Source: a virus. Taken from it: a DNA stretch of 42,249 nucleotides. The stretch lies in the IMG/VR virus record IMGVR_UViG_3300027996_000002, positions 1 to 42,249 of that record; one strand, written 5' to 3'. A model generated the notes under the pieces. The model was not told the DNA's origin. It saw nothing but the letters and a program-made list of their open reading frames with translations, and did not search any database. Below, piece by piece: positions 1-42,249 of the stretch. Positions within the stretch are counted from its first letter, which is position 1. The number at the start of each line of letters is the position of its first letter. A program made the position numbers and the translations under genes.

Positions 1-127
1 AAAGACACATCATCTCTAGCACGCAACAGAGATTCCACTGAGGGTACGCCTTACCCTATGACCGCTAATGAGTGGACAAACGCGAGGCACTAGTGGGTAG
101 GTTCAATCAAACTATAAATTCATTTTC
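1..127. repeat. Left copy of 127-bp terminal overlap
   Basis: Bases 1-127 are identical to 42123-42249. The repeat contains the 3' end of the tail tube A-like gene (stop TAG at 91-93) and the start of the tail tube B-like gene. An exact 127-base overlap is what short-read assemblers leave on circular contigs at k=127, so it most likely marks circularity (circular permutation or a collapsed terminal repeat) and not a biological 127-bp terminal repeat. Confidence 0.95.
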
Positions 128-2366
128 TTCTGGAGAAGTCACCCCGAAGCTAGGGTCACGTACAGACTTAGAGCAGAACGCTAACGGTCTAGACGAGATG
201 CTTAACTTTATACCTTCAAAAGCTGGCGGAGCTTTCCGTCGTATGGGATCACAGTTTATTAATAACGTGTCCTCTTTAGATGCTACATATAGTACCTTCC
301 CTGCTACTACCCTACCATTTAAAGGGTTCGATCAAGACTATACTATATTCTTTAGTCTTAACGATGAAGATGTCAGGCTAGCGGCTTTCACTAGTCAGCC
401 TATTAGAATCTTCGATAAGGATGGGAATGAAGCGACTGTATTCTTTACAGATGCCGCTAATTACACAGCACTCTACCCCAACTTTGCAAGCACACTAGAC
501 CCTGATGGGTTCAGGTATAATGAGAATGGTGACGAGATGATCGTCGTGCATACTAGTGGGTCGATACCTCCATTTAAAATAGTACAAACATCAGGGCTAC
601 CTTTTAGTCCTGTATTCTTCGTAGTTCCTTACTATGCTTCACTAGGTGATACTAGTAACCAGAACCAGACCTTTGATGTTGTTAGAGCTATGACTCTTAG
701 GGATCAGAACACAAACTTTGCACAGTTCCTTAGACCATCCGTAACAGGTGGCGGGGCGGCAGGGACATTACAGACCACACCAGTCGCAGCTACTTTGTTT
801 GCAGAAGATGGTGGTGGTGTACCCACACCAGGGTTCTTCGATGCAGGTCACGTTGGGGCTTTCTTTACACTGGAGCAAGGTGCAGCAAGTGAAGGTGTGT
901 TTTACGTACAAACAATTGTAGCAGGAGGAGCCTCCGCAACAGGAGTGATACTAGTTAGTTTCACTAATCTCCTCCAAGATAGTCGCTGGTTTGAAGGAGC
1001 ATGGAGCGGTTTCCGAGGGTACCCTAAAGCACTAGGGCATTTCCAAGGAAGGACTCACTATGCGAACAACTTTGCTCAGCCTAATTTCCTTTGGGTTTCT
1101 GGTACCGATACTACTAACTTTTTTCTCCATAGGGTACTTAATCAGGATACTGCTGGTGATGTTAGTGGTATCGATCACTCCGGTACTCATGACCCTTCTA
1201 ACCCTTTTCGTAAGGGCATACGAAGTACTTACTTCACCGAGATACAATGGTTAATCGATGACGGTGATTTGAGAGCAGGAACTAGGACAGGTGATTTTAA
1301 GATCAGCTTCGATGCTCAACAAGCTACAGGGTATGAACGGGATACTTTCCAGTCGAACCTACAGTCAGGCGTAAACGCTGGAGATGCTCAACCGTACTTA
1401 GGGGACGAGAAAGTTTTCTATATATCAGCAAGTGGTAAGCGGATTAGGTCAATAGACTCTAGGTCAGGCGATTTCCAATACAGGAATTTAGATTTATCTA
1501 TCTTAGCCGACCACATGAGGTATGCGCCAGAGTCCTCTATCCTAGCTACAGAATCAATCAACAGTTCAAAATTTAGAAATATTTACTGGCAGGAATCTAA
1601 CAATACTCTATGGTCCGTTAATACTAGAGGGACTCTTATAGGGCTTACTGTTAATAGTGCTTCCCAAGTAACAGCTTTCCATAGTCATCAACTTGGCGGA
1701 ACCCCTACTATATTGAGCGTGTCTAGCGTCCTGAACCAGGATACTAACTTTGACGAATTGGTAGTATTAGTTCAGCGTACAGTGAATGGGACAGATAGGT
1801 ACTATATTGAGACTATCGGCGAGGAGTTCAACCATACATTCCTCGATAATACTTCCACCGATGTACAGGACAAACCTTCTTATTTAGACTCATTCTTATA
1901 TGTGAATCAAGCTTCTAGTGTGACAGTCTCAGGGCTTGGGCACCTAGAAGGGGAAGTCGTTTCGGCTCTGTATAATGGAACAGAAGCTACAACCCTAACC
2001 GTAACAGGGGGAGCGATTACTCTCCCCGCAGTAGCCACTGATATTATAGTAGGCTACCCCTATACCTCTCGACTTAAGACTCAAGTGATTGAGGCAGGGC
2101 AGCAATTCGGAGCAAGTAAAGGGAATACCTCTAGAATAGATAGTGTGTTATTATCACTATACAGGACCTCTTATGGTCTTATAGGATTTGAAGATTCAAA
2201 TCTTGTAGATATCGAAGTGACTATAAATGAGCTTGCGACAGAAGATGTGGAGATAGAGTTTCCTCAATCCCCTGATATTCAGCCGCGAGTCATTATCGAA
2301 ACGGATAAACCTTTACCCCTTAATGTACTAGGAATTACACTCAGAGGGGCGTCTTACGACGGATAG
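93..2366 (+). CDS. Tail tubular protein B-like (T7 gp12-like) tail nozzle protein
   Basis: A 757-residue virion protein, close in length to T7 gp12 (about 790 residues). It should form the distal nozzle of the short tail below the gp11-like adaptor. The N-terminus has the usual pattern for this group: Ser-Ser-Gly-Glu-Val, then an Arg-Thr-Asp-Leu-Glu segment, then an Asn-Phe-Ile-Pro stretch. The body is beta-rich with few charged runs. The start is chosen as GTG at 93, overlapping the upstream stop as TAGTG with GAGG at 84-87 as ribosome binding site; an in-frame GTG at 72 is an alternative. It follows the tail tube A-like gene and precedes the internal virion genes, as in T7. Family assignment rests on position, length and sequence style. 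Confidence 0.8.
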   Translation: MGRFNQTINSFSSGEVTPKLGSRTDLEQNANGLDEMLNFIPSKAGGAFRRMGSQFINNVSSLDATYSTFPATTLPFKGFDQDYTIFFSLNDEDVRLAAFTSQPIRIFDKDGNEATVFFTDAANYTALYPNFASTLDPDGFRYNENGDEMIVVHTSGSIPPFKIVQTSGLPFSPVFFVVPYYASLGDTSNQNQTFDVVRAMTLRDQNTNFAQFLRPSVTGGGAAGTLQTTPVAATLFAEDGGGVPTPGFFDAGHVGAFFTLEQGAASEGVFYVQTIVAGGASATGVILVSFTNLLQDSRWFEGAWSGFRGYPKALGHFQGRTHYANNFAQPNFLWVSGTDTTNFFLHRVLNQDTAGDVSGIDHSGTHDPSNPFRKGIRSTYFTEIQWLIDDGDLRAGTRTGDFKISFDAQQATGYERDTFQSNLQSGVNAGDAQPYLGDEKVFYISASGKRIRSIDSRSGDFQYRNLDLSILADHMRYAPESSILATESINSSKFRNIYWQESNNTLWSVNTRGTLIGLTVNSASQVTAFHSHQLGGTPTILSVSSVLNQDTNFDELVVLVQRTVNGTDRYYIETIGEEFNHTFLDNTSTDVQDKPSYLDSFLYVNQASSVTVSGLGHLEGEVVSALYNGTEATTLTVTGGAITLPAVATDIIVGYPYTSRLKTQVIEAGQQFGASKGNTSRIDSVLLSLYRTSYGLIGFEDSNLVDIEVTINELATEDVEIEFPQSPDIQPRVIIETDKPLPLNVLGITLRGASYDG

Positions 2367-2374
2367 GAGAAAGC

Positions 2375-2809
2375 ATGGCAGTTGGAACAGTAGCAGCAGG
2401 GATTGCAGTAGGAGGGATACTTTTAAGTAGCTTTTCTCAATTTAAAGCAGCTAATGCTGAAGCTAGTCTCCTTCGTAAGAAAGCAGACTTAAACGATTTT
2501 AGTGCCTCTAAGATATTAGAATTAAATGAAGAAAATAGTAAAAGAATCCGTGAGGATGCTAAGAATATTCAAGGAGCTGCACGTAATCAGTTCGCCGCAT
2601 CTGGTACTTTAACTGACTTAGATACCCTAGGAGAGATTGCCTTAGCAGGTGAACTTGAGATAAGGTTGAACACTGAAGAGGCTGTATTCCAAGCCGAGCA
2701 ACAAAGATTACTAGCAGAAATTCAAAGAGAAGCAGCAAGTAGTAGCAGAAAGACGGGAGCCATCGGTGCTGCTGGGTCTATCCTTCAGGGTGCTGCTCTA
2801 TTTAAGTAG
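2375..2809 (+). CDS. Internal virion protein, gp14-like
   Basis: A 144-residue protein with a Gly/Ala-rich hydrophobic N-terminus (about residues 1-22), a long helical and charged middle, and another Gly/Ala-rich C-terminus. This matches the smallest T7-type ejectosome protein, gp14, which enters the host outer membrane during DNA delivery. A GGAGA site lies just before the ATG. It sits directly after the tail nozzle gene and before two large internal virion genes, the same order as T7 12-14-15-16. Function is inferred from order and composition, since the sequence itself has no catalytic motif. Confidence 0.65.
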   Translation: MAVGTVAAGIAVGGILLSSFSQFKAANAEASLLRKKADLNDFSASKILELNEENSKRIREDAKNIQGAARNQFAASGTLTDLDTLGEIALAGELEIRLNTEEAVFQAEQQRLLAEIQREAASSSRKTGAIGAAGSILQGAALFK

Positions 2810-2817
2810 GAGAAATA

Positions 2818-5289
2818 ATGGCTATCATACCTAAAGGAAATTTTAGACGACGAGGAGCTAGATCGCTCCCTACCGCTAATCTCCCTTCCGATGGAGCAGC
2901 CGCCCCGTACCGCGAACTAGCTAAACTAGGGAACCAAGCCGCTAACATAGCTGGTGAGATGTTCCGTAAGTCTAGAGCCGAATCTGAAAGAAATGAAACC
3001 AATGACGCCATCACTAAAGCCTCAGAACTTATGGCTAAAGAGAAGCGGGACCTACAAGGATTCTTGAAGGACGATGGAACAGTTGGTGATACTAAGAAAC
3101 CTTACTCCCAAGTAGTGAAGGAAAGCCAGAAGCAGATATTAGAATCAGTTAGTGGAGGACTCAGTAATGATAGGGTTCGCCAAGTTTTTAGAGACAACAC
3201 CGCTGTATCTAGCCGCCAGAATGTTATACAATCGATCACCGACGAAAGAAAGCATATAAAAAGCAGAGCGGTTGTAAACGAGAGCAACCATAACCAACAA
3301 CAAAGTCACATGATCGCGGAAGCAGGACCTAATGCCCTCACTCTAGGTAATCAGATGTACCAGAAGAAGAAGCTAGATGGGATGGAGAGCTTCAAGAATG
3401 GTGGGAGGAGCGAAGCGGAGCTTGTAGATTTTAATAAAAACAACGGAACAACTAAAGCCTTAGCGGTAGGCGAGGTACTGGTAATATCTAAGGATGTTGA
3501 AGGGTTTAGTAAATTCTTTCCTGGGCTACTTAACACCGCAGGAGCTAAGCAGATACTAGACTTAGACCCTGAGAGTGCAGCGAAATTAGCAGAAGGAGTA
3601 GCAAGAGCGGAAGGAGCAAGCCCTAGCAAGGGACAGTATGAAGAACTAAGTAACCACCTGACTACTCCTCAGAAGTTCGGGTTCCTAAAAAGGATGCTTA
3701 AGAACATTAAATCAGGAAGTACTAGCCAGAGAGCGGCTCTATCTAATAGGTTCCAAGACCTTTTAGCTTCCATGAATAACAGAGACACTTACTCCCCTGA
3801 GCAAAATGATAAGCTCTCTTTAGAAGTGAAAAAGTATTACCAGGATAACCTAATAGCAGATGTTGCTCCTGAAGTAATTCAGAGTAGGATGTCTCGCCTA
3901 GTAGCTGCTGACTACGTTAATAATCAGAAACAATCCTTAGCTCTTGATAGCCCTAGAGAAGTACAGCAAGCTCTTAGAGGAATAGAAAAAGAGATAAAGG
4001 GGAAACTAAGAGAGATGTTCGCAGAGAATCCTGCATTATCTTCCTTGATAAATGAGGAAGCTTCAGCCCAATCAGCTATACAAATAGCTAAGAGTAAACT
4101 TATTACAGGGAAATTTAACCTGGAAGCAGAACGTAGGAAACACCCTGCGGATTACCAAGTTAAGTATAACGCCTCAGCTAAAGCTAAGTTTTCGACAGCC
4201 AGGACTCCTGAAGATTTCACAGAGGCTATCAGCTTCTCGAATCGATCGCAGGTAGCAAGCGGAACTCACCCTGACAAAGTAATACACTTACCTAGTGCGA
4301 TCTCCACTCCTATAGCGGAGAGTTTAGATAGAGGAATGGAGACGTTAGATGGTAAGGCTACTGTTACTAACGAGATAATTATGCTTAAGGCAAAATTCGG
4401 TACCAAACTTCCTGCTATTATGAATCAGCTTGTAGATTCAGGTAAGTTAAAGCATAAGGAGATAGCCGAAGTTCTGTGGATGTCCGACACTAATGCAATG
4501 AGAAGCGCCTTAAGTGATCTATCCGCTATGGACTCTAGGAAGACAGCTTATGATGCTGATAATAAGGACAGTAAAGGCAGAGCTATAGTAGATGTAGATA
4601 ACCTTTTGACTGTAGAAAAGATGAAGGAGTTCTTACCCTTTTCTGCTGCTAGGACTGATGGGATAAGCAAAAGAATGGAAAGTATGAGGAATATCGTAAA
4701 GGCTAAGTACTACTCTTTAATGGAAGGAAAAGCCCCTAATGATGGGCATAAGAAAGCTATGAGAGATGCTTACGACTTATCTATAGGGAAGATGTACACT
4801 AAGACAACTTTCGGTAAGAGTACTACCCAGATACCTAATACCTTTGACCTAAGCGAAGACCAAGTTAGAGCGGCTATGAAGACAGGAGTAAAGTTAACTC
4901 AAGAGCGAATGAGAATGGGACAGGTAGATTTTAGCAGGATGCCTGGGATTAGTCAGCAAGCTAAATATGTAGGATTAAGTGAAGCAGATAAGCAGGAAGC
5001 TTTTTGGGTAGACAATCGGGATAAAATAATGATGATACACCCACCCTCTGACGGGAGGGACTCAGTGCTTAGAGCGTATATCCCTACTCAAAGAGGGAAT
5101 GTAGCTGTAGCTTTTAAAGGTGAGCAGCCTTTTGTCGAGTTCCCTTTAGACCAAATCAAAGAGGACATATTTATTGAAGGACAGCGAATAGAGGATGTGA
5201 ACAGGGTCATTAACGGAGAAGGGGAAGATGTCGTGATTGATAAAATGTTCTTTCAAGTTTTTGGTAATGAGGCTAGTGATGGCAAATAA
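2818..5289 (+). CDS. Internal virion protein, gp15-like
   Basis: An 823-residue, mostly helical, Lys/Glu/Ala-rich protein with no signal peptide or obvious transmembrane segment. Size (T7 gp15 is about 750 residues), composition and position match the periplasmic tube component of the T7-type ejectosome. Residues 1-30 are Pro/Ala/Arg-rich. The ATG has an AGGAGA site five to six bases upstream. The 3' end overlaps the next gene by 11 nt, so the two are probably translationally coupled. No enzymatic motif is visible. Confidence 0.65.
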   Translation: MAIIPKGNFRRRGARSLPTANLPSDGAAAPYRELAKLGNQAANIAGEMFRKSRAESERNETNDAITKASELMAKEKRDLQGFLKDDGTVGDTKKPYSQVVKESQKQILESVSGGLSNDRVRQVFRDNTAVSSRQNVIQSITDERKHIKSRAVVNESNHNQQQSHMIAEAGPNALTLGNQMYQKKKLDGMESFKNGGRSEAELVDFNKNNGTTKALAVGEVLVISKDVEGFSKFFPGLLNTAGAKQILDLDPESAAKLAEGVARAEGASPSKGQYEELSNHLTTPQKFGFLKRMLKNIKSGSTSQRAALSNRFQDLLASMNNRDTYSPEQNDKLSLEVKKYYQDNLIADVAPEVIQSRMSRLVAADYVNNQKQSLALDSPREVQQALRGIEKEIKGKLREMFAENPALSSLINEEASAQSAIQIAKSKLITGKFNLEAERRKHPADYQVKYNASAKAKFSTARTPEDFTEAISFSNRSQVASGTHPDKVIHLPSAISTPIAESLDRGMETLDGKATVTNEIIMLKAKFGTKLPAIMNQLVDSGKLKHKEIAEVLWMSDTNAMRSALSDLSAMDSRKTAYDADNKDSKGRAIVDVDNLLTVEKMKEFLPFSAARTDGISKRMESMRNIVKAKYYSLMEGKAPNDGHKKAMRDAYDLSIGKMYTKTTFGKSTTQIPNTFDLSEDQVRAAMKTGVKLTQERMRMGQVDFSRMPGISQQAKYVGLSEADKQEAFWVDNRDKIMMIHPPSDGRDSVLRAYIPTQRGNVAVAFKGEQPFVEFPLDQIKEDIFIEGQRIEDVNRVINGEGEDVVIDKMFFQVFGNEASDGK

Positions 5290-6922
5290 CTTCTTTGAAT
5301 TAGCTACCCCCTCAGAGGAACAGGAATTATTTAATGCTGTCGATGCGTTTACACCCGCGTCTACTATGGACGGGATGATTGCAGCAGGTAAGACAGGGTA
5401 CAGAAACAACTTATTTTCTATGGCAGTAGATGCCGCACGATCAGATATTGAACCGATATTTAATCCTCAGCTTAATAGACCTGTATCTCCAGGTGAAGCT
5501 AAGGAAGTATATGGTCTCGACATTGAAGAACCAATCACTCAGATCGACGCCACTATTAGGTCGGAGAGAAACCAACTACTCCGACGGCAAGAAGCTATCC
5601 AACAGGAAGCAGGGTTAGGGGGGATTGGGAGATTCATAGGTAATATGGGTGGAGGACTTATTGATCCTCTAGCTTTACTAGGTGGACTTGCAGCAGGGAA
5701 AGCAGCCGTGTCTGTAGGCAATCAGATGGTAAACGCGGGGACTATGGTTAAAGTAGGACGGGTATTGAACGCCTCAGCTCATTCAGGTACTCCTCAAGGA
5801 ATTATAGCGAGAGAGATGGTAGAGAACGCTGTAGCTTCTACGATTATTGATATCCCTTTAGGAGAACACGTAGAGAATATCTATAACGAAGACATCACCG
5901 CAGCCGAACACTTATTTAATATAGGCGTGGGAACCTTGGCGGGGACTATGTTCCGTTACCTTGGGAGAGTGTTCGCGAAACCTGACTTAGACCTTAACCC
6001 TGAAGTAGTTAATAAAGTGGTAACAAAAGAACTACAGGAAGCAAACAGGACAGGCAGAGCGCCTGATCCTGAGAAAGCTATCGAAACGTGGAAAGCAGAA
6101 CAAGCTGAGTATAGGAGCAACCCTGATAACATACAAAATGCTAGAAGAATATTAGAAGAAGAAGGTACTAACGAAGCAAATTATTACGTGGCTCACCTTG
6201 AAGGGCAGCCTGAACAAGTAATTCGAGGTGTTAAACCTCTTACCGATGATGGTATTATTCTCACGAACAATCCTGCTCATGCTTTTTCTGATACTTTCCA
6301 TATTGTAGGAGGTGGTGTACATAAAGTAGACACCTCTAAGTTAAAATTATTTGAATTAGATGAAGCGAGCGTGACCGCTTTTGATGCCTCTACTAGGGGT
6401 AAAGTTACTGCCCAAGGGTTTCAAGGGTTGACTTATGTAAAAGACGGGGAGGTATTAGTAGAATTATTCGAGCCTCCTAGAGAGGGAAGCATCCCTATTA
6501 AAGACGACATGAAGCCCCGTCCTACAGAGTCTACTCATATAGACCCTAATGACGTAGAGCCAAAGGTTCAGTCAGAATATAAAAGTGATAACCCATTATG
6601 GACTGAAGAGAAATTTGGTGAGCAATATAAGACGGTACACCAGGATGCGGATACTACCACTCCAACTAAGGCTGCCGATGTAGCTAAGGAAGCTGAAGAG
6701 TTTGTTCAAGAAATTACTGAGGATATACAGAGAGCTGCTTCCGACATTGAGGAAGGTATTGAGTTAGTCCGTGAAGTGGAGAGTCAGACAGGTATTGATC
6801 CTTTTGATGACACTCCTAGATTTTTAAAAGAAGTTAGGAATATAGCAGAGAAATTTCAAGGAGACCCTGAGTTATTTGAAACTCTAGTTAAAGCTACTAT
6901 AGCTTGTATGAGGAGAAATTAA
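5279..6922 (+). CDS. Internal virion protein with possible ADP-ribosyltransferase-like domain
   Basis: A 547-residue protein. The ATG at 5279 is chosen because TGAGG lies upstream and the first clean residues begin there; an upstream in-frame extension to 5237 lies inside the preceding gene. Residues about 110-150 contain a Gly-rich hydrophobic stretch. Residues about 300-402 form a compact alpha/beta module with the pattern LTNNPAHAF, then GGGVHKVDTSKLKLFELD, then a Gly-Leu-Thr segment and VLVELFEP. This resembles the small ADP-ribosyltransferase-like domains of phage polyvalent/MuF-type proteins, a similarity judged by eye only. The C-terminus is acidic and coiled-coil-like. With the next gene it probably replaces a single gp16-like ejection protein. 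Stop and next start overlap as TAATG. Confidence 0.55.
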   Translation: MANNFFELATPSEEQELFNAVDAFTPASTMDGMIAAGKTGYRNNLFSMAVDAARSDIEPIFNPQLNRPVSPGEAKEVYGLDIEEPITQIDATIRSERNQLLRRQEAIQQEAGLGGIGRFIGNMGGGLIDPLALLGGLAAGKAAVSVGNQMVNAGTMVKVGRVLNASAHSGTPQGIIAREMVENAVASTIIDIPLGEHVENIYNEDITAAEHLFNIGVGTLAGTMFRYLGRVFAKPDLDLNPEVVNKVVTKELQEANRTGRAPDPEKAIETWKAEQAEYRSNPDNIQNARRILEEEGTNEANYYVAHLEGQPEQVIRGVKPLTDDGIILTNNPAHAFSDTFHIVGGGVHKVDTSKLKLFELDEASVTAFDASTRGKVTAQGFQGLTYVKDGEVLVELFEPPREGSIPIKDDMKPRPTESTHIDPNDVEPKVQSEYKSDNPLWTEEKFGEQYKTVHQDADTTTPTKAADVAKEAEEFVQEITEDIQRAASDIEEGIELVREVESQTGIDPFDDTPRFLKEVRNIAEKFQGDPELFETLVKATIACMRRN

Positions 6923-9255
6923 TGGTTGATTGCACCGACGCACTATTGAAAGCGTTCCCAGGCATGGATAAGAGTAATATAGAAACGATCCTGTCTGAGG
7001 TTACTCAAATTAGGAGACGGAAGAGTCTGTCCCTCGCTGGGAAACAAGAGGAGTATAAGAAACTAAAGGATGCAGGGAAAGCTTTCGCTGCTCTAAGGTT
7101 AAAGAACCAGATTAACGATCAGATTAAAATCTCTAAGATTATAGATAACGCCTTAAATAATAAAAGGTTTCCTAACGTAGAGGAAGCCCTGCTTAATATC
7201 TTTGAAAGTATCGAAGCTAATGAGGTATCAGTAGATGCCCTACGAAACACTAATAACGAAATCCTCCAGTCAAATTTAGTAACAGGATTGAGACAAGCTA
7301 AGCTAGAAGAAGCCGCCGCTTCAGGAATCTATGACAGAAGAGTAGCTAAGGCTATGTTTGATAACGTAGAGTACACTGGGGATGGGGCGGATATTGTTAA
7401 TGGGTTAGCGAAGGTTTTTAAAGCCTCTAATGAAGCTATGAGAGTTATGCTCAACGATGCTGGAGCCAGTATCTTTAGACGAGCTGACTTTATCCACAGC
7501 CAGTTCCATCACGGAGACAAGATCAAGAAAGCTGGAGTAGATAAGTGGATTGCTGATATAAAGACTAAACTTGATATAGAGAAGTCTTTCTCTCACTTAA
7601 AAGATGCTCAGGGAGACATCTCTGAGAAGAGTATTCTTGAGGAACTAGGGAAGAAATGGAAGAAATTAACCGAGAGTTACGATGCCATGCAAGGGTTCAG
7701 TGTAGAGGAGTCTGTTGATAAGATTATCTCTGGGAATAGGATAGTAGATCGTATGAACAAGAGTAGGAGTTTACACTTCAAAGATGGTGAAGGCTTCTAT
7801 GATTATAATCAGAAGTATGGGAAGGATGGGAATTTAGTTGATACCTTGAACTCTAGTTATAATAAAGCAGCAAAGAACGCAGCTATGATTGAAGTACTAG
7901 GTACCTCTCCTCAGAAGAATTTAAAGAAAGTTATTAAAGTAGTAGTAGCTCAGACTCAGACTCCTAAGCCTCTAGCTTCAGCTATTAGTAAGAAAGTTAT
8001 TAGTGCTTTCGATGTCGCCAACGGCTCTGGGGAATATGGTATCGCGAATAAGCGTGCCTTTATAGGGAGAACTGCTCGTACTATTGAAACCTTAAGTCTA
8101 CTAGGTAGAGCAGTGTTCTCTGCTGGTATGGATATAGTACCTACTATGATGCACACTAAGGTGTCCACTGGAGAGAATTTAATGGTGGCAGGGTTTCGTT
8201 CTATAGGAGAGTTTATGACTAACATCTCTCCTGCTCAGAGGAAAATTGCTGCTAAGGAAATGATGCTAGTTTCTGAGGCTTTCACCAACCAACTAAAAGA
8301 ATCTTTGATTGGCTCGTCATACTCTCCAGGTAGAGGGTCACGAATGGTCGACGCTTTGTTTACTATAAGTGGTCTGAACTTTGTAACCGACGTAGCTAGA
8401 AAGGCTAATGGTAGGCTAGCTATTACTGATCTTACTAATATAGTGAAGTCAGGTAAACATACGCTTGAGCAAAAGAATACCATAGCTAGATTTGGACTTA
8501 CTCCTGAAGACTTAGCATCTCTAGATAAAGTAGGAGATATTAATCCAGCAGCTTTAAGAGACACATCAGCTAAAGACTTAGGACTAACCGAAGAGGGGAA
8601 GCGTGGACTAATTAAGAAGGTTCACTTAATGATTAATCAGAGAGTTAGTAAAGGTTCCCCGTTACCTGATGCGCGTACACGTAGGAGACTTGGTTTCAAT
8701 AATCCAACAGGTACAACTAAGGGAGAAGTTTGGAGATTCTTTGCTCAGTTCAAATCCTCAATCATGAAGATCACACAAGATACAGAGTTCATGATGCGAG
8801 CCTCCTCAGAAGATGGAGGGATCGCGAACCAGAAGAGTATAGCAAACCTTGCGCAGTTTATGATCTTAGCCACCGCTGTAGGGGGTATGAGAAATCTAGC
8901 TGTTAGTGCAATTGGAAATCCTAACGAGTTCGACTTTGAAGAGAGTGTCTCCTCCCATGAGTTCTGGGCAGGTGCCTTTGTAACTGGTGGTGGGGCGGCT
9001 ATCGCAGGGGACGCCATTGCTCCCCTATTCATGGGTAGGTCAGCAGTGTCCACGGATGCTGCAATAGGTCGATTCTTTGTTGGTCCTGTTGGTCAGTCTC
9101 TTATTGAGGGGACTACTGAATTGAGGGACTTAGCGGTAGATGGGTTCGATGAGTCGACAGCTAAGTATATGGTGGGGAAGGTACCCTTCCAGAATATGTG
9201 GTTTCTCATGCACGTAAATAAGAAGGTTGCAGAGATACTAGGAAATGCGTTATAA
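6922..9255 (+). CDS. Large internal virion protein, gp16-like C-terminal part
   Basis: A 777-residue protein starting at ATG 6922, which overlaps the upstream TAA and has AGGAGAAAT before it; the frame is open from TTG 6904. It is mainly helical. Two hydrophobic segments near the C-terminus (about residues 643-667 and 681-706) could cross the inner membrane, as expected for the innermost ejectosome component. No lytic transglycosylase motif is evident, so peptidoglycan opening by this particle is not explained by a T7 gp16-type N-terminal domain. The assignment is by order, size and hydrophobic C-terminus. Confidence 0.6.
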   Translation: MVDCTDALLKAFPGMDKSNIETILSEVTQIRRRKSLSLAGKQEEYKKLKDAGKAFAALRLKNQINDQIKISKIIDNALNNKRFPNVEEALLNIFESIEANEVSVDALRNTNNEILQSNLVTGLRQAKLEEAAASGIYDRRVAKAMFDNVEYTGDGADIVNGLAKVFKASNEAMRVMLNDAGASIFRRADFIHSQFHHGDKIKKAGVDKWIADIKTKLDIEKSFSHLKDAQGDISEKSILEELGKKWKKLTESYDAMQGFSVEESVDKIISGNRIVDRMNKSRSLHFKDGEGFYDYNQKYGKDGNLVDTLNSSYNKAAKNAAMIEVLGTSPQKNLKKVIKVVVAQTQTPKPLASAISKKVISAFDVANGSGEYGIANKRAFIGRTARTIETLSLLGRAVFSAGMDIVPTMMHTKVSTGENLMVAGFRSIGEFMTNISPAQRKIAAKEMMLVSEAFTNQLKESLIGSSYSPGRGSRMVDALFTISGLNFVTDVARKANGRLAITDLTNIVKSGKHTLEQKNTIARFGLTPEDLASLDKVGDINPAALRDTSAKDLGLTEEGKRGLIKKVHLMINQRVSKGSPLPDARTRRRLGFNNPTGTTKGEVWRFFAQFKSSIMKITQDTEFMMRASSEDGGIANQKSIANLAQFMILATAVGGMRNLAVSAIGNPNEFDFEESVSSHEFWAGAFVTGGGAAIAGDAIAPLFMGRSAVSTDAAIGRFFVGPVGQSLIEGTTELRDLAVDGFDESTAKYMVGKVPFQNMWFLMHVNKKVAEILGNAL

Positions 9256-9295
9256 TAAACAGGCTTATACGAAGAAGCCCTAAAGGAGCAGAGAT

Positions 9296-10873
9296 ATGTC
9301 AGGCGGAATACGGTCTAAAGCCCACCGAGGTAGGACCACCGATTCAGTAAACGGCGAAGGTCGTACAACCCCAACAGAATTTGTAACAGGTCAACCGATG
9401 GGTCACTCCCGTGTCGGACTCGATACAATCATGATGGCGACACACTTTATATCTAATGCAGTGAATCCCGAAGCTGGATCTACATCACGAAAAATTATAT
9501 CAACTGGTCACCCTGCACGTAGAGGGGACATGATCCGAGTACTGACTACCGCTAATGGTATTCAGGAATACGAGATTGCCGTTGACAGTGTCACTGCTAA
9601 CGAAATCTTCCTAACGGGAGATACAACAGATGGTTCAGGTGCTGCTGCTGCTTTTGACCCTGCTGATACTTTCGATATTCTCCGTCCAGTCCAGCTCAGA
9701 ACTGCCGCAGATGGTGGTATTGCTACTGGTCCTGTATCTTTTACATTGGATGGTGCGTCCCAGGTAGTGACCGAAGATACCGTCACTCCTGCTAACAATG
9801 CTCCTCTCCCTGTCAAATTAACAGGACTAACAGGGGATATTAATATCACAGCAAATGACCTGCACATGCAGCTCGAACATAACGGTGCCAACCCTGACTC
9901 TGTTCAAGTAGGTAATGGTACAAACGTGATGGCAGTTAATGCCTCCCTTCAAGCAGAAGTACACGACACAGACCTCAATGCACTACTTACCTTATTGAAC
10001 GCTAAGTTCGTCACAGGTACAGACATCGGGGACGTTACGATTAATAACGCTGCTGGTGCCGCCGCTGTCAACATTCAGGATGGCGGTAACTCTATTACAG
10101 TTGATGCCCTGAACCTAGATATCCGAGACCTTACTCATGTGAGTGACTCTGTTTCTATTGGAGATGGTGTAGAGATAATGGCGATCAATGCTTCATTAGA
10201 AGCGCAAGTCAGAGATGATGACGCCAACACAGCCCTCGGTACTGTTAATACAAACCTTGGACTTATCAATGCGAAGTTCGGTTCACTAGGACAGAAAGCC
10301 TCAGCCGCTTCCGCTCCAGTGGTCCTCTCTTCTGAACAAGAAGTTATCCTAACAGCGATACAGACCGCTGTGGAAATTATAGACAACGCTATCGCCGGTA
10401 CAGAGATGCAGGTAGATATTGTTGATGGTGGGCTTCTGTCTACCGAAGCTACCTTAGCTGCCCAGAGTGCTAAGTTCCCCGCAGCGTTAGGCTCGACTAC
10501 TTCAGCCGCCTCTCTATCAGTAACTCTCGCAAGTGATGAAGCTGACATCGGGATGGCTCAGGATGATGTCTTAACATTTGACACCCTAGATATCAGTGGT
10601 GCTAACATTACCTTCGCTGGTTACACGGAACTCGTTGCAGACATCGGAGCTACCGCAGGTAAACAGGTTCATATCTTCACTTCAACAGGTGAGCCTCTGG
10701 TTCTGGCAATTGGAGCTGTTGCCTCTGAAGCTGATAAGATGATTATATTCCCAGGTGGTTCGCCTCACGCGGTGACACCTGTTACACTACCCGCTAACGC
10801 GAGACTCAGCTTACGTAAACTCACAGCAGGAACGGTAAGTGCAGGGTTTGTTCATATTAACGTAATGGGATAA
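9296..10873 (+). CDS. Beta-rich tail or fibre structural protein with internal repeats
   Basis: A 525-residue acidic protein rich in Ala, Asp, Thr and Val, with almost no Cys. Two related segments recur: about residues 198-240 and about 280-330 both contain an Asp-Ser-Val, then a Gly-(Asn/Asp)-Gly, then (M)A(V/I)NASL(Q/E)A, then an Asn-Ala-Lys-Phe ending. Such repeats suit a trimeric or elongated tail component. It follows the ejection proteins and has a strong AAAGGAG site before ATG 9296. I do not recognise a named family; baseplate or fibre is inferred from position and composition. Confidence 0.55.
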   Translation: MSGGIRSKAHRGRTTDSVNGEGRTTPTEFVTGQPMGHSRVGLDTIMMATHFISNAVNPEAGSTSRKIISTGHPARRGDMIRVLTTANGIQEYEIAVDSVTANEIFLTGDTTDGSGAAAAFDPADTFDILRPVQLRTAADGGIATGPVSFTLDGASQVVTEDTVTPANNAPLPVKLTGLTGDINITANDLHMQLEHNGANPDSVQVGNGTNVMAVNASLQAEVHDTDLNALLTLLNAKFVTGTDIGDVTINNAAGAAAVNIQDGGNSITVDALNLDIRDLTHVSDSVSIGDGVEIMAINASLEAQVRDDDANTALGTVNTNLGLINAKFGSLGQKASAASAPVVLSSEQEVILTAIQTAVEIIDNAIAGTEMQVDIVDGGLLSTEATLAAQSAKFPAALGSTTSAASLSVTLASDEADIGMAQDDVLTFDTLDISGANITFAGYTELVADIGATAGKQVHIFTSTGEPLVLAIGAVASEADKMIIFPGGSPHAVTPVTLPANARLSLRKLTAGTVSAGFVHINVMG

Positions 10874-10875
10874 TT

Positions 10876-12252
10876 ATGAAGAAAATATTTTTAATCTTAG
10901 TCTTGTTCTGTATCACGACAGGGATAGCGAAAGCACAGTGGTTCACTAACACAGGAACCAACAGTGCTACTGAGGCTAAGACCTTCTACGATCAGATGTC
11001 ATTTAACAACGGTACTGGATTTCAGTCAGTCAATGCTACCTCTACTCAGCTCTTAGGTCCTATTACCTTTGCGGCGGGGATGGCAATTGACGAGGATGAC
11101 ATAGACCCTGAAGCTGACTTCTATGCAGGGCGTGGCGTCTTCTCAATGAACGCCACAGGAACTCCTCCTACCGCTTGTTTTAATAACGGTAGGGTTTACG
11201 TAAAAGGCGACAATAAAATATACGCCCAAGTGCCTCCTTCGTGTACCGAGGTAGAAATAACAGGCAACACGGGCACCGCCGCTGATGATGCTAAATGTAT
11301 CAACAACCTAGGTCTCAACGTAACGATGGTCTCTGGTACAGGAACTATTGATATCACTCAAAAGAATGGAACCTCTGCTCCTACAGGTGCGCAGACCGTT
11401 GATATTTGTTTTAGAAATGCCTCCCTCACCAATGGTGGGTATGTTATTCGCTCTGTAACAGGAGCGACAGGGACACTAGATATCGCAAGAGGAGCTACTT
11501 TAGGAGTAGCTTCTACTTCTCATGAATTATACGCCTATGCTATTGATGATGTAGGTACAGTTCGAGTGGCTGTGTCTGCTACTTATTTTCCAGACGAGTC
11601 CATTACTTTAAACACTGCAACCATGACAGCGACTAGCGCGTCAGGCTCAGTTATGTATGCTGATGCTGAATACAGCAATGTGCCCTTCAGACTTCTCGGC
11701 TCTTTCCGAGGGGGACAATCTGATCTTGGAGAGTGGGTTTCTCCTGCTAGCTCTACTCAATTATTTAAGGAAACAGAACCTCAGTTCTGCACTATCTCAG
11801 ATAAGAAAGCCAGTGGAACAATAGGTGGGCAGTACACAGGGGCAGTTCCTTGGGACGTTAGAGACCTTAATGACATCGGCTCCAATTGCTTCTATGTAAA
11901 CAGTATTCAGACTTTTGGACAAGGGAACTCTGCTTGCTTAATAAAAGGGAAGTATAAAGTAAAAGTTGAATCTCCTATGGCTCAAGCAGGTAACTTCATG
12001 GCGAGGCTTGTTACTATAGTCAATAGTGCCACTAGCTCTGTTATCTACAGCCACTCAAACAGAGAGGATTCTGGCAGTGGTGTTAATAATATTTACGCCG
12101 TGGTCGAAGATGTCATTGAATTAACTGACGATGGGTGTATTAATGTCCAAAATAGAGCACAAATTACAGGTGGCTCAGGCGACTTTGGTAACCCTGTCTC
12201 CTTCGGAGTAGATGAAACTTATACGACTATTAAACTAAGGAAGATACGATAA
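10876..12252 (+). CDS. Secreted or tail-associated beta-rich protein with Sec signal peptide
   Basis: A 458-residue protein. The N-terminus is a textbook signal peptide: Lys-Lys, a hydrophobic core to about residue 15, and Ala-Lys-Ala before Gln21 as signal peptidase I site. The mature part is Thr/Ser/Gly/Asn-rich with several Cys (for example in PTACF, PPSCTEV, DDAKCINN and DGCIN), compatible with disulfides formed in the periplasm. It lies between a tail protein and the fibre gene, only two bases after the upstream stop. A signal peptide is unusual for a virion protein, so the product may be exported by the infected cell. No family recognised. Confidence 0.6.
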   Translation: MKKIFLILVLFCITTGIAKAQWFTNTGTNSATEAKTFYDQMSFNNGTGFQSVNATSTQLLGPITFAAGMAIDEDDIDPEADFYAGRGVFSMNATGTPPTACFNNGRVYVKGDNKIYAQVPPSCTEVEITGNTGTAADDAKCINNLGLNVTMVSGTGTIDITQKNGTSAPTGAQTVDICFRNASLTNGGYVIRSVTGATGTLDIARGATLGVASTSHELYAYAIDDVGTVRVAVSATYFPDESITLNTATMTATSASGSVMYADAEYSNVPFRLLGSFRGGQSDLGEWVSPASSTQLFKETEPQFCTISDKKASGTIGGQYTGAVPWDVRDLNDIGSNCFYVNSIQTFGQGNSACLIKGKYKVKVESPMAQAGNFMARLVTIVNSATSSVIYSHSNREDSGSGVNNIYAVVEDVIELTDDGCINVQNRAQITGGSGDFGNPVSFGVDETYTTIKLRKIR

Positions 12253-12470
12253 TGAAAACTTTTATACTAGCAAGCTTGCTTAGTTTTAATGTGATGGCAC
12301 AGTCAGCACTTATGAATAGTACTACACCTGCTTTCTCTCAACTTGAGTCAGATGCTAAGACCATCAAGTGCAAAGTAGCTTTAAACGACCCTGTCCTAGC
12401 AACAGCCGGAGGTCATCTTAAGCGATTGCTTAGGGTTGCTTGCAGACTACTTCAAGGAAAGGACGAGTAA
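12252..12470 (+). CDS. Small exported protein with signal peptide
   Basis: A 72-residue protein whose ATG overlaps the previous stop (TAATG). The N-terminal 16 residues form a signal peptide with Val-Met-Ala before Gln17. The remaining 56 residues include two Cys and end in a basic, helix-like segment. It is the second consecutive gene with an export signal in the late operon and overlaps the next gene by one base (TAATG). Function unknown; a periplasmic role in lysis or superinfection control would fit the location. Confidence 0.5.
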   Translation: MKTFILASLLSFNVMAQSALMNSTTPAFSQLESDAKTIKCKVALNDPVLATAGGHLKRLLRVACRLLQGKDE

Positions 12471-12664
12471 TGAAAGTAAATTTTAACACTGTAGTAACAA
12501 CAATGCTCATGATGGGTATAGCCGCAGCTTCCTCTTCTATAGTATTGTCGTACAAGACAGAAGTTAAAGTTAAGAACAACGAGAAGATGATAGATCGTAT
12601 GTACCAAGAACAAAGGGTCATGCAATCTGACGTTAAAGAGATACTTAGGAGATTGCCTCAATGA
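12470..12664 (+). CDS. Small membrane-anchored coiled-coil protein
   Basis: A 64-residue protein starting at ATG 12470 (an in-frame ATG at 12440 lies inside the upstream gene). Residues about 7-27 form one hydrophobic helix, followed by a Lys/Glu/Arg-rich helical tail of about 35 residues. This single-pass topology resembles small phage lysis-associated membrane proteins (holin- or i-spanin-like), but no specific family can be named. GGAAAGGACGAG lies just upstream. The 3' end overlaps the fibre gene as ATGA. Confidence 0.5.
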   Translation: MKVNFNTVVTTMLMMGIAAASSSIVLSYKTEVKVKNNEKMIDRMYQEQRVMQSDVKEILRRLPQ

Positions 12665-14511
12665 CAATAGCCACCCCTGATCCTATATTATTTACTACCG
12701 TATTTGGGTACATCTATGACAATGGTGTAGCCGTTCAAGGTGTTAAGGTTCGGTTTAAATCGCTTGAGTATAGTGAGAATGATAACTCTAACTCTATCGA
12801 TACAACTGTTACTTCTGATGTCGATGGTAGATACCAAGCTGTGCTTTCTCATACTGTTAACACAGGTACCCTCGTAGAAGTGACTGGTAAATACCAGAAC
12901 GCAGCGGGGGATATCGTTCCTATTCAAGAAACTATAGTAGTGGGTGCCACTACTCCGATCTCAGTACAGGCTGCCCGAGCCATCTCCCTCCCACCTGCTA
13001 TTATAACTGGTGGACCACAAGGACCAGTCGGCGCGACAGGAGCACAAGGCCCTCAAGGTCTTCCTGGGTCTGCCGAAAATGTCATCAATTTACAAAGATC
13101 TGTCGATGGAGCCGCTGTTAGCTTAGATGGATCCACTGCAGGCCAAACTCCAGATTTATACCTAGTTGACCCTGATACAGGGGATATGACTATTACTATC
13201 CCAGATGCTGGTTTTTCCGCAGGGGTTAAGTGGCGTTTTTATAAAAAAGATACCGATGCCAATAAAGTCACAATCCAGACTGTTTCTGGAGATTTAATTG
13301 GTGGCGAGGCCACGCAGGAGATTCTGCAGAAGACTTCAGGTATCACTATCCTCGATGACACTACTGAGTATAGGAAGCTTCAAGACTCAAGGTCTCAACT
13401 CCCTCACGAAGATCATGTACACTCTGTCGATGGAGCAACTTTAAATATTACAAAGCCAACACTAATGGCCAACCCGGACACAGGGGTTATTACTGCGACC
13501 TTACCGAACCCGGCAGATAATCCAGACAAAATATTTATCCTAAAGAACGAAGGAACTTCGGGCAACGATTTAATAATTAATTCAATGGGGGGCGAACTTA
13601 TTAATGGTTCAGCTACCCAAACTATTGAAGACGGTAAATCCATAATGGTTTTCTCGCTTGCTGACGATGACGTTTACCAAGTTATTCAGGATTCTCGTAG
13701 ACCTTTTGGCTCTCCAGTAGATGTAGGGACGGCCAATGCTGACGGAGTCTCGACTGACATAGCAAGAGCAGACCATGTTCATGCTCACGGGACTCAGACC
13801 GATGGTACCCTTCACGCTGATGTTATAGCAGGTGGTGCTGACGGATTTATGACCGGCGCTGATAAGACTAAGCTTGACGGTATCGAAGCAGGAGCGACAG
13901 CCGACCAGTCGGACGCTGAAATAAAAACAGCCTATGAAAACAACGCTGACACTAATGAATTTTCAGACGCCGAACAGACTAAATTAGCCGGTATTGAAGC
14001 TGGGGCTACTGCTGACCAGTCGGACGCTGAAATAAAAACAGCCTATGAAAACAACGCTGACACTAATGAATTTTCAGACGCCGAACAGACTAAATTAGCA
14101 GGTATCTCCGCAGGTGCCGAAGTCAATGAAGCTCACGAATACCTAGCTATAGCAGGTACTTCAGGAATCGGAGGCAATACCACTGAACTAGGTAGCTGGG
14201 GAAACAACGCCGCAAAAGGAGGCTTCCCTGCATTATTCGACGGGGAGATTATAGCGATAGGGATACGATTAAACGCTGCTATAACCGCAGGTACTTGTGA
14301 GGCTCAGTCTGTGATTAACGGAGTAGCTCAGAATGGAGCTGGAGAAACTGCTGACCTAGCTAGTGGGGGACCGGCTCAGGATACTATTCAGATTATCGCA
14401 GCCCCTATAGCCTTTAATGCTGGAGACATTATTAACCTTCAGACAGTCACAGCAGGGGCGGCTCCTACAGGTGCTGACGCCACTATGACAATTATATGGA
14501 GACGAACATAA
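12661..14511 (+). CDS. Tail fibre with Ig-like, collagen-like and repeated modules
   Basis: A 616-residue modular fibre. Residues about 5-110 look like a carboxypeptidase-regulatory/Ig-like beta sandwich. Residues about 118-138 are Gly-X-Y collagen-like repeats (GPQ GPV GAT GAQ GPQ GLP). Residues about 145-245 and 258-345 are two related beta modules, each ending in a Gln-Asp-Ser-Arg. Next come an Asp-His-Val-His-Ala-His segment and the common fibre motif TKLDGIEAGAT, with a 37-residue unit present twice. The last 135 residues form a Gly/Ala/Asn-rich putative receptor-binding head. Start ATG overlaps the upstream stop as ATGA. Adsorption to the host surface is the likely role. Confidence 0.8.
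   Translation: MTIATPDPILFTTVFGYIYDNGVAVQGVKVRFKSLEYSENDNSNSIDTTVTSDVDGRYQAVLSHTVNTGTLVEVTGKYQNAAGDIVPIQETIVVGATTPISVQAARAISLPPAIITGGPQGPVGATGAQGPQGLPGSAENVINLQRSVDGAAVSLDGSTAGQTPDLYLVDPDTGDMTITIPDAGFSAGVKWRFYKKDTDANKVTIQTVSGDLIGGEATQEILQKTSGITILDDTTEYRKLQDSRSQLPHEDHVHSVDGATLNITKPTLMANPDTGVITATLPNPADNPDKIFILKNEGTSGNDLIINSMGGELINGSATQTIEDGKSIMVFSLADDDVYQVIQDSRRPFGSPVDVGTANADGVSTDIARADHVHAHGTQTDGTLHADVIAGGADGFMTGADKTKLDGIEAGATADQSDAEIKTAYENNADTNEFSDAEQTKLAGIEAGATADQSDAEIKTAYENNADTNEFSDAEQTKLAGISAGAEVNEAHEYLAIAGTSGIGGNTTELGSWGNNAAKGGFPALFDGEIIAIGIRLNAAITAGTCEAQSVINGVAQNGAGETADLASGGPAQDTIQIIAAPIAFNAGDIINLQTVTAGAAPTGADATMTIIWRRT
13903..14099 (+). repeat. Tandem duplication (111-bp period) in tail fibre gene
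   Basis: Two copies in phase with the codons: 13903-13988 and 14014-14099 are identical over 86 bases, and the remaining 25 bases of the period have diverged. Each copy encodes a 37-residue unit with Ala-Glu-Ile-Lys-Thr-Ala-Tyr-Glu-Asn-Asn. The perfect identity at synonymous positions shows a recent duplication or gene conversion. Confidence 0.95.
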
Positions 14512-14681
14512 TGGAATACATAATGGTACGAGACGTAGATAGTGTTGTGGTTTTTGTGGGGACTAATCCTTATAAAGCTATGGCAGATCATACTGAATAC
14601 AACGAGACATACAACGGACCTTACGAGTGGGCTTCTTCTGAAGTCACAGTCACCCGCAACGGGGTAGGCGACTATTCGTGA
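14511..14681 (+). CDS. Small hypothetical protein between fibre and endolysin
   Basis: A 56-residue acidic protein. The ATG at 14511 overlaps the fibre stop as TAATG; a GGAG about ten bases upstream may serve it. It has no signal peptide, membrane segment or recognised motif; it is rich in Tyr, Val and Asn. Possible roles are a fibre chaperone or minor tail protein, judged only from position. Its TGA overlaps a GTG (GTGA at 14678-14681) that looks like the original start of the endolysin. Confidence 0.5.
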   Translation: MEYIMVRDVDSVVVFVGTNPYKAMADHTEYNETYNGPYEWASSEVTVTRNGVGDYS

Positions 14682-15057
14682 AATCAATAGGATAATAATT
14701 CACTGCTCAGCTTCAGATAGAGCTAAGCACGATGACTGGAGAGTCATTAAGAAGTGGCACCTGCAACGCGGGTGGAGGGACATTGGATACCATTACGTGA
14801 TTCAAAGGGACGGGGGCATCCATGTAGGACGCCCGATCCACGAAGCGGGGGCGCACACCCGAGGACAGAATACTAATTCTATAGGCATTTGCCTGACTGG
14901 TAACGAGGACTTCACGGTCTCTCAGTTTGAAAGTTTAGGGAAATTGTGTAAGAATCTGAGATACTTATTTAACCTGAAGCGGGGGGACATTTACCCTCAC
15001 AACGCTTTTAACCCTAACAAGACTTGTCCCAACTTCAATATTGGTGACGAGATATAG
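14678..15057 (+). CDS. Endolysin: N-acetylmuramoyl-L-alanine amidase (T7 lysozyme type), start disrupted
   Basis: Amidase_2-type enzyme that cuts the bond between MurNAc and L-Ala in peptidoglycan. The frame ending at 15057 encodes IIIHCSAS (first Zn His), GWRDIGYHYVI and NSIGICL, then PHNAF and KTCPNF (second His and Cys ligand), aligned with T7 lysozyme throughout. This frame has no ATG, GTG or TTG upstream of the HCSAS motif; its first GTG is 14797, which would remove a zinc ligand. The coupled GTG at 14678 is one frame off and stops at 14693-14695. Restoring one base near 14689 would give a normal start. Either a real or sequencing frameshift, or a rare ATA/ATT start. Next in line is the holin-like gene. 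Confidence 0.8.
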
Positions 15058-15065
15058 GAGATCAC

Positions 15066-15254
15066 ATGGAAAAGATTAAAGAACTAGCAAAGTCCCGTAA
15101 GTTTTGGGCAGCTATACTAGGCGTGTTGGCTGTATCATTTAAGGAAGTATTAGGATTAGACCCTACTAAGATCAACGCTATTGGGGAAATTCTACTTGGG
15201 TGGTTACTAGCTCAGGGTGCAGTGGACACTGCTAAAGCTCTCAAAGACAAATGA
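15066..15254 (+). CDS. Holin-like small membrane protein
   Basis: A 62-residue protein with a basic N-terminus, a hydrophobic helix (about residues 13-26) and a second weaker hydrophobic segment (about 38-52), ending in a Lys-rich tail. Size, charge pattern and position directly after the endolysin fit a phage holin that permeabilises the inner membrane at lysis. AGGAG precedes ATG 15066. The 3' end overlaps the next small membrane gene as ATGA. The precise holin class cannot be assigned. Confidence 0.65.
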   Translation: MEKIKELAKSRKFWAAILGVLAVSFKEVLGLDPTKINAIGEILLGWLLAQGAVDTAKALKDK

Positions 15255-15421
15255 TTAAAGCCGCTCTTGCTCTAGCCATTAATAGGATAATTGATTTAAT
15301 TCTACTGTGGGTAGAGCAGGAAAAAGCTAAGAAAAGAGTGAAGCTTAAGGTTAAGGAGATCATGCGTGAGAAAGACCATAAGGTTAGGGCTAAGCGCCTG
15401 GATGATATGCTTAACAGTTAG
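15251..15421 (+). CDS. Very short i-spanin-like membrane protein
   Basis: A 56-residue ORF starting at an ATG that overlaps the holin stop (ATGA). Residues about 3-21 are a hydrophobic helix, followed by 35 strongly basic, helix-forming residues. The lipoprotein-like gene begins inside its 3' end in another frame, the classic nested Rz/Rz1 arrangement. At 56 residues it is much shorter than usual i-spanins (about 100-150), so it might not span the periplasm alone. Called by context and topology. Confidence 0.5.
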   Translation: MIKAALALAINRIIDLILLWVEQEKAKKRVKLKVKEIMREKDHKVRAKRLDDMLNS

Positions 15422-15602
15422 TTGTTCTAGGTTCAGTTGGGAGGCTACCCATTACGTAGGCGACCATAAGAACGGTCAGATAATCAGTCAATATGAGAAG
15501 TTAAAATGCGAGGAACCCCGCTTCGAGGATTTTGTGTGCTTTAAAGCTGATGATATAGCAGCTCTGCACGCAGAAATTGCTAAGATAAATAAAAGAAACT
15601 AG
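15366..15602 (+). CDS. Outer-membrane lipoprotein, o-spanin-like (Rz1)
   Basis: A 78-residue protein from GTG 15366, which lies inside the preceding gene in another frame. The N-terminus is basic, then hydrophobic, with a lipobox-like Leu-Thr-Val-Ser-Cys (Cys20) for signal peptidase II. The mature part has further Cys and a helical C-terminus. Nesting inside the preceding small membrane gene and position after the holin support an o-spanin role in outer-membrane disruption. Its stop TAG (15600-15602) overlaps the stop of the convergent HNH gene within the palindrome CTAG. Confidence 0.6.
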   Translation: MRKTIRLGLSAWMICLTVSCSRFSWEATHYVGDHKNGQIISQYEKLKCEEPRFEDFVCFKADDIAALHAEIAKINKRN

Positions 15603-15973
15603 TCCTTCCGTGAACTAGCCTCTAAGTATTCTGTGATCTTCCGAGTTTGGCTAAGGAAGTCGGCGACATCCATGTCTGATTTCATTCTATTACATGGGGT
15701 ACAGCAAGGCACTACATTTCCCTTAACATAACCTTGCTTCGGGTCGATACGATCCAAGCTGTTGCAAGCCCACTGCCCGTTAAGGCGCAGGTGCTTCGTA
15801 CTGCTTATCTTGGTGGGTGGTGCCCCGCAGTAGGCGCAGTGCCTTTCTGATATACTTTTAAATTCTGACTTTGTTAATGTGAAATCAGTACCTCTCTGCT
15901 TCGAGCGGTGCAAGTACTTAGAATACCTCACGTTGAACGAGGCGACCCCGTCTGGGAGCATCCTATTATTCAT
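15599..15973 (-). CDS. HNH endonuclease (homing-type)
   Basis: About 124 residues from ATG 15973; the frame stays open to a TTG at 16003, and no start has a clear ribosome binding site. The HNH/treble-clef core is visible: Cys-Ala-Tyr-Cys-Gly, then NSLDRIDPKQGYVKGNVVPC and Cys-Thr-Pro-Cys-Asn with Arg-Met-Lys. This is the common free-standing phage HNH type, usually a selfish endonuclease but sometimes involved in packaging. It is the last gene of the early unit and converges on the lysis genes with overlapping stops, a typical insertion site for a homing endonuclease. Confidence 0.8.
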   Translation of the reverse strand: MNNRMLPDGVASFNVRYSKYLHRSKQRGTDFTLTKSEFKSISERHCAYCGAPPTKISSTKHLRLNGQWACNSLDRIDPKQGYVKGNVVPCCTPCNRMKSDMDVADFLSQTRKITEYLEASSRKD

Positions 15974-15981
15974 GTTATAAT
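15973..15981 (+). promoter_or_regulatory. Extended -10 promoter, plus strand
   Basis: The sequence TGTTATAAT gives a consensus extended -10 element (TG-n-TATAAT). The -35 position has no good match. It points into the Cys-rich mini-gene at 16010, about 25 nt downstream of the expected start site. The same nonamer, also followed by G, occurs at 32378-32386. Confidence 0.5.
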
Positions 15982-16009
15982 GGTATCTGAAAGGGGAGCA
16001 CAACGCAAG

Positions 16010-16114
16010 ATGGTTATCTACTGCCCAGAATGTGAAGAGGAAGGAGAGTGCCCAACCTGTGATGGCTGTGGCGACTCCCCTATCTGTGTGTGTGACTGTA
16101 ATTATGACGACTGA
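16010..16114 (+). CDS. Cys-rich zinc-finger mini-protein, opposite to neighbours
   Basis: A 34-residue ORF with eight Cys arranged as CPEC, CPTC, GC and CVCDC, as in DnaJ-type or knuckle-type zinc binding. It is on the + strand in an otherwise minus-strand region, with an extended -10 promoter at 15973 and GGGGAG at 15993-15998 (11 nt before the ATG, slightly long). It overlaps the 3' end of the VRR-NUC gene and lies just upstream of the HNH gene on the other strand. The dense Cys pattern argues for a real gene, but the size makes chance possible. Confidence 0.45.
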   Translation: MVIYCPECEEEGECPTCDGCGDSPICVCDCNYDD

Positions 16115-16413
16115 GAAAGTTTCCGAAGTTCTTCTAGAGAGTCTTGCAGATTATCTGGATGAACCATACGCCCTACGCCACCGACCGCACATATTTGTTT
16201 CAAGATGTAACGCTGGAGAACTATGCGACCTGTGGTTTTCTCTGACTCTTTACGACTTCTTTTCAATTCCCAAGCAAAGAACCGACCGTTAACACAGCCG
16301 ATTATATCTGGGATTCCTCGAAGACTAAGGGCTTCCTTGGTGAAGTGCCAGCAAAGGGGAATCTTTTTCAGTTCCTTCTTTACTCCACTCTGGAATTTCG
16401 ATTCCAGCTTCAA
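16102..16413 (-). CDS. VRR-NUC domain nuclease
   Basis: A 103-residue stand-alone VRR-NUC endonuclease of the PD-(D/E)XK superfamily. The core GIPDIIG, then FFAWELKR gives the catalytic Asp and Glu-x-Lys, preceded by a helical SKFQSGVKKELK segment. Phage homologues act on branched or junction DNA during replication and recombination. The start is TTG 16413, overlapping the stop of an upstream frame as TTGA, with AAGGGAAA upstream. Its 5' end overlaps the 120-residue gene at 16325-16687. Belongs with the polymerase cluster. Confidence 0.85.
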   Translation of the reverse strand: MKLESKFQSGVKKELKKIPLCWHFTKEALSLRGIPDIIGCVNGRFFAWELKRSRKESEKTTGRIVLQRYILKQICAVGGVGRMVHPDNLQDSLEELRKLSQSS

Positions 16414-16687
16414 CGAGTTTCCCTTCTAAGCTCGCCGCCCTCGCTCGGAGTTGGTCGATCTCTACGTTCTTCGCTATTATCCGAGACTCCACCGCCTCCC
16501 GCATCGTCTTCTCCGACCAGAACTTCTGGTGATAATTGATGTACGTCGCGTCGTATACGAAGTTCACTATCTCCATTAGGTTCATCTTGGTGAAGTCGTT
16601 CGTCCCTAGCATCTTGTCTAGGAATGTCCGATCCACTGTGAAGCTCCCCAGTTTGCTCACTTTCCTGTCCCCTGTCTCTGTTACCAT
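16325..16687 (-). CDS. Hypothetical coiled-coil protein
   Basis: A 120-residue protein with a very good AAAGGAG site six bases before ATG 16687. Residues about 17-65 look like an ordinary folded domain with aromatic residues (FVYDATYINYHQKFW). Residues about 70-95 are a heptad-like coiled coil. No family recognised. It lies between polymerase and VRR-NUC, overlapping the latter by 89 nt, and is itself overlapped in another frame by the ORF 16410-16883. A replication-associated role is only inferred from location. Confidence 0.7.
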   Translation of the reverse strand: MVTETGDRKVSKLGSFTVDRTFLDKMLGTNDFTKMNLMEIVNFVYDATYINYHQKFWSEKTMREAVESRIIAKNVEIDQLRARAASLEGKLVEAGIEIPEWSKEGTEKDSPLLALHQGSP

Positions 16688-16883
16688 CTTCGCTCCTTTG
16701 GTCTATCGCAGCTTGCAATAGATCGATTGTTTCGTTTAGTTGTATTAATGATCCTTCTCTACACAGTGTAGAGATAGCTGATTCATGTCCTGTGCTACGT
16801 AATTCAGGTTGTGGCACAGAGGTTCCTCCGCCCCAATCTGAACTACTAGATAAACTAGGGCTTGCGTCTGCTGTTTCACTCAT
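16410..16883 (-). CDS. Polar protein overprinting the neighbouring gene
   Basis: A 157-residue ORF from ATG 16883, which has a perfect GGAGGTAATA site. The first 65 residues are Ser/Thr-rich followed by an amphipathic LIQLNETIDLLQAAIDQ helix. The last 91 residues are very polar (Glu, Asp, Arg, Gly) and share the DNA of the 120-residue gene in a different frame. The stop TGA overlaps the VRR-NUC TTG start as TTGA, which suggests coupling and therefore real translation. The frame is also open upstream to GTG 16988 inside the polymerase gene. Function unknown. Confidence 0.5.
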   Translation of the reverse strand: MSETADASPSLSSSSDWGGGTSVPQPELRSTGHESAISTLCREGSLIQLNETIDLLQAAIDQRSEDGNRDRGQESEQTGELHSGSDIPRQDARDERLHQDEPNGDSELRIRRDVHQLSPEVLVGEDDAGGGGVSDNSEERRDRPTPSEGGELRRETR

Positions 16884-16969
16884 TATTACCTCCATCGCTG
16901 ATGTCCCGTAAAGGGCAGCGTCCATAAAATGATCGTCCATACTTCTACTCATTTGTTCTGTTACTGCTG

Positions 16970-18745
16970 TTAGTGCGTCTCTGACCACGTAGCACCTTCC
17001 TTCGCCTCACCTTCAAGAGGACACTTGTAATCAAAGTTGATTCCTGCTTGAGCTATTGCCCACTCCGAGATTTGTTTGAAGTCTTCTTTATAGGAATCTC
17101 GCACCATGTTCTGCGTCTCATCGTGAGAATGTAGTACAGGGTAAGCGAGGTAGTCACCTTGCATATAATCGCGCCAATTAAGATCATCACCTATCACCTT
17201 TTTCCATTGGAGGACTGTTGCTTCTTTCATGATAACAGCCCCCGCTCCCTGAAGCAAGGTGTTAAGTGCGCGATGCTCGGACCTAACGTACAAGCGTCTC
17301 CCATCTAACCCTATTAAGTATCCTCGGTTCTTTCCTACAGCTTTCACTTGATCAATCACCATCTTAAGTGCAGGTAACTTGATCATAAACTGTGCCCTTA
17401 ACCCCGCACCTAGGGATTTCTTTTTCTCGAATCGTGAATCGGGGGCAACAATGGACCCCAGTTTCGCATCTCCGGCACCGTAGTTGTGGGCATAAATAAA
17501 CGTCTTGGCGTTATCTCTTGTAGGCAACCCCGCAGCAGTTTGGTTCTCCTTATGAATGTCACCTTCGAGTATGGTTCGGACGTATTTGCCGCCATCGTAT
17601 GGAGACATATAATGCCCGAGATTGCGAAGCTCAAGCCCAGCAGCATCACAGCCAACCAGTACAAATCCTGTCTCAGCTTTAAATAATGCTCTACATTCAG
17701 AGCCTCGGTATGATGTAACTCTTGGCACCTGAGAAAGGTTAGGATTGCTGTGAGTGCACCGACCAGTGACAGCCCCATTATGATTAATCCTCCCATACAA
17801 TCTTCCTCCTTCGATCTTCTTTAACCAGGCTTTATCGCCTGATATTAACTGTCCACTTAACTTCTTAGCGTCGAAGTAGTTAGCAAGTATCGGCGCTTCG
17901 GGGTACGGGAGTTGACGTAGGATTTCACCTGTTAGTTTGGGGTTCTTCTTCTCTGTAAATTCAACAGGTGCCCAACCGTACTCGCTCTTAAGGAACTTAA
18001 TCACCTGTGGTCTTGACCCTAGGTTGAATGGTTTCTCTTTAACGATGGTCACTCCTTTCTGATACCCGTACCGTGAGTTGTTTGCCTTTGGTGTGAAGGG
18101 TGTACGGTGCGGGAGTATGGTCTTCCGTAGTTTTCCATCGAAGGTTTCCATGTCTGCTTCAAGTTCTTGCGCCAGTTTACAGGCTGCTTCTTCGTCGAAC
18201 GGTACACCCATAGCCATCTGCCAGTCGAGTATCTTAGAGAACTCATGCTCCAACTGATAACACTCTTCAGGGTAAGACTCCTTGAGGAGTTCAATAAGTG
18301 CCCGCCGAGCGACTGCTGTATCTTGGCAACAATAAGCTCCCATCTCGTCGTTGTAGACTTCCCATCCTCCATTGTAATCTCCTTTAGGAAACTTTAAAGT
18401 TATACCCCATGACTGGAGACTGTGTTGCATCCGTTGATGTACCCTCTGTAGTCGAGACATGACGATGGTATCCCGTACCACGCCTCGGGGTTCTAGTTCA
18501 GGGTGCAGCTTCCTAATTAAAGGGATGTCGTAGCCTTGGATGTTGTGCCCTACTACAATAGGAGCTTCCTTCAAAGCTTCAAGAGCTTCTAGAATTGAGT
18601 TCCCTGTAAAGAGAGTAGGACTGTTGCGAGCAATGGTGTCAATGCTAATACAATGAATCCTAGTAGCTTCACGAAGAAGACCATTAGCTTCCAGGTCGAA
18701 GATAAGCGCGTCGTCATAGTTCAGCTTCAGGGGTTTCGTACTCAC
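16970..18745 (-). CDS. Family A DNA polymerase (T7 gp5-like) with 3'-5' exonuclease
   Basis: A 591-residue replicative polymerase. The exonuclease domain shows FDLEANGL (about residues 16-23), VGHNIQGYD and CQDTAVARR (ExoI-III), so proofreading residues are present. The polymerase domain shows motif A GCDAAGLELRN (about 365-375), motif B from Arg to AKTFIYAHNYGAG (about 410-425; Tyr at the dNTP-discriminating position as in T7 polymerase) and motif C HSHDE (about 542-546). No 5'-3' exonuclease domain, like T7. The start is GTG 18745 with GGAGGTAATAC upstream, overlapping the previous gene by 32 nt. It acts with the primase-helicase and putative SSB encoded upstream. Confidence 0.95.
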   Translation of the reverse strand: MSTKPLKLNYDDALIFDLEANGLLREATRIHCISIDTIARNSPTLFTGNSILEALEALKEAPIVVGHNIQGYDIPLIRKLHPELEPRGVVRDTIVMSRLQRVHQRMQHSLQSWGITLKFPKGDYNGGWEVYNDEMGAYCCQDTAVARRALIELLKESYPEECYQLEHEFSKILDWQMAMGVPFDEEAACKLAQELEADMETFDGKLRKTILPHRTPFTPKANNSRYGYQKGVTIVKEKPFNLGSRPQVIKFLKSEYGWAPVEFTEKKNPKLTGEILRQLPYPEAPILANYFDAKKLSGQLISGDKAWLKKIEGGRLYGRINHNGAVTGRCTHSNPNLSQVPRVTSYRGSECRALFKAETGFVLVGCDAAGLELRNLGHYMSPYDGGKYVRTILEGDIHKENQTAAGLPTRDNAKTFIYAHNYGAGDAKLGSIVAPDSRFEKKKSLGAGLRAQFMIKLPALKMVIDQVKAVGKNRGYLIGLDGRRLYVRSEHRALNTLLQGAGAVIMKEATVLQWKKVIGDDLNWRDYMQGDYLAYPVLHSHDETQNMVRDSYKEDFKQISEWAIAQAGINFDYKCPLEGEAKEGATWSETH

Positions 18746-19007
18746 GTATTACCTCCAAAGATTTGATCTGCTCAACGGCTGATGTTTTAATATGACATTC
18801 TTCTGGTGGGTACAAGGTTTCCCCGAAGACATTAGGTTCCGCTACGATGGTTACTCTTATCCGCATCGGGGTGCCCTCTGGTGTAACGAAATCCATCTTC
18901 GTTACGTTCATATACCTCTTAGTTTTGTGTTTGATTACTTGGTTAACAGCATCGGCATACTGTTCAATAGCTCCTTCCTCGAAGCTAACGTGTACGGTCT
19001 TTTCCAT
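18714..19007 (-). CDS. Hypothetical protein upstream of DNA polymerase
   Basis: A 97-residue acidic alpha/beta protein from ATG 19007, chosen over GTG 19013 because GAGGGAG is then six bases away. It has a central strand pair (RIRVTIVAE) and Pro-Pro-Glu-Glu-Cys, with no recognised motif. It overlaps the polymerase start by 32 nt and is probably coupled to it. A polymerase accessory role is possible but rests only on adjacency. Confidence 0.6.
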   Translation of the reverse strand: MEKTVHVSFEEGAIEQYADAVNQVIKHKTKRYMNVTKMDFVTPEGTPMRIRVTIVAEPNVFGETLYPPEECHIKTSAVEQIKSLEVIREYETPEAEL

Positions 19008-19024
19008 TCTCACTCCCTCGATAA

Positions 19025-19080
19025 ATCAGGCACCCTGAGAGACAAGTACAGGGCACCTGATTATACTGCTTATGCAGTAT
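19025..19080 (-). promoter_or_regulatory. Two adjacent RNA hairpins in the early operon
   Basis: The palindrome ATACTGC-TTAT-GCAGTAT (19063-19080) touches the stop codon of the putative SSB gene. Immediately beyond it, 19025-19061 forms an interrupted stem (ATCAGG..CCCTG with CAGGG..CCTGAT, CA/CA mismatch inside). Neither is followed by a strong U-run on the minus strand. They could be a partial terminator, an RNase III site or an mRNA 3'-end stabiliser that sets the SSB-to-polymerase ratio. Confidence 0.5.
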
Positions 19081-19796
19081 TAGAATTGCGGTTTAGTTTC
19101 TTCAGCAGCAGCGGCATCTTCAGCATGTGCTGTGGCTGCTCCACCAATGATCTGCTTGTACCACTTAAGACACTCGGCGATCTCACCTTGAGATGTAGCC
19201 CGAGAAACGTCAGTAGCAAGGACAGCAAATGTACCCTTATCGTTGGACACTTTACTCCCTGCTAGGAACATAGACTTAGCACATGGTACTAGGTTGTCTG
19301 CTCTGTTCTTGACGTACATCTGTGCAGCTAGGTTCCTACCTGTCTTGAGAGATGTTGACTTGAACTGGATGACGTAAGGGATCGAGGGATCACTAGTCAG
19401 TAGTGAGTAGAAGTTAAACGACTTCTCGTTCTTCCACTCAGCTCCATCTTTTGTTTCTTCCCATGACTTGTTCTCGTTGGCTGCTGTCACTGGTTCAACG
19501 TGGTCGAAGAAGTAACGGTTGCCATCTTTCTTAGATACAATCCACAGTTTGTCGAGATGGAATGGGATGAACTCGATAGGCTTGTCTTCGATGTGACCGA
19601 TAACCTCTGAGGTCATGCTGTCAACGAAGTCTCCTAGCTTAGCTTTACCGTCTGTTACCAGTTTAGATAGCCCTTGCATGACTAGGATTTTAGGCATGAT
19701 GATGTCTTGTGAGGACAGTGGGCTTGCACCGAATGAGTCGAGGTCGATAGCCTCTCCTACTTCTCCTTCACTGCGGTCAATGATTTCTTTTTCCAT
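19080..19796 (-). CDS. Putative single-stranded DNA-binding protein
   Basis: A 238-residue protein with an AAGGAGCAAG site before ATG 19796. The core has alternating strands with many aromatics (LDKLWIVSKKDGNRYFF, FNFYSLLTSDPSIPYVIQF), compatible with an OB-fold. The C-terminus is acidic and Ala-rich and ends in Phe, like the T7 gp2.5 tail that contacts polymerase and helicase. It lies upstream of the polymerase and is followed by two hairpins. The SSB call is inferred from tail and context; another replication accessory protein is possible. Confidence 0.45.
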   Translation of the reverse strand: MEKEIIDRSEGEVGEAIDLDSFGASPLSSQDIIMPKILVMQGLSKLVTDGKAKLGDFVDSMTSEVIGHIEDKPIEFIPFHLDKLWIVSKKDGNRYFFDHVEPVTAANENKSWEETKDGAEWKNEKSFNFYSLLTSDPSIPYVIQFKSTSLKTGRNLAAQMYVKNRADNLVPCAKSMFLAGSKVSNDKGTFAVLATDVSRATSQGEIAECLKWYKQIIGGAATAHAEDAAAAEETKPQF

Positions 19797-19821
19797 GATT
19801 CTTGCTCCTTAATTCTGTTGG

Positions 19822-20298
19822 TTACTTCCTAACAGATAGTCCATATTCTGCTTCGGGGTTTCGTACCCCTGGAATGTTAAAGTCTGATGCTACACCGTCT
19901 TCCTTAGCCTTGGTAAACTGGTCGTTGTAGAGAGCGTTCAAGGTGTTATAGTTAATACCTAGGTAGGATAGGAATCCTTCTCTCCCAAAGTTCTCGTTAA
20001 CCCATGCGAAGAATAGTTCTTTATCTTCGTGAGCTTGAGGGGTACGTACCTTTAGTTTCTCTGTAACAGAGACAGTACCTACACCATCGACGGTGTACTT
20101 CTTCTTGTTAATACTACGTAGTAGTGAAATTAGTTTTGCTTTATGTGTCTGCCACTCAGCGTGTGCCTCGTTAGAGATAGACTTCTTTGCTTCGTAGTCT
20201 GCTTTGGCTTCTGCCATTAGCTCTACTGCTGTGTCTAAATCCTCTGTAGTTACACTAGTGTCAACAGGCTGCTCGAACATCTCAAGTTGCTCACTCAT
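19822..20298 (-). CDS. Hypothetical helical protein of the replication cluster
   Basis: A 158-residue acidic protein with AGGAGAGACT before ATG 20298. Residues about 18-70 are a long Ala/Glu/Lys-rich helix; then a short beta segment (KKYTVDGVGTVSVTEKLKVRTP) and a C-terminal helical part with FFAWVNENFGREGF. The architecture is reminiscent of phage DNA-metabolism helper proteins such as Gp157-like ones, but I cannot assign a family. It sits 25 nt upstream of the putative SSB gene and probably shares its transcript. Confidence 0.6.
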   Translation of the reverse strand: MSEQLEMFEQPVDTSVTTEDLDTAVELMAEAKADYEAKKSISNEAHAEWQTHKAKLISLLRSINKKKYTVDGVGTVSVTEKLKVRTPQAHEDKELFFAWVNENFGREGFLSYLGINYNTLNALYNDQFTKAKEDGVASDFNIPGVRNPEAEYGLSVRK

Positions 20299-20306
20299 AG
20301 TCTCTC

Positions 20307-20504
20307 CTAATAACCTAGCAAATTCTCTACCCTCTTATACAAATCAGGACAAGATTCTGTTACGTCTTTTAATTGTTTGTTTACCCTACGGATTACGGCT
20401 CTGTAAGGATGGAAGTCTATATAGTGGCATACAATTATGTATCCGTCAATCGTGCCTAGCACAAGGGACTTCGTCCATGAAACTCTAATCACTTTTATCT
20501 TCAT
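20307..20504 (-). CDS. Small basic hypothetical protein
   Basis: A 65-residue protein from ATG 20504 (GGGG six bases upstream; TTG/ATG at 20516 is a weaker alternative). Predominantly basic, with a beta-like first half (KIKVIRVSW, LGTIDGYIIVCHYI) and a helical second half. No motif recognised. The 5' end overlaps the previous gene by 20 nt. Confidence 0.5.
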   Translation of the reverse strand: MKIKVIRVSWTKSLVLGTIDGYIIVCHYIDFHPYRAVIRRVNKQLKDVTESCPDLYKRVENLLGY

Positions 20505-20700
20505 TGAATTCCCCAATCACTCCTAGTACTTCCTCTTCTAGTCGGATGTAACCATTCTTGCCCATCTCTTCCGCCCAAGATTTTATCCCTACTCTAGCGA
20601 TAGGGTCCTCAAACTCTAGTACTATACAGTTAATTTGCTTATTAGGTTCACTCACTTTAGTTACTTCATACTTTCTAAGTAGTCCTTTATCTTTACTCAT
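20485..20700 (-). CDS. Small hypothetical protein
   Basis: A 71-residue acidic alpha/beta protein. Its ATG overlaps the stop of the upstream gene as ATGA, and GGAGAACGC precedes it. It contains INCIVLEFEDP followed by a KSWAEEMGKNGYIRLEEEV segment. Not recognised. Part of a run of three tightly packed small genes downstream of the SNF2-type helicase. Confidence 0.6.
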   Translation of the reverse strand: MSKDKGLLRKYEVTKVSEPNKQINCIVLEFEDPIARVGIKSWAEEMGKNGYIRLEEEVLGVIGEFNEDKSD

Positions 20701-20921
20701 GCGTTCTCCTTATTACTTTCATCATGTCTCCTAAGTAGTATAACCCCCCGTCTAATTGCTTGGATTATGTTTCTTACTTTCTGAGGGTAGTCTAAATAAA
20801 AAGGAACAAACATTTCATTAGTAGGATTGTAGACTCGTCCCCATAACTGATACCTCTTATCAGGTCTGATGTTTAGGCATACCTCTAAGTTCTTATAAAG
20901 GAATTTCCGATAGTACCTCAT
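20697..20921 (-). CDS. Small basic hypothetical protein downstream of helicase
   Basis: A 74-residue, Arg/Lys/Tyr-rich protein whose ATG overlaps the helicase stop as ATGA, with GGAGAACGC upstream as for the next gene. Contains PDKRYQLWGRVYNPTNEMFVPF. No family recognised; DNA or RNA binding is possible from its charge. Confidence 0.55.
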   Translation of the reverse strand: MRYYRKFLYKNLEVCLNIRPDKRYQLWGRVYNPTNEMFVPFYLDYPQKVRNIIQAIRRGVILLRRHDESNKENA

Positions 20922-22399
20922 GCGTTCTCCTTCACGAAGTCAATCACCCTCTTCGATACATCCTGCTTCATGGTAAGGGCGTCAAGTACTGCCTCGTCGA
21001 TTGTATCTCTAGCGCAGAGGTCGATCTTTGTGATTCGATCATGAATCTGAGAGCCTCCTCTATGGTTTCGAGCCTCTGACTGAAGCTCATCGCCCAGACT
21101 AAAGTTCCTACTAAAGACAATGCTATAGTTAGCCGCAACCAAGTTAACTCCGATGCCCCCCGCACGCCTGTTAGCAATAATAACCCTGCAAGTAGGGTCG
21201 GTGTTAAAAGAATCCATAGCATCCTGCTTCTCCTTTAAGCTCATATCACCCGTGATATAAACGTGTTCAAGTTCTAGCGACTCACAAAGCTTACCAAGCT
21301 GTACATAGTTATTGCGAAAGCAACACCAAACAATACACTTATGCTTCCCTTCGACCACAATTTCTTCAAGCAACTCCTTAGTGACATCCAGTCTGGGGTT
21401 CTTTTCGATTGCGATCTCTTCTCCACTTTCAGTAGATACATATCCAGAACATATCTGTTGGAGTCGGAGGGCTTTTGTGACGGCAAGCTGCGCGACAACT
21501 GCTCCGCTAAGTTCTTGTCTCTTCTGCTTCTCTTGGACGAATGTAACGAAGTCACGCTTCATCTCCTCATAGTACTTACGCTGCTCTTTCCCTAGCTCAA
21601 CGTGCCTGGTTACTTTGACCAGTGGTGGTAGGTCTTTGAGTACATCCTGCTTCAGTACCCTCGTAGCTTTACGATAGATACGTTCGTGAAGTGCATCGTA
21701 CTTATCGGCTCGGGGTACAAGGGATTTGAAATGCCCTGGTTTACTGGACCACGCTGCATTTTCATCTTCCATGTAGGTGTTCTCGAACACATAATAATTA
21801 GAACCTAGGGTCTCCCCTTTGTCCATGAACCTATATGGTGCCCACACATCTTTGATTGAGTTCAGGATTAGCGTACCGCTCATCGGGAATCGGTGCTCAA
21901 CAGACTGGTAGTCCCCTAACTTAATGAGAGCCTTAGTTCTCTTGGCTCGGGGGTTCTTTATCTGATGTATCTCGTCGCCTACTATAACCTCTGGTCCCCA
22001 CTCTAAGATAAATTTAAACAAGGCATCGTTGGATAGTGTTTCGTAGTTGGTGATTACGATTTTGTTCTTGTCCATACAGCCTGTGATTTTATCTAAGCAA
22101 GCATCAGTGAATATCTTAGCCTTACCTTTACTGGATCGGTGGTACATAACCACGATGTCCTCTTCATCTATGTGAGAGTGAAGCTTGAACTCATTCTTCC
22201 AGTTAAACAGTGTGACTAATGGCGATACGATTAAGGTCCGGCGAACTCTACCTGCGGTAGCATACTTATCTCGAAGGATATTAATTATCCCTCCAGTCTT
22301 ACCCGTTCCCATCTCCCACAGCAGAGCTAGGTCCGGCATCTGCCGACTCATCTCCAGTGCTTTCAATTGATGCGGATAGGGGGGTATCTTGAACTCCAT
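20918..22399 (-). CDS. SNF2-type DEAD/DEAH box helicase
   Basis: A 493-residue superfamily 2 ATPase. Motif I is WEMGTGKT (residues 28-35), motif Ia is in TLIVSPLVTLFNWKNEF, motif II is GDEIHQIKN (about 139-147), motif III is MSGT, motif V lies in IIANRRAGGIGVNLV and motif VI is QSEARNHRGG (about 441-450). The order and the GIGVNL and Q-x-x-x-R-x-x-R signatures are SNF2-like. Phage relatives probably unwind or remodel DNA during replication or recombination. AAGGGAGTAAAG precedes ATG 22399. The upstream 102-residue gene overlaps its first 100 nt in another frame. Confidence 0.9.
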   Translation of the reverse strand: MEFKIPPYPHQLKALEMSRQMPDLALLWEMGTGKTGGIINILRDKYATAGRVRRTLIVSPLVTLFNWKNEFKLHSHIDEEDIVVMYHRSSKGKAKIFTDACLDKITGCMDKNKIVITNYETLSNDALFKFILEWGPEVIVGDEIHQIKNPRAKRTKALIKLGDYQSVEHRFPMSGTLILNSIKDVWAPYRFMDKGETLGSNYYVFENTYMEDENAAWSSKPGHFKSLVPRADKYDALHERIYRKATRVLKQDVLKDLPPLVKVTRHVELGKEQRKYYEEMKRDFVTFVQEKQKRQELSGAVVAQLAVTKALRLQQICSGYVSTESGEEIAIEKNPRLDVTKELLEEIVVEGKHKCIVWCCFRNNYVQLGKLCESLELEHVYITGDMSLKEKQDAMDSFNTDPTCRVIIANRRAGGIGVNLVAANYSIVFSRNFSLGDELQSEARNHRGGSQIHDRITKIDLCARDTIDEAVLDALTMKQDVSKRVIDFVKENA

Positions 22400-22607
22400 C
22401 TTTACTCCCTTTTAATTCTGTGGCTAGCACAGTTGGCTCTGATACGCTGTCGCTAAATAGTACCTGTAATCCTAGTACCTTTACGTTTGGTTTGGGGATC
22501 ATCAGTGCCATGCACTCTCTCCCCGCTACTTGGTGCTCGGTCATTTGTTCATGCACCTTTAATAATTCAGTGCCGATTAAACGCTCGACCCATTGTACGT
22601 CATTCAT
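22299..22607 (-). CDS. Hypothetical protein overlapping helicase start
   Basis: A 102-residue protein. ATG 22607 overlaps the primase-helicase stop as TGATG, with AGGAGGAG upstream. The first 68 residues look like a folded domain (helix, then PNVKVLGLQVLF). The last 33 are Ser/Asp/Gly-rich, apparently disordered, and share DNA with the helicase N-terminus in another frame. No family recognised. Good start signals and coupling make it a likely real gene. Confidence 0.6.
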   Translation of the reverse strand: MNDVQWVERLIGTELLKVHEQMTEHQVAGRECMALMIPKPNVKVLGLQVLFSDSVSEPTVLATELKGSKDGVQDTPLSASIESTGDESADAGPSSAVGDGNG

Positions 22608-24958
22608 CAAAACTCCTCCTCTCCCTGGGCTAGTTTGTACCCAGATAATACGCGCTTAAGTACGCCGTCTGTTCTCACTCGTTTAAATGCTTTGTTATCA
22701 TTTACAATCGACGCTACCTTTCGACCGAACCAAACTTGATTCTTAGGCTTGATGCCTTGTTGCTCGGCTGTCATTTTATACGATAGGTATAAGTCATTGA
22801 TCGTGATCCCCGTCTCGGGGGCACATGGTACGATTGCATCTTCCCACCATGAAAGGATGTCATCGTTTGCTCTACGGTAATCTTCTAATTGTTTGGTGAC
22901 TTCCTTAGATTCAGTGAAGCCCTTCTGCCGTTGGAATTTTAGCAGTGCTGGAATGATTAAGTTGTATATGCCTGACGCCTCAGCGTACAGTTTGTCACGG
23001 ATCAGGGGATCGTACCCCTCTATATCTAGACCGAACTTCTGTTTGAAGGGAACCAGTAACAGGCGACGAAACATACCGTGTGACAAATCCTTGGTAGACG
23101 GTAGCTCATTACAAGCCATAATGATTTTCGCATTATTTTTCATGGAGTAAGCATCACAGTATAGCTTCCTTGCTTGAACCTCGCCCCCTGTTACTAGTGC
23201 CTTAAAGATAGTGTTGTCCATCATTGCGTTCGTTGGTGTTTCTTCTGAGATGTTGAACAACTTACCATCTAATTGATATCTGTTTTCTAGCTTGTTAATT
23301 TCATGTCCCATACTAAGCGTACAATAGTTTCCCTTACCTGCGAGGTACTTAAGAGTGTCCATAAAAACGGATTTTCCGTTTGAGCCGTCCCCGACAAGGA
23401 TAAGACATTTCTGTCCGATAGAGGGGTCAATCCCAGATAGGGAGTAGCCCATATATTCAAGGAGGAGTTGTTGTAATCCTCGGTCGCTACTACAAACCCT
23501 GTCAAGGAACCTCTCGAACGACGGACATTTTGCATGAGGGGAATAACTAAAGGGTAGCACGTATCGAAATCCTTGTTCAAGATCATGATCTCGAAGTTCC
23601 ATGGACTGTATGTCGAGTACCCCGTTGGCGAAATTGATATACCCTTGAGGGTTAAGCCACTCTGGGTCTCTAACATGATTTCTTTGTAGCTTACCCCTAA
23701 ATTCAGAGCACATCTGATTATTGGGTTTAGGATCGAAATTTTGCTCTGCAAACTGATCGATTTTTCTGAACGCATAGTCCTCCCAGCAAGAGCCACGCCA
23801 TACATAGGTCAGGTTCCCGTCAGTCATTGAGACGAATGGATGTTCCTTGTAAAAGTGGCGCATCATATCGTCATAGTTAGGCTTGCCCTTCTTAGGCAGA
23901 CCGTCTTGTCCTAGTGTTATGTTGTAGAATCCAGTGTCTCTGGTCTTGATGTAGTCCTCTGTTTGGAGGACGATGGGGGATTTACATTTACCGTAAGACG
24001 GACACGCGGTGCATCCATCCCAAAGCGTTGATATATTGTCACAAGTTCTTGGACCTGCTGTCTTAATAGCTTGTGCAAACTTTCTATCCGTTTCTGATTC
24101 GGCATATCCTGAGTGTCCTCTACTGAATACATGAGATAGTTCTCTCCCGTTATCCAACCTTCCGATAATCGACAGCAAAGCGTACCATTGAGGCTCGGAG
24201 AGTTCTTCTGAGTTGTCTTTGCACCACTTGATGTACTCGCATCCATTTAATACTCCTTTAGTATCGGGCGGCGGGAGACGCTCAAGCATTTCATCCGACA
24301 CCTGTTCATTATATTTAACTAAGGGTATGCCTGACTTCTGAATGATATCGAAGTCAACGGGAATTATGTTTGCATTTAATACGGTGGCTTGCTTCTCTCC
24401 TTTCTTTGGCTTGATATTTTTCGTGCCTGGAAGCCGCAGTAAACGGGCAGCCGAAAAAACCGACGGGTCTGAGGAGCCGGACAGCCCTGAATTGTATAAG
24501 GCTTGGTCGAGCTTGCCCAGAATTGCTTTGTAGTATACTCGGTGTTCATCAAAGAACTGTTCATCGTGGATCGTAGAATTGGTAGCAACAAGAAATTGGA
24601 GACCGTTGCCACTACTAACAATACCCACAGAATCCGACTCGACACCCAACACTGCACATACTGGAAGTATGTAAGCGTCAAGATGCTTAAGATCGTTATC
24701 TTCGATATCGTCGATATCAAAAGGTATGATACGTTGAGTTTCAAGTACTCTCCCTCGCCTCTCAAGACAAGAGGCTGCTGTGTAATACAGGTTATACTTT
24801 TCTTCTTCTGGTATTTTATGCAGTATGGTATCTAGGTTTTTAAAGAGTTCTGGAACGGACTCGGCTCTCCAGTTATTCTCGAAGAAAGCTTCTTTCTTCT
24901 TGATTTTATTCTCTTTTTTGTCAAAATATTCACGGAGTCCTAGGATTTGAACACTCAC
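22607..24958 (-). CDS. Primase-helicase (AEP-type primase plus D5-like SF3 helicase)
   Basis: A 783-residue fused replication initiator. The N-terminal half resembles an archaeo-eukaryotic primase: FDIDDIED (Asp81-x-Asp83), SGNGLQFLV and RLLRLPGTKN. A Cys cluster (CDN, then GCTACPSYGKC) forms a likely zinc or Fe-S site in the middle. The C-terminal half is a D5/SF3 helicase with Walker A GDGSNGKS (about 519-526), a Walker B region with NISEETP, and the sensor-like IIMACNELP. It should synthesise primers and unwind DNA for the family A polymerase. Start GTG 24958 with GAGGAGGTG upstream; a sigma70-like promoter lies at 24981-25009. Confidence 0.9.
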   Translation of the reverse strand: MSVQILGLREYFDKKENKIKKKEAFFENNWRAESVPELFKNLDTILHKIPEEEKYNLYYTAASCLERRGRVLETQRIIPFDIDDIEDNDLKHLDAYILPVCAVLGVESDSVGIVSSGNGLQFLVATNSTIHDEQFFDEHRVYYKAILGKLDQALYNSGLSGSSDPSVFSAARLLRLPGTKNIKPKKGEKQATVLNANIIPVDFDIIQKSGIPLVKYNEQVSDEMLERLPPPDTKGVLNGCEYIKWCKDNSEELSEPQWYALLSIIGRLDNGRELSHVFSRGHSGYAESETDRKFAQAIKTAGPRTCDNISTLWDGCTACPSYGKCKSPIVLQTEDYIKTRDTGFYNITLGQDGLPKKGKPNYDDMMRHFYKEHPFVSMTDGNLTYVWRGSCWEDYAFRKIDQFAEQNFDPKPNNQMCSEFRGKLQRNHVRDPEWLNPQGYINFANGVLDIQSMELRDHDLEQGFRYVLPFSYSPHAKCPSFERFLDRVCSSDRGLQQLLLEYMGYSLSGIDPSIGQKCLILVGDGSNGKSVFMDTLKYLAGKGNYCTLSMGHEINKLENRYQLDGKLFNISEETPTNAMMDNTIFKALVTGGEVQARKLYCDAYSMKNNAKIIMACNELPSTKDLSHGMFRRLLLVPFKQKFGLDIEGYDPLIRDKLYAEASGIYNLIIPALLKFQRQKGFTESKEVTKQLEDYRRANDDILSWWEDAIVPCAPETGITINDLYLSYKMTAEQQGIKPKNQVWFGRKVASIVNDNKAFKRVRTDGVLKRVLSGYKLAQGEEEF

Positions 24959-24980
24959 TCACACCTCCTCGGGAATCTTT

Positions 24981-25009
24981 AGGGTAATCAATCCTTGTCT
25001 ACCTGTCAA
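24981..25009 (-). promoter_or_regulatory. Sigma70-like promoter for replication genes
   Basis: On the minus strand TTGACA (25004-25009), a 17-nt spacer and TACCCT (24981-24986) lie just upstream of the primase-helicase. The -35 is perfect and the -10 has the key T, A and final T. It follows the terminator at the end of the ubiquitin-like cassette, so replication genes likely form a separate transcription unit. Confidence 0.65.
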
Positions 25010-25055
25010 ACGCCATGTATGATTAGTCTACGGCTCACTCTCAATACCATACGGG

Positions 25056-25096
25056 AAGAGGGGTTGGTCGCTTCACAGTAACCGACCCCTCTTTTT
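25056..25096. terminator. Strong hairpin terminator at end of E1-like gene
   Basis: A 13-bp stem (25056-25068 with 25081-25093, one G-T pair) and a 12-nt loop. On the plus strand it is followed by TTTTT, an ideal intrinsic terminator. On the minus strand, the direction of the genes, the stem is followed only by a short U-run. It may act in both directions or mainly block antisense transcription into the ubiquitin-like cassette. Confidence 0.75.
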
Positions 25097-25108
25097 CTGA
25101 GTCTTAAG

Positions 25109-25792
25109 TCACTTGCTTAACCAACACTCAAACCCCGCAGCGGGGGACACAGCACCGTTCAAGTTCCATTGAAGAACTCTAGAGTACGTCTGCCCTACCG
25201 CGATATTCTTTACTGTCTTGCAGACGATACCCGCTAAAATATTAGCGCAGTAAATCGTTGACTTGGCAGTACACTTCTCAAACTTTGCATCGTCATCTGA
25301 GTACCAAGAGGCGTTGTAACCTTCAACGTCCTTTGGTTCGTTCGGATTAAAAGTGTAAAGAAGCATTGTCTCTGCACCCATCCTAGGGTCAATGAAGATT
25401 TCTGGATGCTTACAGCTTTCAAAGATTTCTTTCCTCACTGCCATTGAATCAACGGCGGCGATGATTATTTCATCCTTAAGCTCGAAGCTTTTGTCCCACT
25501 TCATCTCCATCGGAGTGATGTCGATGTTCGTAAACATCTTAATCATACGGTGTAGAGCCATTACTTTTGGTTGTCCTATCTCTGCGACTGGATAGAATTG
25601 ACAGTTCATATTCTCAACGTCAATCTTATCGTGATCCCAGACAGTGACATTACTGAAACCCATCTTAACAAGGGAGAGAGCGACCCATGATCCGACCGCC
25701 CCTGCTCCTACAATAGTAATACGCTTACCTAATGCTTCCATTGGGATTAAATCCATCTGCCGGATAAGCGTGTCTTCTAGTTTAATAGTCAT
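25109..25792 (-). CDS. E1-like ThiF/MoeB-family adenylating enzyme
   Basis: A 227-residue minimal E1/ThiF protein. The Rossmann nucleotide loop is GAGAVGS (residues 29-35), followed by VWDHDKID (Asp53/Asp55), ENMNCQFY (Asn61, Gln65), IGQPKV (Lys76) and AAVDS (Asp115). Candidate thioester Cys are Cys174 or Cys182 in KFEKCTAKSTIYC. The CxxC zinc pairs of MoeB are absent. The Arg of the usual N-x-x-R-Q motif is replaced (Asn-Met-Asn-Cys-Gln). It would adenylate the C-terminal Gly of the Ubl at 29654. AGGAGGAACT precedes ATG 25792; only 8 nt separate it from the JAMM gene, so the two are co-expressed. Confidence 0.88.
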   Translation of the reverse strand: MTIKLEDTLIRQMDLIPMEALGKRITIVGAGAVGSWVALSLVKMGFSNVTVWDHDKIDVENMNCQFYPVAEIGQPKVMALHRMIKMFTNIDITPMEMKWDKSFELKDEIIIAAVDSMAVRKEIFESCKHPEIFIDPRMGAETMLLYTFNPNEPKDVEGYNASWYSDDDAKFEKCTAKSTIYCANILAGIVCKTVKNIAVGQTYSRVLQWNLNGAVSPAAGFECWLSK

Positions 25793-25800
25793 AGTTCCTC

Positions 25801-27078
25801 CTATACCGTAACTTGGTATTTGTTTTTCATGTACTTACTAGGGTTGTAGAACAAAGCTTCAGTCATCGTCTGCCTGTCCATAAAGGATTTATCTAAGTCC
25901 CAATCGTCAACTGGAGGTCTTCCCTTAACTTTTAGATAAGTGTCAAACTCTTCCTCTCTAGCCCCTAAGTAGTCGAGCATGTTATCTTCAGTATACTGAG
26001 GATACTTAGCCATAAACTGCCTGTAGTTAATCCAGTTGCCATTTTTACCAAAGCTTCTATCCCAACGAAGCATCCCTATAGTAGGGTGGATGACTCCTGT
26101 AGCTCTAGTGGCGGAAGATACGGCTAAAACGTCATAGAAAACATTGTAATCAAGATTAGTACAAACGCTAAGTCCAATACTGACTGGGGCAGCCTTCTTA
26201 GACTGTACCACAGCCGTACCTTTCGTCCCATTGGTCTTCGAGTCGGTTGAGGTACCCTTCCCAACTTTCGTTGTTGCAGTCCCAGTGGGGATCGTATCCT
26301 GCTCCAGAGCTTTCTTTGCTTTCCGTCTCCCCCTCTTTGAAGAGGGTCGGGGCTTTCCCAAGATTGAGTGGGTTCCTTCAAGGACATACCTGGGTACTCC
26401 AATAATAGGAGTTGCGTCCCAGTAGGTTGTTGCTTGGAGGAGTTGGTCGTATTTAGGGTAGTATTGGTTTTTCTCGAACGCAGTCCACTCTCTTGTATTA
26501 TTTCCTTTATGGACTTTACTAAGTGACCTCCGTGTCTTGGCTTTCAACTCATACTCAGAGTCCCAAATCTTAACCTTAGCTTCATCTAGTACAGGCTGAT
26601 CAATCTCCATCTCTAGATCATTCAAAAACACAGGAGGAAGAAAACCATTATCACCTTGATAAAAGGCAGACTTAGTCTCGTTCTTCTTGTTAAACACTGT
26701 AGCCAAACAGAAGCCCTGGTCACCGTACTGTTTAATAGTATCGGTATCAGTCCCACTCCAGAAGACATTCATGTTAACATGTGAGTGCCACCAAAAGTTT
26801 AAGTGCCCTGGCTCGTCCCTAGATTCAAACTGTAGCTTTGAAACTGCCGTAGCGTCTAAGTCCGTAGTGGCTGCTGTATTTACTTGTTCTAGAAGATAAG
26901 CTTCCGTCACATGAAATGCTCCGTCTTTGTAGATACACTTACCTAATCCTGAAATTTCTAGAGGGCACTTTCTTACCCAATACATGATCTTTTCGTAAGC
27001 GTCCCTCGCGAAAATCACCTTCGGCTTCCCTTCTTGAAGCTTCGGCTTGTTTAAATTTTGTGAATAGTATGTCGTCAT
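25801..27078 (-). CDS. JAMM/JAB metalloprotease (deubiquitinase-like) with C-terminal extension
   Basis: A 425-residue protein. Residues about 18-150 form a JAB/MPN domain: EISGLG with Glu41, then His98-Ser-His100, seven residues, Ser108, two residues, Asp111, the exact zinc-protease motif. It should cleave after Gly-Gly, maturing the Ubl precursor and/or removing it from targets. Residues about 225-295 are a low-complexity Lys/Thr/Gly linker, followed by an unrecognised C-terminal domain (about 300-425) that may bind E1, E2 or substrate. AAAAGGTAAATA precedes ATG 27078. Located between the E2-like and E1-like genes. Confidence 0.9.
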   Translation of the reverse strand: MTTYYSQNLNKPKLQEGKPKVIFARDAYEKIMYWVRKCPLEISGLGKCIYKDGAFHVTEAYLLEQVNTAATTDLDATAVSKLQFESRDEPGHLNFWWHSHVNMNVFWSGTDTDTIKQYGDQGFCLATVFNKKNETKSAFYQGDNGFLPPVFLNDLEMEIDQPVLDEAKVKIWDSEYELKAKTRRSLSKVHKGNNTREWTAFEKNQYYPKYDQLLQATTYWDATPIIGVPRYVLEGTHSILGKPRPSSKRGRRKAKKALEQDTIPTGTATTKVGKGTSTDSKTNGTKGTAVVQSKKAAPVSIGLSVCTNLDYNVFYDVLAVSSATRATGVIHPTIGMLRWDRSFGKNGNWINYRQFMAKYPQYTEDNMLDYLGAREEEFDTYLKVKGRPPVDDWDLDKSFMDRQTMTEALFYNPSKYMKNKYQVTV

Positions 27079-27125
27079 TATTTACCTTTTGGTGAGATGT
27101 TAATATTACTGCGAAAAGACTGAGG

Positions 27126-28898
27126 CTAAAAAGGGTAATTAGGGACGGGGGGTGCCACTGGGGAGATATAGTGTGAACAATCTCTACAATACCTCTCGTT
27201 AGCCGGCATTTCGGTACCATTTCTATTAGAGGGTTCAATGTTTGTTGAATCACATTGATCACATTGTACAGCGGGCTGACCGTCAGAGCTTTCGCTAAGT
27301 GACCTCCGATCTTTAATCTTATATCGCTTAGTGAAAACATCCTTAATCTTAGGATTAGTAGGTTGTAGGTCTCTAATACAAAAAGTCCTAAGAGAGGTCT
27401 CACCTTCAAGTGCTACTTTGTAGTGCCAATCTTGGCTCCCTCTAGTAGTACTATTTGTCCACTTCCCCGAACTAACACTGTAGTAGCTAAATAACCCTTG
27501 AATCCTCACAACGATACCTTTCTTACCTAGCCTACTGGAATTTCCTGAATGGCTCCCATCTACAACAATAACTTCATCCCCAATGAATAGAGACTTGTGT
27601 TTATGGAATATGGTACGGGCTGCCTCAAACTGAGCTAAAATTGGACCTGATATAGGTTCAAGTTCATCTCTCGTCCTACCTGTACTGTTCTCTCTGTAGT
27701 CCCCTACGCCAAACTTATCTACTCCAGCTTTCTTGCCAATTAAGACAGTGGAGTGACAGATGTTCTCTTTATCACTGATTTGAGAAACAGAGTGCCCTTT
27801 CCTTTTTAAGCGGTAAACTAACGCTACGTAGTCATTAAACTCAGCCCCGTTACCCATATCAAAGTTCCCTCTAATCAACACCAACTGCCCCACTGCTAAT
27901 GGAGATTCAGTGTCCCATTCAGGCTTTCTCTCAACGTCCACAGGCAAATCACCTGGGATAAATGGGTAATCATTTGGCGTAAAGTCCCCCTGGCGACGTA
28001 TCCCTGACTTAAAGGTATTACGAACAAGTGTATCAAAGGTACTTAATCTGATGTATGGATTTTCAGGGCAGTAAGTATGCAGCAGCGAGTGGAGTAAACT
28101 AAATGTTTCAGAATACTTCCTGTCATATAGACCTTGTTGCGCCCTCCTCTTAGCTGACCCCCAGCAAATTTTACCTTCAGTACCAATGTGTGTATGGTAA
28201 AAGGCGTTACACTGTAAACAGTTAAGCCCCTTAAACACTCTGAGACTGTTAGAAGCTAATCCTAACCTAGCAATCAAGATACCAAAGTTCACACTCAAAT
28301 CTAGACCGGCAGCCTCATTCTTCTGAGTTTGAATTACGTTACGGGTGGTAGCAAAGTAAATATCAGAACCATCGGAACTAATGTGAACAATCTGCCAGTG
28401 ACCTGAGTTAATGATTGATACAATCTCTTTGTAAAGCGATTCATCAGACTCACCGTTAGCTAATGACAGCTTAAGAGCAGCTAATAAATCAGTATGCTTT
28501 ACTAATTGCGTACGGTAATTTTCAGCATCTCGATCATGACTGGCAATTCGATCAGTAAGAGCTTTAGCATTTTGTGTTTCGGTTACAATCTGCCCCTCTA
28601 AGTTTCCTCCTGTGAAGGAACAAATCTTAGCTTTATTAGGCTCGATTTTCTGTAAACTAAGCTTAACGTAATCCGCTTCGGGCAGCGAGTCTCGCAGTCC
28701 AAAGACTATTCTATTCAACTCTGATAGGTCAGTAATCATTGTCCCATCAGTAATAAAACTCTCCATCTTAACTTCATCGTATCGTGGATCGATCGAATTA
28801 GTTAATCGTGCCAAGTGTGCAAAAGCATCTTGGAGCGGGGGAGCAAGGGTACTTGAATCTTTCTTCAAGTCTCCAATTGTTTGTGTCGCAAGTGACAT
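27126..28898 (-). CDS. E2-like ubiquitin-conjugating protein with KOW-like and zinc-ribbon regions
   Basis: A 590-residue protein. Residues about 165-290 match the E2 core order: beta strands, then FYHTHIGTEGKICWG. His235 and candidate catalytic Cys245 have the ten-residue spacing of the eukaryotic HPN-to-Cys motif, followed by a helix (SLLHSLLHTYCPENPYIRLS) like E2 LLxxPNPxxPL. The G-K-I-C-x-G pattern also recalls the prokaryotic E2 of PRTRC protein B. Residues about 436-466 look KOW/SH3-like. The C-terminus has a zinc ribbon (Cys546/549, Cys571/574). Residues 1-150 are helical. It would accept activated Ubl from E1; the extra domains may choose substrates. AAGGAG precedes ATG 28898. Confidence 0.7.
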   Translation of the reverse strand: MSLATQTIGDLKKDSSTLAPPLQDAFAHLARLTNSIDPRYDEVKMESFITDGTMITDLSELNRIVFGLRDSLPEADYVKLSLQKIEPNKAKICSFTGGNLEGQIVTETQNAKALTDRIASHDRDAENYRTQLVKHTDLLAALKLSLANGESDESLYKEIVSIINSGHWQIVHISSDGSDIYFATTRNVIQTQKNEAAGLDLSVNFGILIARLGLASNSLRVFKGLNCLQCNAFYHTHIGTEGKICWGSAKRRAQQGLYDRKYSETFSLLHSLLHTYCPENPYIRLSTFDTLVRNTFKSGIRRQGDFTPNDYPFIPGDLPVDVERKPEWDTESPLAVGQLVLIRGNFDMGNGAEFNDYVALVYRLKRKGHSVSQISDKENICHSTVLIGKKAGVDKFGVGDYRENSTGRTRDELEPISGPILAQFEAARTIFHKHKSLFIGDEVIVVDGSHSGNSSRLGKKGIVVRIQGLFSYYSVSSGKWTNSTTRGSQDWHYKVALEGETSLRTFCIRDLQPTNPKIKDVFTKRYKIKDRRSLSESSDGQPAVQCDQCDSTNIEPSNRNGTEMPANERYCRDCSHYISPVAPPVPNYPF

Positions 28899-28917
28899 AA
28901 ATTCTCCTTGGTTGGTA

Positions 28918-29118
28918 CTAGCTATCTTCCGATAACCTCTCTTTTACTTTTTCAACAGTAATCTCTTTTAAGTCGGAACCAGACTCAGAGTGTTCTTCAA
29001 CCATCTGATCTAGAGTAGAAATAAAATCATCTGAGTTGCCTGGAGCAAATATAGGGCGATCTTCTAGATATTCATCTATTACACTTTCCCTGCTCCAGTG
29101 ACTTTGAAATATTCCCAT
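28918..29118 (-). CDS. Small acidic protein in the ubiquitin-like cassette
   Basis: A 66-residue, strongly acidic protein with a predicted helical C-terminal half. No family recognised. It is flanked on both sides by the same AACCAAGGAGAATTTATG ribosome-binding spacer, which also precedes the E2-like gene and the KOW-like gene, so it is co-translated at similar levels. It could be a regulator, adaptor or substrate of the Ubl pathway; that is inference from position only. Confidence 0.6.
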   Translation of the reverse strand: MGIFQSHWSRESVIDEYLEDRPIFAPGNSDDFISTLDQMVEEHSESGSDLKEITVEKVKERLSEDS

Positions 29119-29131
29119 AAATTCTCCTTGG

Positions 29132-29479
29132 TTAATGGCTTCCTAGTTTTTCCATATCAAATTCAGGTGCTCTTACTAAACTTGAGTCCGTTGAATTGTC
29201 ATATCCTAGCCAGCAAAGTTCTGTACTTTTCTTGTTGCGGTAAGCGAAAGCTTTAATAGTCTCAACTACTTCAATAATCTCTTTCTCGTAGACGTTATAC
29301 GCAGCAGCTCCGGCGGTGTTACCATTTTGATTCACTGTTTTAACGTAGTATGGGTAGGAAGTCCCTGTCTTAGCTCCATTGTACTCAGTTAATTGGGTTT
29401 TAATGATAACGCCTGTTTTAGGTGTAAAGATACCCCCAGGTTTAAATTTTACTAGGTCCCCTAAGTTGTATTTAAGCAT
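29132..29479 (-). CDS. Small KOW/SH3-like protein in the ubiquitin-like cassette
   Basis: A 115-residue protein from ATG 29479, which has AAGGAGAATTT upstream. A longer frame to 29557 exists but its first 26 codons run through the tRNA-like element and are not likely translated. The N-terminus (LGDLVKFKPGG, then KTGVIIK) has the strand-turn pattern of KOW/SH3-like barrels, similar in style to residues 436-466 of the E2-like protein. The rest is alpha/beta without a known motif. Function unknown. Confidence 0.65.
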   Translation of the reverse strand: MLKYNLGDLVKFKPGGIFTPKTGVIIKTQLTEYNGAKTGTSYPYYVKTVNQNGNTAGAAAYNVYEKEIIEVVETIKAFAYRNKKSTELCWLGYDNSTDSSLVRAPEFDMEKLGSH

Positions 29480-29494
29480 AAATTCTCCTTGGTT
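29477..29494 (-). repeat. Repeated ribosome-binding leader (one of three identical copies)
   Basis: AACCAAGGAGAATTTATG occurs identically at 29477-29494, 29116-29133 and 28896-28913, each ending in the start codon of a cassette gene. Related CCAGGAGAA leaders precede genes at 30586, 31271 and 33255. Identity over 18 nt exceeds what ribosome binding needs and may reflect module shuffling. Confidence 0.85.
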
Positions 29495-29502
29495 AATAAA
29501 AA

Positions 29503-29607
29503 TGGTGCTCCTCACAGGACTTGAACCCGCATCTTCCCTACCTAGACCACTAATCAAGTTATTGAACCCTGGGCCTTTGGGGGCTTTACCAGTTAAGCTA
29601 TTGGAGC
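29503..29607 (-). tRNA. Degenerate tRNA-like element, anticodon unclear
   Basis: The 105-nt minus-strand sequence starts GCTCC and ends GGAGC-A-CCA with the CCA encoded. The D-arm (TA, GCTT, loop with GG, AAGC) and T-arm (GCGGG, TTCAAGT, CCTGT) are good. The acceptor has five pairs and two mismatches. The anticodon arm is irregular; CAGGG-TTCAATA-ACTTG would give CAA (Leu) with one mismatch and an odd base 37, after an extra CCCCCAAAGGCC-like insert. It could be a pseudo-tRNA, a class II tRNA with insertion, or a tRNA-like RNA-processing signal. Confidence 0.45.
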
Positions 29608-29611
29608 AAAA

Positions 29612-29636
29612 TAGCCTCCCCCGATTCCGAGGGAAG
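29612..29636 (-). terminator. Weak hairpin after the Ubl gene
   Basis: Between the Ubl stop and the tRNA-like element the minus strand has CCCTC, a six-base loop and GGGGG followed by AGGCTATTTT. The stem is short with a G-T pair and the U-run is interrupted, so it is at best a partial terminator or processing site. Confidence 0.3.
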
Positions 29637-29653
29637 CGATTCTTTAAAAGATG

Positions 29654-29890
29654 TTACCGACGTTTAAGAAAAGTCCTCTTAACTTTCTTCATTCCGCCTT
29701 TAACAGCTTCAGCAAATGAGATGAAGTCAAAGTCACGAAGACTACGTTTCATCTCAGCAGGTTGACCGTTAATGGTCGCTGTGTAATTACCACTCAAACC
29801 TAGTTTAGCCTTAGCTTCTTCGACGTTTTTTACTCCGTCTAAAACTTTAGGTTGTCCACCAGTTACTTGTGCAGTTACATTCTTAGCCAT
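29654..29890 (-). CDS. Ubiquitin-like (ThiS/MoaD-type beta-grasp) precursor with internal Gly-Gly
   Basis: A 78-residue protein. The order strand (NVTAQVTGG), strand (QPKVLDGV), helix (NVEEAKAKLGL), strand (NYTATINGQPAEM) and final strand (FDFISFAEAVKGG) is that of a beta-grasp fold. The end strongly resembles ThiS/MoaD tails. Gly65-Gly66 is followed by a 12-residue basic tail, MKKVKRTFLKRR, so exposure of the Gly-Gly needs proteolysis; the JAMM protease of the same operon is the natural candidate. TAGGAGGTAAATC precedes ATG 29890. It is the first of the E2, JAMM and E1-linked genes. Detection is by pattern and context, and a profile search would decide. Confidence 0.7.
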   Translation of the reverse strand: MAKNVTAQVTGGQPKVLDGVKNVEEAKAKLGLSGNYTATINGQPAEMKRSLRDFDFISFAEAVKGGMKKVKRTFLKRR

Positions 29891-29935
29891 GATTTACCTC
29901 CTACGGTAAGTTATAGGGCATTGGTGCCCCTGGGT

Positions 29936-30169
29936 TTATTGGTTTTCTAATTGTTTCTTAAGGTTCAAGATCATTTGATCTCTTTTATAAATTGAGTTCT
30001 TTAAATGCGGTATCTTGCTAGTTTTCTTAAGCTCTTTAACTTCTTCTCTCAGTCTGTTAATAAGCGATTTAGCGCAATCTATGTCACCAGATTCAATCAT
30101 GCAGTCGGTACAATCACCGCCGCAGTCATCTTCTGGCTTCATTGGTTTTTTACAAATGCTACACTTCAT
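29936..30169 (-). CDS. Small zinc-finger plus coiled-coil protein
   Basis: A 77-residue protein from ATG 30169 with AAGGAGGCAGTG upstream (frame open to 30196). The N-terminus has CSIC, then CGGDCTDC, a compact four- to five-Cys zinc site of treble-clef type. Residues about 32-77 are a Lys/Glu/Leu-rich coiled coil. It sits directly upstream of the Ubl gene. A RING-like or adaptor role in the conjugation pathway is conceivable, but many phages encode such small finger proteins of unknown function. Confidence 0.6.
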   Translation of the reverse strand: MKCSICKKPMKPEDDCGGDCTDCMIESGDIDCAKSLINRLREEVKELKKTSKIPHLKNSIYKRDQMILNLKKQLENQ

Positions 30170-30371
30170 CACTGCCTCCTTCGGATTTAAGCTCACATTG
30201 TTTACAAGTCCACCTGCTTAAAGGGTACGTTATATAAGTGTTCCCTGGTCTAGGATGAATATTCTCATAATAAATATCTGGACTATTCTTTTGAATAAAT
30301 TCTTTACACTTGTAGCAGATATGCTCGGTGCGGGTCTTAACTCTCTTAGAGTCTATTCTACCTTCGTTCAC
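30159..30371 (-). CDS. Small zinc-finger protein
   Basis: A 70-residue basic protein from GTG 30371, overlapping the previous stop as GTGA with GGAGGAACT upstream. CYKC (about residues 19-22) and CKQC (about 56-59) form a likely zinc site separated by an aromatic-rich Tyr/Pro segment. Overlaps the next gene by 11 nt. No family assigned. Confidence 0.6.
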   Translation of the reverse strand: MNEGRIDSKRVKTRTEHICYKCKEFIQKNSPDIYYENIHPRPGNTYITYPLSRWTCKQCELKSEGGSDEV

Positions 30372-30586
30372 AGTTCCTCCATCTCGGATTCAAGCTTCTT
30401 AATTCTTTTATCAATAGCTAGGATAACCTCGGTATTAATTTCTTTTCTAACCGTATATATAACTTCTCCTGCTCCCACCAGGAAAGGAAGATCATGTTCT
30501 TTTTTAAGTAAAAGGTTTTCAAAGTCCTTAAGTTTTGTAATTCTCTTATCAATCTCAATAGCTTGTTCAAAGTCTTTCTTATTCAC
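30368..30586 (-). CDS. Small coiled-coil protein
   Basis: A 72-residue protein from GTG 30586 with AGGAGAATACA upstream. Nearly all helical, with heptad-like Leu/Ile spacing broken by a central LPFLVGAGEVIYTV stretch. No motif recognised. Its stop overlaps the next start (GTGA), so these small genes are co-translated. Confidence 0.55.
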   Translation of the reverse strand: MNKKDFEQAIEIDKRITKLKDFENLLLKKEHDLPFLVGAGEVIYTVRKEINTEVILAIDKRIKKLESEMEEL

Positions 30587-30648
30587 TGTATTCTCCTGGT
30601 TAATCGTTTAATAAGCCCCTGTACCGTGGTACGGGAGCCGATAAACGG

Positions 30649-30807
30649 TTAAGGTATTTTGTAGCAAGCCCATCGGTACTCGCCATGGTTAAATGTTTTA
30701 CCTGTTAAGGCTTTCTTATAAGCGGCGTTGCCTCCTAAAAAGCATCCTGCTAAGAATATAATTAAAATAAATACTGCGGATAAAAAGGCGTTGAACCAGT
30801 CTTTCAC
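30649..30807 (-). CDS. Short single-pass membrane protein
   Basis: A 52-residue ORF from GTG 30807 with GGAGGTATC immediately upstream and a GTGA overlap with the preceding stop. Residues about 7-27 (FLSAVFILIIFLAGCFLGG) form a clear transmembrane helix, followed by a short basic and aromatic tail. The start signals and coupling support a real gene. An early membrane protein could act in superinfection exclusion or host takeover; no family recognised. A palindromic GTACCGTGGTAC lies just downstream (30621-30632). Confidence 0.6.
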   Translation of the reverse strand: MKDWFNAFLSAVFILIIFLAGCFLGGNAAYKKALTGKTFNHGEYRWACYKIP

Positions 30808-31271
30808 GATACCTCCAGTACTTTATCAACGTAGACAAGCTCTAAAAGGTCAGCGAGTTCAAGGAACGAGAAACGCTGTTTACTGCCTGTAAGATAAGTG
30901 TTGTATTTACTATGTGGGAAGATCGTTGATAGGTCTGCCTCGATTCTTGTCCCATCATTCAGAGCTGGGAGGGTTACCCCTGTCTTATTGGCAAAGTCCA
31001 AAGAAAGTTCTCTCAACCACTGGGGTGCATTAGGCTGATCGTGAACAGTAGGCATCCCGCCTCTAAGCATACCAGGCTGTGCAGTTGACATTTTCTTTTT
31101 GTCTTGAGGGATCAAAACGTCACATGCCACTCCTAAACAACAAAAGCCTTTAGAGTCTTGAAGCCTACCTGTAGTCTGTTTATATTTTCCACTTCTTAAA
31201 GCTTCAAGCCACTTAGCGAAGTCGGTGCGGGGTATTAAAACCTCCCCTGGGTCTCGTAGTCTTACTGTCAT
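30804..31271 (-). CDS. Conserved phage hypothetical protein with CCLGVAC motif
   Basis: A 155-residue protein with CCAGGAGAACATC before ATG 31271. The segment WLEALRSGKYKQTTGRL, then FCCLGVACDV is a pattern I recognise from many phage and prophage proteins of unknown function. The C-terminal half contains FANKTGVTLPALND and a helical FSFLELADLLE tail. No catalytic role can be assigned. It is coupled to the small genes on both sides. Confidence 0.75.
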   Translation of the reverse strand: MTVRLRDPGEVLIPRTDFAKWLEALRSGKYKQTTGRLQDSKGFCCLGVACDVLIPQDKKKMSTAQPGMLRGGMPTVHDQPNAPQWLRELSLDFANKTGVTLPALNDGTRIEADLSTIFPHSKYNTYLTGSKQRFSFLELADLLELVYVDKVLEVS

Positions 31272-31378
31272 GATGTTCTCCTGGTATGGTAATTAACATA
31301 AGAGCTATACTGGAGTCGTAGTCTTAATTTACGATCTTTCATCCAGAGATACCCCCACTCATGCGGTATAAAATCCAA
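31268..31378 (-). CDS. Short basic protein upstream of CCLGVAC gene
   Basis: A 36-residue ORF from TTG 31378 with an excellent CCAGGAGGAAACA site; the stop overlaps the next start as ATGA. The frame continues upstream to ATG 31444 (58 residues), whose N-terminal residues also look protein-like but lack a good ribosome binding site. Contains HEWGYLWMKDRKLRLRLQY. Function unknown. Confidence 0.5.
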   Translation of the reverse strand: MDFIPHEWGYLWMKDRKLRLRLQYSSYVNYHTRRTS

Positions 31379-31526
31379 TGTTTCCTCCTGGTAAAAGTCA
31401 AACAAAAACTGCCTGACATTAATAATTAAACGGTTATTGAGCATCGCCGCTCGCCAATCAAGGAAAGCGACGATGCCTGTAAGCGTCTAATCGATCAATA
31501 CGATTTTAACGATCTTCCGTAGGAAG

Positions 31527-31889
31527 TTAAGACGCTACAAAATACCCTTTCAACATGCCCATTTTACGGTCATTAGGGATACCATTATCGCCCAGGATTA
31601 CGGTAAAGGTATCCAGGGGATTCAATTCTGCGTTAAAATGCTCTGTTCCTACTGCTTTTTGATGGTCGTGCCCTTCATAACGCCTCTTATCATAAAGCTT
31701 CTTTCCAGCCGGTTTACGAGTAGCGGTGACGGGGAGCAGGGTACGGACAATCGCTTGACGCTTAGCGGGGATGCCGTTGCGTTTCCACGATGAAATAACT
31801 GTTGGTGTAACACCTAGTTTTGCAGCCATTTCAATGCCTTTTAAGCCTGTGAGTTTCTGTAACCTTGCTACGGTTAGTATTTTTGCCAT
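31527..31889 (-). CDS. Cro/YdaS-like HTH transcriptional regulator
   Basis: A 120-residue basic protein with GGAGGTTACA before ATG 31889. Residues about 8-40 (LTGLKGIEMAAKLGVTPTVI, then SWKRNGIPAKR) match the helix-turn-helix of Cro/YdaS-type repressors, with SSWK in the recognition helix. The C-terminal half has no recognised domain. As the only clear DNA-binding regulator, encoded near the control region at 32.2-33.7 kb, it is the best candidate to bind the repeats there. Confidence 0.8.
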   Translation of the reverse strand: MAKILTVARLQKLTGLKGIEMAAKLGVTPTVISSWKRNGIPAKRQAIVRTLLPVTATRKPAGKKLYDKRRYEGHDHQKAVGTEHFNAELNPLDTFTVILGDNGIPNDRKMGMLKGYFVAS

Positions 31890-31898
31890 TGTAACCTC

Positions 31899-32021
31899 CT
31901 ACGGTTGTTTAAGGGCGTATGCCGTGAGATACGGCGATAATTTAAGTTCTTTGAGTAAGGTAAGGTCACTACGAGTCCAGAATACAGGTAATCTCGCAGC
32001 GGGGTGCTCCCAGTAATTCAT
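31899..32021 (-). CDS. Short hypothetical protein coupled to HTH regulator
   Basis: A 40-residue ORF whose ATG overlaps the upstream stop as ATGA; it ends nine bases before the HTH gene. It reads as an ordinary small protein with an N-terminal aromatic segment (NYWEHPAARLPVFW) and a Leu-rich helix. Function unknown. Supported by coupling on the 5' side. Confidence 0.5.
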   Translation of the reverse strand: MNYWEHPAARLPVFWTRSDLTLLKELKLSPYLTAYALKQP

Positions 32022-32212
32022 GACGCCAGTAAGTCAATGGTGTATTGATACTTACGTCCTTTTTTGCGGTTGATAAGTTTAAACTGCCCATCTGTTTGAG
32101 CGGCGGTGGGGAAATGCTTAAATAGCATCTCTGCTTTCTCCACTTTCTCAGTGACGGTGATCATCTTGGTTAACTCCAATTGAACGGTAACGCTCGATGG
32201 TTTTGACATCAT
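32018..32212 (-). CDS. Small basic protein, first gene of the early operon
   Basis: A 64-residue protein with AGGAGTAA before two successive ATG codons (32212 and 32209). A helical KVEKAEMLFKHF part is followed by a basic FKLINRKKGRKYQYTIDLL segment with beta-hairpin character. It is the first gene after the twin repeats at 32253-32360 and is probably expressed earliest. No family recognised. Confidence 0.6.
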   Translation of the reverse strand: MMSKPSSVTVQLELTKMITVTEKVEKAEMLFKHFPTAAQTDGQFKLINRKKGRKYQYTIDLLAS

Positions 32213-32252
32213 TTACTCCTGGTTATTGATACGCACTGTGTCTGATAGTACT

Positions 32253-32360
32253 AAGATAATACTAACACACCCGGTGCGTTAAGTGATTGATTTAACTGTC
32301 GTGAAAGTGTGACAGTAAAAAATGGTACGAAGATAATACTAACACACCCGCTGCGTTAAG
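32253..32360 (-). promoter_or_regulatory. Twin 31-bp repeats, probable early promoter/operator pair
   Basis: 32253-32283 and 32330-32360 are identical except one base and 77 bp apart. On the minus strand each contains TTAACGCA, then about 15 nt to TATTAT, a plausible sigma70 promoter with a short spacer. An inverted ACTGTC/GACAGT pair lies between them. They sit just upstream of the first early gene. They may be tandem promoters, operators for the HTH protein, or replication-origin iterons. Confidence 0.6.
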
Positions 32361-32377
32361 TAGTTGTATTGACAGCG

Positions 32378-32386
32378 TGTTATAAT
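32378..32386 (+). promoter_or_regulatory. Extended -10 promoter, plus strand
   Basis: TGTTATAAT is a consensus extended -10; TTGACA lies only 6 nt upstream of TATAAT, too close to act as its -35. Downstream on the plus strand there is only a possible six-codon leader ORF (ATG 32424), so the transcript could be a regulatory or antisense RNA from the control region. Confidence 0.45.
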
Positions 32387-32670
32387 GTACCGTGTTGAGA
32401 CTAATTAATAGGTAGCGTTAAACATGGTGCGTGGTGCGGGGTAAAGTTCCGGTAAATATCGGGTATTTTAAAGTTTATTGTCACACATTTAAGTGACTGA
32501 TATCATTAAGCTTGGAACGGGGCTATATCGTGTATTCTTTTAAATCTTATTAAATTGGTAGATATAAAAAGAGCCTATATAACGCATAGTATAAATATAC
32601 AACATACGTTAAATCCTAGAGGTCTTTGCATTTTACTGTTTTACTGGATATAGCTTTGAGTCAAAGCCAT

Positions 32671-32698
32671 AAAAAGCCTCGACAATGACGCCGAGGCT
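32671..32698 (-). terminator. Intrinsic terminator, minus strand
   Basis: AGCCTCG, a ten-base loop and CGAGGCT, followed on the minus strand by TTTTATGG. It lies downstream of the 140-residue gene at 32833-33255 and separates it from the early operon. Confidence 0.85.
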
Positions 32699-32750
32699 AG
32701 ATACTTACAAAAATAGTTTTCTATTGGTATTACATAAGGCATCAATAATA

Positions 32751-32771
32751 CCCTTGCCATGATAGCAAGGG
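32751..32771 (-). terminator. Second hairpin after the 32833-33255 gene
   Basis: CCCTTGC, loop CATGATA, GCAAGGG: a perfect 7-bp stem. On the minus strand it is followed by TATTATTG, a weak U-run, so it may be an auxiliary terminator ahead of the one at 32671-32698. Confidence 0.5.
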
Positions 32772-32832
32772 ATATTAAATTTATAGGAAGCCCATTCTAA
32801 TACTCTCAATACTAGTAAACCTATGCACCGTC

Positions 32833-33255
32833 TCATACTGGCAGTGTTACTGATTCAAAATTGGTAAGGGTATTCTTGACGACCATTTGTAATTGGGGGT
32901 CGGTAGCAAGTTGTAGGAGTAAAGCAAATTGATGCGGGTATAGGTCTAACATAGCTGAATAGTCTTTACCCTTGCTACTGACTTCTCTTACCCTATCATC
33001 ACTAATTACTACTCTCATTCTCCCTTTGGTATCGGTATAGACTTGGCTAGTGACATGCTTCCCTACTAGCTTAGGCTTGGCAGTTGGTACTACTAGGGGT
33101 ATCTTCTTAACCCTAGTCGCTCTCTTCTTAGGTGGTGCTGCTACTACCACTGGCATTGCCGTACCTGTTAGCTTAGCATTTTCTGCCTTGGCTAGTTGTA
33201 GTTCTAGTTCTAGGATACGGGTATTGTTACTGTTAATCTGTTCTTGTGCTGTCAT
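32833..33255 (-). CDS. Hypothetical protein of an isolated early unit
   Basis: A 140-residue protein from ATG 33255 with CCAGGAGTC upstream; the frame is open to 33339 but the extension has no start signals. Residues about 1-30 form a coiled coil, followed by a Pro/Lys/Arg-rich basic linker (PPKKRATRVKK) and a C-terminal alpha/beta domain (YTDTKGRMRVVISDDRVREV). It is transcribed alone, between the operator-rich region and its own terminator. The basic linker suggests nucleic-acid binding; a regulator is plausible but unproven. Confidence 0.65.
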   Translation of the reverse strand: MTAQEQINSNNTRILELELQLAKAENAKLTGTAMPVVVAAPPKKRATRVKKIPLVVPTAKPKLVGKHVTSQVYTDTKGRMRVVISDDRVREVSSKGKDYSAMLDLYPHQFALLLQLATDPQLQMVVKNTLTNFESVTLPV

Positions 33256-33369
33256 GTCTATGACTCCTGGTAAGGTTATTTGGCAAAATTGCCGGATGCC
33301 GGAAACTGATGCATGATCGGTGCCAAGTTTCTCGGCCAATGATTACAAGCACTTACGCTTCCTTTATAG

Positions 33370-33564
33370 GTCAAATTGTTGACACCGTAAGTACCCGGAA
33401 TCACGATGACCGTAAGCAGTAACCCGCTGATATGATTGACTTGTCAAGTAACTGACATCATGTCAAAAGACTGACACAATCAATAGACTCGGGGTAATGG
33501 TATTGACTACATTTAAACCCTAGCTAGAATTAACGCACCCCGTTTAACGCATCGTTCGTGTCAA
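33370..33564. promoter_or_regulatory. Operator array of TTGAC/GTCAA half-sites
   Basis: Half-sites occur at 33370 (GTCAA), 33379 (TTGAC), 33436 (TTGAC), 33443 (GTCAA), 33462 (GTCAA), 33503 (TTGAC) and 33560 (GTCAA), with TGACA at 33453 and 33472. They form palindromes such as ACTTGTCAAGT and TGACATCATGTCA. Overlap with the promoter at 33503 suggests repressor or activator sites. Confidence 0.5.
33503..33530 (+). promoter_or_regulatory. Plus-strand promoter for late genes
   Basis: TTGACT (33503-33508), 16-nt spacer, TAGAAT (33525-33530). Both hexamers match sigma70 consensus at five of six positions. It precedes the terminase-headed late operon, and the -35 is part of the TTGAC array, so regulation is likely. 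Confidence 0.6.
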
Positions 33565-33741
33565 GTATCTATAGTTACTAGCATAGTATAGATACGTATC
33601 ATTGAGACGGGGGTACCACCCCACACGTTTTTACGCGGTTCGAGTCTCCCGTCGCCTCTGGTTAGAAATCAAATTTCAGAAATATAGATGCTGCACTGAA
33701 TCATTTAATCCCCTTGCTAATGCCTAGTAATCGGGTATGCT

Positions 33742-34005
33742 ATGAAGATGCGCGAGCAGACTTTAGTTGAACAACTATATAAACAGAATAAGAAGCTGCA
33801 CGCAGACTTAGCCAAGGAACGGAAGAGGTCGAACTATCTAGTCCGTAAATTACGCAAGTTAAAGAAGGAGACTTCTGTTGGAAGAAAAAGAAACGATGAC
33901 GCTGCTAAACCCAAAGACCAAGCAGCTCGAAACCTTCAACATTCACACAGGGGAGATAGTAGCAAGAGAGGGCGAAAACCTTCCGACGCATCTATACTCG
34001 ATTGA
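33742..34005 (+). CDS. Small basic coiled-coil protein, first late gene
   Basis: An 87-residue protein from ATG 33742 (ATG 33748 is also possible; no strong ribosome binding site). The first 45 residues are a Lys/Arg/Leu-rich coiled coil. The last 42 are polar and disordered and overlap the terminase small subunit gene in another frame. Function unknown; nucleic-acid binding is suggested by charge. Confidence 0.5.
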   Translation: MKMREQTLVEQLYKQNKKLHADLAKERKRSNYLVRKLRKLKKETSVGRKRNDDAAKPKDQAARNLQHSHRGDSSKRGRKPSDASILD

Positions 34006-34597
34006 AATTGCTGATGCAATATGTAACCTGATTCGTGAAGGTAAGACCTACACCATGATTGCCGCGATGGAGGCTATGCCCGCGCTTCACGCGATTTATA
34101 GGTGGAAGGAAGTTCACCCCGACTTCGCGAAGAAACTGAAAGCCGCTCGCAAAGACCGCGCTACGTACTTCCACGATAAGGCGGTTGATATTCTCGAAGA
34201 GTCTGATAAGATAGACAAGGACGAAGTGTCCCGCGACAAGTTCCGCTTTGACTCTTTTCTTAAGTTGGCGGAACGGGGAGCACCTACAGAGTATGGGCAA
34301 CAGACCCAGTTGGCTCTAGGCTCCAACGCACCTACTATGATAGTAATTAATACTGGGATAAACCGAGAGGACCCAGTCACATTTGAAGGAGAAGCTCATG
34401 TCAAAACGAGTACTACTAGCGAACGGAAGTTATGTGGACCTGGAGAAACATCTCCAATCGGAGCAGAAACGAGCATCCCTGGTGAAGGAAGCGAACCAGA
34501 AAGCGAAAGAGAAGTCCGAGAAGGAATTGAAGCAGAAAAAAGCAGCAAGGGAATCGAACCCAATAAAGAAGAAGACGAAGAAGAAGTCATCCTCTAA
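33878..34597 (+). CDS. terS: Terminase small subunit
   Basis: A 239-residue protein from TTG 33878 with AAGGAG seven bases upstream. Residues about 44-83 (ADAICNLIREGKT, then RWKEVHPDFAKKL) are the HTH typical of small terminases that recognise the packaging site, followed by the oligomerisation helices (ATYFHDKAVDILEE). The C-terminal 65 residues are a strongly acidic, disordered tail that is translated from the same DNA as a Lys-rich protein in another frame. It recruits the large subunit encoded at 35146 to phage DNA. Confidence 0.85.
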   Translation: MEEKETMTLLNPKTKQLETFNIHTGEIVAREGENLPTHLYSIEIADAICNLIREGKTYTMIAAMEAMPALHAIYRWKEVHPDFAKKLKAARKDRATYFHDKAVDILEESDKIDKDEVSRDKFRFDSFLKLAERGAPTEYGQQTQLALGSNAPTMIVINTGINREDPVTFEGEAHVKTSTTSERKLCGPGETSPIGAETSIPGEGSEPESEREVREGIEAEKSSKGIEPNKEEDEEEVIL

Positions 34598-34631
34598 GAA
34601 GGGAGCCAGCGATGCCAAAGAAAAAAGCTAA
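34398..34631 (+). CDS. Lys-rich small protein overprinting TerS tail
   Basis: A 77-residue protein from ATG 34398 with GAAGGAGAAGCTC upstream. After a short folded start (VLLANGSYVDLEKHL) it is extremely Lys-rich and helical. Its first 200 nt lie inside the TerS gene in another frame, where they encode an acidic tail. DNA binding or capsid-internal packaging of DNA is possible. Followed by another basic gene overlapping by 20 nt. Confidence 0.6.
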   Translation: MSKRVLLANGSYVDLEKHLQSEQKRASLVKEANQKAKEKSEKELKQKKAARESNPIKKKTKKKSSSKKGASDAKEKS

Positions 34632-34920
34632 GAAGAAATTTGGTAGAGTTAAGAAGACAGACTTTATAGGCGGGAAGAACATCCCTAAGAAGATGGATGC
34701 TGTTACTAAGTTCACAGTCTTTGAAGCTCCTGACGCATTAAGAGCTATATTTACTGGGGAATCAAAGAAGACCCTAACCCCTAGAGAACAGCACACGGAA
34801 CAGATAAACGCAAAGATTGAAAAGAAAAGAAGTTTAGATAATAAACAGTCGGACGTTACAAGAAGTAAAAAACATTTAAAAGAGTTCAAAAAGAAATTCG
34901 GTAAACGAAAAAAGAAGTAA
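34612..34920 (+). CDS. Highly basic small protein
   Basis: A 102-residue protein, Lys-rich at both ends (starts MPKKKAKKKFG, ends GKRKKK), with a central AVTKFTVFEAPDALRAIF segment. AAGGGAGCC precedes ATG 34612. Likely nucleic-acid binding by charge; no family recognised. It lies between the two terminase genes with another basic gene. Confidence 0.6.
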   Translation: MPKKKAKKKFGRVKKTDFIGGKNIPKKMDAVTKFTVFEAPDALRAIFTGESKKTLTPREQHTEQINAKIEKKRSLDNKQSDVTRSKKHLKEFKKKFGKRKKK

Positions 34921-34933
34921 CAAGGAGAATATA

Positions 34934-35146
34934 ATGGGAAGTTACGTTAACTTATACTACACAGTATTAACTGATGATAATCAAAAAAGGTACCATGTTA
35001 ATCATGTGTTCACTGATGCTGATCTTAATACTAAAACTACAAAACTGAATATGTCTCTTCGACCTATTGACCCCGCTACAGGGAAATATATTAGTGAAGA
35101 CGAGGTAAAGTTTGGACCAGGCGAAACGATCTCTGGACTTACCTAG
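34934..35146 (+). CDS. Hypothetical protein upstream of large terminase
   Basis: A 70-residue protein with AAGGAGAATATA before ATG 34934. It has a beta-strand N-terminus (VNLYYTVLTDD) and a Pro/Gly C-terminus. Its TAG overlaps the GTG start of the large terminase (TAGTG), so the two are translationally coupled. Not recognised. Confidence 0.6.
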   Translation: MGSYVNLYYTVLTDDNQKRYHVNHVFTDADLNTKTTKLNMSLRPIDPATGKYISEDEVKFGPGETISGLT

Positions 35147-36525
35147 TGTCCGTACTCAGGCAACACTACTCAGGGCAAGAAGACTTTACCCACGATCCTA
35201 TGCAGGACGAGGTACAGCAGTACGGGGATAATGTAGAGCAAGTAAATCTTGGATACACCCCCCGTCCCATACAAGCATATTTACATAACAACCTGAAAAG
35301 GTTTAACGTACTCGTTTGTCACCGACGTTTTGGTAAGACTGTGTTCGCGATTATGGAGATGATAGATCAAGGTCTCCGTTGTGAACTGAAGAACCCCCAG
35401 TACGCGTACATCGGTCCTACTTACGGACAAGCGAAACGGGTAGCGTGGGAATACTTAAAAGATTTCACGAAGCATTTACCAGGGGCTAAGCCACACGAAC
35501 AGGAATTACGTATTGATATACCCCGTCCTGACCGTGGCGATAAGGTACGCTTCATGCTACTCGGTGCGGAGAACCCCGATTCACTAGCCGGAATCTACCT
35601 AGACGGATCAGTGTTGGATGAATATTCACTAATGAACCCCGTCGTATGGTCCACGCTCCTAAGACCCGCACTGTCGGATCGAAAGGGCTGGGCTATATTT
35701 ATCGGTACACCCAGGGGTCAGAACCACTTTCACGATATCTTTATGGCAGCGATGCCTCTGAAGAACTGGTTTACCGCGATCTATAAAGCCTCTGATACGG
35801 GGGTCGTGGATCAGGAAGAACTAGAAGAAGCCAAGCAGACGATGAGCGACGAAGAGTATGAGCAGGAGTATGAGTGCTCGTTCACCGCTGCTTTGATCGG
35901 AGCATACTACGGCAAGTACATGAATGATGTTAAAGAGAAGGGGCGAATCACGAACGTGCCCCACGATGCGAGTGTCGGGGTGGAGACATTCTGGGACCTT
36001 GGGATCGGGGATACGACTGCCATCTGGTTTATTCAGAAGGTTGGTAAAGAGGTTCATGTTATTGACTTCATGGAACATGCGGGCGTGGGTCTTGAATGGT
36101 GGGCTAAGAAACTAAAAGAGAAACCATACGTATATGATGAGCATTACATACCCCATGATGGCGCAGCGCGGGAACTCGGTACGGGGCGAACCCGACAAGA
36201 AACCTTGCAGGAATTTGGTATTAGGACTACAATAGTACCCAGACAAGGGGTCGCCGACGGAATTAACGCGGTACGATTGGCTTTATCACATTGCTGGTTT
36301 GACGAAACAAACTGTGCTAAAGGTATATCTTGTCTGAAAAACTACCAACGTAAGTGGGATGGTAAGAACAAGATGTTCATTGATAAGCCTCTCCACGATT
36401 GGTCGTCCCACGGTGCGGATGCGTTTAGAATGTTTGGCTTGATGTTTAATCCAGATCGCGTTAAAACTAGACATCAGATAGCGCACTACCGCCAAGCGGT
36501 TAGTAACTATGATCCTTTGGAGTAG
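35146..36525 (+). CDS. terL: Terminase large subunit (packaging ATPase and nuclease)
   Basis: A 459-residue packaging motor. Walker A is HRRFGKT (about residues 59-65), Walker B is GIYLDGSVLDE (about 148-158) with the catalytic Glu, and the coupling motif GTPRGQ follows. The C-terminal RNase H-like nuclease shows FWDLGIGDT (about 281-289) and SHGADAFRM (about 420-428) carrying the acidic residues. GTG 35146 overlaps the upstream stop. It cuts concatemers and pumps DNA through the portal encoded at 36909. Confidence 0.95.
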   Translation: MSVLRQHYSGQEDFTHDPMQDEVQQYGDNVEQVNLGYTPRPIQAYLHNNLKRFNVLVCHRRFGKTVFAIMEMIDQGLRCELKNPQYAYIGPTYGQAKRVAWEYLKDFTKHLPGAKPHEQELRIDIPRPDRGDKVRFMLLGAENPDSLAGIYLDGSVLDEYSLMNPVVWSTLLRPALSDRKGWAIFIGTPRGQNHFHDIFMAAMPLKNWFTAIYKASDTGVVDQEELEEAKQTMSDEEYEQEYECSFTAALIGAYYGKYMNDVKEKGRITNVPHDASVGVETFWDLGIGDTTAIWFIQKVGKEVHVIDFMEHAGVGLEWWAKKLKEKPYVYDEHYIPHDGAARELGTGRTRQETLQEFGIRTTIVPRQGVADGINAVRLALSHCWFDETNCAKGISCLKNYQRKWDGKNKMFIDKPLHDWSSHGADAFRMFGLMFNPDRVKTRHQIAHYRQAVSNYDPLE

Positions 36526-36527
36526 AT

Positions 36528-36905
36528 ATGGCGTTTCAATTCACTCAAGATGAACTAGGAGTCCTCGGGTCGCAGACGCCTTTTGTGTCTGGTGAACCTG
36601 CTAATGATCCTACAGTTCAAAGAAAAATACAAGAGAACAGAGCATGGAGAGAAGCAGGACGAATCGGACCTGCCCCGCACCCTGATCTTAGGATTGCTTC
36701 AGATACAGAAGAAGGTAATAGGAGAAGTGAGTTCTTTAGTACAGTCCAGAAGATAAGAAACGAAAGCAGAAAGGGTGTGAACTCTTTTATAAGAGGACAG
36801 CAAGCAGCCCCAGGAGCGGGGGGCGCACCTAAAGCTACAGGTGGAGCTTTCAACAATAGCATCCTTCTTTCTAAGAATAGAACGAAGACTAATATCTTAG
36901 GATAA
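36528..36905 (+). CDS. Hypothetical protein between terminase and portal
   Basis: A 125-residue basic, low-structure protein with TTTGGAGTAGAT before ATG 36528. Rich in Arg, Asn, Gly and Pro; ends in a Gly/Ala-rich region and a basic tail. Likely a minor virion or packaging protein by position. Not recognised. Confidence 0.55.
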   Translation: MAFQFTQDELGVLGSQTPFVSGEPANDPTVQRKIQENRAWREAGRIGPAPHPDLRIASDTEEGNRRSEFFSTVQKIRNESRKGVNSFIRGQQAAPGAGGAPKATGGAFNNSILLSKNRTKTNILG

Positions 36906-36908
36906 CAA

Positions 36909-38501
36909 ATGATTGATCCAATCGGAACGGCGCTATATCGTAGATACGATAAGATGATAGGAGACACAGGCAACTGGCGGTCTCACTGGCAAGAAGTCAC
37001 CGACTTCATGATACCAAACAAAGATAACATTTATAGAAGTGAGGACATTCGTGGCGAGAAGAAAGGGAACAAACTGTTCGACACCAAAGCGATCCTCGCG
37101 AACGAACGTATGGCATCAGCACTACACGGTACGCTTACTAATCCTAGCACTGTGTGGTTTGGTCTTTCAACTGGTGACGACAAGCTAGACGAGCAAGACG
37201 ATGTCCAAAAGTACTTACAAGAGTCGACACGTATAATGATAGGAGTCTTAAATGATTCTAACTTCAACTCTGAAATTCATGAGTACTATCTAGACCAAGG
37301 GAGTTTTGGTACTTCAGTGTTTAGGGTAGAAGAAGATGACGAGGACGATGTACGTTTTCAGTCACGACCTATTAACGAATTTACTATTGATGAAAATAAT
37401 AAAGGTATCGTAGACACAACTTACTACGAGTTTGAAATGTCTATCCGCCAGCTTGTAGAAGAGTTTGGTATCGATGCACTAGACGAAGACCTTAAGAAAG
37501 ATTTAGAACTTAACCCTATGAGGAAAGAGAAAGTACTTCATGCTGTTCAACCAGCAAGCGAGCACGTTGTATTCCTTAATTCAGTTGGGGGTAGGAAGTT
37601 CGTGTCTCATAAGGTTCTACGTAGAACAAAACAAGTATTAAAGACTGAAGGATTCTTCGAGAACCCCTACATTGTAGCACGTTGGACGAAGATATCTGGA
37701 GAGATATATGGTCGATCAGCAGGTATGAAAGCCTTAGCTGATATAAAGATGACCAATAAAATGAAGAAAGCTACTATTGAGATGGCTCAATTAACAGTAG
37801 CTCCCCCGATGCAAGCGCCTGATGACGGGGTACTTCTTCCAATTAGAACAGCTCCGCGAAGCGTGAACTTCTTCAGAGCAGGTACTAAAGATAGAATCGA
37901 ACCACTAAATGTAGGTGGGGACGTTAGACTTGGCGAACAACTGATTCAACAACAGCACGATCTTATCAACGAGCATTTCTTTCTAGATCAATTGTCGATT
38001 AGAGAGTCTGATCGTATGACCGCTACTGAGATTATACAGAGGCGCGATGAACAACTTAGGGTACTAGGACCTATCCTTAGTAAGCAGAACAATGAGTTCC
38101 TTAGACCACTAATCGAACGTGTGTTTAATATTCTGGAGAGAAGGGGAAAGATGCCTGAGCCTCCAACGCAACTAAAAGACAAACCACTTAAAGTACGATA
38201 CACATCACAAATAGCGAAAGCACAGCTATCCGCAGAAGGAGACCAAGTAGTTAAAGCAATGCAACTGATTGCTCCTTTCATCGACGTAATCCCCGAATCG
38301 GTGGACAATCTAGACGGTGATGCTATAGTTAGATTCTCAGCGAAGATTTTCGGATTACCACATGAAATACTTCGCGACAAAAAAGACGTTAAATCCTTGC
38401 GAGAACAGAGAGCACAGGCTCAAGCGCAAGAGGCAGAGCTTCAGCAAGCACAAGCTGAGGCTGATATAGCTAACAAAACCCAAGGAGTGGAGAACGTCTA
38501 A
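36909..38501 (+). CDS. Portal protein (T7 gp8-like head-tail connector)
   Basis: A 530-residue portal, the usual size for T7-type connectors. It shows the family's N-terminal RHWQEVTDFMIPN-like segment (here SHWQEVTDFMIPNKDNIYRS), a middle PYIVARWTKISGEIYGRSAG region and a C-terminal MTATEIIQRRDEQLRVLGP helix, all characteristic of podoviral portals. The C-terminal end is a Gln/Ala-rich helix (barrel). It forms the dodecameric ring through which TerL packages DNA. TTAGGATAAC precedes ATG 36909; the stop overlaps the next gene as TAATG. Confidence 0.93.
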   Translation: MIDPIGTALYRRYDKMIGDTGNWRSHWQEVTDFMIPNKDNIYRSEDIRGEKKGNKLFDTKAILANERMASALHGTLTNPSTVWFGLSTGDDKLDEQDDVQKYLQESTRIMIGVLNDSNFNSEIHEYYLDQGSFGTSVFRVEEDDEDDVRFQSRPINEFTIDENNKGIVDTTYYEFEMSIRQLVEEFGIDALDEDLKKDLELNPMRKEKVLHAVQPASEHVVFLNSVGGRKFVSHKVLRRTKQVLKTEGFFENPYIVARWTKISGEIYGRSAGMKALADIKMTNKMKKATIEMAQLTVAPPMQAPDDGVLLPIRTAPRSVNFFRAGTKDRIEPLNVGGDVRLGEQLIQQQHDLINEHFFLDQLSIRESDRMTATEIIQRRDEQLRVLGPILSKQNNEFLRPLIERVFNILERRGKMPEPPTQLKDKPLKVRYTSQIAKAQLSAEGDQVVKAMQLIAPFIDVIPESVDNLDGDAIVRFSAKIFGLPHEILRDKKDVKSLREQRAQAQAQEAELQQAQAEADIANKTQGVENV

Positions 38502-38761
38502 TGGACCTATTTAACAGACAGAAGAAAAAGAACGTAACAATTTACGCTTACCAACGCCTATTTGCGTCCGAGGATGGGAAGATTGTCCTTAAGGATTTAA
38601 GTAGAGCTTGTCATCTAGATGTACCTACGATGTCAAGTGACCCCTATGAAACAGCTTATAGAGAGGGGGAACGGTCCGTTCTCCTTAGAATATTAAAAAC
38701 CATCAACGCTGATCCTGAACAACTTATGAAACTTGTGACGGACAATCAGGAGGAAGAATGA
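38501..38761 (+). CDS. Bbp19-like phage protein
   Basis: An 86-residue protein. The pattern YQRLFASEDGKIVLKDLSRAC, with DPYETAYREGERSVLLRIL and a final NADPEQL, matches the Bbp19-type family found next to portal genes of podoviruses. Exact role unknown, probably capsid assembly or packaging. Starts within the portal stop (TAATG) and overlaps the scaffold gene by four bases. Confidence 0.7.
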   Translation: MDLFNRQKKKNVTIYAYQRLFASEDGKIVLKDLSRACHLDVPTMSSDPYETAYREGERSVLLRILKTINADPEQLMKLVTDNQEEE

Positions 38762-39678
38762 GAATTAGACAAGGACAAGAAAGATTTCTATTTGAAGAAG
38801 CAGTAGACGGAGCAGCCCCACCTGCCCCAGAACCAGCCGCCCCACCAGCAGAACCCAGTGGCTCAATTTTGGATGGGGTAGTTCCCGAGGCGACTCCCCC
38901 CGCTCCATCAGCCCCTACCTTAGTAGAGGAAGGTTGGCTAAAAGGAATTGATTCATCTCTAGCTAGTGATTCATCACTACAAGCTATTGGTGACCTGCCT
39001 AACTTAGTTAAGAGCTATGTTAATGCTCAAAAGTTAATTGGTAAGGACAAAGTTGTTATCCCTGACCAGTATGCGTCAGACGATGACCGTAGAGCCTTTT
39101 TACATAAGCTTGGACTACCTCATGAGCAGGGTGAGTATAAGGTTGGACTTAACGAAGACGAAGCTAGGGTTACTAAGGAGTTCGTAGATAACTTCTCTAA
39201 CAAAGCTTATGAACTAGGAATCATGCCAGCTAATGCTCAAGAACTTTTGAACTGGTACGACAAGACCCTTGGGGACACACAAGTTTCTGATGCTGCTCAA
39301 TACGAGGATGATGTCAATTCTACCCGTGACGAGCTACGTCAAGAGTACGGACAAGCCTATGATGTGAAGATTAACCTGGCGAACAAGGTCCTTAAAGATA
39401 TCGTGTCTGAAGATATGCTAACTAACATGGCGGAATCAGGTATCGTTAACGATAAAGCCTTTATTCAAACCATGGTTAAGGTTGGGGAATTGTTCACTAA
39501 AGAAGGATCATTTGCTGAAGATACTGTAACTCACGCAGGAGCTTTGACTCCTGAAGAAGCTCAGCGGCAGATTAATGATATCCAATCAAACCTTGATCAC
39601 CCTTATCACCAAACAAACCACGCTAATCATGACCAAGCTACTAAAGATATGCAGAAACTATTTGAATATCTCGCTTGA
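38758..39678 (+). CDS. Capsid assembly scaffolding protein
   Basis: A 306-residue acidic protein. The first 60 residues are Pro/Ala/Glu-rich and disordered. The middle has ADLPNLVKSYVNAQKLIG-like text (here GDLPNLVKSYVNAQKLIG) and VVIPDQYASDDDRRAFLHKL, a pattern shared by podoviral scaffolds. The C-terminus is helical. Located between portal and major capsid genes as in T7 (gp9). A promoter overlaps its stop codon. Confidence 0.85.
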   Translation: MRIRQGQERFLFEEAVDGAAPPAPEPAAPPAEPSGSILDGVVPEATPPAPSAPTLVEEGWLKGIDSSLASDSSLQAIGDLPNLVKSYVNAQKLIGKDKVVIPDQYASDDDRRAFLHKLGLPHEQGEYKVGLNEDEARVTKEFVDNFSNKAYELGIMPANAQELLNWYDKTLGDTQVSDAAQYEDDVNSTRDELRQEYGQAYDVKINLANKVLKDIVSEDMLTNMAESGIVNDKAFIQTMVKVGELFTKEGSFAEDTVTHAGALTPEEAQRQINDIQSNLDHPYHQTNHANHDQATKDMQKLFEYLA

Positions 39679-39702
39679 CACGCACCCAAAATAAGGTACT
39701 CT
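39675..39702 (+). promoter_or_regulatory. Promoter for major capsid gene
   Basis: TTGACA (39675-39680), 16-nt spacer, TACTCT (39697-39702). The -35 is perfect and overlaps the scaffold stop codon; the -10 is weak. The 147-nt gap to the capsid gene holds a long leader without another gene, consistent with extra capsid expression. Confidence 0.5.
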
Positions 39703-39825
39703 AGTAACACATAGTTATTAGGGTAGCCTTTGGGTCCTTTTCGTATAGCTATCAGAACAGACCCGTAATCGCGGATAATCTAGTCGTTAAACAGTTATCA
39801 ATTTGAATTAAATTAGGAGATAAAA

Positions 39826-40764
39826 ATGTCTTTTCAAATTACAGATGCGATGGTCAAACAGTACTCAAGTAATGTTTTCCATCTCTCTCAACAACAAGGT
39901 TCACGGCTAAGTGGTATGGTTCGTAAAGAAAGCCAGAAATCAGAAGCCGCGTTTTATGATCGTATCGGTCAAGTTACTGCTCAGTTAAAAGTAGGACGAC
40001 ATTCAGATACAACTTACCAAGATACTCCACACTCAAGACGTAGGGTAACATTAGAAGATTACTTCTATGCTGATATGGTAGACGAGGAAGATAAACTTCG
40101 TATTATCATGAACCCTGAGTCGGAATACGCTCAAGCAGGTAAATGGGCGCTAGGTCGTGCAATGGATGATGTTATCATCACTGCTGCTTTAGGCTCAGCT
40201 TCCGCAGGTAAAGAAGGTGCTACACCAGTTCCTCTACCTGACACTCAAAAAATCGCAGGATTTGATGGGGCTACAGCTACAGGTGTGGGACTTAATGTTA
40301 AAACTCTTCGTGCAGTTAAAAAGAAATTTAATGCTAATGAAGTTGAAGAAGGTGAACTTTTTATGGCTGTTACGGCTGAGCAACTGGATAACCTTTTAGG
40401 TGAGACAGAAGTTACAAGTTCCGATTTCAATAGTGTTAAGGCTCTTGTTCAAGGTGATGTTGATACCTTTATGGGATTCAAGTTTCTTCGTATTGAACGC
40501 TTACCTGCAATCGCTGCTACCCAAGACTACAACGTAGTTACTGGTGAGGTACCTGGAGACGCTTCAGGAACAGCACCTATTGGTTCACGTAGATGTTTCG
40601 CTTGGCGGAAAGAGGGTATTCTTCTTTCAATCGCTAAAGATGTCCAAGGACGTATTGACCAGTTACCAACTAAGCACTATGCTCACCAAGTATATGCGAA
40701 GATGGGAATCGGCGCGACACGTATGGAAGAAGTGAAAGTAGTCGAAGTAATTACTAAAGAATAA
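39826..40764 (+). CDS. Major capsid protein
   Basis: A 312-residue protein of HK97-like fold expected from position and size (T7 gp10-type). It includes an N-terminal QQQGSRLSGMVR helix, a YEDTPHSRRRVTLEDY-like segment (here YQDTPHSRRRVTLEDYFYAD) and a conserved-looking PTKHYAHQVYAKMGIGATRM C-terminus. TTAGGAGATAAAA precedes ATG 39826. It is flanked by a promoter and a terminator, the classic setting for a highly expressed capsid gene. Confidence 0.9.
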   Translation: MSFQITDAMVKQYSSNVFHLSQQQGSRLSGMVRKESQKSEAAFYDRIGQVTAQLKVGRHSDTTYQDTPHSRRRVTLEDYFYADMVDEEDKLRIIMNPESEYAQAGKWALGRAMDDVIITAALGSASAGKEGATPVPLPDTQKIAGFDGATATGVGLNVKTLRAVKKKFNANEVEEGELFMAVTAEQLDNLLGETEVTSSDFNSVKALVQGDVDTFMGFKFLRIERLPAIAATQDYNVVTGEVPGDASGTAPIGSRRCFAWRKEGILLSIAKDVQGRIDQLPTKHYAHQVYAKMGIGATRMEEVKVVEVITKE

Positions 40765-40769
40765 TAAGT

Positions 40770-40787
40770 GAGGGGCGGAAGCCTCTC
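40770..40787 (+). terminator. Terminator after major capsid gene
   Basis: GAGGGGC, loop GGAA, GCCTCTC (one G-T pair), followed by TTATTT. A short, GC-rich stem right after the capsid stop; probably partial termination so that downstream genes are expressed less. Confidence 0.65.
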
Positions 40788-40804
40788 TTATTTAGGAGAA
40801 AGAA

Positions 40805-41263
40805 ATGGCAGATCAAAACTCAAACCAATATGCAAGTGCTTATGTTACTGAGCCTCGCGGTAAACTTGATCCAAACGAACTGAACGGTCGTGTTCGCAAT
40901 ATTTTTGCAGACATTACTCTTTCAGCGGAAATCGCTACAACTGATACCGTTTTCTTGCACCGACTCCCAGCTAACTCAACGATTAAATCGTGTCGCTTAT
41001 TCGCCCCAGGCGGAACAGCAGGTACGCTTGATCTAGGTTGGAACGCAAGTGCAGACGGCGGAGAAGCCGCTGATCCGAACGGACTATTACCAGGCATCGC
41101 AGGAAACGCTGCGGTAGACTTGACAATGGACCTTTCAAATCAGCAAGCGGGCTACCGTAAGAAATTTTCTGAGCCAGTAGATATCATTCTATCGACTTCA
41201 GTTCTTTCAGCGGGTTGGTCAGGTGACTTAGTACAATTAGAATTAGAGTATATCATTGATTAA
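40805..41263 (+). CDS. Small head protein (decoration or head-completion candidate)
   Basis: A 152-residue, Ala/Gly/Asp-rich beta protein with TTAGGAGAAAG before ATG 40805. Contains a Pro-rich N-terminal arm and repeated strand-like segments (TTDTVFLHRLPANSTIKSCRLF, with VDIILSTSVLSAGWSGDLVQLELEY). It sits between two terminators right after the capsid gene, which suggests high and separate expression, as for decoration proteins. Family not certain. Confidence 0.6.
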   Translation: MADQNSNQYASAYVTEPRGKLDPNELNGRVRNIFADITLSAEIATTDTVFLHRLPANSTIKSCRLFAPGGTAGTLDLGWNASADGGEAADPNGLLPGIAGNAAVDLTMDLSNQQAGYRKKFSEPVDIILSTSVLSAGWSGDLVQLELEYIID

Positions 41264-41294
41264 TTTCAGTGAACTCCTACGGTTTTAAGTTAGA

Positions 41295-41325
41295 GGAGCC
41301 TCTCTTCGGAGGGGCTTCTTTTTAT
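41295..41325 (+). terminator. Strong terminator with TTCG tetraloop
   Basis: AGCCTCTC, TTCG, GAGGGGCT with two further pairs at the base, then TTTTTTATT. A textbook intrinsic terminator between the small head protein and the tail tube A-like gene. Confidence 0.9.
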
Positions 41326-41336
41326 TAGGAGACATG

Positions 41337-42215
41337 ATGGCAACGTCCGTTGAAATTTGTAATGCAGCTTTAATGAGAGTAGGCGCTGAAGCTATTAATG
41401 GTTTTAGTGATAATACTAAAAGAGCTAAGCTGTGTAAAAACCACTATGATAGAATTAAGAAGGAGATGATTGTATCATCACCTTGGAACTTCTGTCTCAA
41501 AAGAACAACTCTATTTGCAGAAAACCAAACCTTTACCACGACTGACGTAGCGATTGCCACTGAGCAAGTAACCCTAACGGCACATGGTAAAGTAACAGGA
41601 CAAAGAGTTACTCCTTCTGTTACTACAGGAAACTCTCTCCCTGAAGGATTATTCACTGGTAGGTCTTACTGGCTTATCGTAGTGGATGCCAACACTGTAA
41701 AGTTTGCCGATACGTTAGCCTTAGCGAACGCGGGTACAGCGATCGATCTTACAAGTATTGGTGTGGGGACATCGAAACTTCTGTTCGGACCTGAGTTTGG
41801 GTTCTTCGGACAGTTTCCCCTTCCTTCAGACTACTTAATTATATTCCGATCAGCGTTTGACTCTATAGAGTCGGCGTCTGTAACTCACTCTCACTCTTTA
41901 CTTTCTCATGGCTTTGATGGGGACACTCTCCATGGCTATCAAGTGGAAGGGAGTAAGCTCTATGCTGACGAGGAAGAGTTTAGGATGATATACCAAGCAG
42001 ACGTAGACGAGAGTTTATTCAGTTCATATTTTCAGCAAGCTCTCATTGCAAAACTGGCGATGGAATTTTCCTATACAATGGTTCAGAGTAATGAACTAAA
42101 AGCAGAGCTTAAGAAAGAACTAAAAGACACATCATCTCTAGCACGCAACAGAGATTCCACTGAGGGTACGCCTTACCCTATGACCGCTAATGAGTGGACA
42201 AACGCGAGGCACTAG
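41337..42215 (+). CDS. Tail tubular protein A-like (T7 gp11-like) with inserted beta domain
   Basis: A 292-residue adaptor linking portal and nozzle. The second of two ATGs (41337) gives better spacing to AGGAG. The N-terminus (VEICNAALMRVGAEAINGF, with KLCKNHYDRIKKEM and SPWNF) and the C-terminus (FSSYFQQALIAKLAMEFSYT) are gp11-like. T7 gp11 is about 196 residues; the excess lies at about 60-150, a beta-rich insert (VTLTAHGKVTGQRV, with GLFTGRSYWLIVVDANTVKF) resembling a common phage surface domain. It ends inside the terminal overlap, one base into the nozzle gene start. Confidence 0.85.
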   Translation: MATSVEICNAALMRVGAEAINGFSDNTKRAKLCKNHYDRIKKEMIVSSPWNFCLKRTTLFAENQTFTTTDVAIATEQVTLTAHGKVTGQRVTPSVTTGNSLPEGLFTGRSYWLIVVDANTVKFADTLALANAGTAIDLTSIGVGTSKLLFGPEFGFFGQFPLPSDYLIIFRSAFDSIESASVTHSHSLLSHGFDGDTLHGYQVEGSKLYADEEEFRMIYQADVDESLFSSYFQQALIAKLAMEFSYTMVQSNELKAELKKELKDTSSLARNRDSTEGTPYPMTANEWTNARH

Positions 42216-42249
42216 TGGGTAGGTTCAATCAAACTATAAATTCATTTTC
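42123..42249. repeat. Right copy of 127-bp terminal overlap
   Basis: Identical to 1-127. It contains the end of the tail tube A-like gene and the first codons of the tail nozzle gene, showing that the contig closes on itself with gene continuity across the junction. Confidence 0.95.

Follow-up and report, generated by a model that had tools for sequence, protein, structure and literature searches.

What is known of the conjugation of ubiquitin-like proteins (Ubls) in bacteria concerns mainly its use as a weapon against viruses. The operons later named PRTRC are, we presume, those in row 6d of Iyer, Burroughs and Aravind (2006). The row 6d operons hold separate genes for a Ubl, an E2-like protein, a JAB protease and an E1-like protein; their E2s lack the upstream His and have a conserved downstream His, and their JAB carries an extra N-terminal alpha+beta domain (PMC1779556). 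In Bil, BilA has two Ubl domains, BilD is a two-domain E1 and BilB has a CEHH motif, and SAMP conjugation in archaea does not require an E2 (both PMC11354881). Lambda-type tail assembly involves a phage-encoded Ubl (TAPI) and a phage-encoded JAB-NlpC protein (TAPK) (PMC1779556). A phage-borne E1-E2-JAB-Ubl cascade is not described in the literature that we searched, the coverage of which was incomplete.

Here, a virus itself appears to encode the full, reversible pathway. The window, by which we mean the whole stretch of 42,249 nucleotides that was analysed, has identical first and last 127 bases, and the contig is therefore a complete circular genome of 42,122 bp. Since its genes include those for tail, head-tail adaptor, head and terminase proteins, a PolA-type polymerase, a primase and a helicase, the virus is a tailed phage, and its sequence suggests that it is probably short-tailed. 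The initial annotation had drawn attention to Ubl, E2, JAMM and E1 genes on one strand within 4.8 kb, and all four open reading frames (ORFs) are found at those positions. The order on the minus strand is Ubl, two small ORFs, E2-like, JAB and E1 (span 25109-29890), and the primase gene (22607-24958, same strand) comes after E1. The four genes and the features of the E2 are as follows.

29654-29890, minus strand: Ubl, 78 amino acids, beta-grasp; Gly65-Gly66 and then a short basic tail, precursor-like
27126-28898, minus strand: E2-like protein, 590 amino acids, multidomain, catalytic Cys245
28008-28442, minus strand: UBC-like core of the E2, about residues 153-297
28164-28166, minus strand: Cys245 codon, in the H235-x9-C245 motif (HTHIGTEGKICWG)
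27174-27293, minus strand: C-terminal zinc ribbon of the E2, about residues 536-575; PF23451 match of 0.0014, below cut-off
25801-27078, minus strand: JAMM/JAB protease, 425 amino acids, core about residues 18-200
25109-25792, minus strand: E1/ThiF, 227 amino acids, a single adenylation domain with R11, GxGxxG and predicted catalytic Cys174 (CTAK)

Family searches with the single sequences were clear for the E1, weak for the JAB and unconvincing for the Ubl and E2, and no near-identical DNA was found among phage records. The JAB was used to scan IMG/VR, which yielded 31 related loci (L003-L033), and the ORFs of these were searched with profiles; their proteins are only about 12-60% identical to those of the window.

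Like the PRTRC (row 6d) operons, the window cassette has separate Ubl, E2-like, JAB and E1 genes, and its E1 matches PRTRC_ThiF weakly (6.8e-11). However, the phage E2 family keeps a eukaryotic-like upstream HP(H/N), with the upstream His found in 26 of 27 E2s, the phage JAB lacks the N-terminal domain, its core starting near residue 18, and the cassette is carried by tailed phages. No match to the PRTRC A, B or ThiF models was above cut-off, and no family member reached the A or B models; PRTRC_C matched none of the relatives, and the controls gave no match to it either. The window phage has no ParB-like gene. Of 29 records, seven have such a gene no more than 3.5 kb from the cassette, six of them recognised by PF02195 and one, G016, through the PRTRC ParB model; all ParB matches found adjoin the cassette, with scores below the PRTRC_parB cut-off. 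We claim that the mechanism is alike but do not claim PRTRC membership, because the E2 signature, the JAB architecture and the model scores fail the definition and there is no ParB in the phage.

The locus resembles Bil in that the Ubl, E2, JAB and E1 are likewise separate proteins, but the phage Ubl is usually single, the phage E1 has one domain (220-274 amino acids across the relatives), and residues +6, +8 and +13 after Cys245 of the window E2 are R, A and Y rather than E/H/H. The chemistry of E1, E2 and JAB is shared with type II CBASS, and the E1 matches the E1 half of the PADLOC E1-E2 models; in CBASS, however, Cap2 is an E2-E1 fusion and Cap3 is the JAB, whereas the phage E1 and E2 are separate and are joined by a dedicated Ubl. 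No CD-NTase (cyclic-nucleotide synthase) was recognised among the cassette proteins. Judged from its sequence, the cassette is neither CBASS nor Bil; compared by sequence and motif with the three systems named in the initial annotation, it matches none exactly, and PRTRC is nearest by content. Similarly, the phage Ubl profile matches SAMP2 and the JAB profile matches archaeal JAMM1, but the phage cassette, unlike SAMP/JAMM1, includes an E2. TAPI and TAPK are also a phage-borne Ubl and JAB, but they are without E1 or E2 and lie in a tail operon, whereas the window cassette lies in the replication region.

Predicted activities of the four proteins

A Ubl cascade calls for a beta-grasp Ubl with a C-terminal glycine, an E1 adenylation domain with a catalytic Cys, a UBC-fold E2 with a catalytic Cys and a JAMM protease with metal and catalytic residues. 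We find each of these in the cassette, the E1 domain by profile and its catalytic Cys by prediction.

The AlphaFold (AF2) model of the Ubl (pLDDT 84.6) has the topology bb-a-bbb, and Foldseek matches to this model include Mth1743, ubiquitin, SUMO, NEDD8 and MoaD. Similarly, the profile of the relatives' Ubls matches SAMP2 (7e-7), as well as ThiS, MoaD and Urm1, among solved structures (PDB). Thus, the proposal that the 78-residue protein is a beta-grasp protein with an internal Gly-Gly is borne out by both models and profiles, the pair being Gly65-Gly66. Gly65 is invariant in all 24 Ubl sequences, and Gly66 is replaced by Ala in five. In the window, about a dozen residues, mostly basic, trail the Gly pair, so that processing by the JAB suits this Ubl well; the relatives' Ubls mostly have only a few residues beyond the pair, and some end in KGA or GG.

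The E1 matches PF00899 (3.7e-23), and its profile matches UBA5, Uba1, UBA6 and ThiF (about 1e-16), and also NAE and SAE2, among solved structures. R11, the Gly motif, D53, N61, Q65, K76, D115 and C174 are invariant (27/27), and C174 is also kept in crAss-like E1 homologues. Because the HMMER alignments to solved structures end before the catalytic Cys, C174 was assigned by its invariance and its CTxK context. The E1 superfamily also holds enzymes that do not use a Ubl, such as TcdA, and such members count against reading a ThiF-like protein as the E1 of a cascade.

The JAB has the JAMM motif E41...H98-S-H100-x10-D111, plus S108. The metal and catalytic residues are all present, as first reported, and E41, H98, S99, H100, S108 and D111 are invariant in 29 of 29 relatives. 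The window JAB matched Prok-JAB at 0.0013 in a single-sequence search, and the JAB profile matched Rpn11, JAMM1 and CSN5 among solved structures (best 2e-7); a tblastn search with the JAB in phages and plasmids gave no match. The JAB is predicted to be the enzyme that processes the Ubl, and we infer that it may act in deconjugation as well.

The E2 had been proposed on the strength of its H-x9-C motif. The upstream motif of the window E2 is H235-T-H237 (HTH, not HPH), where 26 of 27 family members have Pro; C245 and G247, the Gly two residues on, are found in all 27, and no invariant downstream His is seen across the aligned E2 relatives. PF00179 is matched by only 5 of 28 family members, with weak E-values, and a single-protein E2 scan of viral contigs gave no confirmed match. 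With the family profile against the PDB, all 60 matches listed are ubiquitin-conjugating enzymes (best 5e-4), and the HPH...C of the family lines up with the eukaryotic HPN...C, so that the predicted active site resembles the eukaryotic HPN-C type. The AF2 model of the E2 domain has a confident core (pLDDT about 96), and all 50 Foldseek matches listed are E2 enzymes, UFC1 among them, at weak scores (best E 0.05, TM about 0.5). Thus, PDB profile search, AlphaFold and Foldseek agree on a UBC-type fold around Cys245. The window E2 also has an N-terminal helix. L003 and L004, the nearest relatives, share the zinc-ribbon or Cys-rich tail, and the Cys-rich tails seen in several others are different. 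No separate E3 was recognised for the cassette, and the zinc ribbon is a possible substrate-choosing or E3-like module.

The interval between the Ubl and E2 genes

The initial annotation did not mention the hairpin and the tRNA-like sequence listed here, nor the E2 zinc ribbon and the complete circular genome described above.

29614-29637, minus strand: terminator-like hairpin directly 3' of the Ubl gene, 10 pairs of which 7 are G-C; putative attenuator
29506-29607, minus strand: tRNA-like sequence with an insert of ~40 nt in the anticodon arm; Rfam RF00005, 30.7 bits (gathering 29)
29477-29492, minus strand: CCAAGGAGAATTTATG copy 1, ribosome-binding/start sequence, at the start of p116
29132-29482, minus strand: small ORF p116, without detectable relatives and absent from other cassettes
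29116-29131, minus strand: CCAAGGAGAATTTATG copy 2, at the start of p66
28918-29118, minus strand: small ORF p66, without detectable relatives and absent from other cassettes
28896-28911, minus strand: CCAAGGAGAATTTATG copy 3, at the start of the E2 gene

Of 23 cassettes, 12 have a hairpin with a T-run after the Ubl gene; for control gaps taken on the same strand of these loci, the figure is 8 of 66 (Fisher p 2e-4). The enrichment rests on simple gene calling, and its direction was unchanged at every threshold tried. This suggests that the hairpin is an attenuator that would yield surplus Ubl.

ARAGORN reported no tRNA in the window for the tRNA-like sequence. Its presence within the locus would be in keeping with a sulfur-carrier pathway, in which a ThiS/MoaD-like protein adenylated by the E1 would become a thiocarboxylate and pass sulfur to tRNA, nucleotide or DNA, the JAB only processing the carrier. 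The Ubl profile does match ThiS, MoaD and SAMP2, which act as sulfur carriers too, and the E1 is a minimal, single-domain ThiF-like protein. We nevertheless consider this pathway very unlikely. Nearly every cassette encodes an E2 with an invariant catalytic Cys, for which sulfur pathways have no need, and the cassette proteins include none recognisable as a rhodanese or sulfurtransferase, two respects in which the locus departs from ThiS/MoaD systems; moreover, the tRNA-like insert is private to the window phage.

The two small proteins of no known kind that had been reported between the separate Ubl and E2 genes are real ORFs and are orphans: the Ubl-E2 interval is gene-free in nearly all relatives, and p116 and p66 are private to the window phage. 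The 16 bases of CCAAGGAGAATTTATG occur in three exact copies in the window, where 0.03 would be expected, with no further copy. Because p116, p66 and the E2 gene share this identical sequence, we suggest that p116 and p66 were inserted or duplicated along with the start site. A separate exact repeat, of 23 bp, is found at 27713-27735 and 7524-7546.

Linkage of the genes and the proposed pathway

Among the JAB-selected loci, an E2 was found in 31 of 31, an E1 within the stretch in 29 of 31 and a Ubl in most. The two exceptions, L012 and L027, have contigs that stop within the cassette; their E1 is encoded at the far end of the same record, as expected if a circular genome had been cut there. 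Of the loci missed by the Ubl profile, those inspected have a divergent Ubl-like protein immediately upstream of the E2; the stretch of L023 begins too near the E2 for the presence of a Ubl to be judged. Two further loci (L073 and L074) have all four genes, and another (L070) has a JAB, an E1 and a candidate Ubl ending in SGGNVS, with no E2 detected. The usual order is Ubl-E2-JAB-E1. The E1 has moved in five loci (L016, L018, L021, L026 and L028), yet the genes are still together; thus, they travel as a set and not as one frozen stretch. Exactly one E1 is found in each of 29 records (20-182 kb), 19 of which have a terminase match, and the relatives are therefore mostly tailed phages. Cellular contigs rarely carry the cassette; one scan found two, both of them MAG contigs.

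The distances of the four proteins are correlated (Mantel r 0.47-0.77, p 5e-4). Independent occurrence of the genes, which had been named as evidence that would overturn the cassette, was not seen, and the 31 JAB-bearing loci carry a linked gene set. With catalytic residues that do not vary among 27-29 diverged relatives, and with linkage of the genes in these, the four-gene cassette is far beyond chance.

The proposal of a complete pathway that could process, activate, attach and remove a Ubl is supported by sequence and by predicted structure, and we think it likely that the phage encodes a working, complete and reversible conjugation cascade. The Ubl would be made in excess, as the hairpin after its gene would stop many transcripts before the enzyme genes. 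The JAB would cut off the basic tail and expose the C-terminal glycine; the E1 would adenylate the Ubl, with Cys174 probably bearing the Ubl thioester. Transfer would then occur to Cys245 of the E2, the N-terminal helix and C-terminal zinc ribbon of which may select the target instead of an E3. The Ubl would be joined to an amine on a phage or host protein, and the JAB would be able to take it off again. If this pathway works, phages control proteins by covalent Ubl tags while infecting.

The same JAB might instead remove host Ubl conjugates (Bil products or those of CBASS Cap2), with the E1, E2 and Ubl as decoys or competitors, and JAB-type enzymes both process and deconjugate in bacterial operons (PMC11354881). 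Such counter-defence, however, could be achieved with just a JAB or a decoy Ubl, and the strict conservation of the E1 and E2 catalytic residues, together with the joint evolution of the four genes, suggests a JAB fitted to the Ubl of the phage itself. We found nothing in this analysis that points specifically to anti-Bil activity, and we regard counter-defence as highly improbable.

The cassette in crAss-like and Flavobacterium phages and its possible role

The family E1 matches 78 GenBank phage records, many of which are from crAss-like Bacteroides phages and Flavobacterium phages. In phiCrAss001, gp79-78-77-76 are placed between the primase and the uracil-DNA glycosylase region and resemble the window cassette in gene order, in the E1 (gp76) and JAB (gp77) families, and in the HxH...C-x-G of gp78; eight related genomes retain the gp76-gp79 arrangement. 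The crAss-like E1s match the family at HMM values of 2e-39 to 2e-46 (2e-39 for gp76), and the JABs at 6.6e-15 by hhalign, with a Prok-JAB match in nine of nine. It is certain that cultured crAss-like phages have the E1 and JAB. Alignment of gp78 with the family E2 at HxH...C-x-G...PY gives P values of 0.001-0.003, compared to 0.25-0.84 for unrelated neighbour families, and gp78 is thus a probable E2; a PDB search did not recognise it as one. By position only, gp79 is a candidate Ubl: comparisons with the Ubl profile were not significant (P 0.1), and PDB searches were of no help. The A4-A12 comparison is left out of the evidence because A12 includes the window sequence. In databases, gp76-gp79 are annotated as a ThiF, a metalloprotease and two hypotheticals, and the main text of two crAss papers (PMC7886860, PMC6235969) makes no mention of ubiquitin or ThiF.

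These phages bear on whether the cassette could be a phage-carried, Bil-like defence that puts the Ubl on structural proteins of rival phages and spoils their particles, that is, the same biochemistry with another beneficiary. Bil and related bacterial operons do have the same four activities (PMC11354881, PMC1779556), and such operons are mobile and sporadic. In contrast, the crAss-like cassette is fixed in the replication block, and not in an accessory hotspot, in every genome examined, including cultured ones. The PADLOC models were matched only through the generic E1 domain, and no defence partner genes were recognised near the cassette. Based on these observations, a defence of this kind seems unlikely to us, and a regulator of replication or takeover is tentatively favoured.

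The proposed role of the conjugation pathway, which is less certain than the pathway itself, is to regulate proteins of phage or host in the course of infection; genome replication or segregation is most plausible because the cassette lies among replication genes in the window, crAss-like and Flavobacterium phages. A link to replication as a universal rule was rejected, since DnaB is ~50 kb or more from the cassette in the largest phages (150-180 kb).

Many bacterial viruses probably carry out Ubl-like protein tagging of their own. More tentatively, and as a possibility on which we would not yet insist, these pathways may form a deep, previously unrecognised viral family with a core, probably replication-linked function in many tailed phages, including the abundant crAss-like phages of the gut, and with an ancestry shared with the plasmid PRTRC cassette. 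The relation between the PRTRC and phage pathways bears on the evolution of ubiquitin systems, and the culturable crAss-like relatives make the question of what phages tag directly testable.

Endonuclease-gene insertions commonly target conserved genes, and two are found within these cassettes. One such gene interrupts the JAB of the Flavobacterium phage Fpv1 immediately ahead of LIHSHN. The Ubl-like domain of gp79 ends in KSG and is followed by a C-terminal extension; in crAss cr106_1, an HNH endonuclease gene lies between the gp79-like domain (ending KSGKF) and its C-terminal part, consistent with a domain boundary at KSG.

Genome ends, repeats and a tRNA-like sequence

The two ends of the record (window 1-127 and 42123-42249) carry the same 127 bp, so it represents a complete circular genome, 42,122 bp long. 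Within the cassette, the start sites of p116 and p66, the small ORFs between the Ubl and E2 genes, and of the E2 gene itself are the three exact copies of CCAAGGAGAATTTATG (window 29477-29492, 29116-29131 and 28896-28911, in that order), which is absent from the rest of the genome. The cassette region also holds a tRNA-like element:

29506-29607, minus strand, tRNA-like sequence with an Rfam tRNA score that exceeds gathering

CCA follows this sequence, and its anticodon arm carries an insert of ∼40 nt; ARAGORN called no tRNA there. Separately, the E2 gene (27713-27735) and a structural gene (7524-7546) share a 23-bp exact match on opposite strands.

ParB-like genes beside the cassettes of other phages

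ParB-like genes lie downstream of E1 at these loci of other phages:

L020 9630-10460, ParB-like gene
L024 11974-12888, ParB-like gene
L029 12114-13034, ParB-like gene
L032 11902-12960, ParB-like gene

In the large-phage group, the ParB-like gene is followed by a gene for a ∼520-aa protein, which may be an AAA-type ATPase.

Variant and interrupted cassette genes

At locus L010, a second E2-like gene (9600-10352; motif HPY...C) immediately follows E1. The Ubl gene of L021 (6233-6646) consists of two tandem Ubl units, each ending in KGG, and L013 (12042-12317) encodes an additional Ubl-like protein that lacks Gly-Gly and ends in a Cys-rich tail. For the Erwinia and Xanthomonas jumbo phages (L037 and L040 4247-6925), an 892-aa E2-like protein (weak match, 1.3e-7) adjoins E1, and no JAB was detected at either locus; an adjoining ORF of the Xanthomonas phage ends in KASGG.

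The JAB gene of Flavobacterium phage Fpv1 (L036 4674-6966) is split, next to its catalytic motif, by an opposite-strand endonuclease gene. In crAss-like cr106_1 (L078 2199-3402), an HNH endonuclease gene parts the counterpart of phiCrAss001 gp79, a candidate Ubl by position, from its C-terminal part, and this gp79-like domain ends in KSGKF.

Follow-up and report, generated by a model that had tools for sequence, protein, structure and literature searches.

A probable phage-encoded ubiquitin-like conjugation operon with an E2-like protein of 590 residues

Human cells attach ubiquitin to proteins, and in bacteria the conjugation of ubiquitin-like proteins (Ubls) is known mainly as a defence against phage. 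An ORF at 27126-28898 of a 42,249-base virus record, analysed whole and here called the window, raises the question of whether a phage may encode an E2 of its own and which partners such an enzyme would have. HTVC010P-like Pelagibacter phages have terminases about 45% identical to that of the window, which also encodes polymerase A, an SNF2 helicase and a D5-like primase. Only the minus strand is open over the ORF, which has 590 codons, an ATG start and the Shine-Dalgarno sequence AAGGAG before it; it belongs to a run of genes on that strand whose Shine-Dalgarno sequences are good. Given the evidence below, it very probably encodes the E2 of a phage-borne Ubl conjugation cascade, in an operon ordered Ubl, E2, JAB/JAMM protease and E1 (Table 1). 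An earlier sequence-only reading recognised the E2 core but overlooked the neighbouring Ubl gene, and its word "prokaryotic" is better replaced by "phage and mobile element".

Table 1. Features of the operon and its surroundings in the window.
Feature	Position	Strand	Basis or remark
E2-like conjugating enzyme, 590 aa	27126..28898	-	conservation, profile, predicted structure
UBC/E2-fold core, residues 150-305	27984..28451	-	pLDDT ~97 for 153-297; 50/50 listed structural matches are E2s
E2 active-site stretch, His235-Cys245	28164..28196	-	conservation in homologous cores
E2 helical N-terminal extension, residues 1-147	28458..28898	-	predicted model
E2 four-Cys zinc-ribbon-like element, Cys546-Cys574	27177..27263	-	Pfam, residue check
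Ubl, 78-aa ubiquitin-fold protein ending VKGG-MKKVKRTFLKRR	29654..29890	-	model, Foldseek, VIA, profile
Ubl Gly65-Gly66	29693..29698	-	family alignment
Ubl 12-aa tail after Gly-Gly	29657..29692	-	tails also in homologues
JAB/JAMM protease, 425 aa	25801..27078	-	Prok-JAB E 1.3e-3, below cut-off
JAMM motif H98-S-H100-x7-S108-x2-D111 (with Glu41)	26746..26787	-	motif in sequence and family
E1-like ThiF adenylating enzyme, 227 aa, single domain	25109..25792	-	PF00899 E 3.7e-23
C174-T-A-K, candidate E1 catalytic cysteine	25262..25273	-	conservation
115-aa ORF (from its SD-preceded ATG) between Ubl and E2	29132..29479	-	operon membership uncertain
66-aa ORF between Ubl and E2	28918..29118	-	operon membership uncertain
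D5-like primase/helicase, neighbour outside the system	22607..24958	-	PF19263, PF08706
SNF2 helicase, neighbour outside the system	20918..22399	-	PF00176

The residues read at the putative active site are His235, Thr236, His237, Gly242-Lys243-Ile244-Cys245, Trp246 and Gly247. The ten-residue spacing of the E2 HPN-Cys motif, with G-K-I-C, had been noted here; the positions of His235 and Cys245 do give a spacing of ten and Gly-Lys-Ile-Cys is confirmed, the motif itself reading H-T-H-x7-C and not HPN. Cys245, Gly247 and Gly206 are invariant in the 33 homologous cores (33/33), while position 235 is His in 30 of them, position 236 Pro in 31 and position 237 His in 26; in a few members Asn or Thr replaces the upstream His. 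The family consensus is YxHPHVxxxGxxCWG, and the window motif is a variant of the family HPH-x7-C in which Thr236 is unusual. Most members carry HPH, and one, L021, carries HPN. A chance motif at His235-Cys245 is ruled out by this conservation of Cys, His and Pro.

A profile of the 33 cores was compared with the whole PDB, and 11 of the 12 rows with E<10 were E2s, each individually weak (E 0.14-1.5). The best alignment placed the family HPHVSSSGSVCWG on HPNVYADGSICLDI, setting HPH..C over HPN..C. The alignment had been cut to the E2 core because coiled-coil matches to the helical N-terminus dominated the search with the full-alignment profile. Among 30 members the UQ_con profile matched 5, its best match (E 0.005) falling short of the cut-off, and Prok-E2_D matched 3; as a direct query the 590-aa protein found no relatives in 50,697 phage records or in IMG/VR.

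The AlphaFold2 model, built with 30 sequences, has a pLDDT of about 97 over residues 153-297, and its core is laid out as a helix, six strands, the active-site loop and three helices. The helix expected after the Cys is predicted at residues 262-274. When the model was compared with solved structures by VIA-align, all 50 entries listed were ubiquitin-conjugating enzymes (Z 7.3-8.0, where a VIA Z of 7-8 can be non-specific), the matches covering about 120 residues within positions 144-311. That only E2s were listed as matches of the predicted core is hard to explain unless the core has a UBC fold. Foldseek gave no significant match for the whole 590-aa model, and in BFVD the sole significant match was an unnamed protein, A0A516LW79 (E 8e-4, 474 aa). 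The predicted fold, the conservation of the active site and the company of E1, JAB and Ubl genes thus support an E2-like core in this ORF, as the sequence-only reading had held; neither of the outcomes it had named as refuting, a fold unrelated to UBC or a Cys245 that varies among homologues, occurred.

The regions outside the core fared unevenly. The helical N-terminus that had been anticipated is predicted in the model, but the supposed KOW/SH3-like segments were not recovered, as residues 373-542 have a pLDDT below 50 and no Pfam match. The C-terminal Cys546, Cys549, Cys571 and Cys574 are present as described and weakly match the Pfam PaaD zinc ribbon, with E 0.0014 and 18.6 bits where the cut-off is 27, and CxxC pairs are seen again in part of the homologues. 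Homologues are 215-812 aa long with extensions that vary greatly, the 215-aa protein being without most of them. It is possible that E2 activity and E3-like target selection are combined in the one 590-aa chain. Elsewhere in the window, a leader, AACCAAGGAGAATTTATG, is nearly identical in the E2 and the 66-aa ORF, and the inner start of a 141-aa ORF in the same interval (28918-29557) probably has it too; a family search with the 115-aa ORF gave no convincing match. In a probable tail fibre (12661-14511) one stretch, GPQGPVGATGAQGPQGLPG, resembles collagen, and two repeats (ADQSDAEIKTAYENNADTNEFSDAEQTKLAG) are almost identical.

The Ubl has both a beta-grasp fold in its predicted model and a C-terminal Gly-Gly in the family alignment, with a basic tail after VKGG. 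Its AlphaFold2 model (pLDDT 84) matched Mth1743, TtuB and ubiquitin in Foldseek (prob 1.00) and MoaD/TtuB in VIA-align (Z 8.1), and the Ubl profile matched SAMP2 (5lda, E 1.2e-6) in an alignment running through the Gly-Gly. Ubl ends across relatives are GG, GA or AG plus 0-20 or so residues, and the alignment is too variable to scan sequence collections. For the JAB profile, the closest solved relative is the Caldiarchaeum Rpn11-like protein 6fju (E 1.6e-6), presumably the Rpn11 homologue that trims pro-ubiquitin in that archaeon. The JAMM residues are kept in every JAB of the family, and the JAB query had no matches among named phages or genome contigs. The E1 profile is best matched by the NEDD8 E1 UBA3 (E 4.8e-12). 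C-[TS]-x-[KR] is kept in almost every full-length E1 of the family, and from what is known of UBA1 and SAE2 we take its Cys to be catalytic.

Relatives were fetched with E1 and JAB queries only, from IMG/VR and prokaryote genome contigs. As E2 and Ubl were unused in retrieval, their occurrence beside JAB and E1 is a finding independent of the queries. A JAB was found on 64 distinct contigs, and on 47 of these Ubl, E2, JAB and E1 follow in that order; many of those lacking the full order are interrupted by contig ends. HMMs for E2 and Ubl, built from a seed set picked by eye, found both proteins next to JAB and E1 in loci outside that set, to which many of the 47 contigs do not belong. Because the seeds were picked by eye, seed loci give no independent counts, whereas L041 and L043-L086 do. 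The operon occurs in many unrelated phages and bacterial genome fragments, the family being present in viral contigs and in deltaproteobacterial/Myxococcales (Myxococcota) MAG contigs, as well as on L048, an 8-kb contig that belongs to a Lokiarchaeota MAG but is quite possibly viral.

The loci vary in content. The Myxococcales contigs L053-L074 include multiple operon copies on separate contigs of one MAG. ORFs resembling primases and PD-(D/E)XK proteins lie nearby, as does, in L066 alone, a tyrosine integrase-like ORF recognised by reading its sequence; this multi-copy operon is possibly a mobile element. L036 encodes a 137-aa protein (6233-6646) in which a Ubl repeat ending VKGG stands twice in tandem, like a polyubiquitin precursor, and the E1 of this locus (4267-4944) lies upstream of it. 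Second E2-like, JAB-like and Ubl-like genes were seen at L024:9600-10352, L042:9022-9798 and L010:11132-11407, in loci already having one, and at L027:7693-8606 the JAB directly follows the Ubl with no E2 detected between them. A chosen set of 116 neighbour proteins contained six SNF2 helicases, six PD-(D/E)XK nucleases, four SprT-like proteins and three primases, and ERF is also among the neighbours. This replication and recombination neighbourhood may reflect nothing beyond the phage early region. The SprT-like proteins are metalloproteases, and the product of L024:5896-6381 resembles one by eye; eukaryotic SPRTN is ubiquitin-regulated and functions in DNA-protein crosslink repair.

A more distant version is probably present in Crassvirales. 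Of the crAss001 genes gp79-gp76 (L006:2244-6654), the annotation calls the first two hypothetical, the third a metalloprotease and the last thiamine biosynthesis ThiF; together they are a probable divergent Ubl-E2-JAB-E1 set. The E1 and JAB of Crassvirales and of Flavobacterium phage FpV4 are homologous to those of the window operon, and in the crAss/Flavobacterium gene preceding JAB an HSH and a Cys are invariant. crAss001 gp78 aligned with the E2 profile with its HxH..C in register (E 3.5e-5, prob 72), although, unlike in the window family, the loop from His to Cys is longer and variable in the crAss proteins. The gene before the E2-like gene appears Ubl-like by eye; it gave no significant alignment to the Ubl family, and no Ubl was among its matches in the PDB. 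These crAss relatives are placed between a primase and a UDG/exonuclease.

The analysis shows four protein families with their motifs, a conserved order of their genes, and predicted models with E2 and ubiquitin folds; from these we infer a cascade, including each chemical step, the order of the steps and the target. The JAB protease would trim the 12-residue Ubl tail and bare the Gly-Gly, and the E1 would use ATP to adenylate the Ubl glycine and then hold the Ubl as a thioester on Cys174. From there the Ubl would move to Cys245 of the E2, which would attach it to a target amine, and the JAB may be able to take the tag off again. The operon has no evident E3, and the helical arm and the zinc ribbon of the E2 are therefore proposed to help select the target. 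The operon is most likely a working Ubl conjugation cascade active in phage DNA replication or recombination, and the target itself most likely belongs to these processes, as a protein of the phage or of the host. In UBE2W an HPH, the second His replacing the oxyanion Asn, goes with the tagging of N-terminal amines (PMC4630614, PMC9527308), and therefore the phage E2s may tag lysines or N-termini. We put forward only tentatively the wider idea that widespread phages and mobile elements, with a divergent cousin in Crassvirales, regulate DNA replication and recombination proteins by a Ubl signalling of their own, using a pro-Ubl, an Rpn11-like protease and a UBE2W-like E2, in the way that eukaryotes put ubiquitin and SUMO on PCNA and on repair factors.

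Other roles may be envisaged for the same genes. Bacterial Bil systems reportedly conjugate Ubl to virion proteins of phages, and the cascade could likewise be a weapon against competitors, putting Ubl on the virion proteins of other phages for superinfection exclusion. The gene order and component types are those of BilABCD (PMC11354881), and several copies lie in MAG contigs, one beside the tyrosine integrase-like ORF. However, there is one Ubl domain in place of two, no CEHH follows the Cys and the E1 has a single domain; PADLOC, which matched only the E1 meaningfully (via CBASS E1-E2 models), had no match for the window E2, JAB or Ubl; and the usual neighbours are replication genes. We consider such a weapon unlikely.

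It is improbable that the Ubl carries sulfur for a cofactor or for tRNA thiolation, with the E2-like protein an accessory lacking transfer activity. The Ubl profile does match SAMP2, MoaD and TtuB, the E1 matches ThiF/MoeB, and JAB proteins process sulfur carriers too (PMC1779556), but the E2 fold has an invariant Cys, the E1 is closer to UBA3, UBA5 and SAE2 than to MoeB, and neither a sulfurtransferase nor a cofactor gene was noticed in the vicinity of the operon. The His that stands in place of the HPN Asn in most members, together with the HSH and longer loop to Cys of the crAss versions, could also suggest a UBC/RWD-like scaffold whose H-x-H...C cluster binds metal and forms no thioester. 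Given that the HPx-Cys spacing is exact in most members, that L021 has HPN and that E1, JAB and Ubl genes are closely paired with the E2, this is very improbable.

If the operon works as a conjugation cascade, a complete phage-borne Ubl-E2-JAB-E1 set would reverse the picture of Ubl conjugation as antiphage defence, and the question becomes what phages tag. The Rpn11-like JAB, UBA3-like E1 and UBE2W-like E2 site resemble eukaryotic and archaeal parts, which bears on the origin of the ubiquitin system, and the divergent version in the cultured phage crAss001 offers a laboratory handle. Our literature search found no description of a phage Ubl-E2-JAB-E1 operon; the main specialist surveys were outside its scope and an earlier mention is possible.

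Among known systems, eukaryotic and archaeal ones share individual traits with the window operon. Like UBE2W, the window E2 family has HPH for HPN and a His-to-Cys distance of ten residues or so, but the UBE2W family is eukaryotic, small and clearly UQ_con, and the window family is none of these. The Caldiarchaeum subterraneum ubiquitin operon likewise has a tail after GG (9 aa there, 12 in the window Ubl), the closest JAMM protease sequence match and separate E1 and E2. The nine-residue tail of its pro-ubiquitin is removed by an Rpn11 homologue before E1 activation (PMC5654768). That operon has a small RING E3, whereas none was noticed in the window operon, and a Pfam scan of window proteins, part of the small ORFs included, matched no RING family.

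Among the operons of Iyer et al. 2006, type 6d, in our view the PRTRC cassette, resembles the window operon in its standalone Ubl with C-terminal Gly, E2, JAB and E1 (PMC1779556), but the upstream His is missing from its E2s and a downstream His is present, and PRTRC/6d membership is rejected given the upstream His in 30 of 33 E2s of the window family. CBASS Cap2/Cap3 and operon types 6a/6b share the E1, E2 and JAB activities; their E2 is fused to the E1 and their operons have no described Ubl gene, whereas the window has separate genes and a Ubl. With no fused E1-E2 in the window, membership in CBASS type II (an E1-E2 fusion beside a CD-NTase) is rejected. None of the types 6a-6e unites a separate Ubl, a separate upstream-His E2, a JAB and an E1 (PMC1779556). 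BilABCD shares the order Ubl, E2, JAB and E1, with the JAB beside a tailed Ubl (PMC11354881). However, BilA has two Ubl domains and the window and nearly all relatives one (the L036 tandem being the exception); BilB has CEHH, with His after the Cys, whereas the window E2 has HxH before the Cys and reads WGSAKRRAQQG after Cys245, a CEHH-type motif not being conserved in its family; and BilD has an inactive and an active adenylation domain, in contrast to the one ThiF domain of the window E1. Bil membership was accordingly rejected, the gene order being shared and the two Ubl domains, CEHH and double E1 absent. Based on the comparisons with Bil and types 6a-6e, the window operon is classed as a different prokaryotic variant of Ubl conjugation.
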